A stretch of 64,000 nt of DNA, taken from the NCBI GenBank assembly GCA_004322215.1, contig SCSM01000039.1, positions 160,744-224,743 on the forward strand. The letters run 5' to 3'. The stretch comes from Bacteroidota bacterium. GTDB taxonomy: Bacteria > Bacteroidota > Ignavibacteria > Kapaibacteriales > UBA2268. Below, in pieces: positions 1 to 64,000 of the stretch. Every line of letters begins with the position of its first letter. Position 1 is the stretch's first letter. The position numbers were made by a program, and so were the translations under genes. Under the pieces are notes generated by a model that saw only the letters and a list, made by a program, of their open reading frames with translations, ran no database searches and was not told the origin of the DNA.

Positions 1-1
1 T

Positions 2-235
2 GCAATTCAAAGAGCTTCAGTTGTAGATGTTCAAGGGATACGCGTAAGATATGCAATTGCAGAAGATATTATTATTCATAAGATTTTTGCAGGAAGAGAA
101 ATTGATTTGGAAGATGTCAGAATGATTATGATATCGAACAAAAATCTTGATATTGAATTAATAAAAGGGACATTAAAACAATTGGGTGAATATACAAGTA
201 TTGACTTTATCTCCAGATTTAATAATATTGGATAA
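2..235 (+). CDS. C-terminal fragment of a nucleotidyltransferase-like (AbiEii/DUF6036-like) protein
   Basis: An open frame enters from the left edge and stops with TAA after 77 residues, so the start lies outside the window. The visible part contains VRYAIAEDIIIHKIFAGR followed by EIDLEDVRMIM. This matches the C-terminal helical segment common in nucleotidyltransferase-fold proteins of the AbiEii/DUF6036 kind, where an 'EDLIIxKLxAGRxxDLxDV' stretch follows the catalytic domain. Some members are toxins of toxin-antitoxin systems and others are uncharacterised. The catalytic GS...D motif would be upstream and cannot be seen, so activity cannot be judged. A partner antitoxin, if any, would also lie upstream. 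Confidence 0.5.
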   Translation, partial: AIQRASVVDVQGIRVRYAIAEDIIIHKIFAGREIDLEDVRMIMISNKNLDIELIKGTLKQLGEYTSIDFISRFNNIG

Positions 236-409
236 TTTTAAATGTAATTTATTATTTTATTATTAGTATTCGAAAATTCTCTGAAATTCGTAAAATTGAA
301 AATTACTTCCGAATGCCCATTTCATTTTTCAAATTCAAATAATAATAATATATTTGGCATAAATCTTGTTGATTTAATGTAATTGTAAAAATTATTTTTA
401 GTTATTTAT

Positions 410-2524
410 ATGCTGCCGAAAAAAAACGGGAAAAAGCTTGTTGACTTGGCAAATCCTGAATATTACATTAACAGGGAACTTAGCTTAATAGAATTTCAGC
501 AAAGGGTGCTTGCAGAGGCAGAATCTGATACACATCCATTGCTCGAACGCTTAAAATTCATTTCCATTTTCAGTTCGAATATGGATGAGTTTTTTATGAT
601 TCGTGTTGCGGGATTGAAAAGCCAGATTTCTGCAGGTGTGGCAGAGCTTTCCGTTGATGGCATGACTCCGCAGGAACAGCTAAAAGAAATTCGCAAGAGA
701 ATCATGCCACTTTTCGACAGGCAGGAAAAACTTCTCAATAAAGTAATTTTACCGGCACTTGAAAAGGAAGAAATATTTATACATTTTATTGAGGACCTTA
801 CAAGTAGTGACAGAATATTTCTCGAAAAGCATTTCAATGAATGTATAATGCCTCTGTTGACGCCATTGAGCTTGGACCCGGCTCATCCTTTCCCAAGGTT
901 GATTAACAGGAGCTTGAATATAGCTTTCGTTCTTACGGATGCTACAAAAAAAGTTCCGATTCGGAAAGTTGCATTTTTACAGCTTCCGACTGCATTGCCG
1001 AGATTTCTTCAATTGGAACGGAAATCGGGACATCATTTTGTACTGCTTGAAAATGTAATTAAAATGTACGCCGATGCACTTTTCCCGGGTTTAATGATTG
1101 AAACATCGAATACATTCCGTGTTACAAGAGACGCAGATATTGAAATTGCAGAGGACGAAGCAGAGGATTTGCTCACTGAAATTGCAGAGCAAATTAAACA
1201 CAGGAAATGGGGAACAGCGGCAGTACGGCTCGAAGTTAGTACAAATATGCCCGATTATTTAATGAAACTTTTGATGGGTTCACTTGATATAGAAAAGGAT
1301 GATGTTTATGTTGTCAACAGACCATTACATCTGCCGGATTTCATGCAATTAATGAAAATTGACTTAAGACATCTCAAGGATAAACCTTTTAAAACAAGAA
1401 TATTACCGGAAATAGCAAGAAATGATTCTAATATATTCGATATTATTAAAAAACATGATTTTATTGTTCATCATCCTTACGATTCATTTACAAACAGTAC
1501 TTTGAAACTAATTAATGAGTCAGCTGCCGACCCGGATGTACTCGGAATAAAAATTACATTATACAGGACAGGATTGAATTCACCTGTCGTAGAGGCACTC
1601 AAAAAAGCAGCAGAGAACGGGAAAAGCGTTACTGCCTTTGTCGAACTAAAAGCCCGTTTCGATGAGGAAAATAATATTATATGGGCAAAGGAACTCGAGC
1701 ATGTAGGAGTTCACGTGATTTATGGTGTTCTGGGATTGAAAACTCACTGTAAAATTGCAATGATAATAAGACGTGAAGGGAAAAAGCTTCAGACATATCT
1801 TCATCTTGCAACAGGAAATTATAATTACGTTACGACTCGGCTCTACACCGATATCGGATTCTTTACTTCCAATGAAGACTTCGGACATGATGCAATGCAC
1901 TTGTTCAATTACCTGACAGGGTATTCTCATAAAGCCGACTGGAATCATTTCATTGTGGCTCCGATTAATTTGAGGCGTACACTAATCGAATTTATTTATA
2001 GGGAAGCAGAGCTTTCTACTCCTGAAAATCCCGGATTCATTTTCGCTAAGATGAATTCACTAACACATGATGAGGTGATTCAGGCATTGTACAAGGCGTC
2101 CCAAAGAGGAGTGAAAATCCAACTTCTTGTACGTGGAATTTGTTGTCTCAAACCGGGAATCAAAGGAGTCAGCGAGAATATTGAAGTAAGAAGCATACTC
2201 GGAAGATTTCTCGAACACAGCCGTGTTTTTTATTTCAAATGCAAAGGAAAGGAAGAAATATATTTGTCCAGTGCCGACTGGATGACACGCAATCTGCAGA
2301 ATAGGGTTGAATTGATGTTCCCTATTAATGACACGCGTATTAAGAACCAATTGAAAGAATTGCTAGAAATTTATTGGAAGGATAACTGCAAAACCTGGTT
2401 GCTGCAATCAGATGGTTTATACACAAAGATTAAACAGAAAAATAATGAAAAGAATTTCTGTGCCCAGCAATACTTTCTCGATGAAATCAGGAAATCCGGG
2501 AAAAAACACCGCAGAATATATTAA
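410..2524 (+). CDS. ppk1: Polyphosphate kinase 1
   Basis: PPK1 makes long-chain inorganic polyphosphate reversibly from ATP, usually at the inner membrane. The 704 residues match the usual length of about 700. The N-terminal domain opens with INRELSLIEFQQRVLAEA. The two phospholipase D-like catalytic regions are present: KTHCKIAM, with the His expected to be phosphorylated at about residue 446, followed by HLATGNYNY; and EHSRVFYF, with a second conserved His at about residue 602. The ATG at 410 sits just before the conserved N-terminus, with no strong Shine-Dalgarno sequence. The gene stands alone: the next gene is on the other strand and converges on it 12 bases away. A second, unrelated polyphosphate kinase (ppk2) lies at 40411. 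Confidence 0.96.
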   Translation: MLPKKNGKKLVDLANPEYYINRELSLIEFQQRVLAEAESDTHPLLERLKFISIFSSNMDEFFMIRVAGLKSQISAGVAELSVDGMTPQEQLKEIRKRIMPLFDRQEKLLNKVILPALEKEEIFIHFIEDLTSSDRIFLEKHFNECIMPLLTPLSLDPAHPFPRLINRSLNIAFVLTDATKKVPIRKVAFLQLPTALPRFLQLERKSGHHFVLLENVIKMYADALFPGLMIETSNTFRVTRDADIEIAEDEAEDLLTEIAEQIKHRKWGTAAVRLEVSTNMPDYLMKLLMGSLDIEKDDVYVVNRPLHLPDFMQLMKIDLRHLKDKPFKTRILPEIARNDSNIFDIIKKHDFIVHHPYDSFTNSTLKLINESAADPDVLGIKITLYRTGLNSPVVEALKKAAENGKSVTAFVELKARFDEENNIIWAKELEHVGVHVIYGVLGLKTHCKIAMIIRREGKKLQTYLHLATGNYNYVTTRLYTDIGFFTSNEDFGHDAMHLFNYLTGYSHKADWNHFIVAPINLRRTLIEFIYREAELSTPENPGFIFAKMNSLTHDEVIQALYKASQRGVKIQLLVRGICCLKPGIKGVSENIEVRSILGRFLEHSRVFYFKCKGKEEIYLSSADWMTRNLQNRVELMFPINDTRIKNQLKELLEIYWKDNCKTWLLQSDGLYTKIKQKNNEKNFCAQQYFLDEIRKSGKKHRRIY

Positions 2525-2536
2525 TCCATAATTGGT

Positions 2537-3049
2537 TTAATTGAGTATTATCATTTTTTCGCTTTGTACACCATTGCTCGTTTTCATAATAACAAAATAC
2601 ATTCCCGATGAATATTCAATATCAAGTTTTACACAGTGCCTGCCTTGTGAAAAAAACTCATTTGTTATTTCCTTCAATCTTTCACCTGTTAATGAAAATA
2701 ATGTTAATTCAACAAAATCATCTTCGTCGAGAAAGAAACATATTTCAGTATAGTCTGATGCGGGATTGGGTGCGATTGTCGGCTTAATAGGAATTATTAT
2801 TTCTTCAGGTACAGATGTAATTGAATTCAGATGTTCTACGGTTCCACTTTCCTGAGTTAACCAGGTGTTCCCGCCATCGGTGGTTTTAAATATTTGACCG
2901 TAATTGCCGACTACCCAACCTGTGAGTGAATCTACAAATTTTACACAATTTAATGTGGCTCCGGTCGGATAAGGATTCTGCCATTCCCATTTGGCAATTG
3001 CAGGGAATTGAATTGTAAATAATATGACAATCAGAAAAAGTTTTTTCAT
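2537..3049 (-). CDS. Short exported protein: one YCF48-like motif plus T9SS sorting domain
   Basis: This 170-residue protein has a signal peptide (residues 1-19, ending AIA). One YCF48/BNR-type propeller motif follows (GWVVGNYGQIFKTTDGGNTW, about residues 45-65). After a short linker comes a T9SS type A sorting domain from about residue 90 (IAPNPASDYTEI to SSGMYFVIMKTSNG). YCF48-like proteins normally carry six or seven such blades, so one blade joined to a sorting domain looks like an internally deleted relative of the larger proteins next door (3329-7507, 18910-21294). The reading frame is intact. It could be a real mini-cargo protein or a shrinking gene. Confidence 0.8.
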   Translation of the reverse strand: MKKLFLIVILFTIQFPAIAKWEWQNPYPTGATLNCVKFVDSLTGWVVGNYGQIFKTTDGGNTWLTQESGTVEHLNSITSVPEEIIIPIKPTIAPNPASDYTEICFFLDEDDFVELTLFSLTGERLKEITNEFFSQGRHCVKLDIEYSSGMYFVIMKTSNGVQSEKMIILN

Positions 3050-3328
3050 TTTGTGTCCTCTTTTCTTATAATGACACTTAAGTATAGAAAAGGTCTCAAA
3101 AATTAATATATATTTGTTGAATTTATATAATTAAGATAAAAGTGAGGATCTAATTATTTTTCATTCCAACTGTAACATTTTTCAATTTTTTGTGTTATAC
3201 ATAAAAAGTTAGGACAATTTTCAGAAAATATTAAATTTCAAGGCGTAAAACGCTTAAATATAGATTTAATAAGAATATATATTCTTTAACTCAAATTTGT
3301 ATGTTCTACATTTTTATTTGGGGATGAA
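3050..3328. other. Divergent intergenic region
   Basis: An AT-rich spacer of about 280 bases separates two divergently transcribed T9SS cargo genes, so promoters for both should lie here. The only structure I see is a weak hairpin AAGGCGTAAAACGCTT near 3240-3255. No promoter can be assigned with confidence. Confidence 0.4.
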
Positions 3329-5374
3329 ATGAAATATCTATACTTCTTTCTTTGTTCGATTGTTTTTTTATTTACTATTCCTTGTAATCTGTTTTCTCAA
3401 TTGACAAACCGCTGGGAGATAGCAGATTCATCCGGTATTTATTATTACAATTATTATTATAATACGGGTGGAAATTTGACAGGAATTGATGAAAATGATA
3501 TTGTTGTCATTGGGGGTTCTTATTGGCCTATTGATTATAAAAATAATCGTTATATTATTAAAAGGTATACTGAAAGAGGCAATAAAAAAGAGATTATCTA
3601 TAATGATACAGTAAATGTATGCCAGAGATTTCATTCAATGTCACACCCCGCAAAAAATTTCATAGTGGTAGTAGGTGATTCAAATGTTTATTTAGGCAAA
3701 ATTGATAAAGGAGAACGTTATAAATCATTTAGTTTGATTATGAGAACAAATGATGGAGGTAAAACCTGGGAAAGAAGAAATATAGATTCAAATAAAAGTT
3801 TCAGATATATATCGATGTGCGACAGTTTAAATGGAATTATTCTCCAAACTGACCTCGATAACCAATTCAACCTAAAAGATGAATTTTATGACAGTTTATT
3901 GATTACAAATTATGGTTGGATTACTGCTTATAAAATACCTGTACCTAATGGAGCTGGTTTTGTATTCTATTGCTGGTGCTTAGCCCCTCAAAAGTATTAC
4001 TTGCTTTGTCACAGTAACTTGGATGATACTGAATTCATTTATAGCACAACCGATGGAGGTGTGACATGGAAGCAATCAGCCCATTTCGAAGAAAATATTC
4101 ATATTGATGATGTTAAATTTATAAACGATAAAATAATATTTGCTGTTGGGAACCGACAGGTTGGTAAGGGTTATATACACGAGCCATCTATTTACAAAAG
4201 TTATGATGGTGGAGATAGCTGGCTTGAATGTAAAAATGTATTTAGAGAAAATGAACATTTATATTATTTATATAGCATTGATTTTTGCGACAGCTTAAAT
4301 GGCTTAGCTGTGGGTTGGGAGGGTAAAATTTTAAGAACAAGTGATGGCGGTGATACATGGGAGAGGGAAAATGCACCTTATGAGTTTCCACTGGCAACAG
4401 GTTACAGTACGCTGAGGTCAGTTTTTTATCCTAAAAAAGATTTTGCTTATGTTCTCTGGAGTAGAAATTACACAATGAAATTTAATAATAATAAAATACT
4501 TTCCAAACCCACGTTTTACGGAATTTATAACTCAGGGCATCTTCCTTTAAATGATATAAATTTATCATGGACTTCTGTTACTGGTGCTGATAGATACTGG
4601 TTAAAGGTTGACAGCATTCAAAAGGGCGGCTCAACCGCTGACTTTGATTTAGAAAATCCTTTAATTGATACAGTACTTTCGGATACTAATATAGTTATAA
4701 AGAATCTTGATTATGACAGATTTTATAATACTTGGGTAAAAGCAATAAATGATTCGATGGAAAGCGATTGGAGTGATGCCAATGGAGGATTTGCAACTAT
4801 TTCTACAGAAAATGAATTATATAAACCGAATTTAATTTATCCGGCTTATGCTTCAAGAGTTGAAAATACAAATGTAACTTTACGTTGGAATAAAGTGCTT
4901 ACTGCTGAGAGATACTATATCATTATTAATAATGATGATTACAGTTATTCGGTCAATGAATTAATAACAGATACAACCTTCACAATCACAGATTTAGCCC
5001 CATCGTCATTTTATTATGTTTCATTGAAAAGTGCCAGGGGAATTCAAACATCAGGTGAGTATTGGTCTTATTTCAGGACGAGAGATGTGCTTGGAGTTGA
5101 TGACGAAGTAATTAAATGGAATGATAATGTATTTAATATTTATCCGAATCCTTTTTCTAATAATATAAATTTAGAAATTGAAGGTAACGATAGGTACGAA
5201 ACAATCTTTATTAATGATATTTTAGGAAGAGTAGTTTATACGACAAAGACCGAATTACTTGAAACCGGTAAAACTTTCAATTTGACACTTGCAACAGAAC
5301 CGTTGCCGCAAGGTGTATATTTTGTAAGCGTAAAAGGAATGGAGGAAGCGAGAGTAGTCGTGAAAATAGAGTGA
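3329..5374 (+). CDS. Secreted YCF48-repeat / fibronectin-type protein with T9SS sorting domain (copy 1)
   Basis: Likely a surface or secreted protein exported by Sec and then the type IX system. It has a signal peptide (residues 1-24, ending LFSQ) and a beta-propeller with repeated xTxDGGxTW motifs (RTNDGGKTWERR, STTDGGVTWKQ, KSYDGGDSWLE, RTSDGGDTWERE) over about residues 100-340. Two fibronectin type III-like domains follow at about 395-585 (for example VTLRWNKVLTAERYYI). The C-terminal sorting domain runs from about 605 (IYPNPFSNNINLEI to GVYFVSVKG). The gene directly downstream is a full-length paralogue in the same order, a tandem duplication. The ligand or substrate is unknown; the propeller repeats do not imply a photosynthetic role here. 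Confidence 0.85.
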   Translation: MKYLYFFLCSIVFLFTIPCNLFSQLTNRWEIADSSGIYYYNYYYNTGGNLTGIDENDIVVIGGSYWPIDYKNNRYIIKRYTERGNKKEIIYNDTVNVCQRFHSMSHPAKNFIVVVGDSNVYLGKIDKGERYKSFSLIMRTNDGGKTWERRNIDSNKSFRYISMCDSLNGIILQTDLDNQFNLKDEFYDSLLITNYGWITAYKIPVPNGAGFVFYCWCLAPQKYYLLCHSNLDDTEFIYSTTDGGVTWKQSAHFEENIHIDDVKFINDKIIFAVGNRQVGKGYIHEPSIYKSYDGGDSWLECKNVFRENEHLYYLYSIDFCDSLNGLAVGWEGKILRTSDGGDTWERENAPYEFPLATGYSTLRSVFYPKKDFAYVLWSRNYTMKFNNNKILSKPTFYGIYNSGHLPLNDINLSWTSVTGADRYWLKVDSIQKGGSTADFDLENPLIDTVLSDTNIVIKNLDYDRFYNTWVKAINDSMESDWSDANGGFATISTENELYKPNLIYPAYASRVENTNVTLRWNKVLTAERYYIIINNDDYSYSVNELITDTTFTITDLAPSSFYYVSLKSARGIQTSGEYWSYFRTRDVLGVDDEVIKWNDNVFNIYPNPFSNNINLEIEGNDRYETIFINDILGRVVYTTKTELLETGKTFNLTLATEPLPQGVYFVSVKGMEEARVVVKIE

Positions 5375-5437
5375 GAAGAATTTTTATAATAGACTTATTA
5401 TTAATTAATAGAATAAAAGTATTGTTCGAGGTTTGAA

Positions 5438-7507
5438 ATGAAAAATCTTTTCTTCATTTTTTGCTTGTTATTTTTATTATTATCATTAAATAGCATTTTA
5501 TTTTCTCAATTGACTAACCGGTGGGAATTTGAAGATACATCTAAATTACAATATTCCGGTTATTCCGGTTTTTCTAATTTTTATTATCATAAAACCGGTA
5601 TTATGGCAGGTATTGACGAGAATGATTTTGTTGTTGTTGGTGGTGATTATAATATGGTATATTTTAGGAAAAATCTCTATGTAATTAAAAGGTACACTGA
5701 CAGTGGCAATAACATTGATATAATTTATAATGATACTGTAAATGTTGCACAGAGAATACACTCAGTTTCTCATCCTGTAAAAAATGTAATTGTAGCTGTA
5801 GGAGATACTAATAATTATTTGGGAATTTGGGGTTCAACGGAATATTATAAATCATTCGGCATGATTTTGCTTACAACAGATGCCGGTGCAACATGGGAAA
5901 GGAAGACTATTGATTCTAATAAGACTTTTAGATGTGTATCAATGTGTGATAGTTTAAATGGAATTATTTTGCAATCCGACTTAGACAACTATTTTAATCC
6001 AAAAGATGAATTATATGACAGCTTATTAATTACCTCCTACGGATGGAAAACTATAAATAAAATACCTTTACCCGAAGATGCAGGATTTGTTTTTTATTGC
6101 TGGTGTCTTACTCCTCAAAAATACTACATCCATTGTAGGAGCAAATCAGATGGTACGGAATTTTTATATTTAACAACCGATGGTGGAATGTCATGGAATC
6201 AATCAACACATTTACCGCCTGGGATAATTATTGATGATATAAAATTTATATCTGATAAAAATATATTTGTGGCTGCTAATAGAGCCGTAGAAAGTTCTGC
6301 TTCTCCGTGGGAACCGGTTATTTATAAAAGTAGTAATGGTGGCGTTACCTGGCGAGAATGTAATAATGTTTTCAGAGAAATCAGAGAAGATGTGTTTCGA
6401 TTATACAGTATTGATTTTTGTGATAGTTTAAATGGTATTGCTGTCGGAGGAGAAGGTAAAATATTAAGAACAAGTGACGGAGGTGAAACCTGGGACAGGG
6501 AATATTCTCCATTTATATTCTCTAAACCGAAAAATGATAATACTCTCAAATCAGTTTTTTATCCACAAAAAGATTTTGCTTTCTCAAGTTGGAGCAGCGA
6601 TTATACAATGAAATGTATTAATAATAGAACACTTTCCAAACCAATATTCTATAAAATTTTTAATGCAGGGCATCAGCCATTGAACAATGTTAAAATATCA
6701 TGGACATATATTAAAGGTGCAGAAAGATACCGGTTAAAAGTAGATACTACTCAAAGCAGCGGCTTAACCGGCGGTTATGATTTCGATAATTCATTAATTG
6801 ATACTATAGTTATTGATACCATTTATATTATAAAGAGTTTGGATTCCCATACTGTTTATCACTCATGGGTAAAATCCATCAACGATTCGATGGAAAGTGA
6901 CTGGGGTGATGAAAACAGTGGATTTACTACCATTACTTCAGAAAATGATTTGTATTCTCCGAATTTAACTTATCCCTTTTATGCTTCAAGAGTAGATAAT
7001 ACCAAAGTTACTTTAAGGTGGAACAAAGTGTCTACAGCAGAAAGATACCATTTGCTTGTTACAAATGATTTTAATAACGACAATTATGCCGAATTACTTA
7101 CCGATACTACTTATACAATCAAGGACCTTGTGCCATCTGCATTTTATTATATTACATTAGAAAGTATAAGAGGAATTTTTACTTCGTATAAAAGTTGGTC
7201 TTATTTCAGGACAAGGGATGTGCTTGGAGTTGATGATGAAATTATTAATAGTAATTATAATGTATTGAATATTTATCCGAATCCTTTTTCTAATTATATT
7301 ACGATAGATATAGAAGGTAATAATAAATCTGAGACAATCATCATTTATGATAATTTCGGAAGAACAGTAAAAACAATATTGACTGATTTTCTTGGATCCT
7401 TTACAACATACAACTTTACACTTTCGGTTGAATCACTTCCCCCAGGTGTTTATTTTGTTCGTTTACTGGGTAAAGCTGGAGCGAAAGTTATGATTAAAAC
7501 TAATTGA
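5438..7507 (+). CDS. Secreted YCF48-repeat / fibronectin-type protein with T9SS sorting domain (copy 2)
   Basis: This 689-residue protein lines up with the upstream gene along its whole length. It shares the signal peptide ending LFSQLTNRWE and the GIDEND segment. The propeller motifs match (LTTDAGATWERK, LTTDGGMSWNQ, RTSDGGETWDRE), as do the fibronectin-like domains with VTLRWNKVSTAERYHLLV. The sorting domain starts at IYPNPFSNYITIDI and ends GVYFVRLLGK. The spacer between the copies is only 63 bases, so they may be co-transcribed. Differences are spread along the protein rather than clustered, so the duplication is not very recent. Function is unknown. Confidence 0.85.
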   Translation: MKNLFFIFCLLFLLLSLNSILFSQLTNRWEFEDTSKLQYSGYSGFSNFYYHKTGIMAGIDENDFVVVGGDYNMVYFRKNLYVIKRYTDSGNNIDIIYNDTVNVAQRIHSVSHPVKNVIVAVGDTNNYLGIWGSTEYYKSFGMILLTTDAGATWERKTIDSNKTFRCVSMCDSLNGIILQSDLDNYFNPKDELYDSLLITSYGWKTINKIPLPEDAGFVFYCWCLTPQKYYIHCRSKSDGTEFLYLTTDGGMSWNQSTHLPPGIIIDDIKFISDKNIFVAANRAVESSASPWEPVIYKSSNGGVTWRECNNVFREIREDVFRLYSIDFCDSLNGIAVGGEGKILRTSDGGETWDREYSPFIFSKPKNDNTLKSVFYPQKDFAFSSWSSDYTMKCINNRTLSKPIFYKIFNAGHQPLNNVKISWTYIKGAERYRLKVDTTQSSGLTGGYDFDNSLIDTIVIDTIYIIKSLDSHTVYHSWVKSINDSMESDWGDENSGFTTITSENDLYSPNLTYPFYASRVDNTKVTLRWNKVSTAERYHLLVTNDFNNDNYAELLTDTTYTIKDLVPSAFYYITLESIRGIFTSYKSWSYFRTRDVLGVDDEIINSNYNVLNIYPNPFSNYITIDIEGNNKSETIIIYDNFGRTVKTILTDFLGSFTTYNFTLSVESLPPGVYFVRLLGKAGAKVMIKTN

Positions 7508-7535
7508 GAATATGAATTATTGAGTATAAGATTTT

Positions 7536-7710
7536 TTACTCACCAAGCATTCTGTTTGATTCTAATACCAATTGAATTGCTTAGTCAAGATTAGAGCGGG
7601 CTTCTTCAATTGTAACTCCTTGTGCGTTAGCTCCTGGTAGCTCTTCAACGTAGGCAACAAAACCGGCATCTACTTCTTTATAAACTGCTGTAAATTCAAT
7701 ATTTCTACAT
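7536..7710 (-). pseudogene. Decayed HicB-family antitoxin gene
   Basis: Read on the minus strand, the frame from 7709 to 7536 encodes RNIEFTAVYKEVDAGFVAY, then VEELPGANAQGVTIEEA and RSNLD. An in-frame TAA follows at 7583-7581, then AIQLVLESNRMLGE and a stop. This matches the short HicB antitoxin fold (YTAVYEE..GGYVAYVEELPGAxxQGxTxEEARENLxEAIxLVLE) almost end to end. Two lesions are visible: the internal stop, probably a former GAA, and an ATG at 7710-7708 that is out of frame by one base with the conserved N-terminus. No hicA toxin is recognisable nearby. Confidence 0.8.
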
Positions 7711-7828
7711 TACTCCAAATTCTTTTTTCTTATTGACGAAAATACGAAAGAAATAACTTCTATATTAATCAAAATATTCCAATCTAAATACCGTTCTAAG
7801 TTCATATAATTTTACGAAGAAAAATATA

Positions 7829-9118
7829 ATGTTATATAAAAAGAAAAAATTATTTGAGTTTCTGAAAAAGTGGGTGATTCTACTTTTTGGAATATTTTTA
7901 ATTCAGCCCGTAATTGCTCAAAAGCTTTTCATACCAATGGACTTGTCCCAGACAGACCACCTTAAAGCTTACGGCATAGCTTACTGGATACTGAAACAAG
8001 GACAGCCAGTTGACTGGCTTCTGAACTACCGCGGCGGTTCGTTTATGGCTGATTATTCTGAGTTGTTTGCTTCAGAATGCAGGATTCGCGGAGTCAGCTT
8101 CGAGCAGCTTGACGGTGCTGAAGCAGCGAAAATTTATTCAGAAGTGCAAAGCGAAAATGTAAATGAGGATGTTGTAAAATTAGAAAAGCCACCGAGAATT
8201 GCAGTTTATGCTCCTCCCGGTTCTCAGCCCTGGGACGATGCAGTTCGGCTCGCACTCGATTATGCCGAAATCGAGCATGATATTATTTGGGACGAGGAAG
8301 TGCTTGGAGGAAAACTTGAAAAGTATGATTGGCTTCATTTGCATCATGAGGATTTCACCGGTCAGTATGGAAAGTTTTGGGCAAACTATAACAGCGCCCC
8401 CTGGTATATTGAACAGGTTGCTCTCAATGAAGGGATGGCTAAGAAGCTTGGCTTTTCCAAAGTATCAGAATTAAAAAAAGCTGTTGTAAGAAAAATAACG
8501 GAATTTGTTGCAAACGGGGGATTTCTTTTCGCAATGTGCAGTGCAACCGATACTTATGATATAGCCATAGCAGCAATGAATATTGACATCTGCGGACCTA
8601 TGTTCGATGGCGACCCGGCTGACCCGGATGCGAATAAAAAGCTCGATTTCACGAACACTTTTGCATTTGAGAATTTCAAGTTGATTATGGATCCGTACGT
8701 TTATGAATATTCAAACATCGATGTTACTGAAGAAGCATTGAACAATCCCGATTATGATTATTTTACATTGTTTGAATTCTCAGCAAAGTATGACCCGGTG
8801 CCGACTATGCTTACTCAAGACCATGTAAATGTAATTCATGGATTCATGGGACAGACAACTGCATTTCATAAACAGTTCATCAAAAAAAATGTAACCATAC
8901 TCGGCGAACGAGACGGTTCGGATGAAGTTAGATATATACACGGTAACGTCGGGAGAGGCACATTCACCTGGTACGGAGGGCATGACCCTGAGGATTACCG
9001 CCATTTTGTTTACGATAAGGAAACTGATTTACATTTATTTAAAAATTCGCCGGGATACCGACTTATACTTAATAATATATTATTCCCGGCAGCAAAAAAG
9101 AAAAAGCAAAAAACCTGA
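7829..9118 (+). CDS. Conserved exported protein, often labelled 'asparagine synthetase B' in FCB bacteria
   Basis: The 429 residues begin with an N-terminal hydrophobic segment (WVILLFGIFLIQPVIAQ) and then KLFIPMDLSQTDHLKAYGIA and WLLNYRGGSF. I recognise this as a family conserved in FCB-group genomes and frequently labelled asparagine synthetase B. I see no glutaminase Cys at the N-terminus and no PP-loop, so that label is not supported by sequence. Other conserved-looking stretches are RIAVYAPPGSQPWDDAVRLA, WLHLHHEDFTGQYGKF, GGFLFAMCSATDTYD and GHDPEDYRH. The middle resembles a class I glutamine-amidotransferase-like or ThuA-like alpha/beta fold. It lies upstream of other exported-protein genes. 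The biochemical role is unknown. Confidence 0.6.
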   Translation: MLYKKKKLFEFLKKWVILLFGIFLIQPVIAQKLFIPMDLSQTDHLKAYGIAYWILKQGQPVDWLLNYRGGSFMADYSELFASECRIRGVSFEQLDGAEAAKIYSEVQSENVNEDVVKLEKPPRIAVYAPPGSQPWDDAVRLALDYAEIEHDIIWDEEVLGGKLEKYDWLHLHHEDFTGQYGKFWANYNSAPWYIEQVALNEGMAKKLGFSKVSELKKAVVRKITEFVANGGFLFAMCSATDTYDIAIAAMNIDICGPMFDGDPADPDANKKLDFTNTFAFENFKLIMDPYVYEYSNIDVTEEALNNPDYDYFTLFEFSAKYDPVPTMLTQDHVNVIHGFMGQTTAFHKQFIKKNVTILGERDGSDEVRYIHGNVGRGTFTWYGGHDPEDYRHFVYDKETDLHLFKNSPGYRLILNNILFPAAKKKKQKT

Positions 9119-9209
9119 TGTTATAATAATTTTTATTATTTCTTTTGTCAGCCGTTATACTATTTCTATATTTGTATAATTAGGTTAGAATCATAATTAA
9201 TTGAATTAA

Positions 9210-10040
9210 ATGCTCAGACAAAAAGCCGTTAAAATATTTATTGTTATTTTAGGATTTATTTCATTTTGTTATATTTCTTATTCACAAAGTTTTGTTAGTG
9301 TCCCGGACACAATAATTCCGAGAGGCGATGTATATAGCATAACTATTAGCGGTAAAATCGAGCATCCCGAAGTTAAAAGTGTAAGAATCAGGTTCCAATA
9401 TAATGCCAGGGTAATTAATATTAAGAATGCATCCGGTTCTGATAATTTCATAATGAAATGTAATACGGTGAAGCTCATTAATTCTGATTTAAATAATCTT
9501 GAGCAGGCAACAATTGATATATCTTGCGACAGCATTTCTTCGACATTAACAGGAGTATTTTGCATTCTCGATATAGAAGGATTAGCCGGACCTGATTCTA
9601 TAACAAAACTCAAGCCATTGGCTGTTTATGAAAATGAGGAACCTGACCTGCTGGCTTTATCTTATGATGGTGAAATCAAAGTGCCCGGGATACCTATTTA
9701 TCAAAGATTTCCTGAAAGTTTATCTCAGAATTTTCCTAATCCCTTTTCAGGATACACTATCTTTCCAATCAGTATAGAAAAATCAACAAAAGTTAATTTC
9801 AAAGTTTATTCCAATAACGGTTCCGAAGTATTCATTTCAAGTGAAAGCTGGAAAAATTCAGAGTTATATAAAATTACCGGTTCAATAGATATTAAAGTAA
9901 ACTGGTTTGAGGATATTCTTGAAAAAGGGAATTACATGTTTCATTTTATTCCCGATGCTGAACTTGCAAGCGGCTCTTATTTCATGGTAATGCAGACTGA
10001 CAATGGTATTTACAATATTAGATTTCTATATTTAAAGTAA
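9210..10040 (+). CDS. Exported protein with cohesin-like domain and T9SS-like C-terminus
   Basis: This 276-residue protein has a signal peptide (about residues 1-26, ending SYSQ). A beta-sandwich segment resembling cohesin-type domains follows (RGDVYSITISGKIEHPEVKS through SYDGEIKVPG, about residues 33-160). The C-terminus opens with SQNFPNPFSGYTIFPISI and ends ASGSYFMVMQTDNGIYNI, the pattern of a T9SS type A sorting domain, although a variable insert separates the halves. Its stop codon overlaps the next start by one base (TAATG), so the two are almost certainly translationally coupled. A similar cohesin-like segment and an IgGFc-binding domain occur in one polypeptide at 41741-46003, which suggests this protein works with its neighbour. 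Confidence 0.7.
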   Translation: MLRQKAVKIFIVILGFISFCYISYSQSFVSVPDTIIPRGDVYSITISGKIEHPEVKSVRIRFQYNARVINIKNASGSDNFIMKCNTVKLINSDLNNLEQATIDISCDSISSTLTGVFCILDIEGLAGPDSITKLKPLAVYENEEPDLLALSYDGEIKVPGIPIYQRFPESLSQNFPNPFSGYTIFPISIEKSTKVNFKVYSNNGSEVFISSESWKNSELYKITGSIDIKVNWFEDILEKGNYMFHFIPDAELASGSYFMVMQTDNGIYNIRFLYLK

Positions 10041-12412
10041 TGAATATACCGGTGAAATATTGTTTGTTGTTAGCAGTAATTATATTGTTTATTTATAATT
10101 CACTAAATGCTCAAAATGACAGCATTGCCCCAAAGGATAGGCGACAGATATTAAATATAAAAAATTCAGAAGGCACTGAATTTTGGCTTTGCTTCATGCA
10201 AAATTTTGAAGAAAGCGATAAGACCTCTAACTCAAATGTCCTTTTACTCGAGTTGTTTATTACAGGGAGTTATGACACAAAAGTCAGGATTGAAATTGAC
10301 GGATTGAATTTCCGTAAAGACACATTTCTTATCGGCGGAGCTGTCAATAATATAAAAATTAATCCAAAAGCAATGTCAACGGGCAAAGAACAAGTCGAAC
10401 GTCTTGCTATACACATTACATCGGAGCTGCCGATTTCTGTATATGGACTGAATAGAAGATTCCAGACAACTGATACATATTTGGGATTGCCTGTAAGTGT
10501 GCTTGGTACAGAATACCGTGCAATGTGCTATAATGTAGCAAACAAGCTAATGTCTGAATTTGAGATTATAGCTACTGAAGACAGTACAGAAGTTACAATA
10601 GTCCCGACAGCAAATACATACAAAGCAGTAAAAGGAGAACAGAATAAAGTTTATCTGAAAAAGGGAGACGTTTACCAGGTATTTGCGCGTTATGAGCCAT
10701 TGGGACGTTGCGACTTAACCGGAACTTATATCAAATCTAATAAGAAAATTGCAGTATTCAGCGGTCATCAGTGCGCCTATGTGCCACAACATATTATTGC
10801 CTGCAACCATCTTGTTGAGCAATTACCATCGGTACCATCATGGGGGAAACATTTTTATATAGGCAAACTGGAATCACGTTCCAAGTATTCGTACAGGGTT
10901 CTTGCAAATGAGCCGAGAACAAAAGTTTTCGAGGACAGCAAACTTGTGAAAACACTCAACGGTGGAGAATATTACGAAGGCACAGCCAGCAAGGAAATAC
11001 AGATTACTGCTGATAAGCCGGTGCTTGTTGCACAATATTCGCAGGGATTTATGAATGGTGATTCAATCGGCGACCCGATGATGCTATTCATCAGTCCTAC
11101 TCAACAGTTCCTGAATCAGTACCGATTTGCCACACCTGTAAACGGTTCATGGAAGCATTATGTTAATGTCGTTGTACCAACTAAAGCAATAAGTACGATG
11201 CAACTTGACGGTGAAAGGATTGATTCTGCAAAATTTCATCCACTTGGATTAAGCCGGTATTCGATTGCATACATACAGGTTCCCTTCGGAAGCCACACAA
11301 TAGAAGGGGAACTGCCCTTCGGAATGTCATCTTATGGTTTCGGATATGGCAATGATGCTTATGATGCCTATGGAACAATGGGAGGTCAATCATTTTGGGA
11401 ATATGAACCGGCACGCGATACTCTTGTTCCGAGATGTGAAGAAAATAAGAATAATCCGCAGAGTAGTGTAATCTTTCGTGATGACAGGGAAGACGATACC
11501 GGTTTGAAGAGAATTAAAGTTCTGCAATCTAACGGAGTAGATGTAACTGTTCCTTCATTTGAAGAAGGTCTTCTACAGTTACCTGTCGAAATTAAATTGA
11601 AAAATAACGGAACTTTCGGAAGGGTGTTATTCCAGGTTGAGGATGTTGCATTCAATTCTGCTATTTATACTGTATGTTGCCGCTATGATTCAAAGCTTGG
11701 TAAAAATGTACTTAGTATATCCGAAGGGGAGAATGAGGATTGCGTCCCTGACCCGGGATGGCAGATTGGAGCTTTCGGGAAATATACTGCTACTTTTCAT
11801 TCGGGAAATTTCTCATATACCGATGGGATTATCTCTGATAATAAATTCAGCGATGCTTTTGGATTCAGTGGTTATGGCGGATTGATTATTGAAAGACAGG
11901 TGAAAAACGAACTTGTTGTCACGTTAAGATTATCATTTGAAAATTACAATGGTAATTTGACCGCTCCGGGAAAACCGGGTAATAGAATGGATTCAGTTAC
12001 TCATAAGTTGGAACCATACCAGGAAGAATTGGGCTTAACTCTCGACGGATTATTTATGCACATTTCTCCTGCCGGGGAATGGTTCTTTTCTTCCCATATA
12101 TATTTGCTTGGAGGATTAAATTTTGCAATAAATCTGTCCGATGCAGTGACTATAAAAAGGAAAATTTTAATACCAAATGATGCGATATTTCCAAATGGTT
12201 CAGATGAAATATCAATTAAAGGCAATTTGACTACACTGAAAAGTTTTCGTCTGGGAATGTTTACCGGTTTGGGGGTAACATATCCGATTGATTACAGGTT
12301 CTCCGTTTTCGGAGAATCTTATTACACATTTCATTTCGGAAGTTTGATTGATGGCGGTAACTGGGGATTGCAGCAGCTTTCATTTCAGCTTGGTGTAAAA
12401 ATCACATTATAA
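10040..12412 (+). CDS. IgGFc-binding-domain protein with C-terminal outer-membrane-barrel-like domain
   Basis: Residues 1-25 are a signal peptide (ending LNAQ). From about residue 45 to 460 lies an IgGFc-binding-type N-terminal domain: GTEFWLCFMQNF, KVRIEIDG, LPISVYGLN, LGTEYRAMCYN, KIAVFSGHQCAYVPQ and LPSVPSWGKHFYIGKL. From about residue 575 the chain becomes amphipathic and aromatic (SGYGGLIIERQVKNELVVTL, WFFSSHIYLLGGLNFAI, SFRLGMFTGLGVTYPI) and ends in strands up to FQLGVKITL. This is typical of small outer-membrane beta-barrels of the OmpA-like type. No T9SS sorting domain is present, so the barrel probably holds it in the outer membrane. Despite the family name, antibody binding is not implied. 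It overlaps the upstream gene and is followed 10 bases later by ccmB. Confidence 0.8.
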   Translation: MNIPVKYCLLLAVIILFIYNSLNAQNDSIAPKDRRQILNIKNSEGTEFWLCFMQNFEESDKTSNSNVLLLELFITGSYDTKVRIEIDGLNFRKDTFLIGGAVNNIKINPKAMSTGKEQVERLAIHITSELPISVYGLNRRFQTTDTYLGLPVSVLGTEYRAMCYNVANKLMSEFEIIATEDSTEVTIVPTANTYKAVKGEQNKVYLKKGDVYQVFARYEPLGRCDLTGTYIKSNKKIAVFSGHQCAYVPQHIIACNHLVEQLPSVPSWGKHFYIGKLESRSKYSYRVLANEPRTKVFEDSKLVKTLNGGEYYEGTASKEIQITADKPVLVAQYSQGFMNGDSIGDPMMLFISPTQQFLNQYRFATPVNGSWKHYVNVVVPTKAISTMQLDGERIDSAKFHPLGLSRYSIAYIQVPFGSHTIEGELPFGMSSYGFGYGNDAYDAYGTMGGQSFWEYEPARDTLVPRCEENKNNPQSSVIFRDDREDDTGLKRIKVLQSNGVDVTVPSFEEGLLQLPVEIKLKNNGTFGRVLFQVEDVAFNSAIYTVCCRYDSKLGKNVLSISEGENEDCVPDPGWQIGAFGKYTATFHSGNFSYTDGIISDNKFSDAFGFSGYGGLIIERQVKNELVVTLRLSFENYNGNLTAPGKPGNRMDSVTHKLEPYQEELGLTLDGLFMHISPAGEWFFSSHIYLLGGLNFAINLSDAVTIKRKILIPNDAIFPNGSDEISIKGNLTTLKSFRLGMFTGLGVTYPIDYRFSVFGESYYTFHFGSLIDGGNWGLQQLSFQLGVKITL

Positions 12413-12422
12413 GAGTAAATTG

Positions 12423-13100
12423 ATGGCGACTGGAAGTTTGAAGAGAATTTATGCTGTATTTAACAAAGACACAAAAAGTGAACTCAGAACACGCTATTCT
12501 ATTTCTGCAATTTTCCTTTTTATACTAACTACAATAACAATGATTGCGATTTCTGCTGCAAATGAGAAATTGAATCCGGCTTTATCTGCAGGAATTCTAT
12601 GGGTAATTTTGTTTTTCTCGGCAATGACAGGTATTTCAAAAGCATTTGTCAGCGAAGAAGAAAGAGGGACGGGTTTGCTTCTTAAAATTTATACTTCGAA
12701 TGAAGCAGTTTACTTCGGAAAATTGTTATTCAACATTTTACTTTGTTTTTTACTGAATATCATCTCTGCATTATTTTTTCTGTTAATTAATAGCGAACTG
12801 GTTGTGAAAGAGCCGTTAATATTTATTTATATGCTCATACTCGGAAGTTTGGGTCTTGCTTCAGGCACAACCCTCATTTCTGCAATAATTGCCCGTGCAA
12901 ATGTTAAGGGAGCATTATTTCCGGTGCTATCTTTCCCTATTCTTCTACCTTTAATTGTTGCCGGTATCGGTTTGACAAAACTATCATTCGAAGGTGGCTC
13001 ATTCTCTGATGCCCAGAGTGATTTCCTGCTTATGCTTGCTTATAGCGGTGTTTTGATTCCTGCTTCTTACATACTTTTCGACCAGATATGGGAAGAATAA
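12423..13100 (+). CDS. ccmB: CcmB-like heme exporter permease
   Basis: CcmB is the membrane subunit of the CcmAB(C) ABC complex used in cytochrome c maturation. The protein has about 225 residues and six predicted membrane segments, the usual length. It carries ELRTRYSISAIFLF near the N-terminus, the FVSEEERGTGLLLKIY loop and ALFPVLSFPILLPLIVAG, all typical of CcmB. An in-frame TTG at 12420 also precedes it; I chose the ATG at 12423. It starts 10 bases after the barrel protein, suggesting co-transcription. No ccmA ATPase, ccmC or other maturation gene is near, so its partners must be elsewhere. Confidence 0.85.
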   Translation: MATGSLKRIYAVFNKDTKSELRTRYSISAIFLFILTTITMIAISAANEKLNPALSAGILWVILFFSAMTGISKAFVSEEERGTGLLLKIYTSNEAVYFGKLLFNILLCFLLNIISALFFLLINSELVVKEPLIFIYMLILGSLGLASGTTLISAIIARANVKGALFPVLSFPILLPLIVAGIGLTKLSFEGGSFSDAQSDFLLMLAYSGVLIPASYILFDQIWEE

Positions 13101-13239
13101 ATATTATTTAATATTAAAAAATTATTATTGCTTATTTATCATTACCATTTGTCAATTAAACCTTTTCAATAAATCCTGTGTCAAAATCGAAAAATTGATT
13201 ATTTCAATGTAAATCTATTATAAATATTCGGAGAATTTT

Positions 13240-13671
13240 ATGAAAAAGCTATTAACAATCGGTATTTCTTTACTTCTTATAATTGGATTAACAAGTATTA
13301 TAATCGTCAATGCACAGGATAATAAGATAGTAAAGAAGGAAACAGTTCAAAATCAGGGACAAGGTAGAAACTTTGTTGATAAGGACAAAGATGGTATCTG
13401 CGATAATAACAAATCAGGTTTTGGAAAAGGTATGGGCAGGTCAGGAATGAACTGTGGCAGAAATTTTATTGATGTTAACAAAGATGGAATTTGTGATAAC
13501 TATCCGCAAGGTAAAGGTATAAGAGGAGAGGGAGCAGGACCGAATTACATTGATAAAAACAAAGACGGAATCTGCGACAATCGTCCTAATGGAATTGGCA
13601 AAGGTAAAGGCATGGGCAGAAGAGACGGAAATTGCGATGGTACACGAAAAGGCTGGAGAGGAAGCAGGTAA
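13240..13671 (+). CDS. Small exported protein with three DKDGICDN calcium-loop-like repeats
   Basis: The 143-residue protein starts with a signal peptide (about residues 1-26, ending VNAQ), preceded by GGAG six to seven bases before the ATG. The mature part has three copies of NFVDKDKDGICDN, NFIDVNKDGICDN and NYIDKNKDGICDN, separated by Gly/Lys/Arg-rich spacers with GKGMGR. The DxDxDGxCD loops resemble calcium-binding loops of thrombospondin type 3 or dockerin-like sequences. Each repeat carries one Cys, giving possible disulfide or metal-binding use. Its role is unknown; it may be a periplasmic metal-binding protein. A strong terminator follows directly. Confidence 0.75.
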   Translation: MKKLLTIGISLLLIIGLTSIIIVNAQDNKIVKKETVQNQGQGRNFVDKDKDGICDNNKSGFGKGMGRSGMNCGRNFIDVNKDGICDNYPQGKGIRGEGAGPNYIDKNKDGICDNRPNGIGKGKGMGRRDGNCDGTRKGWRGSR

Positions 13672-13700
13672 ACACTCATTCTATATGAATGAATTAATAA

Positions 13701-13729
13701 AACCGCCCGGTTATGGGCGGTTTTTTTTA
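13701..13729 (+). terminator. Rho-independent terminator after the DKDGICD-repeat gene
   Basis: The perfect stem AACCGCCC/GGGCGGTT encloses a six-base loop and is followed by eight T residues. It lies between convergent genes. The minus-strand side (ending nadC) has only a short U-run, so it mainly serves the plus strand. Confidence 0.9.
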
Positions 13730-14590
13730 TTATTCAAACTCAATATGAATATTAGCTGCTTTTGCCGAATGAGTCAATGCTCCTACAGATATAGCATCAA
13801 TACCTGTTTTGACATAAGCGGGCAAAGTTTTTAATGTTATACCGCCTGATGCTTCGATGAAAATGTTTTTCCCGTTTGGAAATGAACGGATAAAAGAAAC
13901 ACATTTTTTTATTTTTTTCGGTTGCATATTGTCTAAAAGAAAACCTTCAACACCCGCTTTTAATCCATCTTTTATTTGCTCAAGATTTTCTACTTCAAGT
14001 TCGATGGGAAGCTTATAATTTTTCTTTTTGATTTTATTGATTGCATTTGTAATTCCGCCTGCTGCCTGAATGTGGTTGTCTTTAATCAGTATGCCTGAAG
14101 ACAGGTCAAGCCGGTGGTTCCAGCCACCTCCTACCGTTACTGCGTATTTATCAAACAGTCTCAATCCCGGCATTGTCTTGCGTGTATCGAGAATTCTAAC
14201 ATTAAAAGGAGAAGCAATTTTAACATATTCTCTGGTTAATGTTGCAATTCCACATAATCGCTGTAGCAAGTTCAGAAGCACTCTTTCATAAGATAATATC
14301 TTTCCAGAATTTCCATTTATTGATGCGATGATTTTACTTTTTTCTATATAATCTCCATCTTTTACTTTGATTTTGCAACTGAATCCTTTACCGAAGTAAA
14401 ATTTGATAATATCGGCACCCGCAAAGACAATGTTTTCTTCTGTTTGTATAAATGCGGTCGAATTGGCATTTGATGGAATTGTACCTTTTGTCGTTTTATC
14501 ATTATCGGGAATGTCTTCCTTAAGAAAATCGGATATTTTTCTTTTCAGATATTCTATCGGCAGTATTCGGTATTGAGTATATTCTATCAA
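13730..14590 (-). CDS. nadC: Quinolinate phosphoribosyltransferase (nicotinate-nucleotide pyrophosphorylase)
   Basis: NadC converts quinolinate and PRPP to nicotinate mononucleotide with loss of CO2, the third step of de novo NAD synthesis. The 286 residues fit the family. The hallmark is present at about residues 135-175: LDTRKTMPGLRLFDKYAV, then GGGWNHRLDLSSGILIKDNH. IELEVENLEQ and IEASGGITLKTLPAY also match PRPP- and quinolinate-binding elements. Its start overlaps the stop of nadA by four bases (ATGA), so the two are an operon. nadB is not in the window. Confidence 0.97.
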   Translation of the reverse strand: MIEYTQYRILPIEYLKRKISDFLKEDIPDNDKTTKGTIPSNANSTAFIQTEENIVFAGADIIKFYFGKGFSCKIKVKDGDYIEKSKIIASINGNSGKILSYERVLLNLLQRLCGIATLTREYVKIASPFNVRILDTRKTMPGLRLFDKYAVTVGGGWNHRLDLSSGILIKDNHIQAAGGITNAINKIKKKNYKLPIELEVENLEQIKDGLKAGVEGFLLDNMQPKKIKKCVSFIRSFPNGKNIFIEASGGITLKTLPAYVKTGIDAISVGALTHSAKAANIHIEFE

Positions 14591-15504
14591 CTAAGCTCCA
14601 ACATTCGTTCAAGAGGTCTGATTGCTTTTAATCTCAATTCTTCGGGTATAAATATTTCGGGCTGCATATTTTCAAGAGCGGCAACCATTTTCTCGAGTGT
14701 ATTCAGCTTCATGTGCGGACACTCATTGCAACTGCACCCGTCTAAATTAGGAATGGGATAAAACTTTTTATCGAAGACTTTCTTTTCCATCTGGTGAATT
14801 ATACCAGGTTCAGTCGCAACAATAAATTCTTTTGCATCAGAGTTAATAGAATAATTTAGCAATGCGGTTGTCGAACCGACAAAATCTGCATATTGCAGGA
14901 TATTATCAGGACATTCTGGATGAGCTATCAGTAATGCTTCGGGATGTTTATTCATCAGATTAATCACCTCAAGCTCCGAAAAAATAATATGTACCTGGCA
15001 GGTGCCGTCCCACAAAACCATATCCCGTCCTGTCTTCTTGATAATATAAGAACCGAGATGTTTATCCGGTGCAAAACAAATTTGTTTGTCATCGGGAACT
15101 GAATTAATAATCTTCTCAGCATTTGATGAAGTGCAGATAATATCTGACATTGCCTTTACCTCAGTAGAACAATTAATGTAAGAAATCACGACATTATCGG
15201 GATAGGTATGAATCCATTTTTCGAATTTATCTGCTGGGGCGCTGTCAGCTAAGGAACAACCTGCATTCAGGTCAGGCATCAGAACTATCTTAGTTGGATT
15301 AAGAATCTTTGCAGTCTCTGCCATAAAGCGAACACCGCAAAATAATATTACGTCCGCGTCGGTTTGCTTCGCTTTTTGTGCAAGAGCAAGTGAATCGCCG
15401 AGAAAATCTGCTATATCCTGTATGCTGTTGTCCTGATAGTAATGAGCAAGTATAACGGCATTACGTTCTTTCTTTAATTTATATAGTTTATCAATCAAGT
15501 CCAT
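14587..15504 (-). CDS. nadA: Quinolinate synthase A
   Basis: NadA condenses iminoaspartate and dihydroxyacetone phosphate to quinolinate using a [4Fe-4S] cluster. The 305-residue protein has NAVILAHYYQDNSIQDIADF and GDSLALAQKA at the N-terminus. It has the three conserved cysteine regions: FCGVRFMAETAKIL (about 86), NCSTEVKAMSDIICTSSNA (about 112-126) and GCSCNECPHMKLNTL (about 265). MPDLNAGCSLAD and WDGTCQVHI are also typical. It is first in the nadA-nadC operon. The iminoaspartate source (NadB or aspartate dehydrogenase) must be encoded elsewhere. Confidence 0.97.
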   Translation of the reverse strand: MDLIDKLYKLKKERNAVILAHYYQDNSIQDIADFLGDSLALAQKAKQTDADVILFCGVRFMAETAKILNPTKIVLMPDLNAGCSLADSAPADKFEKWIHTYPDNVVISYINCSTEVKAMSDIICTSSNAEKIINSVPDDKQICFAPDKHLGSYIIKKTGRDMVLWDGTCQVHIIFSELEVINLMNKHPEALLIAHPECPDNILQYADFVGSTTALLNYSINSDAKEFIVATEPGIIHQMEKKVFDKKFYPIPNLDGCSCNECPHMKLNTLEKMVAALENMQPEIFIPEELRLKAIRPLERMLELS

Positions 15505-15602
15505 TTTACAAATCTACGTCTATTTTAATTCAACTCTTTCCACGTTTTTTTGTTGTAATTATTTTTTATTTGTGTTCAATTGAAAAACTTCTTATTTTTG
15601 AA

Positions 15603-15631
15603 TTAACCAATTGGTTAAATTATTTGGTTAA
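15603..15631. promoter_or_regulatory. Palindromic operator plus extra half-site upstream of ABC-2 permease
   Basis: TTAACCAATTGGTTAA at 15603-15618 is a perfect 16-base palindrome, followed by a third half-site TTGGTTAA at 15624-15631 ending 14 bases before the permease start. TetR-family repressors commonly bind palindromes of this kind upstream of efflux genes. That assignment is inference, as no tetR gene lies nearby. Confidence 0.55.
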
Positions 15632-15645
15632 AGTATTAAATTTAA

Positions 15646-16767
15646 ATGAGAACTATATTATTTATTATAAAGAAGGAATTATTGCAGATTCTGCGGAACA
15701 AGCAGATGATTCCAATTATTTTTCTTCTTCCGATATTTCAATTACTGGTGCTTGTTCATGCAGCAACATTCGAAATTAAAAAGGTTGATATGGTTATTGT
15801 TAATAAGGATAACAGCAATTTTTCAAGACTGCTCATAAATAAATTCATATCTACAAATTATTTTAAATATTCCGCCAGCACTTATTCAGATGAACAAGCA
15901 AAAAAGGATTTGGCTATTCTCAAGGCAAGAATGATTTTGGAAATACCTGGCGATTTCGAAAAGAATTTGATTAATACAGGAAAAGCAAAAGTCCAGTTTA
16001 TAATAAATGCTGAAGACGGTGCCGCAGCTGCCGTGATTCAATCTTATGCATCCTCGATTGTTATTGGTTTCAATCAGGAAATTATCGCGGATTTTAAATA
16101 TAACCTGATGCGTTCAGATTATAGTTTGATTAATACAATAACGAGATACTGGTACAATCCGGAACTTGATTACAAACATTATATGGTGCCGGGTATTCTT
16201 GTGTTGCTTGTGACGGTTGTAGGTATGTTCCTTTCGAGTATGAATATTGTGAGAGAGAAAGAAATCGGTACAATCGAGCAATTGAACGTTACTCCTATCC
16301 GCAAAAGGCATTTCATTGTAGGGAAACTGCTCCCTTTCTGGCTTCTCGCAAACTTTGAACTTATTCTTGGATTAATCATCGGGAAGTTTGTTTTTGATGT
16401 TCCGATTGAAGGAAATATTCTTCTAATATTTTTCCTCGCCTCGACATATCTGCTTGTCGTTCAGGCAATCGGATTATTCATTTCGACTATTGCTGAAACG
16501 CAGCAGCAGGCTTTGTTTCTCTCCTGGTTTTTTATGGTATTGTTTATGCTGATGAGCGGCTTGTTCACACCGATTGACAGTATGCCCGGCTGGGCTCAAA
16601 TTATCACATTATTCAATCCTGTAGCCCATTTCATAGAAATAATGAGAAGAGTGCTACTCAAGGGCTCAGGATTTTTTGAGGTGCAAAAGCAATTCTGGCT
16701 TCTTATCGGATTAGTCGCATTAATGATAACGCTTGCGACCTGGAGATACAGAAAAACTACAGGATAA
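15646..16767 (+). CDS. ABC-2 type transporter permease (YhhJ/drug-efflux type)
   Basis: The 373 residues have the layout of ABC-2 export permeases. There is an N-terminal membrane segment (IPIIFLLPIFQLLVLVHAA), a large periplasmic domain (residues 45-170) and five C-terminal membrane segments. The signature loop NIVREKEIGTIEQLNVTPI and the downstream SGLFTPIDSMPGWAQ and LFNPVAHFIEIMRRVLLKGS are characteristic. Such permeases usually sit in operons with an ATPase, an HlyD-type adaptor and TolC. None of those is adjacent here, so it is an orphan or half of a dispersed system. The upstream palindrome suggests repressor control. Substrate unknown. Confidence 0.9.
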   Translation: MRTILFIIKKELLQILRNKQMIPIIFLLPIFQLLVLVHAATFEIKKVDMVIVNKDNSNFSRLLINKFISTNYFKYSASTYSDEQAKKDLAILKARMILEIPGDFEKNLINTGKAKVQFIINAEDGAAAAVIQSYASSIVIGFNQEIIADFKYNLMRSDYSLINTITRYWYNPELDYKHYMVPGILVLLVTVVGMFLSSMNIVREKEIGTIEQLNVTPIRKRHFIVGKLLPFWLLANFELILGLIIGKFVFDVPIEGNILLIFFLASTYLLVVQAIGLFISTIAETQQQALFLSWFFMVLFMLMSGLFTPIDSMPGWAQIITLFNPVAHFIEIMRRVLLKGSGFFEVQKQFWLLIGLVALMITLATWRYRKTTG

Positions 16768-16775
16768 TTTTTTAG

Positions 16776-16865
16776 TGAATAGTGAATAACGAATAGTGAA
16801 TAATTTCCTGAATTAACAATTCACAATTAGATTATACACTGAGTATCTTTGTGCAATACTCTGTG
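16776..16865. repeat. Intergenic tandem GAATAGTGAATAA motif and imperfect hairpin
   Basis: Two copies of a GTGAATA(G/A)TGAATAA-like unit (16776-16803) are followed by AATTAACAATTCACAATTA. Then comes an inverted repeat, CACTGAGTAT (16837-16846) with ATACTCTGTG (16856-16865), with one mismatch. It lies between convergent genes and lacks a T-run, so it is not a classical terminator. It looks like dispersed intergenic repeat material. Confidence 0.5.
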
Positions 16866-16880
16866 TGACACAATGAAATA

Positions 16881-17726
16881 TCATTCTTTTCTAATTAAAT
16901 AGTTTTTTACTGCTTCTTCCCATGTTGGAATTACAATTCCAAGTTCATCTGAAATAATTTTATTATCCATTGCAGAAAAATCTGGCCTTCTTGCAGGAAG
17001 ATTGAATATGTCTTTTGAGACAGGTATGAGTTTTACATTCAATTTCAATGTATCAGTAATGTGCTTAGCCCAATCAAATCGAGAGGTATAACCCGAATTA
17101 GTCAGATGGTATAATCCTGAAATTCCCTTCTCTATTGATTTCAATGTTACCTCAACAATGTCCTTTGTATAAGTCGGAATTGAAATTTCATCATCCGCAA
17201 TTTTCAATTCATTAGAATTTTTTGTCCACCGGATAAATTTATGAATAAAATTTTGTGTGCCTTCGCCGAATACCCAGCTCAAACGAAAGAGCAAATAATC
17301 AGATAAAACATCGGAAAGTATTTGTTCCCCTTTTAGCTTGCTTTCGCCGTATTTGTTGATTGGATTCGGTTTATCCGATTCAATATATAAACCATCTTTT
17401 TTTGTTCCATCAAAAACGTAATCACTGCTATAATGAACGAGAAATGATTTCACTTCCTTACTTGCAAATGCAATATTCAATACCCCTGCGGTATTAACTG
17501 CAAATGCCTTTTCAGGTTCTTTCTCAGCATCATCAACAAGGTTATAAGCAGCACAATTTATAGTAACATCGGGTTTGATTTTTCGAAAGAAGAGTATTAC
17601 ATCATCCCTCTTTGTAATGTCTAATTCATCAATATCGACACCGATGAAGTCATAATTCAAAAGGGACAACTTTTTGACAAATTCATTGCCAAGCTGTCCC
17701 TTATGTCCTATAATAAGATATTTCAT
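16881..17726 (-). CDS. dTDP-4-dehydrorhamnose reductase-like SDR protein (RmlD/RfbD family)
   Basis: RmlD reduces dTDP-4-keto-rhamnose to dTDP-rhamnose for surface polysaccharides. The 281-residue protein has an N-terminal Rossmann motif IIGHKGQLGNEF, slightly changed from GxxGQLG. It also has VTINCAAYNLVDDAEKEP, the SSDYVFDGTK stretch and YGESKLKGEQ with the catalytic Tyr-x-x-x-Lys. Next comes LLFRLSWVFGEGTQNFI, and a substrate-binding end including LPARRPDFSAMDNKI. All are typical of RmlD. No rmlA, rmlB or rmlC gene is adjacent, so the exact substrate is inferred from the family. It ends an apparent two-gene minus-strand operon, starting eight bases after the prenyltransferase. Confidence 0.85.
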   Translation of the reverse strand: MKYLIIGHKGQLGNEFVKKLSLLNYDFIGVDIDELDITKRDDVILFFRKIKPDVTINCAAYNLVDDAEKEPEKAFAVNTAGVLNIAFASKEVKSFLVHYSSDYVFDGTKKDGLYIESDKPNPINKYGESKLKGEQILSDVLSDYLLFRLSWVFGEGTQNFIHKFIRWTKNSNELKIADDEISIPTYTKDIVEVTLKSIEKGISGLYHLTNSGYTSRFDWAKHITDTLKLNVKLIPVSKDIFNLPARRPDFSAMDNKIISDELGIVIPTWEEAVKNYLIRKE

Positions 17727-17733
17727 TTCAATT

Positions 17734-18675
17734 TCAGAGTAAAGGCAACATTACCGATACTGCAAGAAGCAGGTCAGTTCCCAGAACAATCATTACATCG
17801 CTTGCAAGTGCGGGCACAAGTTTTTCCATATTGTCATAATCTTTCAAAACGACACTGAAAACTTTGATTGCAAGCGGTATAGTCAATAACGCAATATATA
17901 TCCAATATGAAGTTATATGTGCAATCGGTAAAATTAGGATTGTCAGGTAGCAGATGCTAAGCATTGCTGTATAAAGATAACCCGAAGTTTTTCTTCCAAG
18001 CAAAATAAGCAAGTGGAATCTGCCGCCTTTTTTGTCTGCTTCTAAATCAGGGAATTCGTTAATAAAGAGCAGAAGCCAAGTAAGTATTCCCGGTGGAATT
18101 GCAATTAGCCAAACTTCGAGAGGAATGAGTGTCGAAAAAGGCATATCAGGTTTGGCAGTCAGACCGATGAATGTTCCAACTACAACCATTGTGCCGAGAG
18201 CAAAGCCGGCGAAGAATTCCCCGAGTAGAATTTTTGCGAGTAATGGTGTATAAAGGACGATAGCAAAAGCACCGATTCCGATTGCCATCAATATTGACCA
18301 ATGTACTGTGAATGCAAAATAAAATCCTATTGCTGCCGCTACTAATAAAGTAATTATTGCAACAGTCAATACACTTCCTGGTTTTGACTGTCCCCCGGGA
18401 AGTAACCCGGTACCGCCGCTGAATGGTGTCTTGGACGTATCGAAATCTATTTTGCTTTTGTAATCCGAGTATTCGTTAAAAAGGTTGACTGAAGAATGAG
18501 CAGATATTGAACCGATTAACAATAATATTGCTTTAAGCCAATCGAAACTTTGGTGAGAAGCTAAAAGATATTTATATGACAATGCCCAACCGATTGCGAC
18601 AAGTAGTAATGCCAGTATTAAAAAGTTGACCCTGATTTGAGCCAGCCATAATTTTGTCTTGCTGATATTTTCCAT
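17734..18675 (-). CDS. UbiA-family prenyltransferase (MenA-like)
   Basis: This is an integral membrane prenyltransferase of about 313 residues with eight or nine predicted helices. The two Asp-rich motifs that bind the prenyl diphosphate and Mg are visible: NLFNEYSDYKSKID (about 65-78) and NEFPDLEADKKGGR (about 200-213). The overall form and the SGGTGLLPGG loop fit MenA-type enzymes of menaquinone synthesis, but other UbiA-family acceptors are possible. I chose the ATG at 18675 because GGAGG lies six bases upstream; an in-frame TTG at 18690 would place the ribosome site inside the gene. Confidence 0.85.
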   Translation of the reverse strand: MENISKTKLWLAQIRVNFLILALLLVAIGWALSYKYLLASHQSFDWLKAILLLIGSISAHSSVNLFNEYSDYKSKIDFDTSKTPFSGGTGLLPGGQSKPGSVLTVAIITLLVAAAIGFYFAFTVHWSILMAIGIGAFAIVLYTPLLAKILLGEFFAGFALGTMVVVGTFIGLTAKPDMPFSTLIPLEVWLIAIPPGILTWLLLFINEFPDLEADKKGGRFHLLILLGRKTSGYLYTAMLSICYLTILILPIAHITSYWIYIALLTIPLAIKVFSVVLKDYDNMEKLVPALASDVMIVLGTDLLLAVSVMLPLL

Positions 18676-18690
18676 AAAAAACCTCCACAA

Positions 18691-18909
18691 TTAAACATTA
18701 ATATAAACAATGATTCTTTATTTGATTTTCCCTGATTTTATTAAGTCATCATGAGGTACAAAAATAAAAAAAGAAATTTTAATGTTTAAAATTGATTTTA
18801 TTAAATTCTTAACTATTTTTATAAATCAGCACAAATTTGTTTAAATAAAAAATATCAAATAATAAATTTAATTATTCACAATTCATTAATAATTGAAATT
18901 ATTGATAAG
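18691..18909. other. AT-rich intergenic region
   Basis: About 220 very AT-rich bases lie between two minus-strand genes. I see no open frame, DnaA box, strong hairpin or RNA gene. Confidence 0.5.
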
Positions 18910-21294
18910 TTATTTGACAATAGCTACAGTATAAATATAATTGAATGCTTTAGCTTTAATTATTGCATAATAAATTCCGTCAGAAAGCCCTGATACATCG
19001 AATATTATATTTCCGTTCGAAATAGTCCCGTTTGAATTTTGTTTTTGTTCACGAATAATGAGATTGCCAGTTGCTTTTACGGAACCAAATGAATTGTACA
19101 ATTTGCAGGATTCGAATATTGATTCGTTCACCGGAAGAAATCTCGAAAATGCAAGTGTAACAGTGTTCCCGGAAGGATTAGGTGATGGCGGAGATACTTT
19201 GAGAAGATATCCGTATAAACCGGTACTGATTAGTTCGACAGGTATGTCGCAATTACTTTTACCACCCATTATATTCGGTTCGCCGATACCCAGCAATGGT
19301 ACTAAATGTGGATAGCAATGGTCATTAAGAATAAGCGTATCATTTTGTTCACCTAAAGCAGTAGGTGCATAACATACCTCCACATCAAAACTGTCATTAG
19401 GGAATAGCGTAATTGGAAATTGTGCCTGGGGTATTGAAAATTCTATATTTCTCATTATCGAAATATCATTTATTATTTCGGTTTCAATTCCCACATTTCT
19501 GATTCTCAATTTTTTACAAATTATCCCCAGTAAATTTGTCGAATCGAATTGCAAGTATTGCATTGAGCTTGATAGAATATCAACTCTGATTCTGTTTGAA
19601 TCAATAATAAAATTCGCAGGTACTGTATCAGAAACACCTATACATCCGTACGAATTTTTTACGATTACATAAAAATTACCATCTTCAGTAACTACTATTT
19701 TATTTTTCCCTGTTCCAACAAGTTGGTTTTTATCAGCATTGAACCATGAATATTCAGCGAAAGCAGGGGATGTTTCTAAAATAATACTGTCCCCTACACA
19801 TGAGACAAGCCGGGAAGATTTTTTAATTTCCGGTTTTGGATTTGCTATGACAGTGACGTACTGTGAAGCAGTAGAAGAACATCCGTTTGAATCGGTAACG
19901 GTTACTGAGTATTTTCCTTCCTTTTTTATAATAATTGACTGAGTAATTTCACCCGTTGACCAATTCATCGAATAATATGATTTGGTTAATGTTAATCTTG
20001 CAGAATCGTCTTCACATATAATCGAATCGCTTACTATTATCTGTGGCTGAGGCAGTGGATTGAATGTAATATTTATTATATTCGATTTTGTACTATCACA
20101 TTCTGTATTAGAAACTGTTACATAATATGTTCCGGATTTCTTCACAACGATGGATTTTGTTCTTTCACCTGTTGACCAAATATAATGCGGAAAATTATTA
20201 TTAACAGTTAATATAACGCTGTCACCTTCGCATATATTTGTTCCGGTTGTTGTTATTACAGGATTGAGTGTATCATAATTAAATGATTTGTAAATGTTTA
20301 TTCCAACAACCCATCCGGTAGTATCATTAATAAACCAAATGTCATCCAGATTGTCACCCGGTTCAATTCCGCAGTTCCTGAGTACCCATGTATTACCAGC
20401 GTCTGATGTGTAATATATTTTCCTGTTCCATCCAACTACCCAGCCCCTTTTCTCGTCCTGAAGAAAAGTTCCGAACATAGGGCTGCCGGTACTGTATTCT
20501 CTCCAATTTACTCCACCGTCCTTAGAAATGCGTACACCACCATTTCCACCAATGCCTCCACCCGAACAACCCTCCGAATACGGCAGCAAAAAAGAATTAC
20601 CGTTTATTGCAAGTTCCTCCTGCCAGTCATTAGCTCCTGTAGTAGCAACATCATTCCATGTCATACCGCCGTCGAGTGTTCTCAATAATTTTCCGCTTGA
20701 AACTGCATAACCAGGGCCGTTTGCAGAAGTTAAAAATAAATCTGTCAAACCTGAATCATATACATTTCTTTCATATAGAGACCAACTACTTCCTCCATTA
20801 GTTGTTCTGAAAAATTGTTGTTTATCCGGAGAACAACCGCCTCCAATCACCATACCAATATTTGGAGTAACAAAATAATTTCCCCATAGAATCACATTTG
20901 TACGTGGATCTGTTATGTCTCTCCAAGTTACTCCGCCATCAGTACTTTTTAATATCCTTCCTCCTCCGGAAGTATATCCATTCAGAGAATCGAGAAAATG
21001 TATGCTTTCAAGTTGTAAAAAACCCGGTATTCTTGTTCCAGTCCATGTGTTGCCCCCATCAACTGTTCTGAGAACTCTGCTTTCAAATCCACATATCCAT
21101 CCAAGTTTTGGATTACTTTTTAAAAACATCACTTCAAGAAATGGTTCACTACTTTCTAAGTTTGAAGGTATATTAACTTTCTTCCATTGGGAATGACTAT
21201 CAATCGCACTTACAAGAACTGCAAGTGTGATTAAAGTTAATTTGTAAAATAAAAATTTCAAATTATTTCCCGAACTTATTAAATTAATTTTCAA
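18910..21294 (-). CDS. Secreted YCF48 propeller / Ig-like (PKD-type) protein with T9SS sorting domain
   Basis: This 794-residue exported protein has a signal peptide (hydrophobic core LITLAVLVSAIDSHSQ). Residues 40-345 form a propeller with repeated motifs: RTVDGGNTWTG, KSTDGGVTWRD, RTTNGGSSWSLYE, RTLDGGMTWND, YYTSDAGNTWVL and GWVVG. Three Ig/PKD-like repeats of the SprB kind follow (residues 350-590), each with an 'ICEGDSVILTV' or similar start and a 'YxWSTGExTxSI' centre. An ASH-type segment comes next (PITLFPNDSFDVEVCYAP). The sorting domain is at the end (SPPSPNPSGNTVTLAF to DGIYYAIIKAKAFNYIYTV). It resembles extracellular adhesin or gliding-type cargo. The partner is unknown. Confidence 0.85.
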   Translation of the reverse strand: MKINLISSGNNLKFLFYKLTLITLAVLVSAIDSHSQWKKVNIPSNLESSEPFLEVMFLKSNPKLGWICGFESRVLRTVDGGNTWTGTRIPGFLQLESIHFLDSLNGYTSGGGRILKSTDGGVTWRDITDPRTNVILWGNYFVTPNIGMVIGGGCSPDKQQFFRTTNGGSSWSLYERNVYDSGLTDLFLTSANGPGYAVSSGKLLRTLDGGMTWNDVATTGANDWQEELAINGNSFLLPYSEGCSGGGIGGNGGVRISKDGGVNWREYSTGSPMFGTFLQDEKRGWVVGWNRKIYYTSDAGNTWVLRNCGIEPGDNLDDIWFINDTTGWVVGINIYKSFNYDTLNPVITTTGTNICEGDSVILTVNNNFPHYIWSTGERTKSIVVKKSGTYYVTVSNTECDSTKSNIINITFNPLPQPQIIVSDSIICEDDSARLTLTKSYYSMNWSTGEITQSIIIKKEGKYSVTVTDSNGCSSTASQYVTVIANPKPEIKKSSRLVSCVGDSIILETSPAFAEYSWFNADKNQLVGTGKNKIVVTEDGNFYVIVKNSYGCIGVSDTVPANFIIDSNRIRVDILSSSMQYLQFDSTNLLGIICKKLRIRNVGIETEIINDISIMRNIEFSIPQAQFPITLFPNDSFDVEVCYAPTALGEQNDTLILNDHCYPHLVPLLGIGEPNIMGGKSNCDIPVELISTGLYGYLLKVSPPSPNPSGNTVTLAFSRFLPVNESIFESCKLYNSFGSVKATGNLIIREQKQNSNGTISNGNIIFDVSGLSDGIYYAIIKAKAFNYIYTVAIVK

Positions 21295-22055
21295 ATCAAT
21301 AAAATTATTTTATTAGACGAAGTTGGTTGAAATAACATTTTACCTTTATTATATTTATTTTTGATAGAATCAATTTTATTTATATATTATTAAAAAAAAT
21401 ATTATTAATTGTAATTTTCAATATTTTGAAACCCGATGATAATTCCTTACCCCAAATACCGCACCGGTTCTTGCTTTTTGAAGCATCAATAAAAAACAAT
21501 CCCCGGAATAATAATTAATGTTAATCGGAGATTAATCGATGATTATTAATTGAATTATAGCTTAAAAATCATTTACCGGAATCCTCAAATACAATACCAA
21601 TACAATAAGTAATGACAGCATATAAATATTATTCGGTAATGCTACTATCATTAATTTTAATAATAATAAGAACTTAAAAGAATGAAAATAAATTTTAAAA
21701 AATTAACATTTGTTGGCACGATTCATAAGTCATTGAGATTAGAATCGTTTGAATTTTCCAAGAAAAAAATTTTCCTAAATGAAAATTTATTTCTTGTGTG
21801 TTTAGAAAAAAAGTCGGATTTTCATTTTAAAGGAATTGTTGAAATTAAGAATTGAAGCCTTTTGTAGTTATAAGTTAGAGTTTATTAGCAATCGAATTAA
21901 ATAGAATAGATTTCCTTTTAATAATTTAAAATAGTTTTTTTGTTATTTCAGGATATATTTCCTGGTGAGAGTAATTTGTTAGGTTAGGTTTTTCTTTATT
22001 AGCATTTTTTCCTTTAAGTAACTATTTCATAATCTTTAAATATAAGGGGTAGGTT
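21295..22055. other. Long AT-rich intergenic region upstream of dnaA
   Basis: About 760 bases separate the minus-strand cargo gene from dnaA. The position would suit a replication origin, but I find no match to the TTATCCACA DnaA box on either strand. A small open frame at 21682-21855 could encode a 57-residue Lys/Phe-rich peptide starting MKINFKKLTFVGTIHKSL. It has no clear ribosome site and I would not call it a gene. The dnaA promoter should lie in the last 200 bases. Confidence 0.5.
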
Positions 22056-23531
22056 GTGCCAGACAATCAATCTAGGGATGCACTTTCATTATTTACACAC
22101 GATAAGACAAGCGGTAAAACAGCCGGCACATTGACAGCAGATGGAGAGAAAAAAGCCATTGCATATTGGATTAAATGTCTCGAAATTATTAAAGATAATG
22201 TATCTCCACACATTTTTAATACTTGGTTCGAACCAATTAAAGCATTACGATGGGAGAATAAACAGCTAACAGTTAAAGTACCTAGTCAATTCTTTTGTGA
22301 ATGGATAGAAGACCAGTATTATTCACTTCTGCAAAAAACCATTTCGCAAGTGCTTGGCGAGGATGCAAAATTGCTGTATCAGATTGTTGTTGATGAAAGC
22401 GATAGCAAGGTTGATAAACGGACTATAAAGCTTCCGGCTTTCAAATTTCCACCTCAGCCATCAAACATTGGAATAGTCGATGGTACATCTGATAGAAAAA
22501 CATTCACTACAAATCTGAATCCTAAATATACATTCAACAATTTTGTAAGAGGTGAGAGCAACCAGCTTGCTTATGCCGCCGGGCTTGCCATAAGTCAGGA
22601 TCCCGGAAAAACGAGGTATAATCCTCTTGTTGTCTATGGTGATGTCGGACTGGGTAAGACACATCTTGTACAAGGTATCGGAAATAAGATATTACAAAAT
22701 TATAAAAAATCCCGTGTCTTATATACAACCAGTGAAAGATTCACCCAGGATTTTATCAATGCAATTCAGAATAATACACAGAACGAGTTCATCAATTTTT
22801 ACAGAAGTATTGACACTTTGATAGTTGATGACATTCAGTTTTTCTGTGGCAAAGAAAAAACGACAGATAATTTTTTCCATACATTTAACGCATTATACCA
22901 GGACCGTAAGCAGATAATATTGACTAGTGACAGGCCACCAAGGGATTTGAAAGACCTTGACGAAAGATTGATATCCCGTTATCAGTGGGGTTTGATTGTT
23001 GACATACAACAACCTGATTTAGAGATGAGGATGGCTATACTCCAAAAGAAAAGTGTAGATGAAGGAATCGAACTCCCGGTTGAAATAGTTGAGTATATTG
23101 CTAAATATGTTACTAATAGCATAAGGGAGCTTGAAGGTACTCTCATCAGTTTAATTGCTAAATACACTTTCGAGAATAAGCCATTGAATTTAGCCCTGGC
23201 AAAGGAAGTTGTAAACGGTATAACCAAGAAAGAACCGAAACCTGTTACAATTGATGATATAAAGGAGCTTGTATCGAATTATTACAAGATGCCGGTCGAA
23301 TCGCTTGAATCTCAATCGAGAAAGCATGAGATTGCACTGGCGAGGCAGATGGCGATTTATCTGACAAAGCAATTTACTCAGCTTTCGCTGAAAAGCATTG
23401 GTGCAGGTTTCAGCAACAGGGACCATTCCACGATTTTACACTCCTGTCAAACAATAGAGAATTATCTTGTTACAGACCCAAGCGTGAAAGCTGCTTATGA
23501 GCATTTACATAAAACATTGAAAAGTAAATAA
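22056..23531 (+). CDS. dnaA: Chromosomal replication initiator protein DnaA
   Basis: DnaA binds DnaA boxes as an ATP complex and melts the replication origin. The 491 residues contain domain I (IKCLEIIKDNVSPHIFNTWF, about 33-52), a linker, and the AAA+ domain starting YTFNNFVRGESNQLA. Walker A is GDVGLGKTHL at about 195 and Walker B is LIVDDIQFF at about 255. The sensor segment LDERLISRYQWGL follows. Domain IV has the DnaA signature GAGFSNRDHSTILHSCQT at about 450. The start is GTG at 22056, with the purine-rich AGGGGTAGG upstream. dnaN and recF are not downstream: a terminator and an opposing gene follow. No DnaA boxes were seen around the gene. Confidence 0.98.
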   Translation: MPDNQSRDALSLFTHDKTSGKTAGTLTADGEKKAIAYWIKCLEIIKDNVSPHIFNTWFEPIKALRWENKQLTVKVPSQFFCEWIEDQYYSLLQKTISQVLGEDAKLLYQIVVDESDSKVDKRTIKLPAFKFPPQPSNIGIVDGTSDRKTFTTNLNPKYTFNNFVRGESNQLAYAAGLAISQDPGKTRYNPLVVYGDVGLGKTHLVQGIGNKILQNYKKSRVLYTTSERFTQDFINAIQNNTQNEFINFYRSIDTLIVDDIQFFCGKEKTTDNFFHTFNALYQDRKQIILTSDRPPRDLKDLDERLISRYQWGLIVDIQQPDLEMRMAILQKKSVDEGIELPVEIVEYIAKYVTNSIRELEGTLISLIAKYTFENKPLNLALAKEVVNGITKKEPKPVTIDDIKELVSNYYKMPVESLESQSRKHEIALARQMAIYLTKQFTQLSLKSIGAGFSNRDHSTILHSCQTIENYLVTDPSVKAAYEHLHKTLKSK

Positions 23532-23554
23532 AAAAAATCATTGATTATAATTAT

Positions 23555-23586
23555 AAAAAAGGACACTATTAATGTGTCCTTTTTAA
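23555..23586 (+). terminator. Terminator after dnaA
   Basis: The stem GGACAC/GTGTCC is flanked by an A-run on the left and a T-run on the right (AAAAAAGGACAC...GTGTCCTTTTT). It can therefore work in both directions between dnaA and the convergent AIM24-family gene. Confidence 0.85.
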
Positions 23587-23607
23587 TTTTTGGGATTGTC
23601 TCAAATT

Positions 23608-24279
23608 CTATGATTTAGGTAAAAACGGGATTAACAGTTTTGCCAATGCTCCGATATTTCTTGTCTGGACCCATAGCTTCCCGGGGCCTACGTACTCACA
23701 TACAAGTCCTTCACCTGATGCAACTGTAGAGAATATTCCTTTAGCAGCTTTTTTAATTGTATAATTAATGGATTCCTCGAATGCGACTATATGCCCGGTG
23801 TCAACTATATATCTTTCCCCGGGAGCAAGCTCTTTCATGAAGATTGCACCGTAAGAACTGACAAAAAGAGTTCCGGTGCCAGAGATTTTGGACAGGAATA
23901 ATCCTTCACCTGAAAATAATGCCTTAGCAGAACCTTTTGTCGAAAGTTCGAGATTAGGACTACCCGCCAAATAGGCACCCGCTTGTGTATATATAGTCTG
24001 GTTGTTCAGTTCCATTTTTAATATATCGCCAGGAGACGCAGGACCGAGAACAACTTCACCGGCTCCATCGACTGCTGTGAAAAGTGAAGCAAAAAATCCT
24101 TCACCTCCTACTGCAGCTTTCAATGTGCCGAATAATCCCTTACCGGTGGTTTTTGCCTCAAGTTGTATAGATGGCGACATGGACATCATTGCACCTGCTT
24201 CAGCTCTGAATGATTCACCTTTTTCAAGATTTACCCTTAATATGGTAAAAACAGATTCGTGTTCGATTTTAAAATTCAT
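23608..24279 (-). CDS. TIGR00266/AIM24 family protein
   Basis: This 223-residue Gly-rich beta protein has the family's characteristic elements. These include FRAEAGAMMSMSPSIQLEAK, GEGFFASLFTA, GPASPGDILKMEL, GAYLAGSPNLELSTKG, GEGLFLSKISGTGTLFVSSY, GERYIVDTGHIVAFEESINY, and a C-terminal GEGLVCEYVGPGKLWVQTRN. The family is widespread in bacteria and related to mitochondrial AIM24. The fold resembles the TRAP-like beta-barrel, but no biochemical role is established. It is a single gene convergent with dnaA and sharing a two-way terminator. The length is normal for the family. Confidence 0.92.
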   Translation of the reverse strand: MNFKIEHESVFTILRVNLEKGESFRAEAGAMMSMSPSIQLEAKTTGKGLFGTLKAAVGGEGFFASLFTAVDGAGEVVLGPASPGDILKMELNNQTIYTQAGAYLAGSPNLELSTKGSAKALFSGEGLFLSKISGTGTLFVSSYGAIFMKELAPGERYIVDTGHIVAFEESINYTIKKAAKGIFSTVASGEGLVCEYVGPGKLWVQTRNIGALAKLLIPFLPKS

Positions 24280-24487
24280 TTAATTTCTCCTACTTTTTAA
24301 AAATAATGATTTTTCCTAACTATTTACTTATTTACTTACATAAGTATTACAATATAAAATTATACATTATTATTTGAAAGAGATTTTTAATTAATCCGGT
24401 ACAAATAGAATATTTTTTTCCTGAAAATTTAGTTAATTTTGATTTTTAACGGGTTTAATATTCAAACTTATCTTTGATTCTGTGAAT
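24280..24487. other. Divergent promoter region, AIM24-family gene / pfkA
   Basis: About 200 AT-rich bases lie between divergent genes, so promoters for both are expected here. A short palindromic stretch (ACTTATTTACTTACATAAGT) lies near 24325-24345. I cannot assign a regulator. Confidence 0.4.
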
Positions 24488-25447
24488 ATGAGAAAAATTG
24501 CTGTTTTTACAAGCGGGGGTGATGCTCCGGGAATGAATGCATTAATACGTGCGGTAGTGCGAGGGGCTCTTTCCAAAGGTATCGAAGTTTATGGTGTGCT
24601 TGGCGGATATTCCGGAATGATTGAAGGAAATATGCTTAAGCTCGGTAAAAAAGAAACTGCCAATCTGATTTCTCTCGGTGGAACAGTTCTCAAAACAAGC
24701 CGTTCAAAAGAATTTATGCAGAAAGGCGGAAGAGCAGCAGCTGCTGAGAAATTGAAAGATTACGGAATTGAAGGAATTATTGCCTGTGGCGGTGACGGCA
24801 CTTTCCACGGTGCTCATGATATTTGGCTAGAACATCAAATCCCTATTGTCGGGACTCCGGGAACAATTGATAATGATTTGTATGGCACTGACTACACAAT
24901 CGGATTCGACACAGCAATTAATACAGCGGCGGAGGCAATAGATAAGATTCGTGATACAGCCGATTCTCACGGAAGGGTGTTTATTGTTGAAGTTATGGGG
25001 CGCCATGCCGGATTCATAGCTATGGATGTAGGTATTTCAGCAGGTGCTGAATTTATTGCTGTGCCTGAAACGGTTACTAACCTCGACCAGCTTTACCAAA
25101 GAATTTTAACACAGGGAAAGCAGCAGAGAACAATTGTCATTGTTGGAGAAGGAGACGAAGTCGGTGGAGCAAACACATTTGCACAGATTCTGAAAGAACG
25201 ATACGAAATTGATGCAAAGGTAACAATACTCGGTCATATCCAGAGAGGCGGAAGCCCGACAGTAAGAGACCGTGTACTTGCGAGCCGTCTTGGTGTCGCG
25301 GCTGTTGACGCACTTCTTGCCGGCAAAACCGATGTAATGGTAGGTGAAATAAATAGCGAGATTGTTTATACTCCACTTGAAGAAACATGGACAAAGAGAA
25401 AGCCGATAAACGATTATCTCATCCTGCTTGCTGATATACTCACTTAA
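24488..25447 (+). CDS. pfkA: ATP-dependent 6-phosphofructokinase
   Basis: PfkA phosphorylates fructose 6-phosphate with ATP, the committed step of glycolysis. The length of 319 residues is typical. The N-terminus MRKIAVFTSGGDAPGMNALI is canonical and argues for the ATG at 24488 rather than the GTG two codons earlier. CGGDGTFHG (about 100) and GTIDNDLYGTDYTIGFDTA, with the catalytic Asp, follow. VFIVEVMGRHAGFIA and LGHIQRGGSPTVRDRVLAS are also present. The Gly after GGDG favours ATP over pyrophosphate as phosphate donor. It heads an apparent pfkA-nadK-lgt operon. Confidence 0.97.
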   Translation: MRKIAVFTSGGDAPGMNALIRAVVRGALSKGIEVYGVLGGYSGMIEGNMLKLGKKETANLISLGGTVLKTSRSKEFMQKGGRAAAAEKLKDYGIEGIIACGGDGTFHGAHDIWLEHQIPIVGTPGTIDNDLYGTDYTIGFDTAINTAAEAIDKIRDTADSHGRVFIVEVMGRHAGFIAMDVGISAGAEFIAVPETVTNLDQLYQRILTQGKQQRTIVIVGEGDEVGGANTFAQILKERYEIDAKVTILGHIQRGGSPTVRDRVLASRLGVAAVDALLAGKTDVMVGEINSEIVYTPLEETWTKRKPINDYLILLADILT

Positions 25448-25487
25448 TAATGAATTATATGAAGTTGAATTTAATTACAAGCCATAT

Positions 25488-26387
25488 ATGAAAAATATAG
25501 GAATATTTGAAAATAACGGGAAACCCGAAGCAGTCAAATGTATTGATTATGCACTCGGCATCCTCCGAAGTTACGGTTCGGATTGTGCCGTAAGACCGGC
25601 ACTTGTCAATCTTTTGGATAAAAACAACAGGGATTATGTTAAATCGCTTCCCCACGAAGAATTTGAAAAATTTGCTGACGTTGTTATTTCATTCGGCGGC
25701 GATGGTACTATGCTTTCTGCTGCAAGAATCATGCTTCGTTCGGATATACCGATTATGGGTATTAATGTTGGTAAACTTGGTTTCCTGGCAGAGTTTTCTG
25801 TGAACCAGCTCGATAAATCACTCAATGACCTGATGAGAGGTAATTATAGAATTGTTGACCGTACAGTCCTTGAAACAGATTTTGGAGAAGAGAAGATTTT
25901 TTCACTTAATGATTTTGTTGTAGAGAAAAAAGATTCTTCACGTATGATTACACTCGACGGATATGTCAACGAGCATTTTATCGGTTCACTTCGGGCAGAC
26001 GGTTTGATTATCACCACTCCGACCGGCTCAACTGCTTATTCACTTTCATGCGGAGGACCTATAATTACTCCCGCAACAGAAGTGATTTGTATGACACCGA
26101 TTTCTCCTCATTCCCTGACATTGCGTCCACTCGTTATTCCCGATTCGAGTGAAGTTGTGCTTATTGTAAATTCACCTACGGGAGATGCCTCATTGGTTGC
26201 GGATGGGCAGATAAGTAAAACAGTAAAGAATGGCGATAAGGTGAAAATCAGGAAATCGGATGCAAAAGTAAAATTAATCAAACCTCTCGAAAGTTCTTAT
26301 TTCGATTTGATTCGGGCTAAACTTTTGTGGGCTGTCAATGTTGTTGACAATGTAAAGAATCCCATCGAGGGAAAAATTTTAGAATAA
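25488..26387 (+). CDS. nadK: NAD kinase
   Basis: NadK phosphorylates NAD to NADP using ATP or polyphosphate. The 299-residue protein carries the nucleotide-binding FGGDGTMLSAAR at about residue 69. It also has MGINVGKLGFLAEFS, FSLNDFVVEKKDSSRMI, the catalytic-domain signature GLIITTPTGSTAYSLSCGGP, and TPISPHSLTLRPLVIP. I chose the ATG at 25488 because the conserved family start (MKNIGIF) is there; an earlier in-frame ATG at 25428 would overlap pfkA. It is 40 bases from pfkA and 21 from lgt. Confidence 0.97.
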   Translation: MKNIGIFENNGKPEAVKCIDYALGILRSYGSDCAVRPALVNLLDKNNRDYVKSLPHEEFEKFADVVISFGGDGTMLSAARIMLRSDIPIMGINVGKLGFLAEFSVNQLDKSLNDLMRGNYRIVDRTVLETDFGEEKIFSLNDFVVEKKDSSRMITLDGYVNEHFIGSLRADGLIITTPTGSTAYSLSCGGPIITPATEVICMTPISPHSLTLRPLVIPDSSEVVLIVNSPTGDASLVADGQISKTVKNGDKVKIRKSDAKVKLIKPLESSYFDLIRAKLLWAVNVVDNVKNPIEGKILE

Positions 26388-26408
26388 TATTTTTTATTGG
26401 ATAGACAA

Positions 26409-27209
26409 ATGGACATACTGGCAGCAATCAACTGGAACGCAAATCCTGAAATTTTTCATATTGGTTCAATTTCAATCAGATGGTACGGGCTCCTTTTCTC
26501 TATTGCATTTATTGCCGGCTACCAGATTATGTCCTGGGTATTCAAAAGCGAAGGCAAGACACAAAAAGACCTCGAATCGCTGACTGTAACAATGATTATC
26601 TCTACAGTTGTCGGAGCAAGACTGGGACACTGCCTATTCTATGACCCGGTTTATTACCTGTCAAATCCTCTCGAAATAATTATGGTGTGGAAAGGCGGAC
26701 TTGCGAGCCACGGAGCGGCAATCGGAATCATCTTTGGATTATGGATTTTCTCGAGAAGGCGGAAGAAAATTAGCTGGCTCTGGGTACTCGACAGGATTGT
26801 CATTGTAGTTGCTTTAGCCGGTTTATTCATCCGCACAGGAAATTTCATGAATTCGGAAATTATCGGCAAAGCATCGGATTTACCCTGGGCTGTCGTGTTT
26901 CAGCGTGTAGATTTAATTCCCCGACACCCGGCACAGCTTTACGAAGCATTGTGCTATCTTGCCATATTTTTATACTTATTATTCAAATACAAAAAGTACA
27001 AATCAACACTTCCCGATGGACAGCTTTTCGGTTTCTTCCTTGCAACTGTATTCACTGCAAGATTTCTTCTCGAATTTCTGAAAAAAGAGCAGGAAGCATT
27101 CGAAACTTCAATGCCATTAGACATGGGACAAATCCTCAGCATACCATTTATCATACTCGGAATATATTTTTTATACAGAGCGTGGAAGGGGAAAGAGAAG
27201 AAGGAATAA
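26409..27209 (+). CDS. lgt: Prolipoprotein diacylglyceryl transferase
   Basis: Lgt transfers diacylglycerol from phosphatidylglycerol to the lipobox Cys of prolipoproteins in the inner membrane. The 266-residue protein has about seven membrane segments. It carries ISIRWYGLLFSIAFIAGYQI, VVGARLGHCLFYDP, WKGGLASHGAAIG, LFIRTGNFMNSEIIGKASDL (the Lgt signature region) and PRHPAQLYEALCYL. I prefer the ATG at 26409 over an in-frame TTG at 26397, because MDILAAINWN leads directly into the family's N-terminal pattern. Last gene of the pfkA-nadK-lgt run. At least two predicted lipoproteins (36211, 38828) lie in this window. Confidence 0.97.
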   Translation: MDILAAINWNANPEIFHIGSISIRWYGLLFSIAFIAGYQIMSWVFKSEGKTQKDLESLTVTMIISTVVGARLGHCLFYDPVYYLSNPLEIIMVWKGGLASHGAAIGIIFGLWIFSRRRKKISWLWVLDRIVIVVALAGLFIRTGNFMNSEIIGKASDLPWAVVFQRVDLIPRHPAQLYEALCYLAIFLYLLFKYKKYKSTLPDGQLFGFFLATVFTARFLLEFLKKEQEAFETSMPLDMGQILSIPFIILGIYFLYRAWKGKEKKE

Positions 27210-27304
27210 ATTTTTCAACTATATTTTATCAAATTAGCAAATTTCTTAAATTGCCTTTTTCTAATCTAATTATTTAACTGAATCTTATAATTTATGGCAG
27301 TTGA

Positions 27305-30300
27305 ATGAAACTTAAAATCATTGAACCGAAATTAGCACTTAATAAAGCTTTTCTTAAAGAAAAAGTTCTCAGGAATGATTTCGATATTTTTAAGAAAAAT
27401 CTTAATTTATTGTTAAAAAATACTTATGATGAAGATAGCGAAGAACATGATAAAGGCAATTTATCAAATTTCCTAAAAGAGACTTATTACGAAGACAAAT
27501 ATTATATAAATACAAAAGAAAACATTGACCTTGCCATTAACATTGATAAATCCTCAAAAAGCAGTGTAGGTGTTATAATCGAAGTCAAAAAGCCATCAAA
27601 CACCGGTGAAATGATTGACAAGAATAATATTAATACAAGGGCAATGCACGAGCTTGTTCTGTACTATATGATTGAAAGATTCATTCACAAAAACATTTAC
27701 ATTAAAAATCTCATTGCTACAAATATTTATGGCTGGTTCATATTTAATGCCCAGGAATTTGAAAGAATTTTTTATAACAACAAATCTTTCCTAAAATTAT
27801 TTGAAAATTGGAATAATAAACAAACAATAGACAAAACAACGAATTTCTTCTATGAAAGTATCGTTAAGCCATATTTAGAAAATCTTGATGAAGAAATAGA
27901 AGCGGTTCATTTTGATTTCAGGATGTATAAGAATCATCTTGAGAGTGATAATAAAGAGAATGACAATAAGCTTGTCTCATTATATAAAATTTTAACACCC
28001 GTCCATCTACTGAAGGAATCCTTTGCAAACGACAGCAATTCATTAGATACAAAATTCTATTTTGAACTTCTTCATATTATGGGGCTCGAGGAAGCAAAAG
28101 AGAAAAGCAAAAAAGTTATAAGAAGAAAATTCGAAGGCAAGCGGGAACAAGCATCATTTCTCGAAAATGCTATCAATATCATCAGAGTAGAAAACCGACT
28201 TAGCAAATTAAAAAATCCTGAGAATTTCGGTTTAGATGAGGATGAACAATTATTCAATGTTGCTCTCGAACTTTGCATAAATTGGATTAACAGGATTTTG
28301 TTCCTTAAACTGGTTGAAGCACAATTACTCAAATATCACAAAGGAAATAAAGAATATAAATTTCTCGATTATTCAAAGATTCCTGATTTCGATGAATTAA
28401 ATAAGCTTTTCTTTCAGGTTCTTGCCCTAAAGAATAATGACAGAATTCCTTCACTTAAGGAAAAATATGAACACGTTCCTTATCTGAATAGTTCCTTGTT
28501 TGAAATCAGCACACTTGAGGATGATATAATTCGGATAAGCAATTTGGATGATAATCTCAGAATCAAAACATTAAGCAATACAATTCTTAAAGACAGACAA
28601 GGGAGAAGATTAAATACAGAACTTCATCCACTAGATTACTTATTCAGATTTCTCGATGCTTATGATTTTACTTCAGAGGGTTCGGATATTATACAAGAAG
28701 AAAACAAAACCTTAATCAATGCTTCAGTTTTGGGTTTGATTTTTGAAAAAATTAATGGTTATAAAGACGGTTCTTATTTTACACCGGGGTTTATCACTAT
28801 GTATATGAGCAGAGAATCATTACGACACGCTGTTGTACAGAAATTTAAGGATAAATACAATTGGGATATTGACACATTTGATGACCTGAAAAATAAAACT
28901 ATTCAAGCCTGTAAAACGAAAGATATAAAAGATTACAACGATATTATGAATAGTTTAACTATTTGTGATCCGGCAGTAGGTTCAGGACATTTTCTCGTAT
29001 CTGTATTAAATGAGTTGATTGCCATCAAATCAGAATTAGGATTGTTGGCAGATAAGAACGGCAATCGCCTTTATGATTGCGAGGCACACGTTGAAAATGA
29101 TGAATTAATTTTTACATATAATAATGGACTTGATATTTTTGAATATTTTGTTGCTGAATCTTATGTTAATAAAGTTCCTGATAAGATTCAGAAAATTCAA
29201 AAGACAATTTTCCACGAAAAAGAGAAATTAATTGAGAATTGCCTTTTTGGAGTTGACATTAATTCTAATTCTGTCAACATAGCACGATTGCGGCTTTGGA
29301 TTGAGTTATTGAAAAATGCATATTACACAGAAGAAAGCATGTTCGATGAATTAGAGACTTTACCGAATATTGACATTAATATAAAAGTCGGTAATTCCTT
29401 GATTTCAAAATTTAATATAAATGGGAAATCCAACTTAACAATTGGAAACAGAGATGAAATTAGAAACTATAAAAAATCTGTTATTGAATATAAAAATTGC
29501 ACAAATAAGAAGAGAAAAGGAGAAATACTAAAATATATTGACAATTTTAAGAACACTATAAATGAAAATCAACTTCATATAAGAAGTAACAAGTATCACA
29601 TTTACAAAGAATTATTAAATGAGTTTACTAAAAAATTCAAAACAATAAATATTAATCCCATTTTTATTTCTGAACCTAATATTGAATATAATTCTAGAAA
29701 TGAAAATAATAAAAATGAGAAAGAGGAATTAGAAGCAAAAATAATAAAGATTAAAGAAGAAATTGAGCAGGAAGAACTCGATAGAAAAACAATTTATCGT
29801 AATGCTTTTGAATGGAGATATGAATTCCCTGAAGTTCTGGATGATGATGGAAACTTTTTAGGATTTGATTTGATTATTTCAAATCCACCTTATGGGGTAT
29901 CTGTAAAAAATAAAATTAGAGAGGTTGTGAAAAAGAATTTAGATAATGTTCCAGATTATGAAATTTACTATTATTTCATAAACCTTGCTAAAATTCTTCT
30001 AATACAAAATGGTATTAAATCTCTTATAATACCTAATACAATTTTATTTAACGTTTACGCTTACAATTACAGATTAAGTATGATTGATAGTTGGAATATG
30101 ATAGAAATTGTTGATTGTACAAATTTCCCACTTTTTTCTAAGGCAACTGTAAGAAATGTTATTACAATATTCAAAAACAACAAAGATTTTGTTAACCTAA
30201 ATTTTTATCCAACTAAAGATGCATTAACATTTGATTCTTTAATTTCCCGGGAAAAGAAATTTGTGAATTCAGATATCCTTAAAATGTATAACCAAAACTG

Positions 30301-31084
30301 GGGTTTAATTTTTAAATTGGATTTATCAATATTAAAAATAATAGAAAAAATTAAAAATAAAACAATTCAACTTAATAAAGAATTTCCTGACATAAGTCAA
30401 GGTTTAATTGCTTATGATCAATATCAGGGACAAACTGAGGATATTATAAAATCGAGGTCATTTCACTCCAATTATAAAATAAATGATGAATATAAGCCTT
30501 GGTTATGGGGTGAGGATATAAAGAAGTATATTATACAGTGGAACCAAAAAGAATTTATCAACTATTGTGATGATATAGCTAATCCAAGAGAACCGAGGTT
30601 TTTTAATGGGAACAGGATTCTTGTAAGAGAAATAACCGATCCTACAATTTTCGCTGCATATACAAATCAAGAAATGTATAATGATCCTTCAATGATAATA
30701 ATCCTAGAAAATAAGAAAGCGAAAATTAAACTTTTTTCTCTTTTAGGAATTATCAACTCAAGACTTGCAATATTTTATCATCATAATTCCTCACCCAAAG
30801 CTACCAAAGGGGCTTTTCCAAAGATATTAGTTAAAGATATACAAGAATTTCCTTTGAAAGTAAGTAATAATAGTACAAAAAAGTTATATGAGGTGATCGA
30901 GAAAAATGTTAAATCTATTATTGAATTAAAAATAATAAATTTCAAAGCTGATACATCTCATCTTGAGAAAGAAATTGACATTTTAGTTTATAAACTCTAT
31001 GAGCTAACTTATGATGAAGTCAAAATCATTGACCCTTCATTTGAATTAAATAAAGATGAGTATGATAAATTCAAAATGAGATAA
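27305..31084 (+). CDS. Type IIG (Eco57I-like) restriction-modification enzyme, single chain
   Basis: This 1259-residue protein appears to combine nuclease, methyltransferase and target recognition. The N-terminal part has a PD-(D/E)xK-like core, DLAINID followed by VGVIIEVKKPS (EVK at about residue 93). A helical region spans about 200-540. The adenine methyltransferase has motif I as CDPAVGSGHFLVSVLNEL (about 555) and motif IV as FDLIISNPPYG (about 859). About 300 residues separate them, including a charged coiled-coil-like stretch at about 790-835. The C-terminal part (about 1000-1250, with KPWLWGEDIKKYI) resembles the TaqI-like specificity domain. No separate restriction, methylase or specificity gene is nearby. 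It is more AT- and Lys/Asn-rich than its housekeeping neighbours, suggesting transfer. The recognition site cannot be read from sequence. Confidence 0.88.
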   Translation: MKLKIIEPKLALNKAFLKEKVLRNDFDIFKKNLNLLLKNTYDEDSEEHDKGNLSNFLKETYYEDKYYINTKENIDLAINIDKSSKSSVGVIIEVKKPSNTGEMIDKNNINTRAMHELVLYYMIERFIHKNIYIKNLIATNIYGWFIFNAQEFERIFYNNKSFLKLFENWNNKQTIDKTTNFFYESIVKPYLENLDEEIEAVHFDFRMYKNHLESDNKENDNKLVSLYKILTPVHLLKESFANDSNSLDTKFYFELLHIMGLEEAKEKSKKVIRRKFEGKREQASFLENAINIIRVENRLSKLKNPENFGLDEDEQLFNVALELCINWINRILFLKLVEAQLLKYHKGNKEYKFLDYSKIPDFDELNKLFFQVLALKNNDRIPSLKEKYEHVPYLNSSLFEISTLEDDIIRISNLDDNLRIKTLSNTILKDRQGRRLNTELHPLDYLFRFLDAYDFTSEGSDIIQEENKTLINASVLGLIFEKINGYKDGSYFTPGFITMYMSRESLRHAVVQKFKDKYNWDIDTFDDLKNKTIQACKTKDIKDYNDIMNSLTICDPAVGSGHFLVSVLNELIAIKSELGLLADKNGNRLYDCEAHVENDELIFTYNNGLDIFEYFVAESYVNKVPDKIQKIQKTIFHEKEKLIENCLFGVDINSNSVNIARLRLWIELLKNAYYTEESMFDELETLPNIDINIKVGNSLISKFNINGKSNLTIGNRDEIRNYKKSVIEYKNCTNKKRKGEILKYIDNFKNTINENQLHIRSNKYHIYKELLNEFTKKFKTININPIFISEPNIEYNSRNENNKNEKEELEAKIIKIKEEIEQEELDRKTIYRNAFEWRYEFPEVLDDDGNFLGFDLIISNPPYGVSVKNKIREVVKKNLDNVPDYEIYYYFINLAKILLIQNGIKSLIIPNTILFNVYAYNYRLSMIDSWNMIEIVDCTNFPLFSKATVRNVITIFKNNKDFVNLNFYPTKDALTFDSLISREKKFVNSDILKMYNQNWGLIFKLDLSILKIIEKIKNKTIQLNKEFPDISQGLIAYDQYQGQTEDIIKSRSFHSNYKINDEYKPWLWGEDIKKYIIQWNQKEFINYCDDIANPREPRFFNGNRILVREITDPTIFAAYTNQEMYNDPSMIIILENKKAKIKLFSLLGIINSRLAIFYHHNSSPKATKGAFPKILVKDIQEFPLKVSNNSTKKLYEVIEKNVKSIIELKIINFKADTSHLEKEIDILVYKLYELTYDEVKIIDPSFELNKDEYDKFKMR

Positions 31085-31094
31085 TATCTCCCTC

Positions 31095-32084
31095 TCACCC
31101 CTCCTTATTTACCACCGCTTTATTACTGCTGAAAAACTTGCGGGGGACACGGCTGACTGTTATGCTCGATTTGCGGAACAACAGGATACCTGTCACTGAT
31201 AAAATTGCTGATACACCCATTATGATAGCAAATGCTATTGGTGATTCCTGGAAAGGGAGATTGATGTTCATTCCGTAAGTGCTGACGATTAGTGTCGGTA
31301 TCATCAGGATTAGTGAAATGAAAGTAAGTTGTTTGATTACTACGTTAAGATTATTTGATATGACAGATGCAAAGGCGTCCATCATCCCGCTCAAAATGTT
31401 GCTGTATATATTCGACATTTCGAGTGCCTGCTTGATATCGTTTTGAACCTCTTCCAAAAAATCTGTTTCTTCTGCATCTAAGTATAGCTGGGCAAGACGC
31501 GGAAATTTATCTAGAAGGTATTGATTACCCTGCAATGAAGTGGTGAAATAAACCAGTGATTTTTCCATTGCGAGAAGTTCTATTAATGCACTGTTCTCGA
31601 CTGACTTTCTCAGATTCCGCTCAACTACATAAGTCCTTCGATTAATTTCTTTCAGATGCTTCAAAAAGTAATATGCAGAACGGTTGAAAATATTCAGAAT
31701 ATAATCTGTAAAGTTTGTCATTGTAACATTACGAATCTTGTTTGACAGAATGTCATCAAGTATGGCACTGTCATGCAAACAAATCGTGAGCATATAACTT
31801 TTATGAAAAATAATACCCAATGGAATTGTCCTGAATGGGATTTCCTCAGTTGGAGTATATAGCGGTATTCTCATAATAATTGCCGTTGTGCCATTCTCTT
31901 TGTCAATTCTCGCGACTTCGTCAATATCGAGAATGTCGTGAATTAAATCAATGTCCAGACCTAATGTATTTACCAGGAAATCAAATTCATCTGCATCGGG
32001 TGCAACAACTTTAATCAAACAATTTTCTTCGCTTTTTTGAATCTGCTGAAAACTGCCGTTCTGTTGTTTCCAAAAAGTAATCAT
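31095..32084 (-). CDS. corA: CorA-type magnesium/cobalt transporter
   Basis: CorA forms a pentameric inner-membrane channel for Mg2+. The 329-residue protein has a long cytoplasmic alpha/beta and helical part followed by two C-terminal membrane helices. The signature YGMN (in STYGMNINLPF) sits between them. FEVQ-type inner helices (DFLEEVQNDIKQALEM) are also typical. I chose the ATG at 32084 because GGAGG lies five bases upstream; an in-frame ATG 33 bases earlier has no such site and adds residues unlike the family. It converges on the restriction-modification gene with an 11-base gap. Confidence 0.93.
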   Translation of the reverse strand: MITFWKQQNGSFQQIQKSEENCLIKVVAPDADEFDFLVNTLGLDIDLIHDILDIDEVARIDKENGTTAIIMRIPLYTPTEEIPFRTIPLGIIFHKSYMLTICLHDSAILDDILSNKIRNVTMTNFTDYILNIFNRSAYYFLKHLKEINRRTYVVERNLRKSVENSALIELLAMEKSLVYFTTSLQGNQYLLDKFPRLAQLYLDAEETDFLEEVQNDIKQALEMSNIYSNILSGMMDAFASVISNNLNVVIKQLTFISLILMIPTLIVSTYGMNINLPFQESPIAFAIIMGVSAILSVTGILLFRKSSITVSRVPRKFFSSNKAVVNKEG

Positions 32085-32372
32085 GTTAACCTCCACGTTT
32101 GGGCTTTCGCCTCGCATGAAGATTTCACATTGATTTAATATGAAGTATTCATGCGGGGTTTAAAGCTTGTACTATTTAAACTGAAACTACAACTACCACA
32201 AGGGTCGTTCATCTTTGAGTTTTTACTCCTTTGTTAATAAATAATCTATAAAACTACGAATTTTTAGGGAGGTGGAAAAATCCAAAACAAACCAATTTTA
32301 AAGTTGGTTAATGCAATTAATAAACTTTAATTTCGTAACTGTTTTAAGTATTATTACATAAGACAAAAAAAA
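32085..32372. other. Divergent intergenic region corA / hicB
   Basis: About 290 bases lie between divergent genes. An inverted repeat AACCAA (32290-32295) / TTGGTT (32304-32309) sits about 65 bases before the hicB-like start and could be an operator. I recognise no Mg2+-sensing leader structure upstream of corA. Confidence 0.4.
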
Positions 32373-32579
32373 ATGCGGGTTAATTATATATTATCGGATT
32401 ATATTAATAATGCACTCGAATATGCAGAGTTTGAGAAATTAGATGATGGTTCTTACTGTGGGAAAATACCTGTATTCACCGGTGTAATTACTTTTGGTCA
32501 AACACTCGCCGAAACCAACCGGCTTTTACGTTCAACAATGGAAGATTTGGTTTTACTGGGATTGAAAAATGGGGCATGA
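32373..32579 (+). CDS. Orphan HicB-like antitoxin
   Basis: The 68-residue protein reads YILSDYINNALEYAEFEKLD, then DGSYCGKIPVFTGVITFGQT, then LAETNRLLRSTMEDLVLLGL. This is the HicB-like pattern 'LSDYIxxALExAxYxxLxDGxFxGxIPxxxGVxAxGxTLxECxxELxSTLEDWxLLGL'. HicB antitoxins normally neutralise and help repress a small HicA mRNA interferase. Here no HicA-like frame precedes or follows: the next gene is an opposing MFS transporter 33 bases away. It may be a solitary antitoxin, a remnant or a regulator. The frame is intact and full length for this short form. Confidence 0.8.
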   Translation: MRVNYILSDYINNALEYAEFEKLDDGSYCGKIPVFTGVITFGQTLAETNRLLRSTMEDLVLLGLKNGA

Positions 32580-32612
32580 ACTGCCTGTTATTAATTGAAT
32601 TAATAATTTCCC

Positions 32613-33989
32613 TTACAAATGCTTCCCCCTTGCTAAAGAAGCAAATATCCCGATTGTACAAAGGACAACAAAAATTGTAAAAATTATTTTCATGCTCGAC
32701 ATCAGTTGTGCGTGGTAAGCCGGCTTGATTTGAACATTCCCAATCATTATGGCAATCACCAGCATTGCTATGCCCATGCTCAGCATCTGCCCGATTAAAC
32801 GCATTGTACTTACTGTTGCTGAGGCAATTCCGAGATATTTTCTCTCAACTGAACTCATAACAGCATTTGTATTTGGAGAAGAAAACAAGCCGAATCCGAG
32901 ACCAAGTATAATGAGGCAAGTAATAATATAGAATTTACCTGATTGTTCATTAAGTAAAGTAAGCAAAATCAAACCTATAACAGTCAAACCCATTCCGATT
33001 GATGCAATAATTCTCGATTCGATTTTGTCGGAGAGCCGACCGGAAATAGGAGCAAATATTGCCATAACAATCGGCTGAGTAACAAGTATTACACCTGCTC
33101 CCTGTGGGGTTAAGAGTTTTATGTACTGAAGATAAAAACTTAATAGAAATGTAATGGCAAAGGTAGCACTGTAATTTATTAATGCCGCCAGATTTGACAT
33201 TGCAAATACCGTATTGTTCCTGAATAAATTCATATTGAGTACAGGATTGTCTATTTTCATCTCCCAAATAATAAAAAATACAATACCAGCTAATCCCGCT
33301 GAAACCAAAATAAATCCCAATGTTTTTGGTAATTGTGAGAGCCCATACATCAGCATTAAAAGTGACAATCCGTAAATAACAGAGCCGTAATAATCGAGTT
33401 TCTCTCCTTTGGCTTCTGCCCATTCTCCTTTGAGTTTAAACATCACATAATATATGGCAATCGAACCCAACGGTATATTAAAAATAAATACGCTTCTCCA
33501 TCCGAAATTGTGTGTCAATACACCTCCGAGAAAAGGACCGAGAGACAATCCGACATATACCATCGAAATCGTGATGCCGATAATTTTGCCTCTTTCATTT
33601 GCAGGAACAACTGATGTAACCAGTGAAACACCTGTGCCGAAAATCATCGCTCCACCGATTCCCTGTATTATGCGTCCTATGATTATCATATATCCGTTTA
33701 GTGAAAATGCACAAAATAGAGCAGACGCTGTATAGATGATTAATCCCAACAGGAATACTTTTTTCCTGCCGTAAATGTCAGCTATCTTACCAAAGGGAAC
33801 AAGAAACATTGCGGCAGTTAATAGATATGTACTGGCAACCCAACTTAAGAATATGGCACTCATACCAAATTCCCTGCCAATGGTCGGCAAGGCGATATTA
33901 ATTGAAGATGCCATGAACGGTGTCAAAAACGAACTTAATGTTGCAGAAATTATTACAGCTTTCTTAACAGCAGGATTATATTCTTCCAT
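32613..33989 (-). CDS. Major facilitator superfamily drug exporter (EmrB/QacA, DHA2-like)
   Basis: The 458 residues have about 14 predicted membrane helices. The motif GKIADIYGRKKVFLLGL lies between helices 2 and 3, and the motif C-like stretch VGLSLGPFLGGVLTHNFGWR is in helix 5. Both are typical of proton-driven multidrug exporters of the DHA2 branch. SGRLSDKIESRIIASIGMGL marks the second-half repeat of motif A. The substrate is not predictable. It stands alone, convergent with the hicB-like gene, with no adjacent EmrA-type adaptor or regulator. Confidence 0.92.
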   Translation of the reverse strand: MEEYNPAVKKAVIISATLSSFLTPFMASSINIALPTIGREFGMSAIFLSWVASTYLLTAAMFLVPFGKIADIYGRKKVFLLGLIIYTASALFCAFSLNGYMIIIGRIIQGIGGAMIFGTGVSLVTSVVPANERGKIIGITISMVYVGLSLGPFLGGVLTHNFGWRSVFIFNIPLGSIAIYYVMFKLKGEWAEAKGEKLDYYGSVIYGLSLLMLMYGLSQLPKTLGFILVSAGLAGIVFFIIWEMKIDNPVLNMNLFRNNTVFAMSNLAALINYSATFAITFLLSFYLQYIKLLTPQGAGVILVTQPIVMAIFAPISGRLSDKIESRIIASIGMGLTVIGLILLTLLNEQSGKFYIITCLIILGLGFGLFSSPNTNAVMSSVERKYLGIASATVSTMRLIGQMLSMGIAMLVIAIMIGNVQIKPAYHAQLMSSMKIIFTIFVVLCTIGIFASLARGKHL

Positions 33990-34134
33990 TTTCTAATTTA
34001 TTATGTTTCAGTTCTTAAAAATTGAATCCGATAAAATTAATAAATAGATGTGTAGAATAAAAGTGATAATGGGAAGAAATAAAATATTTGTATATATTTC
34101 GCTGAAAATTCTATTTTTGTAAATAAACTTTATC

Positions 34135-35124
34135 ATGTTTATTTATATGAACATAAAACAAAAATATTATTTAATTCTGTTTTCATTTTTTATCGTACTA
34201 ATAGGAAATCCATTAATACATTTTCAAATGGATGATGAAACTGATTATGAATTTTTAAGTAAAGTGTGTCAAAGACCTAATTTGTTGAAAAGCAAAAACA
34301 ATTTGAAAAAATATTTAAATGTAATTAATAATTTAAAATCAAAGGATATTTATTCATATAAAAATGAAATGAAAGAACTACCATTCCTTGAAGCTGCATA
34401 TAGAATAAAATCGTATGATATGTTAAAAGAGTTTTTTGATGCTTGGGCTTCCAAATCATACCCTTTTGATTCAATTGAATATCAATCAAAACCACAATTT
34501 GAAAAAGAAGCATATAATATTTTTTATAAAATTTTCAAACCATTAGACATCGGTTCAATTCTACGTATTCCAAAATATAATAATACATTATTAACATATT
34601 ATAATTTTTATTCAAACAAAAAATATTTTATAATTCAAGATAGAATCCCTGTTGAATTATTCAATGAAGAACATTATCATGGTCCATATTGTTATAGAAC
34701 TCAATATTATAATAACGATACATTATATCATAATGTAAAGTCTAAATTTTTAATATTAAGTTTCAATCCGAATTTCTTTATTAAAGGATATAAAATTATT
34801 TATTGTTCTATTGATTTTTCAACAGTAATAAAAGAATTTTTAGGTAAAAGACATTATTATAATTCGCTCAAAGATGAATTTATTGAAAGTAAAGAATTTA
34901 ACAAAAGATTGGATTTTATCAACCATTTTATAACAATAATAACTAGTTTTCATGAAGATTTCTATAGAATAGAAACTAATCCTATTATTGGAAATATTTC
35001 TCTTAATTTTAATTATACAGAAGCTCATGTAAGTACATGGATTAATGATAGGTCAATTACTTTAAGATTAATCAAAAAAAATGGAATTTGGGAAATAGTT
35101 GATAAAAGCGAGCTTGTTTATTGA
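34135..35124 (+). CDS. AT-rich orphan protein with N-terminal membrane anchor or signal
   Basis: I do not recognise this 329-residue protein. It starts with a short basic end and one hydrophobic stretch (YYLILFSFFIVLIGNPLIHF), so it is probably exported or membrane-anchored. The rest is rich in Asn, Lys, Tyr, Phe and Ile, with no known motif. The last part (ISLNFNYTEAHVSTWINDRS, then ITLRLIKKNGIWEIVDKSEL) looks like a small beta domain, similar in style to DUF-type lipoprotein ends. A second ATG at 34147 is also possible. Base composition is markedly more AT-rich than neighbours, suggesting recent acquisition. The next gene starts 11 bases downstream. Confidence 0.6.
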   Translation: MFIYMNIKQKYYLILFSFFIVLIGNPLIHFQMDDETDYEFLSKVCQRPNLLKSKNNLKKYLNVINNLKSKDIYSYKNEMKELPFLEAAYRIKSYDMLKEFFDAWASKSYPFDSIEYQSKPQFEKEAYNIFYKIFKPLDIGSILRIPKYNNTLLTYYNFYSNKKYFIIQDRIPVELFNEEHYHGPYCYRTQYYNNDTLYHNVKSKFLILSFNPNFFIKGYKIIYCSIDFSTVIKEFLGKRHYYNSLKDEFIESKEFNKRLDFINHFITIITSFHEDFYRIETNPIIGNISLNFNYTEAHVSTWINDRSITLRLIKKNGIWEIVDKSELVY

Positions 35125-35135
35125 AAGAAAATGAT

Positions 35136-35369
35136 ATGAAAGTTAAATACAATAACTGTGGGAATAATACATTTCATGATGAAATTGTCAATCATGTACT
35201 TGAAATTAAAGCTCGTATCTATGCTGTTAAAAATATTCCTGCTAAAATTTGTGACAGATGTGAAGCAAAATTTTTCAGTCCTGAAACTTATGATGCAGTA
35301 TATAAGATGAATTATAATCCGAAATCTCCAAATAAGAAGATTGAAGCGGAATTGTTAGAATTTAGTTGA
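35136..35369 (+). CDS. YgiT-type (MqsA-like) zinc-finger protein, degraded zinc site
   Basis: The 77-residue protein has the YgiT/MqsA N-terminal layout: an N-terminal Cys-x-x-Cys-Gly knuckle, a central beta segment ending VKNIPAKICDRCEAKFFSPE, and a short helical tail. In MqsA-like proteins both knuckles have two cysteines. Here the first reads KYNNCGN, so one Cys is replaced by Tyr, while the second (CDRC) is intact. The start at ATG 35136 is preferred over a TTG at 35121. No MqsR or DUF4258 toxin is adjacent. Its 3' end overlaps the convergent lpxH-like gene by eight bases. Confidence 0.75.
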   Translation: MKVKYNNCGNNTFHDEIVNHVLEIKARIYAVKNIPAKICDRCEAKFFSPETYDAVYKMNYNPKSPNKKIEAELLEFS

Positions 35370-36096
35370 TTTTTAAATACTCCTCCACCTCTCGAATCTT
35401 AAACACATTTCCGTCGAAACAGCCGAAAACCGGCTTTTCGAGCCAGCTTCCGAGATTATAATAAAAGCCATTTCCGATTTGCTTTTCAATAAGACGGTGG
35501 CGATGTCCCATAATCACATAATCGAAGCCCTCATTAATCTTTATTTCTGCAAAGTCTTCCATACCCTCGGTTTTCCCGTAATGCTTGTTTGAAGTGTAAC
35601 CCCGGCTTTTTCGTGAGGATGATGAAGCAAGACGGATGCCGCAGTCTGGGTGAAGCTTGAGATAAAGCCAAAGTGAAAAGCGGTTCCTCATCACTTTTTT
35701 GAGAGCCCTATATCCTGCATCATTATTTGCTTTTCCGTCTCCGTGGGATATGTAAAACTTCTTTCCAGAATGTTCCCTAACAATATCATCACTATATATT
35801 GGAATTCCCATTTCCGATTTAAAAAAGTCTTTATGTCCAAAATCATGATTGCCCATCAGGTATTCGATTTTCACATTTTTAGACCTAAGCCATTTTAGTG
35901 CCTCCAAAGTACTGTAGAAGTATTTCGGAACAACTGTTTTATATTCAAACCAGTAATCGAACAAATCCCCGACAATGTATAGAATCTCACAGTCTTTTGT
36001 GATAGATTTAAGGAATTTAACGAGCAATTCCTCACGGGGTGCATCTTCGCTCCTTTCGAGTATGCCAAGGTGTATGTCGGATATGAAGTATATCAT
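35362..36096 (-). CDS. lpxH: LpxH-like UDP-2,3-diacylglucosamine diphosphatase
   Basis: LpxH cleaves UDP-2,3-diacylglucosamine to lipid X, a step of lipid A synthesis at the inner membrane. The 244-residue calcineurin-type phosphoesterase has all metal motifs: SDIHLG (residues 6-11), GDLFDYWFEY (about 44), MGNHDFGH (about 80), ISHGDGKANND (about 115) and MGHRHR (about 195). The Trp/Phe-rich DYWFEY and the lid-like SSSSRKSRGYTSNKHYG insert fit LpxH of FCB bacteria. Assignment over a generic UDP-diacylglucosamine pyrophosphohydrolase relative rests on these features only. Confidence 0.85.
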   Translation of the reverse strand: MIYFISDIHLGILERSEDAPREELLVKFLKSITKDCEILYIVGDLFDYWFEYKTVVPKYFYSTLEALKWLRSKNVKIEYLMGNHDFGHKDFFKSEMGIPIYSDDIVREHSGKKFYISHGDGKANNDAGYRALKKVMRNRFSLWLYLKLHPDCGIRLASSSSRKSRGYTSNKHYGKTEGMEDFAEIKINEGFDYVIMGHRHRLIEKQIGNGFYYNLGSWLEKPVFGCFDGNVFKIREVEEYLKIN

Positions 36097-36210
36097 TTAA
36101 CTATTTTTTATTAATTTATCATTTTTCTTTGTCAGGGAATTATATTAATTTTAACGATAATTTATGTTCCGCAGACAAAGGGTTATTGCAAAAATACAAG
36201 ATTAAGAAAT

Positions 36211-36900
36211 ATGAAATGCAACGAAAATACTAATGCTATTAGTAATACTAATACTGCTGCTATTAGAATAATTATTATTTGCGTATTTTTATTACCAATA
36301 TTTTATGGATGTATTTCACTAAAATCCGAATATCCTGATATAAGTTTTTACCGTCTTACTCAGGGACCATCCAAATTTAGAGTCGGTATAAGCAATGAAG
36401 GTACTTTGCAAATCCGCAACTTTTCATCTAGCGACCAGCTCGGAACTGAACATATTATGGCTATTTGGGATGAGCAAAAGATTCAAAATTATTACTATCA
36501 CCGCTGGATTTCCGCTCCTGCTGAACTTGTTACTGATTTCATTATCGAAAGAATTAATAACTCGAAATTATTCAAAGGCGGTGTTATCAAGCCAAACTCT
36601 CTATTGATTCCAGATTATATTCTCGAAGGACACCTGCTCGATATGATTGCTCATAATACACATGACAATGAGCTGGACACAAATTATGTAGTAATCTCAT
36701 ATCAAATAAGTTTAATTAAAAAAGAACCCTTGAGAGCAGAAAAAAATGTACTGCTTAATAAACTTTATTCAATTTCAATACCAAGAGAAAACAATCAGGT
36801 AGCTACGATTGCTCCCGCATTCAGCCGCGGTATGTCTGACTTATCAGATATTATGTTAAATGATATAAACGAAGCAATTAAAAATTCCAATAAAAAATAA
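36211..36900 (+). CDS. ABC-type transport auxiliary lipoprotein (PqiC/YmbA-like)
   Basis: This 229-residue lipoprotein has lipobox FYGC with the modified Cys at about residue 34. It follows an unusually long, Asn/Thr-rich n-region encoded by short repeated AATACT-type triplets. The mature part begins SFYRLTQGPSKFRVG, then has RWISAPAELVTDFIIERINN and LLIPDYILEGHLLDM. This matches the auxiliary lipoprotein family that works with MlaD/MCE (PqiAB-type) lipid transport complexes. No MCE, permease or ATPase gene is adjacent. It ends 12 bases before coaX, so the two may be co-transcribed. Confidence 0.75.
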   Translation: MKCNENTNAISNTNTAAIRIIIICVFLLPIFYGCISLKSEYPDISFYRLTQGPSKFRVGISNEGTLQIRNFSSSDQLGTEHIMAIWDEQKIQNYYYHRWISAPAELVTDFIIERINNSKLFKGGVIKPNSLLIPDYILEGHLLDMIAHNTHDNELDTNYVVISYQISLIKKEPLRAEKNVLLNKLYSISIPRENNQVATIAPAFSRGMSDLSDIMLNDINEAIKNSNKK

Positions 36901-36912
36901 CCGGAGTGAAAA

Positions 36913-37692
36913 TTGGACAACACTTCTTTGAGCAATAAAAGCATAAAACTGAATTTCACTGCTATTGACATAGGCAACAGCAGAATAAAAGTAAAATCCG
37001 GTAACAAATCAATTGCTTTTGAATATGAAAATAACTGGGAAAGAAAGGTCAACTCCTTTTTACGCCAATTCGCTGACGATGTGCTGTTAGCCGGCTATTC
37101 TTCTGTAAACCCCCAAAAATTAATTTCTCTGCTCCCGGTTCTGAAACTATTAAATGCAATTGTATTTGATATTAAAAGAATGGCAGGGAAACAGTATTTT
37201 CTTGAATACAGGCACATCAAAGGCATCGGGATTGACAGAGTCCTGGGTATGTTGGGTACAATGAGCTTCATCAAACCGCCTTTCATCACAGTTGACTGCG
37301 GCACTGCAATTACAATCAATGCTGTGAATAAATACTCCAAATGCCTTGGCGGAACAATAATGCCCGGAATCAGAACTCAGTTAAAATCACTTTCTGAAAG
37401 GACTTCTGCTCTGCCAAAAGTTGAAATAAAACCAGTAAAAAGAGCTGCGGGGAAAGACACAGCAAATGCAATCAGGTCAGGTGTATTGGCAGGTACAACC
37501 GGAGCAATAAAAGAAATAATCAAAAGAATAGAGAAGGAGGAATTTGCTTCTAAAAAAGTACCTCTAATACTCACAGGAGGTGAATCCGGCTACTTTTTCA
37601 GGGAATTGAAAAAGGAGAGAAGCAAAACATACCTGAAAAAAGATTTAGTCCTCGACGGTATTTTGTGGCTGATGAAAAATTATAATTTTTGA
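36913..37692 (+). CDS. coaX: Type III pantothenate kinase
   Basis: CoaX phosphorylates pantothenate, the first step of CoA synthesis, and is not feedback-inhibited by CoA. The 259 residues carry the phosphate-binding AIDIGNSRIKVKSG at about 17. GIGIDRVLGMLGT (about 98), the catalytic TVDCGTAITINAV (about 122), GGTIMPGIRTQLKSLSERTS and the late LILTGGESGYF follow. The start is a TTG at 36913, supported by GGAG seven bases before it; no ATG or GTG is in frame nearby. It follows the PqiC-like gene closely. Confidence 0.95.
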   Translation: MDNTSLSNKSIKLNFTAIDIGNSRIKVKSGNKSIAFEYENNWERKVNSFLRQFADDVLLAGYSSVNPQKLISLLPVLKLLNAIVFDIKRMAGKQYFLEYRHIKGIGIDRVLGMLGTMSFIKPPFITVDCGTAITINAVNKYSKCLGGTIMPGIRTQLKSLSERTSALPKVEIKPVKRAAGKDTANAIRSGVLAGTTGAIKEIIKRIEKEEFASKKVPLILTGGESGYFFRELKKERSKTYLKKDLVLDGILWLMKNYNF

Positions 37693-37765
37693 GGTATATG
37701 GATATTATACATAAATTTGCAATCAATTGGGTGTTGTGTTTTACTTCTTGCTATTACCGGAATAA

Positions 37766-38530
37766 ATGCTGTTAGGGAAAAAAATAGTCGTCGTGCTTCC
37801 TGCATATAATGCAGAAAAGACGCTTGAGCAGACATTCAGGGAAATACCCCTCGATATAGTTGACGAGCTGGTTCTCGTTGACGATGCAAGCAATGACAAG
37901 ACTGTCGAGCTTGCCCGTTCACTGGGCGTTCACCATATAATCAAACACGAAGAAAATAAGGGCTACGGCGGCAACCAAAAAACCTGCTACAACAAAGCAC
38001 TCGAAATAGGTGCGGATATTGTAATCATGCTACATCCCGATTACCAGTACACACCCAAACTGATTTACTCGATGGCATATATAATTGCAAATGGAGTCTA
38101 TCCCGTCGTGCTTGGCTCGAGAGTGCTTGGTCGTGGAGCATTAAGAGGCGGTATGCCTCTTTATAAATATATAGCAAACAGGTTTCTCACTCTGTTCCAG
38201 AATTATGTAATCGGGCAGAAGCTTTCGGAGTACCACTCAGGATACCGTGCTTTCTCTGCAGAAGTTTTACGCAAAATCAATTACGAAGCTAACTCAGATG
38301 ATTTCGTTTTCGATAACCAGATGCTTTCACAAATCTTCATGGCAGGATTCGAGATTGCCGAAATCACTTGTCCCACAAAGTATTTCAGGGAAGCATCATC
38401 AATAAATTTTTCGAGAAGCGTCAGATACGGCTTTGGTGTTCTGAATACATCAATCAAGCACCGCTTGAATAAGTGGGGAATTCTGAAAACGAAGATATAT
38501 CAAAATAAGATAGATAGAAAAATAATTTAA
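37766..38530 (+). CDS. Family 2 glycosyltransferase
   Basis: The 254-residue GT2 enzyme starts KKIVVVLPAYNAEKTLEQTF and has ELVLVDDASNDKTVELARSL (first Asp pair at about 38). HEENKGYGGNQKTCYNKALE and VIMLHPDYQYTPKLI (a DXD-like position) follow, then EYHSGYRAFSAEVL. It resembles dolichyl- or undecaprenyl-phosphate-type transferases and GT2 enzymes of polysaccharide synthesis, but lacks the C-terminal membrane helices of some of them. Acceptor and sugar are not predictable. It follows coaX by 73 bases. Confidence 0.92.
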   Translation: MLLGKKIVVVLPAYNAEKTLEQTFREIPLDIVDELVLVDDASNDKTVELARSLGVHHIIKHEENKGYGGNQKTCYNKALEIGADIVIMLHPDYQYTPKLIYSMAYIIANGVYPVVLGSRVLGRGALRGGMPLYKYIANRFLTLFQNYVIGQKLSEYHSGYRAFSAEVLRKINYEANSDDFVFDNQMLSQIFMAGFEIAEITCPTKYFREASSINFSRSVRYGFGVLNTSIKHRLNKWGILKTKIYQNKIDRKII

Positions 38531-38620
38531 AATTTTCAATTTTGCAATTTTCAATAAATTTTAAAACTTTTTAATATATAAACTAAAATAAGAATTGGAA
38601 ATTAATGATAATTTAAATTT

Positions 38621-38697
38621 GTCATATTGAGCGAAGCGAAGTACTCCTAAAAACTGTGTGTGATTCTTCATTTCACTTCGTTTCATTCATAATGAGA
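38621..38697. repeat. Dispersed inverted-repeat element (GTCATATTGAGCGAAGCGAAG type)
   Basis: The element starts GTCATATTGAGCGAAGCGAA and ends with CACTTCGTTTCATTCATAATGAGA, an imperfect inverted repeat around about 30 bases. Elements of this 'GTCAT(T)GCGAGCGAAGCGAAG' type are common, non-coding and dispersed in FCB and other genomes. The copy lies in an AT-rich spacer that also carries AATTTTAAATTT-type repeats (38750-38800). It looks degenerate. Confidence 0.6.
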
Positions 38698-38827
38698 TAT
38701 AAAACAAATGGCAATAAACAAAATAATAGTTTTTATAATTTTAAATTTAATCATTGAAAATTCATTTTAAATTTTAAATTTCAAATTGAAAATTATTATA
38801 ATATGATATATTAACATAAGGGTTGTT

Positions 38828-40276
38828 ATGAAGAGAATCTTCTTATTATTGTTCGCAATTTTATTCCTAATCTCCTGTAGCAAAGAGCCGGGAAAAATTC
38901 AATTTGTTACTGTTACCGGTATAATCACTAATCCAACTGCAAAGGATGTTAAAATTTATGAAACAAATAGTTATTGGGATGACCCGAAAACTTTGGACTC
39001 GGTTATTCTTGATGAAAACAATTTTTTCTCGATGAAAATTCCATTAAATGAGGAAGGTTCATATTCCATATATTGCGGTGAGAAGTATGTATCACAAGCA
39101 TTTTTAGTACCTGGAGACAGTCTCCACTTAATCGTTGATAGCAGTAATCCTGAAGGCATGATAAAGCATTTTAGCGGTATGGGGAAAAGCGTAAAAGGAA
39201 ATAATTTGTATCAAAAATTTTTAATAGAATTTCCAAGAAATGATGAATACTGGAACAACTGCTATGATGATGATTACAAAAAGTTTGTGAAGTTCATTAA
39301 TTCCCGAAGACAAAAACAACTGGAATTTTATAAAAAGAATTTCTGGAATAATGATGCACCTGAAATTGAAAAAAATTATTTTATTGATTTAATTAATTAT
39401 GACTGGGCTTTTAACAGGATTAATTATTTACTTGAGAAACATTATTGGGACAACGAATCCAAGTTAAAAATTGATTCTAGCGATTTTATTTTCCTCAATG
39501 AAATAAAACTCGATAAACCTGAATCTAAAATGAGTTTCCAATTTAATTATTTCATATCGAGATACCTCGACCTTCTGATTTCAAGGGCAAACTATAAAAA
39601 GGAGAAGGATGATAAGGATGAACTATCTTACAGTAAGCAGAGATACGATATTGCAAAAAAGATGTTTTTTGGCATTGCTAAAAACATAGCATTAGCAGAT
39701 GCAATCACCAATATTATTGATTGGAAACCATCTCCTGAAGGAATGAAATATGCAAAAAAATGGCTCGATGAATATAAGAAAATTGTGACTGATTCATTTT
39801 ACTTCTACAGAGTTGAAAAGAAGTATAATGAAAGATTAAATCTTATGCCTGGTAAACCTGCTCCCGGATTCAGGATGCCGACAATTAATGGTGATACTGT
39901 TGCTCTTTCTGATTTCAAAGGCAAACTGGTTTATATTGATTTTTGGGGAACTTGGTGTAGTCCATGCCGCAAGGAATTACCCTATTATGACACTTTACAG
40001 AGTAAATTCAGAAATAATCCCAACATTGTATTTCTTTCACTTGCTATGGAATACGAAAATTATAATGTATGGAAGCAATTCGTCAAAGAAAAGAAACTTC
40101 CCGGTATTCATATATATCTTGAAAAACAGTTCAATAATATCCTTGTAAAAAAATATATGATATCTGGAGTGCCGACATTTGTGTTAATTGATAAAAAAGG
40201 TCTTATTATAAATGCCAACGCACCCAGACCCAGTGCCGATAATATTGTTGAATATATTAATAAATATATAAATTAG
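38828..40276 (+). CDS. TlpA/ResA-like thioredoxin lipoprotein
   Basis: The 482-residue lipoprotein has lipobox LISC (Cys at about 17). The N-terminal beta domain at about 25-105 (VTGIITNPTAKDVKIYE to FLVPGDSLHLIVDS) resembles DUF4369. A helical middle spans 120-340. A C-terminal thioredoxin domain of the AhpC/TSA type follows (PGKPAPGFRMPTINGDTVAL, LVYIDFWGTWCSPCRKELPY, VPTFVLIDKKGLI). The redox pair is WCSPC at about residue 377. It is likely anchored in a membrane facing the periplasm and could reduce disulfides, for example in cytochrome c maturation or protein folding. It stands alone. Confidence 0.88.
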   Translation: MKRIFLLLFAILFLISCSKEPGKIQFVTVTGIITNPTAKDVKIYETNSYWDDPKTLDSVILDENNFFSMKIPLNEEGSYSIYCGEKYVSQAFLVPGDSLHLIVDSSNPEGMIKHFSGMGKSVKGNNLYQKFLIEFPRNDEYWNNCYDDDYKKFVKFINSRRQKQLEFYKKNFWNNDAPEIEKNYFIDLINYDWAFNRINYLLEKHYWDNESKLKIDSSDFIFLNEIKLDKPESKMSFQFNYFISRYLDLLISRANYKKEKDDKDELSYSKQRYDIAKKMFFGIAKNIALADAITNIIDWKPSPEGMKYAKKWLDEYKKIVTDSFYFYRVEKKYNERLNLMPGKPAPGFRMPTINGDTVALSDFKGKLVYIDFWGTWCSPCRKELPYYDTLQSKFRNNPNIVFLSLAMEYENYNVWKQFVKEKKLPGIHIYLEKQFNNILVKKYMISGVPTFVLIDKKGLIINANAPRPSADNIVEYINKYIN

Positions 40277-40410
40277 TATTGTGGATTATTTCCCTTTTTC
40301 TTCAGAGGAAGAGATAAGTGATGAGGTTACATTTAATTATTTTAAAATTTACATTGAAAATTTCTTTTTTGGGATGACGCCAATTTTATTAACATAAAAG
40401 GAGAACACAA

Positions 40411-41268
40411 ATGGGTAACAAAAAGGACAAAGAAGAGAAAAAGGACAAAAAGAACAAGGAGGAGAAGCAAATCGAGAAGTACAACAAGAAGGGTAAAATC
40501 AGTAATGAGTACTATGAGCATGAAATTGCCAAGCTTCAGGCAGAGCTTGTCAAACTTCAATACTGGGTGAAGTATAAACAATTGAAAGTTGTTCTGATTA
40601 TGGAAGGGCGTGATGCAGCAGGAAAAGGCGGTACAATTAAAAGAATAACCGAACCCTTGAATCCACGTGGCTGTCGTATTGTTGCTCTCGAAAAGCCATC
40701 TGACAAAGAAAGAGGTCAGTGGTATTTCGAAAGATATATCCAAAACCTTCCCAGTGCTGGTGAAATTGTTATATTTGACCGAAGCTGGTACAACCGTGCT
40801 GGTGTCGAGCATGTAATGGGATTCTGCTCGGATGAAGAATATGAAGAGTTCCTGCGTGCTTGTCCTGAATTCGAAAGAATGTTAGTCCGTTCAGGAATCA
40901 TACTGCTCAAATATTGGTTCTCCGTTAGTGATGAAGAACAGGAGCGACGCCTGAAGGACCGTGTCTCTGACCCCGCAAAGAGATGGAAGTTTTCACCTAT
41001 GGATTTAGAATCATGGAACAAATGGGTGGAATTCTCAAAAGCAAAAGACACAATGTTCCAGTACACTGATATTAAGCAAGCTCCCTGGTATGTAGTCGAA
41101 TCAGATGAGAAAAAGAAAGCCCGTTTGAATTGCATAGCACATATACTCAGTATGATTCCCTATAAAGATGTAACACCGGAGCCGTTTGAATTACCAGCTC
41201 GAAAGATACATTCGGATTACATACGTCCCCCAAAGGGTGACCAGAACATTGTCCCGGAGGTGTATTAA
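40411..41268 (+). CDS. ppk2: Polyphosphate kinase 2 (polyphosphate:nucleotide phosphotransferase)
   Basis: PPK2 transfers phosphate between polyphosphate and nucleoside diphosphates. The 285-residue protein has a Lys/Glu-rich tail (residues 1-30) and then the core: Walker A LIMEGRDAAGKGGTIKRI (about 70), EKPSDKERGQWYFERYI, and Walker B IVIFDRSWYNRAGVEHVMGF (about 125). RSGIILLKYWFSVSDEEQE and KRWKFSPMDLESWNKW follow. Its length and single domain fit class I PPK2. The Shine-Dalgarno AAGGAG lies eight bases before the ATG. The gene is monocistronic. PPK1 is at 410, so this genome has both enzyme types. Confidence 0.96.
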   Translation: MGNKKDKEEKKDKKNKEEKQIEKYNKKGKISNEYYEHEIAKLQAELVKLQYWVKYKQLKVVLIMEGRDAAGKGGTIKRITEPLNPRGCRIVALEKPSDKERGQWYFERYIQNLPSAGEIVIFDRSWYNRAGVEHVMGFCSDEEYEEFLRACPEFERMLVRSGIILLKYWFSVSDEEQERRLKDRVSDPAKRWKFSPMDLESWNKWVEFSKAKDTMFQYTDIKQAPWYVVESDEKKKARLNCIAHILSMIPYKDVTPEPFELPARKIHSDYIRPPKGDQNIVPEVY

Positions 41269-41311
41269 TTAAAATTTTAAATATTGAATTCTAAATATTA
41301 AATGAAATAAA

Positions 41312-41639
41312 ATGAAAGAAAACATTATCCAAAAATAAATGTTTTGAATTTGCATTGAAAGCAATTGAATTGTACAAGAATTTATAATCAAATAATGAGT
41401 TTGTTTTATCTAAACAGTTTTTAAAAGTGACGACTTCGATTAGTGCTAATGTCGAAAAAGCAATAGCTGCTCAAAGTAAAAAGGACTCTATTTCTAAAAT
41501 GTCTATTGCATCCAAAGAAGCCAGAGAAACAAAATAATGGTTCCCTTTACTTATTGAGAGTAAATAAATTGGGAATAAATATCAGAATTATTTAAATGAT
41601 ATTAATGAATTAATAAGTATAATCACAAAAATTGTTTAA
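41312..41639 (+). pseudogene. Decayed four-helix-bundle protein (S23/IVP-like) gene
   Basis: Across frames the DNA encodes MKENIIQK, then (after a frameshift) CFEFALKAIELYKNL, a stop, SNNEFVLSKQFLKVTTSISA, NVEKAIAAQSKKDSISKMSI, ASKEARETK, a stop, WFPLLIESK, a stop, and NDINELISIITKIV. This is recognisably the 'four helix bundle protein' family (KSFxFALxxVxLYKxL...EFVLSKQLLRSGTSIGANVEEA...QSKKDFISKLxIAxKEARETxYWL). At least three in-frame stops and one frameshift make it non-functional. Intact members are small orphans of unknown function, often inserted in rRNA genes or scattered. Confidence 0.85.
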
Positions 41640-41707
41640 ACGAGTACAGAAAAAAATCTGTTGTAATAAGATATATAACCACAATTCAAAATTTAAAATT
41701 TATAATT

Positions 41708-41738
41708 AAAAGCCTCACTTTTTAGTGAGGCTTTTTTT
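41708..41738. terminator. Bidirectional terminator
   Basis: The stem AAGCCTCAC/GTGAGGCTT with a six-base loop is flanked by A-rich sequence on one side and TTTTTTT on the other. It lies directly after the minus-strand 1420-residue gene. Confidence 0.85.
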
Positions 41739-41740
41739 AT

Positions 41741-44700
41741 TTACTTCGCTATTACCATTTTTTCAATTTTCTTGTATGGTCCAGAGCTCATTTCTAGCCA
41801 GTAAACACCTGACGGCAAATCAAGAGTGTTAATTCCAAGCTTATATACACCCGGCTTTAGTACATCCGAAACAGGTACAGAGATTAATTCAGATGTTGGA
41901 CCGTATATCTTTACTTCTGTCATTGCCTCTAATCCTATCGAAAATTCCAGTTCAGCAGTGCTTGTTACAGGATTAGGTTTCACACTCGAAAATGAATAAT
42001 TGGTTGTTCCTAATGCCACTTTCCTTAAATCATATACACATGTCGGTTGTAAATGTATACTCCCTGTGTCTGAGAAAATGCCAACACACCTTGTTTCAGG
42101 CAATACTATCCAATGAAATATTTCAGAGCTGTCATTCTGAGTTTTCGGTAAATATGTTGTAATGTATAATCGCAGGATTTCTCCTCCGTTTGGCAGATTT
42201 AATATATCATTCGGACTTACCATGCTCAATGAAATAGTTCCGGCTACATCATTGATATTAAGATTTTGTATCCCAAATTTTCCTTCAAGAGCTGTTCCAA
42301 CATGCACATCCTGGGCATACACCTTTAGAAAATCACCATCATATTTTACTGTTATATCGAGCTTTTTGATTTGTGCTAATGAGATATCTAATCCCGGGTC
42401 CAAATTAATGCTGATGTATGTCGTATCTCCGATTTTATTGGTTTGCTCTTTGGGTGAAATTTTTGAATACCTCCCATAAAATTCTGCATTGCCTGTTACA
42501 GGAATTCCGCTTGTAACAATAGGATTTGCAATTGAATTATTATATGCAACAATGTTTGCCTTATGCGTTGTTACTCTCGGTATTGGAAGAGTAACAGGTA
42601 TAGGTGCATACTTGATTAAAACCACCTGGTACGAACCTGCATCTATAATAAATCCGAGAGAATCTGACGGATTTACGAAGCTGAAAACTGAAGCACTCTC
42701 TGCATCGAGCGGTTGTATTTTAAGTGAATCAACATTTATGTTACTGCTCCCGACATTATAAATTCTGCATGGTATTGTAACTGTATCATATACACATATT
42801 ATTTCGGTTCCGGTCTCTATATTCAATCCTTGCATTATTCCGGTTCCTACCCAATATGAAACCTTTTCGGTATCGGCATCGCTTTTTGTTTGTATCTGTC
42901 CGTTCGCTTGCTGAAGCTTATTAGCAACAAAATAACCGTCAAAATCCAGGTGCTCTCCCATTTGTAGCGTCAATGGGAAACTGATGGAAGATTTATCGTA
43001 CTTGAAACCTTCTGTCCCGAAAGTTGCCATATTTTCTGAAATTACATTTACATTAGGAAGTACAACCAAATCATCAAGCTTTAAGGAATCTCCGTATTCC
43101 CAGTCTGATGCTGATAAGTTAGTAAACCTGACAGGTCTGATATTAGGATGAAGTGTGTCGTCAATTATTGTTGCACCGAAATCTACATCTGATGTCGTTA
43201 CACGCGGAACAACACCTATTCCCCTCAATATGGTTTGTGTGCTTGTCGTATCACCCGAATTATTATCATATTCAATAATTAATTCGTGGGGACCTGTTAC
43301 AACCGGATGAAATTTAACAGGTACTATTATAAAGCTTGAATCAGGAATCAATCTATTCGTAAGTGAATCCCTTTCAAATTCAAATGCACTCCCGTTTATA
43401 TTGCTAATGATTTTAATGTCTCTGACAATCACGTTTGTAGAACCGTTATTTTCAAGCTTGATTACCTCATAATTATTATCCGGAGGATATGGTCCTGTCG
43501 GAAAAGTTGGTCTGTCAATCCTTCTTCTACCCCAATCATAAGAATTAGCAACTAATCCCGGTTTTATCCCTCTGCCGAATAAATCTCCGACACTGTCGGG
43601 ATTATTTGCCTTTTCGGTATTACTGATGAAAAACATCGAGTCAGTGTACCGCTGCTCGGCTGTTGGCAGGAAAGTAACTTCATAAGTAAACACATCACCG
43701 GGTTTTATAATTAGCGGTGTTGTATCTGTTATCGCAATAATATCCGGCATGAATACAATTGGTTGCCTTGGTCCTGTGTATCCTGTTATAACTAAATCAA
43801 TGTTGCCGTAATTTCTTATTTCAATTTGTCCGTTTGCAGTGTGATTGACTACTACATCTCCGAAATCATGATATGTTACATTTATTACTGCACCTCCGAC
43901 TGCTGCCTTAACCAATGATTCAAAATTGAATACACACGTATCTCCGACACCAACAGAATCCTGAAACTCACCGTTCACCGTTGCTGTAAATTTCACTTTT
44001 ATCATTACAGAATCTAATGGCTGTAAAAGATATGGCAAGTTAATACCGTACACTTCAAATCCCTTATCATTATATTTAAGTGCAAGTGTATCGAGTAATA
44101 CAGCTGATTGAGAAGATTCATTTATTATCCATGCATCTTTCTCAACTACTGCTCCAACCGGTAAAGTGCCAAAATCCAGTTCAGGTCTGATTGTCAATTT
44201 TACTGCGTAATAATTTATGGTAATTATTGTATCGTTCCCTCTTCTGTCAGTGAATAATATGACAGCCCTTCCATCTTTATTTTTATCAATCACCCAAGCT
44301 TTCCATTCGGTCGCAGGGTCTTCTCCCGGAATGAAATCCTTATATGTCATTTTATAATTAAAGCTCTCTTCTGCTAAAAGAATGATTTTGGATAAATTTG
44401 ACCTGTCATTATTGCGCGGCATATCCTCTACAGTTGCACCATTGATTGATCCGTCACATTCAAGTATCCAATGTGGGTCGGGTGGCAACGTATCCGGTTT
44501 TTCAAGGTCACCTAACGCCACGCTGGTAGGAAATCCGTATGAATCAAAATTTGAAAATCCGTAAGCATAAGCTGCGAATGGGTCATTTGCCCTGATTTTA
44601 TATACTCCGTCTCCGGGTAATGAAATTGTTTTACTATAATATTTTTTCCCATTTACAAGTTTATTAAACTGCTGTCCGGGATTTGGATCAATCGCATTGA

Positions 44701-46003
44701 TTTTTTTCCAGACAAAAGCTCCCCCCTGTACAGATGCAAATTCCAGGTCATCAGGGATTGTTCCGTCATTAGCTGCCCTGTAAACAAGATTTATATAATT
44801 GCTTGTAAAACCGACCCCTCCTTTTATACCTGGTGTATTAAATACAATTTCCCTTTGATATTGTTCGTATGGAGTCAGTACTAACTGAAATGGGTCGCTA
44901 AATACAGCATCGTCATTCTGTCCGGGATTATATTGTGTCACACTTATCGGCTTATCACCCGAAATGACAACAGGTCTTGGTTCCCCGACGTCAGCTCTCA
45001 TTCTCAACCAACCTGTGTTTTCCATTCCTCCGCCTGTTTGAAGTGTTGTCAGCTGAATTCCGTCCCGAAAGATTTTTGTTCCGGATTCTTTCGGAAAAAT
45101 TTTAATAAATGAATTGTTTAACCTGTCAACAATTCTTGTAACATGATATTCTGTTCCCCAAGTGTTAGTAGGCAATTCCATTTCGATAATAAAATCGCAT
45201 GCTTCCGTGTTTTCCGGAATGTAGGCGCAGAAATTTCCCGATACGACACTTACCGGCTTATTTGCCCTGAACCTGCTTCCTGACAAATCACTGTGCTGCC
45301 CAATACTTCCGAAAATCAATACATCTCCTTTGGAAAGGTCCCACTTTGTCGTCTCGCCGGGATTCTGCCCACCGGCTGTTCTTGTTGCAGCAGTACCGCC
45401 GAGGTTAAACCTGACCGTTGTCCGGTCGTATGGAGCCACAACTGCCGTATAGCTTGTCAACCATTGATTTTCATTATCTGCCGGGTCCGCCCATGATGCG
45501 ACTATGTAGTCCTTGCCTAATGATGATAACGGAACAGCTAAATATCCGTCACTTGTGTATTCATACCTTGTTACACCATACACAATTATTGGATTGTCTG
45601 CATAAACATGAATTCCGGCTCCCTCGTATATTTGTTCCGGTTCCGGCTGCTGTGTGTCTGTTTTCCGGTATGGTTGTCCCAATGCCGGTGATAGGGTGAA
45701 TTCGATTATGTCATTGGGTATTGTCGTTTGTTTCCTGATATAACCTTTACCTGGTATTTCAACAGTTACTACTGTTTCTAATCCTGAAGAAATGTATAGC
45801 TTCAGGTCATTCTTTGCTCCTGCGGTCTCCCAGCATGGTACGAATGTAAGCCAGAACTCGGTCCCAACATTATTTGAACCGAGTAATTCAGGTAAATCTT
45901 TCTTCAGCTTATTTAAATCAAACTCTTTAGCTGATGTTTGGTATGAGCTTGCAATCAGGATGCAAATGCTTACCAGCAAAATTTTGTAAACTAACTTTTT
46001 CAT
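41741..46003 (-). CDS. Large T9SS cargo: IgGFc-binding domain, ASH repeats, cohesin-like domain and sorting domain
   Basis: This 1420-residue exported protein has a signal peptide (residues 1-25). Its IgGFc-binding-type N-terminal domain spans about 40-500 (VGTEFWLTFVP, VVTVEIPGKGYIRK, NPIIVYGVTRYEYTSDGYL, PVSVVSGNFCAYIPENTEAC, LPTNTWGTEYHVTRI). A series of ASH/choice-of-anchor D type beta domains occupies about 590-1150, with repeats such as LDFGTLPVGAVVEK, HDFGDVVVNHTA, YDWGRRRI and VDFGATIIDDT. A cohesin-like domain follows at about 1190-1320. The C-terminal sorting domain is SSVKPNPVTSTAELEFSI to SGVYWLEMSSGP. It is probably a surface-attached multidomain adhesin. Single-gene unit on the minus strand with its own terminator. 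Confidence 0.85.
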   Translation of the reverse strand: MKKLVYKILLVSICILIASSYQTSAKEFDLNKLKKDLPELLGSNNVGTEFWLTFVPCWETAGAKNDLKLYISSGLETVVTVEIPGKGYIRKQTTIPNDIIEFTLSPALGQPYRKTDTQQPEPEQIYEGAGIHVYADNPIIVYGVTRYEYTSDGYLAVPLSSLGKDYIVASWADPADNENQWLTSYTAVVAPYDRTTVRFNLGGTAATRTAGGQNPGETTKWDLSKGDVLIFGSIGQHSDLSGSRFRANKPVSVVSGNFCAYIPENTEACDFIIEMELPTNTWGTEYHVTRIVDRLNNSFIKIFPKESGTKIFRDGIQLTTLQTGGGMENTGWLRMRADVGEPRPVVISGDKPISVTQYNPGQNDDAVFSDPFQLVLTPYEQYQREIVFNTPGIKGGVGFTSNYINLVYRAANDGTIPDDLEFASVQGGAFVWKKINAIDPNPGQQFNKLVNGKKYYSKTISLPGDGVYKIRANDPFAAYAYGFSNFDSYGFPTSVALGDLEKPDTLPPDPHWILECDGSINGATVEDMPRNNDRSNLSKIILLAEESFNYKMTYKDFIPGEDPATEWKAWVIDKNKDGRAVILFTDRRGNDTIITINYYAVKLTIRPELDFGTLPVGAVVEKDAWIINESSQSAVLLDTLALKYNDKGFEVYGINLPYLLQPLDSVMIKVKFTATVNGEFQDSVGVGDTCVFNFESLVKAAVGGAVINVTYHDFGDVVVNHTANGQIEIRNYGNIDLVITGYTGPRQPIVFMPDIIAITDTTPLIIKPGDVFTYEVTFLPTAEQRYTDSMFFISNTEKANNPDSVGDLFGRGIKPGLVANSYDWGRRRIDRPTFPTGPYPPDNNYEVIKLENNGSTNVIVRDIKIISNINGSAFEFERDSLTNRLIPDSSFIIVPVKFHPVVTGPHELIIEYDNNSGDTTSTQTILRGIGVVPRVTTSDVDFGATIIDDTLHPNIRPVRFTNLSASDWEYGDSLKLDDLVVLPNVNVISENMATFGTEGFKYDKSSISFPLTLQMGEHLDFDGYFVANKLQQANGQIQTKSDADTEKVSYWVGTGIMQGLNIETGTEIICVYDTVTIPCRIYNVGSSNINVDSLKIQPLDAESASVFSFVNPSDSLGFIIDAGSYQVVLIKYAPIPVTLPIPRVTTHKANIVAYNNSIANPIVTSGIPVTGNAEFYGRYSKISPKEQTNKIGDTTYISINLDPGLDISLAQIKKLDITVKYDGDFLKVYAQDVHVGTALEGKFGIQNLNINDVAGTISLSMVSPNDILNLPNGGEILRLYITTYLPKTQNDSSEIFHWIVLPETRCVGIFSDTGSIHLQPTCVYDLRKVALGTTNYSFSSVKPNPVTSTAELEFSIGLEAMTEVKIYGPTSELISVPVSDVLKPGVYKLGINTLDLPSGVYWLEMSSGPYKKIEKMVIAK

Positions 46004-46443
46004 CTCTATTCTCCCGAAATTTCTTAATCTATATCTATAATTATTATTTTCTTCGGTTGAATATGCCTCTTAATAATTTGATACTTCACAGCATCAAATT
46101 ATTTCTTATCCAAAATTATCATTTTTTCTCTACAACTAATAACACATTTTTTGCCAAAATGTTTCACTCTCATAAAAAAATATTTTTATTTGTTCTATTA
46201 TTTCAGAAATTCCATGTCAATTTGTATTCTCAACAACTTGATATTTATCTTGCTTTTTCAGTTCTTTATGCTTAAATTTCTGTAAAAATTTTTATGAACA
46301 ACTCTTGAAGAGTAGATGTCAATAACAAAAAAGATTACTTATAATATCCATCACTAAAGGAGTTGAAATCAGTAACAGAATGAACACGAGAGAACCGTAA
46401 CACCGACAGTGTTGTTTAAATAAATTATTTTGTGAATAATGTT
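46004..46443. other. Divergent intergenic region between two T9SS cargo genes
   Basis: About 440 bases. A short frame at 46159-46275 encodes a signal-like peptide (KKIFLFVLLFQKFHVNLYSQ) that stops after 38 residues and may be a remnant of an exported protein. A small hairpin AACACCGACAGTGTT is at about 46401-46415. Otherwise I see only AT-rich spacer that should hold two divergent promoters. Confidence 0.4.
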
Positions 46444-47601
46444 ATGAAACTTTTTACTTTCTTAATTGTTATTTCTGTTTTTTTGGTTTACTTACTTCAA
46501 AAGGCGAAGGCACAACCTCCCGATTCATCTATTGTCTTCACGAGCGGATTCGAGGAAGGCAACAAAGATATTTGGGATGATTATGATGACAATGCTGATT
46601 CAACAAATCTTATTATGGAAGACCCCGGACCTTTTGGAAAAACCGGGAATCACATAATGCGTTTCAGAGTTCCTCCCGGAAGAGGTGGTGCAGATATTGT
46701 TAAGGTATTACCCGGTACTTATGACCGGCTCTATCTTCGCTGGTATCAAAAATGGGAGCCGGGATATGACTTCAATGCAAAAAATCATGGTGGCGGTTTG
46801 TATGCAGGACCTAGAAATCTTTTGGGCAGGTCGAATATTCGACCAAATGGAACAGATTTATTCTGTGCTTATCTCGAACCATTAGATAAAGCCGGAAGGT
46901 TAAATTTTTATTCTTATTACAGGGGCATGTACATGGATTGTGTCAATCCGAATGGAATGTGTTGGGGTGACCATTTCCCCTGCTGGTTAGACGAAGGCGA
47001 GCATATTTGCACTAAGCCCGAACACCGCGAAAAGGTTTTACCGCCTGTGATGGAAACAGGACGCTGGTATTGCCTCGAAATGACAATTGATGCAGGAACA
47101 CCCGTTCAGAGTGACGCCGAAACCGATGGCTCTATGAACTTTTGGATTGACGGAGTTGAGTACGGCCCTTTCGAACATCTGTGGCTGAGGTCAACTTCTG
47201 CGTTGAAACTTAATATACTCTGGCTCGAGCTTTTTCACCACGAAGCACACAGCATAGAAGGCGTGATGCTCGACGAAATTGTTGTAGCTACCGAAAGAAT
47301 AGGATGCGGTACAAATGAAGTTAATCCATCAAATTCAAAAAATGGAAATAATATAATAATAAGTCCTAATCCATTTTCCGAAATTTCAATTTTTAATTAT
47401 CAATTGTCTATACCATCGTCTTTGAAAATTGATATTTATAATTCCTTGGGAAATAAAATCACAACTCTTGTCGATGAATTTCAGGACGTTGGGCAACATC
47501 AAGTCGAGTTTAATCCTGAGGGATTGACACAAGGGATGTATTTTTATACTGCAAAAATTGGTAAGAAAATTGAAAGTGGAAAGATGATTCTATTGAGATA
47601 A
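46444..47601 (+). CDS. Secreted concanavalin-like (polysaccharide-lyase-like) protein with T9SS sorting domain
   Basis: The 385-residue protein has a signal peptide (ending KAKAQ) and a jelly-roll-like domain from about 28 to 285. It contains VFTSGFEEGNKDIWDD, HIMRFRVPPGRGGADIVK, YLRWYQKWEPGYDF, KNHGGGLYAGPRNL, GRWYCLEMTIDAGTP and MNFWIDGVEYGPF. This arrangement resembles concanavalin A-like domains of polysaccharide lyases or binding proteins; the exact family and catalytic residues are not clear to me. Several Cys in WGDHFPCWLDEGEHICTKPE suggest disulfides. The sorting domain is ISPNPFSEISIFNYQLSI to GMYFYTAKIGKKI. The ATG at 46444 is preferred over GTG at 46432. First of three closely spaced cargo genes. 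Confidence 0.8.
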   Translation: MKLFTFLIVISVFLVYLLQKAKAQPPDSSIVFTSGFEEGNKDIWDDYDDNADSTNLIMEDPGPFGKTGNHIMRFRVPPGRGGADIVKVLPGTYDRLYLRWYQKWEPGYDFNAKNHGGGLYAGPRNLLGRSNIRPNGTDLFCAYLEPLDKAGRLNFYSYYRGMYMDCVNPNGMCWGDHFPCWLDEGEHICTKPEHREKVLPPVMETGRWYCLEMTIDAGTPVQSDAETDGSMNFWIDGVEYGPFEHLWLRSTSALKLNILWLELFHHEAHSIEGVMLDEIVVATERIGCGTNEVNPSNSKNGNNIIISPNPFSEISIFNYQLSIPSSLKIDIYNSLGNKITTLVDEFQDVGQHQVEFNPEGLTQGMYFYTAKIGKKIESGKMILLR

Positions 47602-47628
47602 AAGTTTTTAATATAAATGAGGTAGAAA

Positions 47629-50262
47629 ATGAGAAAATTATACTTTCGTTCGGAATTTAAATCTTCAAAGATTTTATTCATTACAATTTTAATTTTCTTT
47701 TTTAATAATGAAAATTCATTCGCTCAGAAATTTAGTGAAAAACTAAGTAATCTTGTAAATATCGAAAATGCTAAGTTTGGAGATGTAAAAAAGGTAATGA
47801 ACGAAATCTGGCAAGCCGATACTTCTGCAAAAAAAGCCGGCTGGAAACAATATAAAAGATGGGAAAACTTTTGGGAAACTCGCCTTTTGCCGGACGGGAA
47901 CTATCCAAACCTGGTTGATATACTTGCTCAATGGATTAATCAGGATAAGAATATGCTTGTATCCATTCAAACCTCAGATTTTGAATGGAAAGCGGTTGGT
48001 CCCTTCAATCGTGCAAAAAAAGATGACAGGTATGGTAATAGGGTTCAAAATATGTTAACCAATCTCGGAAGAATAAATGTTGTAAGATTTCACCCGAACA
48101 ATCCGAATGAAATCTGGGCAGGTGTTTCTACAGGCGGAGTGTGGAAATCAACGAATGGTGGGCAATCCTGGTATAATTTCCCATTCACTTCATTCATGTC
48201 ATTAGGTGTTTCGGATATTGCCATCTCTCCGACAAATCCTGATATTGTTTATGTGGCAACGGGTGACCATATTCATTGGGGAAACACATACTCAATCGGA
48301 ATAATAAAAACCACTGATGGAGGTAATAAATGGGAATTAACAAATTTAGCATATCAATTAGACGATGCTTTCAAAATTTGCCGACTCCTGGTTCACCCGA
48401 ATAATCCGGAAATTGCGATAACTGCTACGACAAATGGCATATTCAAAACAACTGATGGCGGAAAATCATGGGAACAAAAGATAAGCGGTTATTTCAAAGA
48501 TATGGAATTTATGCCGGGTAATCCTCAAATCATTAACGCTGCGACTTATTCTACTATCGGAATTTCGGATATTTTCCGTTCATCGGATAACGGAGAATCC
48601 TGGCAATCAACAAACCGTTTTCAGGATGTAAGAAGAATTGTGATGGCTGTCACTTCAGCAAATCCGCAAAAGGTGTATGCTTTATGTGCTAATCAATCTT
48701 ATACAAGTTTCCATTCATTTTTGGTATCAAATGATGGAGGACAATCATGGAATAAATTATCAGATTCTTATAATTCACCTAATATACTCGGACTGGAAGA
48801 CGGAATGGGAAATGATGAGAATTATGGACAGGGATGGTACGACTTATGTATAGCCGTTTCGCCTCTCGATGAAAATCTGGTTTTTATTGGAGCTATTAAT
48901 ATTTGGAAATCGAATAATGGTGGTAGTGACTGGGAAATGGTTACTAATGGAGTCGAATCATATAATAAACCGGATGTCCACCTTGACATGCATGATTTAA
49001 TATATAGGGATAATTCAAATGAATTGTTCGTATCCAATGATGGTGGCATTTATAAAACCACAGATGATGGTCTATCATGGGGTTATTTGTCAGATGGAAT
49101 GAATATAACTCAATTCTATCGCTTAGGATGCGATGTATCTAATCCTGATAAAATTTTAGCCGGATGCCAGGACAATGGTACCAAAATGTATTTAAACGGT
49201 GAATGGATTCAAGTTGGTGGCGGTGATGGTATGGAAGCCATTTGTGATTATTCCAATCCTGATATAATTTATATTTCAATGCAAAACGGATTTGTAGTAC
49301 AATTAAATTCTACTACCCATGAAATGAAAGTAATCTTTATTCCTTTCCTAAGAGGAGAATCTTCTGCTTGGACAACTCCTTTTTCCATTAATCCGGTTAA
49401 TCCGAATGTTTTATATATCGGTTGCAATAATCTCTGGAAATCAAGTGATAAGGGAGACAATTGGATAAAATTGTCGAAGTTTCCAAATTCAGGTATTATT
49501 ATTGATTTTATTGTGTCTCCTACTGACACAAACTATATTTATGTTGCAAAGGAATTTTCGGTATATAAGTCCAAAGATGGTGGAAATCAATGGGAAATGC
49601 TTAATTCCTTTATGAATCCAATCACAAATGTAGAAGTTTCTCATTCTAATCCTGAAGTAATTTGGATTTGTTTTGGTGGTTATGATGAAACTAATAAAGT
49701 GTTGAAATATGACGGAAATAATTGGATAAATTTAAGCGGAAACCTGCCTAATGTTCCTGTCAATACAATTGTCTGTCAAAAAGGAATAACTGAAAAACTA
49801 TATGTTGGTACAGATATTGGTGTATTTACAAATTCCGATGATTCGTCCAATTGGGAAATTTACGGCAAAGGACTACCCAATTTGATTATAAGCGAATTGG
49901 AAATTCAATATACTTCAAAAAAACTGAGGGCAGCTACTTATGGAATGGGCTTATGGGAAATTGATGTTGATATCCCTGTTAATATTAAAGAATTAGTTGA
50001 CAATCAAAAAAAAATTAATGTTATTCAAAATCCATGCTCTCAATTACTAATTACTAATTACGAATTATTAATTACATCTAATGTAAAAATTGATATTTAT
50101 AATTCCTTGGGAAATAAAATTACAACTCTTGTCGATGATTATCTGGAAGCAGGAAAACATAGCACAGAATTCAGAACTAATGGGCTAACGCAGGGAATGT
50201 ATTATTGTGTTTACAGAATTAACGGTAATTCATCAATCCAAAAATTTGTTATATTAGATTAG
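47629..50262 (+). CDS. Secreted multi-blade propeller (sortilin/GH74-like) protein with T9SS sorting domain
   Basis: The 877-residue protein has a signal peptide (ending SFAQ). Two seven-bladed-type propeller halves span about residues 110-790, built from repeated motifs: WAGVSTGGVWKSTNGGQSW, IIKTTDGGNKWELT, IFKTTDGGKSWEQK, FRSSDNGESWQST, LVSNDGGQSWNKL, IYKTTDDGLSWGYL, LWKSSDKGDNWIKL and VYKSKDGGNQWEML. The layout resembles VPS10/sortilin-type or xyloglucanase (GH74) folds, but I cannot identify a catalytic Asp pair. The sorting domain (about 795-877) contains VKIDIYNSLGNKITTLVDDY, nearly identical at DNA level to that of the upstream gene. The region just before encodes QLLITNYELLITSN, from a TAATTACGAATTA-type repeat. 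27 bases after the upstream gene. Confidence 0.85.
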   Translation: MRKLYFRSEFKSSKILFITILIFFFNNENSFAQKFSEKLSNLVNIENAKFGDVKKVMNEIWQADTSAKKAGWKQYKRWENFWETRLLPDGNYPNLVDILAQWINQDKNMLVSIQTSDFEWKAVGPFNRAKKDDRYGNRVQNMLTNLGRINVVRFHPNNPNEIWAGVSTGGVWKSTNGGQSWYNFPFTSFMSLGVSDIAISPTNPDIVYVATGDHIHWGNTYSIGIIKTTDGGNKWELTNLAYQLDDAFKICRLLVHPNNPEIAITATTNGIFKTTDGGKSWEQKISGYFKDMEFMPGNPQIINAATYSTIGISDIFRSSDNGESWQSTNRFQDVRRIVMAVTSANPQKVYALCANQSYTSFHSFLVSNDGGQSWNKLSDSYNSPNILGLEDGMGNDENYGQGWYDLCIAVSPLDENLVFIGAINIWKSNNGGSDWEMVTNGVESYNKPDVHLDMHDLIYRDNSNELFVSNDGGIYKTTDDGLSWGYLSDGMNITQFYRLGCDVSNPDKILAGCQDNGTKMYLNGEWIQVGGGDGMEAICDYSNPDIIYISMQNGFVVQLNSTTHEMKVIFIPFLRGESSAWTTPFSINPVNPNVLYIGCNNLWKSSDKGDNWIKLSKFPNSGIIIDFIVSPTDTNYIYVAKEFSVYKSKDGGNQWEMLNSFMNPITNVEVSHSNPEVIWICFGGYDETNKVLKYDGNNWINLSGNLPNVPVNTIVCQKGITEKLYVGTDIGVFTNSDDSSNWEIYGKGLPNLIISELEIQYTSKKLRAATYGMGLWEIDVDIPVNIKELVDNQKKINVIQNPCSQLLITNYELLITSNVKIDIYNSLGNKITTLVDDYLEAGKHSTEFRTNGLTQGMYYCVYRINGNSSIQKFVILD

Positions 50263-50291
50263 GATTTTGATAACAATAATGGCATCGAACA

Positions 50292-51806
50292 ATGAAATAT
50301 AATATATGCTTTCTTCTTTCAATTCTGTGTATTCATTATATTTTGAATGCTGACATCATTACTGTTTCTGATGTTTATTCGCTCCAATCTGCTATTGGTG
50401 AGCTGAAATCTAATGATACAATTCTTATCGAGAATGGAATTTATAACATTGAAAATACACTTGTCATAAATAATAAAACTGAAAAGATATTTAATGTTGC
50501 TATAATAGGGAAAAGCGGCAAGAGGGATTCTGTCCGAATCTATTCTTCTGGCATGGGTGTTTATTCCGAAACAGCACCACACGTATTTGCTGTTTATAAT
50601 GTAGAAAATCTGTTATTTCAGGATTTGACTGCCGGAAGGACTTACTGGCATCCTATTACTGTGCAGGGAAATGCAGGATGCGACATTGTATATTTCAAAA
50701 ACCTTCATCTCATTGATGCAGGAGAACAGTTTATCAAAATCAATAATAAAGAAGAGCCAAAATGCGATAACGGAGTTGTCGAGGGATGTTTGATTGAATA
50801 CACAGATTATCCCTACTGGGACGGAGACAGCTATTACACACAGGGTGTTGATAAAATCGGTGGAGGTGATAATTGGATTGTACGTGATTGTATCTTCAAA
50901 AATATTCGTCCCCATCCCGACCATCTCGATGCAGCTGATGGTGCGGGTGCACCTATAACCTTTTGGCAAGGTGGAACTAATAATTTAATTGAAAGAAACA
51001 CAATAATTAATTGCAGAAAGGGAATAGAACTGGGTATTTCCGATGGAACAGGTGTTGCAAACAGCATTGTCAGGAATAATTTCATCTATCGTGAACAGGG
51101 AATGGTTGGAGGAGATATTGGAATATCAGTTAATGACTCTCCTGATTCAAAAATTTATAATAATACGGTTATATTAAATAATACTTTTAACCCGGGGAGC
51201 GGAGCCAAAGCCATCGAATTCAGATTTAAAAATTCGACGAATCTGGAAATCAAAAACAATCTCTGCGATGGTGATATATGGGAAAGGGTTTCGGAGATGA
51301 ATACTGAAATATCAAATAACATTTACAACGTTGATGAATCCTGGTTTGTTGATGCGGAAAATTACGATTTGCATCTTATTTCGACTGCACTCGATGCTAT
51401 TGATAATGGGCTAACTCTTAATGATGTAACCGATGATATTGATAAACAGGCAAGACCTGTTAATGGATTATATGATATCGGTGCTGATGAATTCACATCC
51501 GGAGAGACATCGGTTCTCAATTCCGCAATTAGTAATTTTTCAATTTCAGTTTATCCAAATCCTGTCACCGAATTTTTTATTATCAATTATCATTTATCTA
51601 TTCCATCGAAAGTGAAAATTGATATTTACAATTCAATTGGAAATAATATAACAACACTTTGTGACGCATATCAAGAAGCAGGTAATTATTATAAAAAATT
51701 CAGCGTAGGAACGATTCAATCTTTCCCTATTCAATTAGGGTTTTATCATTTCCTTTTCCGTGTTAATGGGGAATGTATTTTAAGAAAGTTTATATATGTG
51801 AAATAA
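50292..51806 (+). CDS. Secreted right-handed beta-helix protein (polysaccharide-lyase-like) with T9SS sorting domain
   Basis: The 504-residue protein has a signal peptide (ending LNADI) and a parallel beta-helix from about 22 to 360. It opens with VYSLQSAIGELKSNDTILIE, as in polysaccharide lyases of the chondroitinase B/alginate lyase kind, then HVFAVYNVENLLFQDLTAGR, CDIVYFKNLHLIDAGEQFIK, GVVEGCLIEYTDYP, IVRDCIFKNIRPHPDHLDAA, NNLIERNTIINCRKGIELGI and SKIYNNTVILNN. The C-terminal segment INNGLT...QARPVNGLYDIGADEF is common at the end of such helices. The sorting domain is SVYPNPVTEFFIINYHLSI to GFYHFLFRVNGE. It lies 29 bases after the propeller gene, so the three are likely one operon. Polysaccharide as target is inference. 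Confidence 0.8.
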   Translation: MKYNICFLLSILCIHYILNADIITVSDVYSLQSAIGELKSNDTILIENGIYNIENTLVINNKTEKIFNVAIIGKSGKRDSVRIYSSGMGVYSETAPHVFAVYNVENLLFQDLTAGRTYWHPITVQGNAGCDIVYFKNLHLIDAGEQFIKINNKEEPKCDNGVVEGCLIEYTDYPYWDGDSYYTQGVDKIGGGDNWIVRDCIFKNIRPHPDHLDAADGAGAPITFWQGGTNNLIERNTIINCRKGIELGISDGTGVANSIVRNNFIYREQGMVGGDIGISVNDSPDSKIYNNTVILNNTFNPGSGAKAIEFRFKNSTNLEIKNNLCDGDIWERVSEMNTEISNNIYNVDESWFVDAENYDLHLISTALDAIDNGLTLNDVTDDIDKQARPVNGLYDIGADEFTSGETSVLNSAISNFSISVYPNPVTEFFIINYHLSIPSKVKIDIYNSIGNNITTLCDAYQEAGNYYKKFSVGTIQSFPIQLGFYHFLFRVNGECILRKFIYVK

Positions 51807-52366
51807 TTATTTAATTACTATTTTTTTCAATGAAAACCGCATCGTTTATGATTTGATTTATATTTAACTTACGCTAAATTGTTTTGTCAAATTGTTAAAA
51901 TAAATTCTTATACAAACAAAAAATTATTTGCTTTTCTTATTAATATTCATTAATTTAACTTTGTCAAACGTTTTTTGAGGTATTTTGATTTTAAATTTAT
52001 TGGCTGATTCTTAAATCAGACAAATATATTCGATTGATGTACGGGAAAATAGGGTTAGAATAAAATAAATTTAAAATAATAATATAATTGAAAGAATCAT
52101 TAATAAATGATTCAGGATTTTTTTTTTGAATAAACTGTAAAAATAATAAACTTTTTTTTAATGAGTTCTTTGAAATATTCATGTTAAAATTAATAAGTCA
52201 GCATATAAAAATAATGCAGATTGATTTATTATAAATAACATTATAATAGAAAGAATTTTGTTCTTCATACAAAATTTGATAAATAAAAAGGAAATAAAAA
52301 AGATTCTAATTAAACTTATTCAAAATCTTTTATATAATTATTAATCACAATTTAGGAGGCACTGTG
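51807..52366 (+). other. AT-rich intergenic region with a terminator-like hairpin
   Basis: About 560 bases, very AT-rich. GAATCATT (52094-52101) / AATGATTC (52106-52113), followed by a run of nine T after AGGA, is a terminator-like hairpin, but it lies nearly 290 bases beyond the last gene. I see no gene or RNA. AGGAGG at 52354-52359 is the ribosome binding site of the next gene. Confidence 0.45.
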
Positions 52367-55300
52367 ATGAGCAAAAAAATTTATACGTTTCTATTTTCTT
52401 TAATTTTAATAATCAGTTCTGTTGCAGAAATGCAATCTCAGGGCACACAAATGCCGACTCCACCGCAGGTTTACTGCTGGAGTTCAGGTTCAGTGGTCTT
52501 CGGTTACTGGTTTACCGCACCGGTGGATATGTGGATTGTACAGGCGCAGAATCCGACAGGATGTATATCAGGCGACCAATCCATTGAAATATACCGTTTG
52601 AATAATAACCCATCCGGTTATTGTGCCTATACTTATTATAATGATATGTATTATTCTTACATGTCTTATAAGATTTATCCATTATGGAGAGTCAGTGGTA
52701 TTTCAAGTACCGGACCTGTCGCAATTAACCAGGGAAAAGACAGGAATGGTGCAACTATTCAAAACATACCAGTATCGGCAGGTGACAGAATTGCCGTATT
52801 TACAGGTTATCGTAACGGTCCATACACTATATACTTCTCAACATATTATTACACCAGTGTGTATTATACTAATATTGCGGGTAATTCGGTTCAGATGAGG
52901 CCCAGTTCGCTTTATACACCATACCCATGGGATAATTGGGGTAATTATGCAACGATGTACGGTTATTGCAGTTATTATCTCGGTAGAGGAAATATCTGGT
53001 ATATTCTGCCGGTTTATATCACTGCAGTTCAGGCACCGAACGGAACTATTGCTCCGGCCGGTCAAAAAGGACCATATCAACCAGGTACAAATGTCAATCT
53101 GGATTACACAGTTACACCCAATCCCGGTTATCATATTGTCGATGTTACCATTAACGGAGCATCTGTCGGTTCGATTACAAGACCGGTTCATACACAGCAT
53201 TTTGGTGTCGTTAATACAAATCAGACCATTACTGCAGTTTTCGGTCACAGAATTATTGCTACCGGCTACGGTGCTTATATGAATCCGACTGGTAATAATT
53301 ACTATGCTGCCGGTACCAATCCATCATATACTACAACTCCGTTCCCGGGCGCAACAATTTCAAGTATTACGGCAGTTGGTTCAGTATCCGGTACAATCAA
53401 CATACCTGTTTTGAACGGAGGTCAAGGACAAACCATCGCTCTTGGGCAACCCGGTTATCCCTTTGCCAACTTAAATCAGGATTGGACTCTGGATGTTATT
53501 TGTGTTATGAATTTGTTTACGTCGGTTGGACCTCATGGCACAATTAATCCTCTTGGTTCTACCGATATAATATGGGGAACACAGCAACCGGTTGTAATCA
53601 CACCGGACATGAATTACAAGGTTCATCAATTGTTGGTGGACGGTTTTGATGTTTTGGACCCGACACAACCGGGTTATCCGAAACCGCAACTTGACTTTTC
53701 AGCATATCCTGTGATTACATATACTATTGATATGTCTTATTCACATACAATTCATGCAACTTTTTATGCATGGCAAATTACACCCGAAGTCGTAGGCATC
53801 GGTGGTTCAATAAATCCGCCTGACCCGGTAAAGGTATATGAACATTCCCAGTATCCGTTTGAAATTATACCTGACCTTGATTATCATATAGATTCTGTCA
53901 AAGCTATAAATTTGCAGAACGGGCAGATTACACTACTCGGGAACATCCCGCAACACGGTAATATGTCAATAATGTTCAAAGATATTGTCAATGATTGGAA
54001 ACTCCAGGCAATGTTTACAATTGACAGGTATAATGTAATTGTGAAAAATTCAAGGATACTCGAAGGCGGTAAGATTTTCCCAACGGGTACCCTCGACAAT
54101 TCTTCCGACGACGGATTGATTATTGCCAATTCCGGTACAGATATTAATTTTACAATCAAACCAGATGTCGGTTGGATTATAAAAGACGTTTTACTGGATG
54201 GAGTTTCGCAGGGTGTTATTTCAAATCTGCCATTGACCACAATCAGGGCAGACCATGAAGTCGAAGCACAATTCCAGAAAATCGGTTACTCAATTACTGC
54301 GAGTGCCGGCAATCACGGAACAATCACATTCGATGGCTGGGAGCAGCCGGTTCCTTCGGACGGAGTTTACCAGGTATTCTACGGTGATAATGCAAGATTT
54401 ATCATTACACCCGACCACGGTTATAAAATAGACCAGGTAATGATTGATGGTGCTTCCGTCAATCCCGAACCGGAACATAGTTTCTATTATATTACAGACA
54501 ACCATACTATCACTGCATCATTCGTGCCGACCAATCGCTATACAATAACTGCATCAGCAGGTACCGGAGGTACTATCAACCCAAGCGGTGCTGTAAGCGT
54601 AGTCGAAGGTGATAACCAGACATTTACCTGGACACCAAATGCCGGCTATGAAATCAGCGATGTTTTGATAGACGGCAACAGTGCAGGCAAGATAACCGAT
54701 TATACTTTTACTAATGTAAGCGGCGACCATACGATTGAAATCTTATTCAATCCGATTGTTACATTAGGAATTCAGTGTGAGCTTGTATCCATGCAGCTGG
54801 TTTCGGGACAGCCGTTCGATGTTACAATAACATGCGTTGACCAGTCGAATCAACAGCCGGTCAATCCTCCGGCTCCGGTTAACGTAACGATTTCTGCTGC
54901 AGCAGGTAGCCAGGGTACATTATCCGGCACTCTGCAAGGCACGATACCAACCAATGATAACAAGGTTACGATTTCCGGTATTATTTATACAAACAACAGC
55001 GGTGAATCAAATGTGCAGTTGAATGTAAGTTCTCCGGGAATGCAGGATTGCATTATAACAGGTAACTTCATTGCAAGCGAACCGTCAATGCAGGATGGCA
55101 ACATTCAGTTTGATAATGTTTCATCCTATTTCAACAAGGATGGCAGCACTGCATTGTCGCAGGTAACAATAAGCTGGACAAACGGCGACGGGAACAAACG
55201 GCTCGTACTAATGAAAGCTACTGACCCGATAGGTACACCCGACCTTCCGGTTGACGGCAAAGGTTATCAGCCGAATTCCATTTATGGAAGCGGCGACCAG

Positions 55301-55762
55301 GTTGGCAATGCTTATGCCATCTTCAATGATGCAGGCAACTCATTGACTGTAACAGGGCTTATCGAAGGTGCATTGTACTATGTCCGGGTATTCGGATTCA
55401 ATGGCAATGCAGACCTGGCAAATTACAACACGAGCGAAGGCACAGACAATCCAAGCTCATTCCTTGTTTCGGGTACCGACGAAACTTATACGGGCAGCGG
55501 ATTCCAGGTGACTAACATATCGCCGAACCCAGCTTACCTCGATATTAAGTTCGACTTCACAGTATTCTCTGCATCGGCTTATACAATAGAAGTAGTTGAC
55601 CTGCAGGGCAGAGTCGTTGCTTCATATTGTAATAAGAAATACATGCAGGAAGGAAACTATCCGGTTGCAATACCTGTGTCCAAACTCTCTTCCGGTTCGT
55701 ATATTCTGAAGATATACAACGGAACTGATTTTGCATACCAGGTGTTCACAATCGTAAGATAA
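52367..55762 (+). CDS. Large secreted InlB-type-repeat protein with T9SS sorting domain
   Basis: The 1131-residue protein starts at ATG 52367, seven bases after a perfect AGGAGG. It has a signal peptide (ending MQSQG) and an N-terminal Tyr/Trp-rich domain (about 28-210, with WSSGSVVFGYWFTAPVDMWI). Six or seven divergent InlB B-repeat-like modules follow (about 215-795), each built as 'I.A..G..GTI.P.G...V..G....FT..P..GY.I..V.IDG....', for example TITASAGTGGTINPSGAVSV and TWTPNAGYEISDVLIDGNSA. Next come an Ig-like domain (about 800-905) and a fibronectin-like domain (about 915-1040). The sorting domain is TNISPNPAYLDIKFDFTV to SGSYILKIYNGTDF. Such modules usually form elongated surface stalks. 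Followed by a strong terminator. Confidence 0.85.
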   Translation: MSKKIYTFLFSLILIISSVAEMQSQGTQMPTPPQVYCWSSGSVVFGYWFTAPVDMWIVQAQNPTGCISGDQSIEIYRLNNNPSGYCAYTYYNDMYYSYMSYKIYPLWRVSGISSTGPVAINQGKDRNGATIQNIPVSAGDRIAVFTGYRNGPYTIYFSTYYYTSVYYTNIAGNSVQMRPSSLYTPYPWDNWGNYATMYGYCSYYLGRGNIWYILPVYITAVQAPNGTIAPAGQKGPYQPGTNVNLDYTVTPNPGYHIVDVTINGASVGSITRPVHTQHFGVVNTNQTITAVFGHRIIATGYGAYMNPTGNNYYAAGTNPSYTTTPFPGATISSITAVGSVSGTINIPVLNGGQGQTIALGQPGYPFANLNQDWTLDVICVMNLFTSVGPHGTINPLGSTDIIWGTQQPVVITPDMNYKVHQLLVDGFDVLDPTQPGYPKPQLDFSAYPVITYTIDMSYSHTIHATFYAWQITPEVVGIGGSINPPDPVKVYEHSQYPFEIIPDLDYHIDSVKAINLQNGQITLLGNIPQHGNMSIMFKDIVNDWKLQAMFTIDRYNVIVKNSRILEGGKIFPTGTLDNSSDDGLIIANSGTDINFTIKPDVGWIIKDVLLDGVSQGVISNLPLTTIRADHEVEAQFQKIGYSITASAGNHGTITFDGWEQPVPSDGVYQVFYGDNARFIITPDHGYKIDQVMIDGASVNPEPEHSFYYITDNHTITASFVPTNRYTITASAGTGGTINPSGAVSVVEGDNQTFTWTPNAGYEISDVLIDGNSAGKITDYTFTNVSGDHTIEILFNPIVTLGIQCELVSMQLVSGQPFDVTITCVDQSNQQPVNPPAPVNVTISAAAGSQGTLSGTLQGTIPTNDNKVTISGIIYTNNSGESNVQLNVSSPGMQDCIITGNFIASEPSMQDGNIQFDNVSSYFNKDGSTALSQVTISWTNGDGNKRLVLMKATDPIGTPDLPVDGKGYQPNSIYGSGDQVGNAYAIFNDAGNSLTVTGLIEGALYYVRVFGFNGNADLANYNTSEGTDNPSSFLVSGTDETYTGSGFQVTNISPNPAYLDIKFDFTVFSASAYTIEVVDLQGRVVASYCNKKYMQEGNYPVAIPVSKLSSGSYILKIYNGTDFAYQVFTIVR

Positions 55763-55785
55763 TTTTCTTACAGTAAAATATTCGT

Positions 55786-55819
55786 ACGGGCTGGGCTTCG
55801 GTTCAGCCCGTTTTTTTTT
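55786..55819 (+). terminator. Strong rho-independent terminator
   Basis: ACGGGCTG/CAGCCCGT form an eight-base stem, extended by GGCTTCGGTT containing a TTCG tetraloop, followed by nine T. It closes the InlB-type-repeat gene. Confidence 0.93.
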
Positions 55820-56514
55820 GCAACTTCCAATATTAATATTCTGAATTTTGGGTAATTACTATTTTTTACCGCAAAGCCGCCAGGTCGCAAAGATTTTTAT
55901 TTTGTCATATTTTGTCACTATTTGCCTCACTTTTTTTTATTTTTGGATTGCTCTTCGGGAATTTAATTGATTTGTAAGGAGTTAAATAATTACTAATTTG
56001 GAATATTTGTCACGTTTTGTCATAGTTTGTCATAGTGATGTCACATAGGGGAAGGCAAAAAGTGACAAGTAAGGACAATTTTGAATGTAGAATTTTAAAT
56101 TTTGAATGGTGGTTATTCTTTGATTGAAATCCCTCAACCCCAACCCTTCTCCCAGTGGGCGAAGGGAGTTTTATAATCATAGTAATTCATACCGGCAAAG
56201 ACTGAATTCAGCCCGACATCGATTATCAAAGAACAAGCGGGGCAAAGTTAAGGTTGTTGGAATGATATGTCAAGAAAACGGATTTAAAATGGTTTTAAAA
56301 GGATTTTAAAAATAATATCTCTTGCTTTATTCATATTTACTGCATATTTTCAGCTAGGAATTAAGAAAATAACATAAGAATATTAGACGCTGGCTTAGGA
56401 ACAAAGGGAAAAATAACATCACTTATGTACGGACAGAACATCGTTCTGTCCCAACAGCACTGACGAATCGAAAAAATAATTTAATATATACCTCATAAAT
56501 AGGAGGAAAGAAAA
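55820..56514. repeat. Repeat-rich intergenic region
   Basis: About 700 bases without a gene but with several repeat-like pieces. ACCGCAAAGCCGCCAGG...CGCAAAG lies near 55868-55890. Five copies of TTTGTCA(T/C) lie between 55905 and 56045. CCCTCAACCCCAACCCTTCTCCC lies near 56130-56153, a common intergenic repeat motif. A perfect inverted repeat GGACAGAAC/GTTCTGTCC lies at about 56430-56450. A 61-codon frame across this material (56124-56309) is rejected as a gene. Confidence 0.6.
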
Positions 56515-57354
56515 ATGAAGACATTAAAACACAGCATCGCTGCCTTGTTTGTATTAGCTATTTTTTTTGTTGGGCTGCCACAGCAGGCGAAAGCTCAAGA
56601 AATTGATACATGTTGGTGCCCACCATTATCATATCCTAGGACAGGTCAATTAGTAAATCAAGACTCAGCAATAGTCTTTGACACATGTGGTATAAGATAT
56701 CCATCTGCAAATTGTGATTCTGCTTTTTGGGATAATACCGGATGGAGATATTATCCTGAGGCAAAAGGAAAAGTTTATGCAAGAAAATACTGGGATGTAA
56801 TATTCGGTGTTCCTGCTATTGTATTAGATTCTATTCGTGGCGATTCACTTCTTTATGTAACACATAATGCAATAGATAGCATTAATTACCCAAATATAAA
56901 GAATGGCTTTAAGCAGTTAGAAACTATTTAAGGAACATATAAATTACGTAAGGTTCATCCTGATGAAACAACAGATGACCGTAGCCGTTATTTCAGATTA
57001 TACTTTGACAATTATGTAAAGTTTGGAGAGGTTGAATATTTTTTAGATACAATGGAGAATGTTTATTGCGAATTTGCAAATTGGCCATCTTTATCTGGTA
57101 GTAATGTAGATGATACAAATATAAATAAAGAATTCAAAATAGAACTTGACGCATCACAATCATTCATAAAAATTTTATCAATTAATAATTTGAGGATAAA
57201 AAGTATTAAAATATATACTATTTTAGGGGAATTACTTTATTATTCTTCTTTTATTGACAATTATAATTTTACTATAAATATTAATAATTATTCAACAGGT
57301 ATATACATAATTGCAATTAACAAACAAATTTATAAATTTTATATTTTAAGGTAA
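56515..57354 (+). pseudogene. T9SS cargo gene interrupted by one in-frame stop (subtilase-propeptide-like region)
   Basis: AGGAGG eight bases upstream supports the ATG. A signal peptide (ending QAKAQ) and a Cys/Trp-containing segment lead to FKQLETI at residue 138, then TAA at 56929-56931. The same frame continues without another stop for 140 more codons: GTYKLRKVHPDETTDDRSRY, FRLYFDNYVKFGEVEYFLDT, MENVYCEFANWPSL, then a sorting-domain-like end (IKSIKIYTILGELLYY to STGIYIIAINKQIYKFYILR). Removing the one stop gives a 279-residue secreted protein. The part after the stop resembles the propeptide/inhibitor fold of FCB subtilases (SRxFRLxFxN...xxEYxLxxxxNVxCxE), but no protease domain follows. 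A sequencing error or recoding cannot be excluded. Confidence 0.75.
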
Positions 57355-57356
57355 AA

Positions 57357-57642
57357 ATGAAAACAAAACTTATACTATTTGTTATTGTGAGTCTATTGTT
57401 TGCCTTATTAAATAAACCTCTATCATTAGTGGCACAAGTTCCTGATAGCTTTTTATACTTAATTCCAAATGATAGTTTAACATCAAATCTTGGTTCTGTC
57501 AAGATTGATACTTGTATAGAATCACCGACATTTTCCTAATCAATTCTTTTTCAATATTGTCTACTTTTACAACGGAGTATATTTCTACCGTCTTGAAGCG
57601 GGTGGAATAATCGAGACACGAAAGATGCAGTTGATAAGATGA
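57357..57642 (+). pseudogene. Collapsed T9SS cargo gene: signal peptide and sorting-domain tail in different frames
   Basis: The first frame (57357-57539) encodes a signal peptide (KLILFVIVSLLFALLNKPLS, ending LVAQ) and about 33 residues before a stop. About 25 bases later another frame (offset by one) encodes NIVYFYNGVYFYRLEAGG and IIETRKMQLIR, an unmistakable end of a T9SS sorting domain. The middle of the protein is missing and the two ends are out of frame, so this is a deletion remnant. It starts two bases after the previous broken gene. Confidence 0.8.
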
Positions 57643-57656
57643 TTTTTATTGGAAAT

Positions 57657-57689
57657 AATCCCTGCCAGGTATGACACCCGGCAGGGATT
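57657..57689. terminator. Hairpin between convergent genes
   Basis: AATCCCTGCC (57657-57666) pairs perfectly with GGCAGGGATT (57680-57689) around 13 bases. There is no long T-run on either side, so termination strength is uncertain. It separates the decayed gene from the opposing dipeptidase. Confidence 0.65.
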
Positions 57690-57698
57690 AATTCTTAT

Positions 57699-59342
57699 CT
57701 ACTTTTTCTTCTTCTTTTTATCCTGCCACTTCACTTCATAATAATTGGGTTTGTCTTTAAGCACCGCTTTCAGGAAATCATTGCCATAGCCAACTCCCTG
57801 GGGATGACGCCCGTTTGCTACATTGACATCGTTGATATAACCGTCGTTGTATTTCATCACGAGGAATCGCCACAAGTCCCTCCATCGGTAGAAAGTGTTA
57901 TCTGCCTGAGTAACGGAATAATCGGTGAGGTAATCAACCATAAGTTTCCTGTCGGTTTTTTCGAGTTCCAGTGCGGCTTTTTCTACTGCCGGCTGAGTAG
58001 CGTGGAATTTATTTTCCAATTCACTCTGAACTTTCTGAATGTCTTTTATGATGTATGAATACTTTGTATAAGCAAGATTGGCAACAAGGTTGAAAATCCA
58101 CCAGCCCGATTCGAGCGAGAAGTCGTTTATTGCACCGATTGTGAATGGTTCGGGAGGGCGGGTTATGCAGCAATACAAGGGCATGTAAACGTTAGAGTAT
58201 GTGTCGTCAACACCGTACCAGAAGACACCGCCTACTTCGCGAGGCAGGAAGTTTCTCATCTGTGAAACGAATGAGAATGCAGTCTGCTGTGTGGAGATTG
58301 GACGCTCCCAGCCATATTCGGTAACAGTATCGCCTTCGACTTTCCATGTTAAATTTTTCCATCGGACAGGGCAGCCGTAGGGACCGGCTGCAACTCCCTT
58401 TGTCATATCGTAGGGAGTGCCTTCGAAGTGGTCTCTCATCAGCCCAATCACATCCTGAACGGAAAGCTTCTTGTCCGGTTTAACGAAAAGTGGGTATGGC
58501 TCAGCCCCTTTGACAGCACGCCAGTAATCATCGGTGAAATTCTGTGAGGGTGCAATTCGGGTAAAGAATCTCCAGATTCTTCCTTCACAAAACAGAAGCC
58601 CTCCGGGTTCGAGCGGGCAGTAAGTATCGGCAAAGCTGAATGGACCTGACTTGGGGTCATACCAGCCCTTCTTAATAGCATAGGAAATTGCATCGGGTGA
58701 GAATAAACAATTCATTGTGTCATTATCAACAAGTTCACGGATTCTTGCCTGGTTTGCATGGGCGCAGACATAACCATCGGGTACCCTGCGGGCAGCCCAT
58801 ACTGCACCTCCTTCGGGTTTGGCAAGCATTTCGAGTATCCATGCCTCGTCGGCATCGGCAACAGAAAAGGATTCACCTGAGCTGTAATATCCGTATTCGG
58901 CAACGAGACCTGTCATAACGTGGATAGCTTCCCGTGCGGTTTTTGCTCTCTGGAGGGCAAGGTACATCAAGCTGCCGTAATCTACTTTTGCGGTAGTGTC
59001 TCTCATTTCGGATTTGCCTCCGAATGTAGTTTCGCCGATGGAAACCTGGTATTCATTCATATTACCGATTACAAGGTATGTATGTAATACTTGTTTGATT
59101 TTACCGAGAAATTTACCGGTGTCCCACTCGATTACGTCAACAGAATCGCCGGTTTTATAATCTTTTGCAGGGGAATAATAGAGAGGGTCCATGAATCCGC
59201 CTGCATCGGCATTGTATGTAATCATAACCGAACCGTCTGCAGAAGCACCTTTCGAGACGAGCAGATTCGTGCAGGCATTGCCGATATAATATATTGATAA
59301 AAATATTATTCCCGATAAAAATAGTTTAATTCCGAAATTCAT
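57699..59342 (-). CDS. C69-family dipeptidase (PepD-like), exported
   Basis: C69 peptidases are N-terminal nucleophile hydrolases that cleave dipeptides. The 547-residue protein has a signal-like N-terminus (LFLSGIIFLSIYYIGNA) followed by CTNLLVSKGASADGSVMITY. The Cys at residue 24 would become the N-terminal nucleophile after cleavage. Family motifs GNMNEYQVSIGETTFGG, ALQRAKTAREAIHVM, GESFSVADADEAWILEM and VCAHANQARIREL match. So do DTYCPLEPGGLLFCEGRIWR and FWYGVDDTYSNVYMPLYC. Length and order match secreted C69 enzymes of FCB bacteria. Terminators flank it, so it is a single unit. The Lys-rich tail is unusual but harmless. Confidence 0.92.
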   Translation of the reverse strand: MNFGIKLFLSGIIFLSIYYIGNACTNLLVSKGASADGSVMITYNADAGGFMDPLYYSPAKDYKTGDSVDVIEWDTGKFLGKIKQVLHTYLVIGNMNEYQVSIGETTFGGKSEMRDTTAKVDYGSLMYLALQRAKTAREAIHVMTGLVAEYGYYSSGESFSVADADEAWILEMLAKPEGGAVWAARRVPDGYVCAHANQARIRELVDNDTMNCLFSPDAISYAIKKGWYDPKSGPFSFADTYCPLEPGGLLFCEGRIWRFFTRIAPSQNFTDDYWRAVKGAEPYPLFVKPDKKLSVQDVIGLMRDHFEGTPYDMTKGVAAGPYGCPVRWKNLTWKVEGDTVTEYGWERPISTQQTAFSFVSQMRNFLPREVGGVFWYGVDDTYSNVYMPLYCCITRPPEPFTIGAINDFSLESGWWIFNLVANLAYTKYSYIIKDIQKVQSELENKFHATQPAVEKAALELEKTDRKLMVDYLTDYSVTQADNTFYRWRDLWRFLVMKYNDGYINDVNVANGRHPQGVGYGNDFLKAVLKDKPNYYEVKWQDKKKKKK

Positions 59343-59411
59343 TCTTCACCTAATGAGTAAATATTAACATTCATTTTCACATAAGTTTACAAAAATGACA
59401 AATTATCTGTA

Positions 59412-59448
59412 AATAAAAAAAAGCCCGTGAATATGAATCCACGGGCTG
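59412..59448 (-). terminator. Terminator of the fibronectin-repeat gene
   Basis: AGCCCGTG/CACGGGCT pair around a nine-base loop, and an A-run on the left reads as a U-run in minus-strand RNA. It lies just downstream of the minus-strand gene ending at 59474. Confidence 0.88.
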
Positions 59449-59473
59449 TCAGTAAAACAAAAAGGACTAAATT

Positions 59474-62431
59474 TTATTTAACAAGTACAATCTTGTTTAG
59501 TGTCTTGTAACTACCAATCTGCACTGAATACCAGTATACACCGCTTGAAAGTCCCCTAGCCGTCCAGTTGTAATTGTATTCACCCTGTGACAGAGTTTTA
59601 TCGAGCAATGTTTGAATTTCAGCACCGAAGGAATTAACAATCTTTATGATTACCCTATTGTCAGCCGGCAGATTGAAATGAATAGCCGTAGATTCCGAAG
59701 TCGGATTCGGATAGGCATTAATCTGATATTCATTGTGATTCAATTCTTCAACTGCACTTGGTCCAGTTGTAAATTTCCACATTTCAGACCATGGACCGGA
59801 GCCGGCTTCATTAGTACCTTTGACATGCCAGTAATAATCGGTCAGTCTAATCAAACCGTCAATATCCAATTGAGTATCATAAATTGACAAAGTTTCTTTT
59901 ACAATCGAATCGGTTGTAAATGAGGCACTTGTCGAGACCTGCACATGGTATTCAACCGGACTGTTGCTGGTTGCAGGGTCCCAGTATAAAGTACCGGATG
60001 TATCTAAGGAAGCAAAGTTATCAACCGGCGCTCTAAGGTTAGGTGCGAGAGGCGGAACGTCAATCACCCTGAAATGCCAGGTTGATGAATATCTTGTTTC
60101 ACCACTATCATTTATTGCACTTACATGCCAGTAATAAGTCCTGAAATTATCTAAATCAGTAAGAGTATATGTTGTTGAGGTTAATGTGTTCAGGTCATAT
60201 AATGGACCGAGTATTATTGTGTCTTCAACGACTACAGTTCCTACCTGCAAATGATAATTATTAACAATTTGTGATGGCAGCCATCTCAAAGTAACGGTAG
60301 TAGGAATCTGCTCGGCACCGGAAGTCGGAAATACGAGAATCGGCACTCCGGGACCTTGTTTGACAGTCGTGAAATCCCAAACCGAAGACCAGTCGCTGGT
60401 ACCCTCACTGTTCTGTGCATTAACACGCCAATAATACTTAGTCTCCGGGTCAAGAGCATCAGTTATCAGGTAATTCGTAGAAGATGTAACTGTTCCTCTA
60501 AGCACACTCAGGAAATTAGGTGTGGTTGATAAATTGAAAACGTAACTTGTTGCACCCGGCACAGGTTCCCACTGGCAAAGCAATTGAATAGGACGGTTTA
60601 TCGCATGATTAACGGGCGATAACAGGTTCGGGGCGCTCAGAACAGTCCTGAATGCCCAAGTATCAGACCATGTGCTCGAGCAAGGAGTGAATGTCGCTGA
60701 AACTCTCCAATAATATTCTTCATTAAGTGTTGGCACCTGGTATGTATATGAGTTAGATGTCAAGCCCGTAACACTTACAATTGAAGAAGTAAATGTCGGG
60801 TCAGTCGAAAGCTGGAATGCATATTCCGTATTAGGTAAAATGCTTGACCAACTGAAATGAATAGTTCTTTGATATCCACCTGAATTGTTAGCAGGAGTCA
60901 GTAAGGTCGGAACAGGAATATTTGTTTCAAAATCCCAGGTCGCAGACCATAGTCCAGTATTGTTTATGTCTTCTCCTCTCACTCTCCAGTAATAAGTAGT
61001 CAATGCTTCGAGCCCGCTGACATCATGATACAAATCCATTATGTTATCCTGGTTGACCACAATATCAGAAAAACCAGCATCCTTAGCCACCTGAATCCTG
61101 AAAGCAGTGGCTCCCGGAGGGGCATTCCATTGGAACCTGTAATTCAAAGGAGTACATGTCCTGTGATTTATAGGCGATGACAATACCGGTGAATCGTAGG
61201 GCGTTCTGAATGTAAATGTATTAGACCACATCGAAGTGCAGCCACCAATAACAGATGCCACCCTCCAATAAAATACCGTGTTTGATTTAGTCGGAGACAA
61301 AGCGATAGTATATGAAGTAGAAGTAATCCCTGTCTGATTAACATCAGGCGTACTGAAATCGGGATTATCAGCAACCTGTAAGTTATATGTATTAGTACCA
61401 GCAACGACAGTCCATGAACAGCTTGTATTGAACGGAACACCCTCAGCCAGGTTCGGAGGCAACAAAGGTGCCGGCTCAGGATGAGAAGTAGTAAACGTCG
61501 TTGTCGTTGACCAATCAGTGATACAGCCATCAGTAAATGAAGAACTGACACGTGAATAATAAGTAGCCAGGTAATTAGGTAAAGAAACAGTCTGTGATGT
61601 TGTGGTTATACCCGGATTATAATAAACCCTGTTAGCCGGAATAAAATTCGGCGAATTATAGACTTCAAGCCGGTAGAAATCAGCTGGAGGCGAAGCCGTC
61701 CAAGTGAAATCTGCAATCCTTGGGGCGCATGTAGAGCCGTGTACCGGGAAAGTAATCACCGGTTTGTCCGGTATGGTTGTGAAAGTCCTGCCCGGACTCC
61801 AGCCGGACCAGCATCCGCCAACATCGGTATTCAGACGCCAGTAATACTGGGTATTATAAGCTGCAACACCGCTTAAACTGAATGTAGTGGAAGTTGTAGT
61901 TCCCGAATATACTATTGAACCCGGGTCAAATGTCGAAGATGTATTGATTTCCAGGTTGTATTGGCTTGCAGTTGTAGGGTAATCCCATGAAACAATTCCG
62001 TCAACCGGTACACATGTCAAATTATTTGACGGAGTGTACATAGTTGCAAAAGGAGAATAAGTGGTAAAAGTAGCTGCAGTCGAATACAGATGCGATAAAT
62101 CGGTAAATGAAGCACTAACTCTCCAGAAATACGGGTCTAAGCTTCTCGGCAGTGTATAAGAATATGTAGTTGAAGACGGCGAAATACCAAAATAATTAAG
62201 TATTTCCGAGCCGGTTGCCGAGGTTTGTGAAATGTAAATACCATAACCAGTAACAGTACCGGATACCGGTGCTGTCCAGGTAAAGAGCACATTCGGGTCG
62301 TCACAGGAACCTACGCCACCAGTCGGTGATACAAGCGTAGGAGCTGATTGCCCAAAAGCTGAATTAATACCTGCCAGGGCTAACAATGCCATAACAAGTA
62401 TTAAATAAAAAAGTCTTCCGGTTGATTTCAT
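59474..62431 (-). CDS. Secreted fibronectin type III repeat protein with T9SS sorting domain
   Basis: The 985-residue protein starts at ATG 62431, six bases after AAGGAG; an upstream in-frame ATG at 62497 lacks a ribosome site and would bury the signal peptide. The signal peptide ends INSAFGQ. About nine fibronectin III-like modules follow, each starting with 'PxLLxPxNxx...xxxxFxWxx' and containing 'TxYYWRVxxx...WSxxWxFxT' (for example TTYYWRVRGEDINNTGLWSA and TKYYWRVNAQNSEGTSDWSS). The early modules are Cys-containing. The sorting domain is INAYPNPTSESTAIHFNL to SGVYWYSVQIGSYK. Probable surface stalk or polysaccharide-associated protein. Monocistronic. Confidence 0.88.
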   Translation of the reverse strand: MKSTGRLFYLILVMALLALAGINSAFGQSAPTLVSPTGGVGSCDDPNVLFTWTAPVSGTVTGYGIYISQTSATGSEILNYFGISPSSTTYSYTLPRSLDPYFWRVSASFTDLSHLYSTAATFTTYSPFATMYTPSNNLTCVPVDGIVSWDYPTTASQYNLEINTSSTFDPGSIVYSGTTTSTTFSLSGVAAYNTQYYWRLNTDVGGCWSGWSPGRTFTTIPDKPVITFPVHGSTCAPRIADFTWTASPPADFYRLEVYNSPNFIPANRVYYNPGITTTSQTVSLPNYLATYYSRVSSSFTDGCITDWSTTTTFTTSHPEPAPLLPPNLAEGVPFNTSCSWTVVAGTNTYNLQVADNPDFSTPDVNQTGITSTSYTIALSPTKSNTVFYWRVASVIGGCTSMWSNTFTFRTPYDSPVLSSPINHRTCTPLNYRFQWNAPPGATAFRIQVAKDAGFSDIVVNQDNIMDLYHDVSGLEALTTYYWRVRGEDINNTGLWSATWDFETNIPVPTLLTPANNSGGYQRTIHFSWSSILPNTEYAFQLSTDPTFTSSIVSVTGLTSNSYTYQVPTLNEEYYWRVSATFTPCSSTWSDTWAFRTVLSAPNLLSPVNHAINRPIQLLCQWEPVPGATSYVFNLSTTPNFLSVLRGTVTSSTNYLITDALDPETKYYWRVNAQNSEGTSDWSSVWDFTTVKQGPGVPILVFPTSGAEQIPTTVTLRWLPSQIVNNYHLQVGTVVVEDTIILGPLYDLNTLTSTTYTLTDLDNFRTYYWHVSAINDSGETRYSSTWHFRVIDVPPLAPNLRAPVDNFASLDTSGTLYWDPATSNSPVEYHVQVSTSASFTTDSIVKETLSIYDTQLDIDGLIRLTDYYWHVKGTNEAGSGPWSEMWKFTTGPSAVEELNHNEYQINAYPNPTSESTAIHFNLPADNRVIIKIVNSFGAEIQTLLDKTLSQGEYNYNWTARGLSSGVYWYSVQIGSYKTLNKIVLVK

Positions 62432-62641
62432 AACAACTCCTTTAATAATACTTTTTAAAGTAAACTTATTTTCAAATTGATTATTTTTCTGCTGCATATT
62501 TATGTCAATGTAACTTGACGTAATTATTCAAAATTAATTATTTATTTGTAAATAGTTACAAGAAAAAAACGTACCAAAGTCGGTTATACAATTTTTTTTT
62601 TACTTTTTTAGCAATAATTTTTATTAATTTGCGTTAAATTG

Positions 62642-62668
62642 TTAGCACTCTTTGACAGAGAGTGCTAA
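62642..62668 (+). promoter_or_regulatory. CIRCE operator (HrcA site) upstream of groESL
   Basis: TTAGCACTC, nine bases, GAGTGCTAA is a perfect match to the CIRCE consensus. It lies 53 bases before groES. HrcA represses chaperonin operons through this site in many bacteria, with release on heat shock. hrcA itself is not in the window. Confidence 0.96.
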
Positions 62669-62721
62669 TTCATCGATAAAAAATCAAAGTTTTGTTTATT
62701 AATTAAATGGAGTAAGTTGAT

Positions 62722-63009
62722 ATGAATCTAAAACCTCTTCATGACAGAATAATAGTTAAGCCATCAGAACCAGAAGAAGTTTCTAAGGGTGGGATTATTA
62801 TACCGGATACGGCAAAAGAAAAGCCCCAGCAGGGAGAAGTAATTGCAGTCGGAAACGGCAAGATTACCGAAGAAGGAAAAGTGCTTCCACTACAAGTAAA
62901 AGCAGGAGACAAAGTTCTATACGGAAAATATTCAGGTACTGAAGTAAATATTGATGGTTCAGACCACCTGATAATGCGTGAAAGCGATGTATTTGCAATT
63001 ATAAGCTAA
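62722..63009 (+). CDS. groS: Co-chaperonin GroES
   Basis: GroES caps the GroEL cylinder during protein folding. The 95-residue protein begins [20 protein letters not shown] and has the mobile loop [20 protein letters not shown]. It ends with [16 protein letters not shown] and ESDVFAII, all canonical. GGAG lies nine bases before the ATG. It is the first gene of the CIRCE-controlled groES-groEL operon, 87 bases ahead of groEL. Confidence 0.98.
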
Positions 63010-63081
63010 GTTTTTCAGTGTATTTAATTTCACACTGTGTAATTTTTACGACAATAACATAATTTTTGAAAAATAATATAA

Positions 63082-64000
<919 letters not shown>

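Follow-up and report, generated by a model that had tools for sequence, protein, structure and literature searches.

A T9SS-tailed cohesin-fold protein and a C-terminal barrel protein encoded as an overlapping gene pair in Kapaibacteriales: a possible substrate with its own outer-membrane barrel

Introduction

What relationship links two proteins whose genes share a single base, when one carries a T9SS sorting tail and the other ends in an outer-membrane barrel? The question arises from a 64,000-nt window (the whole stretch of DNA analysed here) of a Kapaibacteriales genome, for which the original prediction had proposed a barrel-anchored receptor with a secreted partner docking onto it. T9SS substrates follow two routes in the model species: PorV collects those of type A and PorP/SprF barrels those of type B (PMC12618676). 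For type B substrates of F. johnsoniae, e.g. SprB, secretion needs the PorP/SprF barrel encoded directly downstream (PMC12618676), and the complexes of PG1035 with PorP and of SprB with SprF are thought to anchor the substrate (PMC9143113). We assign a probability of roughly one half to the reading that the pair in the window consists of a T9SS substrate and a cognate outer-membrane barrel that recognises its sorting tail, with the IgGFc and Ig-like domains of the barrel protein lying in the periplasm. The more general statement, that the small and the large protein act together, one secreted by the T9SS and the other anchored by its barrel, is very probably correct.

Results

A secreted cohesin-fold protein with a T9SS type A tail

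The pair and its closest neighbours comprise the following features.

7829..9118, + strand: 429-aa protein with a signal-peptide-like start, upstream of the pair
9210..10040, + strand: small secreted protein of 276 aa with signal peptide, cohesin-fold domain and T9SS type A sorting tail
9282..9692, + strand: cohesin-fold domain, residues 25-161 of the small protein (AF2 model, cohesin fold matches, PDB profile match)
9711..10037, + strand: C-terminal sorting domain of T9SS type A containing an insertion, residues 168-276 (TIGR04183)
10038..10042, + strand: stop/start overlap TAATG of the small and large genes, one base shared
10040..12412, + strand: 790-aa outer-membrane protein with signal peptide, IgGFc_binding domain, Ig-like domain and C-terminal barrel
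10172..11404, + strand: IgGFc_binding region, residues 45-455 (PF17517 covers 145-433), predicted periplasmic
11417..11695, + strand: Ig-like linker domain, residues 460-552 (predicted strands; conserved DDR and DxAxN motifs)
11735..12409, + strand: eight-stranded OmpA/OmpW-type beta-barrel, residues 566-790 (predicted model, fold comparison)
12420..13100, + strand: CcmB-family membrane protein, 7 bp 3' of the 790-aa gene (PF03379, 4.8e-18)

Both open reading frames and their TAATG overlap are present as originally described. For the small protein, the AF2 model (mean pLDDT 84.8) revealed a cohesin fold at residues 25-161 (Z 12.8, 2.8 Å, 127 residues aligned), for which the top matches were the cohesins 1g1k, 2vn5 and others (Z 12.8, 2.7-3.1 Å), with the best non-cohesin entries scoring below them at Z of about 9-10. 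Cohesins also ranked first in a PDB search with the small-protein profile (E 0.016). The Pfam cohesin family PF00963 did not match the small protein of the window, and among 20 orthologues it matched a single one, at E 0.066. At the C-terminus, TIGR04183 passed its cut-off of 23 with 26.9 bits; PF18962 scored 14.8, below its cut-off of 27, and the type B tail model TIGR04131 matched neither this protein nor, above cut-off, any other in the genome. The fold of the predicted model and the TIGR04183 score thus bear out the earlier description of a cohesin-like, T9SS-tailed protein. It resembles the cellulosome cohesins (PF00963) in the fold of residues 25-161 but differs from them as a single domain inside a T9SS protein, devoid of a Pfam cohesin match, in a genome where the dockerin model PF00404 finds one match only (25.6 bits, on a different contig).

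The large protein has an IgGFc domain that should be periplasmic

PF17517 (IgGFc_binding) matched the 790-aa protein with an E-value of 2.2e-73 and 247.6 bits (gathering cut-off 25.6). The predicted model (mean pLDDT 75.3) consists of a signal helix, a beta-rich region at 45-450, an Ig-like domain at 465-550 and eight long strands between 574 and 790, and residues 566-790 gave the folds of OmpA, OmpW, NspA and OprF at Z of about 16. The last ~200 residues, whose barrel had been singled out as decisive for the original prediction, are therefore predicted to form an eight-stranded barrel, and the proposed joining of an IgGFc-type domain to an OmpA-like C-terminal barrel holds. Neither the peptidoglycan-binding domain PF00691 in the Pfam scan nor any NCBIfam model at E up to 1, hence no TIGR03519 (PorP/SprF), was matched in this protein. 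The 790-aa protein has the full-length domain match of the PF17517 family, yet other members in the genome match it over the IgGFc part only, and the one at 41741-46003 of the window ends in a weak T9SS tail; the barrel fusion and the predicted periplasmic location set the 790-aa protein apart.

In known even-stranded barrels, termini and tight turns lie on the periplasmic side. The model places tight turns at 623-624, 683-686 and 750-753, on the side of the termini, and longer or better-conserved loops (591-605, 644-656, 712-736 and 769-773) on the opposite side. With the IgGFc domain lying N-terminal of all eight barrel strands and the tight turns facing the termini, the domain should be located in the periplasm and not at the surface, to judge from the predicted structure. 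Loops L1 and L4 of the outer side are the best-conserved barrel segments (0.66 and 0.69 versus 0.53 overall), which suggests a binding surface at these loops. Mean pairwise identity among orthologues amounts to 63% for the IgGFc domain, the most conserved part of the pair, and to 38% for the barrel; the small protein follows with 30-32% in its two parts.

The original prediction had further drawn a hint of joint action from a second protein of the window, in which an IgGFc-type and a cohesin-like domain would occur in a single chain.

41741..46003, - strand: 1420-aa protein with IgGFc domain, Ig repeats of the choice-of-anchor D/HYDIN type, a putative cohesin-like segment (42017-42490) and weak T9SS tail

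Its IgGFc domain is clear (8.9e-54), its T9SS tail stays under the cut-off (22.4 bits), and a cohesin-like nature of the segment 42017-42490 is plausible, with a cohesin as best match of the PDB profile search (E 0.022). Direct comparison of this segment with the small-protein cohesin by hhalign yielded marginal probabilities of 1-13%, which leaves the hint weak. Although each segment alone ranks cohesins first, we dropped this fusion as proof of an interaction.

The pair is conserved across relatives

Orthologue searches covered 60 relatives from genus to order, those named being mostly metagenome-assembled genomes of Ignavibacteria and Candidatus Kapaibacterium. A large-protein match was found in 58 of the 60, either over the full length or with only contig ends or insertions interrupting it, and the genomes of the order, with few exceptions, have one full-length orthologue each. 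The small gene lies directly upstream in 53 of the 58 relatives holding the large gene (a hand tally over the search results), so that the gene pair proved to be conserved as the prediction implied. The contig ends at the pair in two of the remaining relatives (G013 and G028), and the pair is split in three, all of family f7 (G041, G049 and G056), with the small-protein match elsewhere in the genome. Among 32 loci examined in full, clustering recovered the pair in 31; the 429-aa family is present in 15, as the immediate upstream neighbour in most of those.

The ccmB gene follows the pair in 23 of these 32 loci, and at a distance of 7 bp in the window, which would fit an operon for a periplasmic system linked to CcmB, in heme export or cytochrome c maturation. 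However, ccmB is not the next gene in the other 9 loci, and a T9SS tail and a barrel have no known role in such a system, making this a very remote explanation. Distance matrices of the small and large proteins correlated no better with each other than with CcmB; since this operon neighbour correlates equally, the correlation was dropped as evidence for an interaction.

In two loci the IgGFc-barrel gene is present twice in tandem, the two copies being separated by CcmB in one (L087:9887-15646) and by a CcmB-like ORF, recognised by eye, in the other (L118:1365-6923). On a metagenome contig, the IgGFc-barrel gene is split into two overlapping ORFs (L105:8004-10366), through either a frameshift or a sequencing error.

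Partners outside the order retain the tail but not the cohesin domain

Outside the order, full-length large proteins are also found in two families of the class, f16 and f18. The partner in f18, less regularly in f16, and in genome G030 of the family to which the window genome belongs, is a protein of ~130-175 aa with a signal peptide and a T9SS tail but without a cohesin domain. TIGR04183 scored three of these tail-only partners at 26.0, 26.3 and 21.6 bits, the first two passing the cut-off of 23. No tail-only partner was found adjoining the large gene in several f16 genomes. As the f18 and G030 partners lack the cohesin domain, it is the tail, and not the cohesin, that represents the constant part of the partner. 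In two f18 genomes this arrangement includes a third gene: between the tail-only protein and the IgGFc-barrel protein comes an IgGFc protein with a T9SS-like tail of its own at the C-terminus (L260:1720-6621 and L261:2190-7183).

These partners bear on the originally predicted arrangement, in which an IgGFc receptor held by the barrel would face the outside, serving as docking site for the cohesin of its secreted partner. The cohesin fold, confirmed on the predicted model, argues for such docking, as does a partial distance correlation of 0.47 between cohesin and IgGFc given CcmB, the highest between-protein value tested. On the other hand, cohesin-less partners outside the order mean that cohesin docking cannot be the general mechanism, the tight turns of the C-terminal barrel assign the N-terminal domain to the periplasm, and the fusion hint is marginal. 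We regard a surface IgGFc receptor for the cohesin as improbable, whereas the other half of the prediction, a T9SS-secreted protein and a barrel-anchored protein acting together, very probably stands.

The near-universal single full-length orthologue in the order might instead indicate that the two proteins are a component of the T9SS machine specific to this lineage, taking the position of PorP/PorE/PG1035, and not a receptor with its cargo. PorP-family matches in the class, which are weak and limited to genomes without the full-length protein, provide a hint in that direction. None of them exceeded the cut-off, though, and the PorP-family search of the own genome gave no matches but had silent controls as well, so that an absence of PorP is a hint and not established; moreover, the partner differs strongly between f18 and the order. 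A machine part accordingly receives a low probability.

Related barrels repeatedly follow T9SS-tailed genes

The OmpA family combines an N-terminal eight-stranded barrel with a peptidoglycan-binding domain. Searching the own genome with the barrel profile uncovered about a dozen further members, mostly N-terminal barrels of 640-740-aa proteins, and PF00691 was found at the C-terminus of all three paralogues scanned with Pfam. These paralogues and the 790-aa protein share the OmpA barrel fold, but the latter has its barrel at the C-terminus and the IgGFc domain in place of PF00691.

We then compared the genes upstream of barrel paralogues, within 300 bp, with those upstream of other genes of the same loci. 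A same-strand T9SS-tailed gene was located just upstream in 29 of 54 barrel cases as opposed to 7 of 216 controls (Fisher p=9e-18), the 54 cases consisting of 12 from the own genome and 42 from relatives (n=40 loci) and including orthologues among relatives, so that they are not independent. The own genome alone accounted for 7 of 12. The median gap between the T9SS-tailed gene and the barrel gene was 4 bp, and T9SS-tailed genes downstream of the barrel were limited to 2 of 53 cases. The profile that detected the neighbouring tails had been trained on tails of this very dataset, so that independent support comes from scoring some of the partners with the curated TIGR04183 model. Near their C-terminus, 11 of the 29 paired tails carry a TP[TSN]-type motif, which none of the 33 unlinked tails has (p=7e-5). 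Roughly half of the barrel paralogues lack a T9SS-tailed neighbour, which counts against a substrate-barrel relationship.

Two loci illustrate such layouts. A 753-aa T9SS-tailed protein containing PKD-like domains overlaps a 668-aa barrel-OmpA protein by 4 bp, in the layout of the window pair (L134:2476-6740), and a VWA-OmpA protein, a 248-aa cohesin-like T9SS protein and a 320-aa barrel protein are encoded consecutively and almost touching (L140:2020-5183).

Alternatively, the small protein may be ordinary type A cargo that PorV shuttles and PorU attaches to LPS, sharing an operon with the barrel for expression only. Both the TIGR04183 score above cut-off and the sortase PorU encoded in the genome (836 bits) are consistent with it; PorU fits the substrate-barrel reading as well. 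Still, ordinary cargo leaves unexplained why barrels repeatedly lie 3', and not 5', of T9SS-tailed genes and why the partner can be reduced to the tail alone, and we consider this account unlikely.

Discussion

A model of a substrate with its cognate barrel

The substrate-barrel reading builds on the domain make-up, the predicted folds, the conservation of the pair and the repeated pairing of barrels with T9SS-tailed proteins. According to it, the small protein would cross the inner membrane via Sec and, by means of its C-terminal sorting tail, the outer membrane via the T9SS. The product of the barrel gene directly 3' would recognise this tail and receive or hold the small protein at the cell surface; we infer that the two proteins bind physically, with the tail as the contact, and that the pair serves in surface anchoring. 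The cohesin-fold domain of the protein so held would point outward. The IgGFc and Ig-like domains of the barrel protein would remain periplasmic, replacing the peptidoglycan-binding OmpA domain of the paralogues, and might anchor the complex or report on it. The model thereby predicts a periplasmic role for the IgGFc_binding domain, whose family is of uncertain function in bacteria.

So conceived, the window pair looks like an unrelated counterpart of the SprB/SprF pairs. As in SprB/SprF and PG1035/PorP (PMC9143113, PMC12618676), a T9SS-tailed substrate would be matched to an outer-membrane barrel, and the arrangement with SprB/SprF is alike in that the barrel gene lies directly 3' of the substrate gene and several such pairs occur per genome. 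Unlike the PorP/SprF barrels, which are 14-stranded and of FadL type, the window barrel is predicted to be eight-stranded and of OmpA/OmpW type; their substrates carry type B tails (TIGR04131) whereas the window tail is of type A (TIGR04183), and the window barrel chain has a predicted periplasmic domain of its own. Against a type A-tailed protein as substrate of a cognate barrel stands the fact that the type A tails known so far are directed to PorV (PMC12618676).

More tentatively, these barrels may constitute a second receptor class for T9SS substrates, one without relation to PorV or PorP/SprF: OmpA-type eight-stranded barrels, each encoded directly 3' of its own type A-tailed substrate and often with a peptidoglycan anchor in the chain, the version with a periplasmic IgGFc domain being nearly universal in Kapaibacteriales and sister lineages. 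If this barrel family does pair with type A-tailed substrates, substrate-specific receptors would have arisen more than once. Such receptors could also explain the surface retention of proteins in deep-branching Bacteroidota without detectable PorP. The open-access literature held no apparent description of T9SS-substrate/barrel pairs of this kind in Ignavibacteria, and no open-access papers on IgGFc together with T9SS were found.

Other genes around the pair

The 429-aa protein upstream (7829..9118) had no match in the Pfam or NCBIfam scans. Further upstream, 3329-5374 and 5438-7507 encode neighbouring, similar ~685-aa proteins with T9SS-type tails that have the appearance of a tandem duplication; BNR and fn3 domains and a T9SS tail were matched in the second. 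Two genes past the 790-aa gene, a 143-aa protein (13240-13671), with a homologue in two other full loci, contains three DxDKDGICDN-like calcium-loop repeats that resemble dockerin or thrombospondin type 3 loops.
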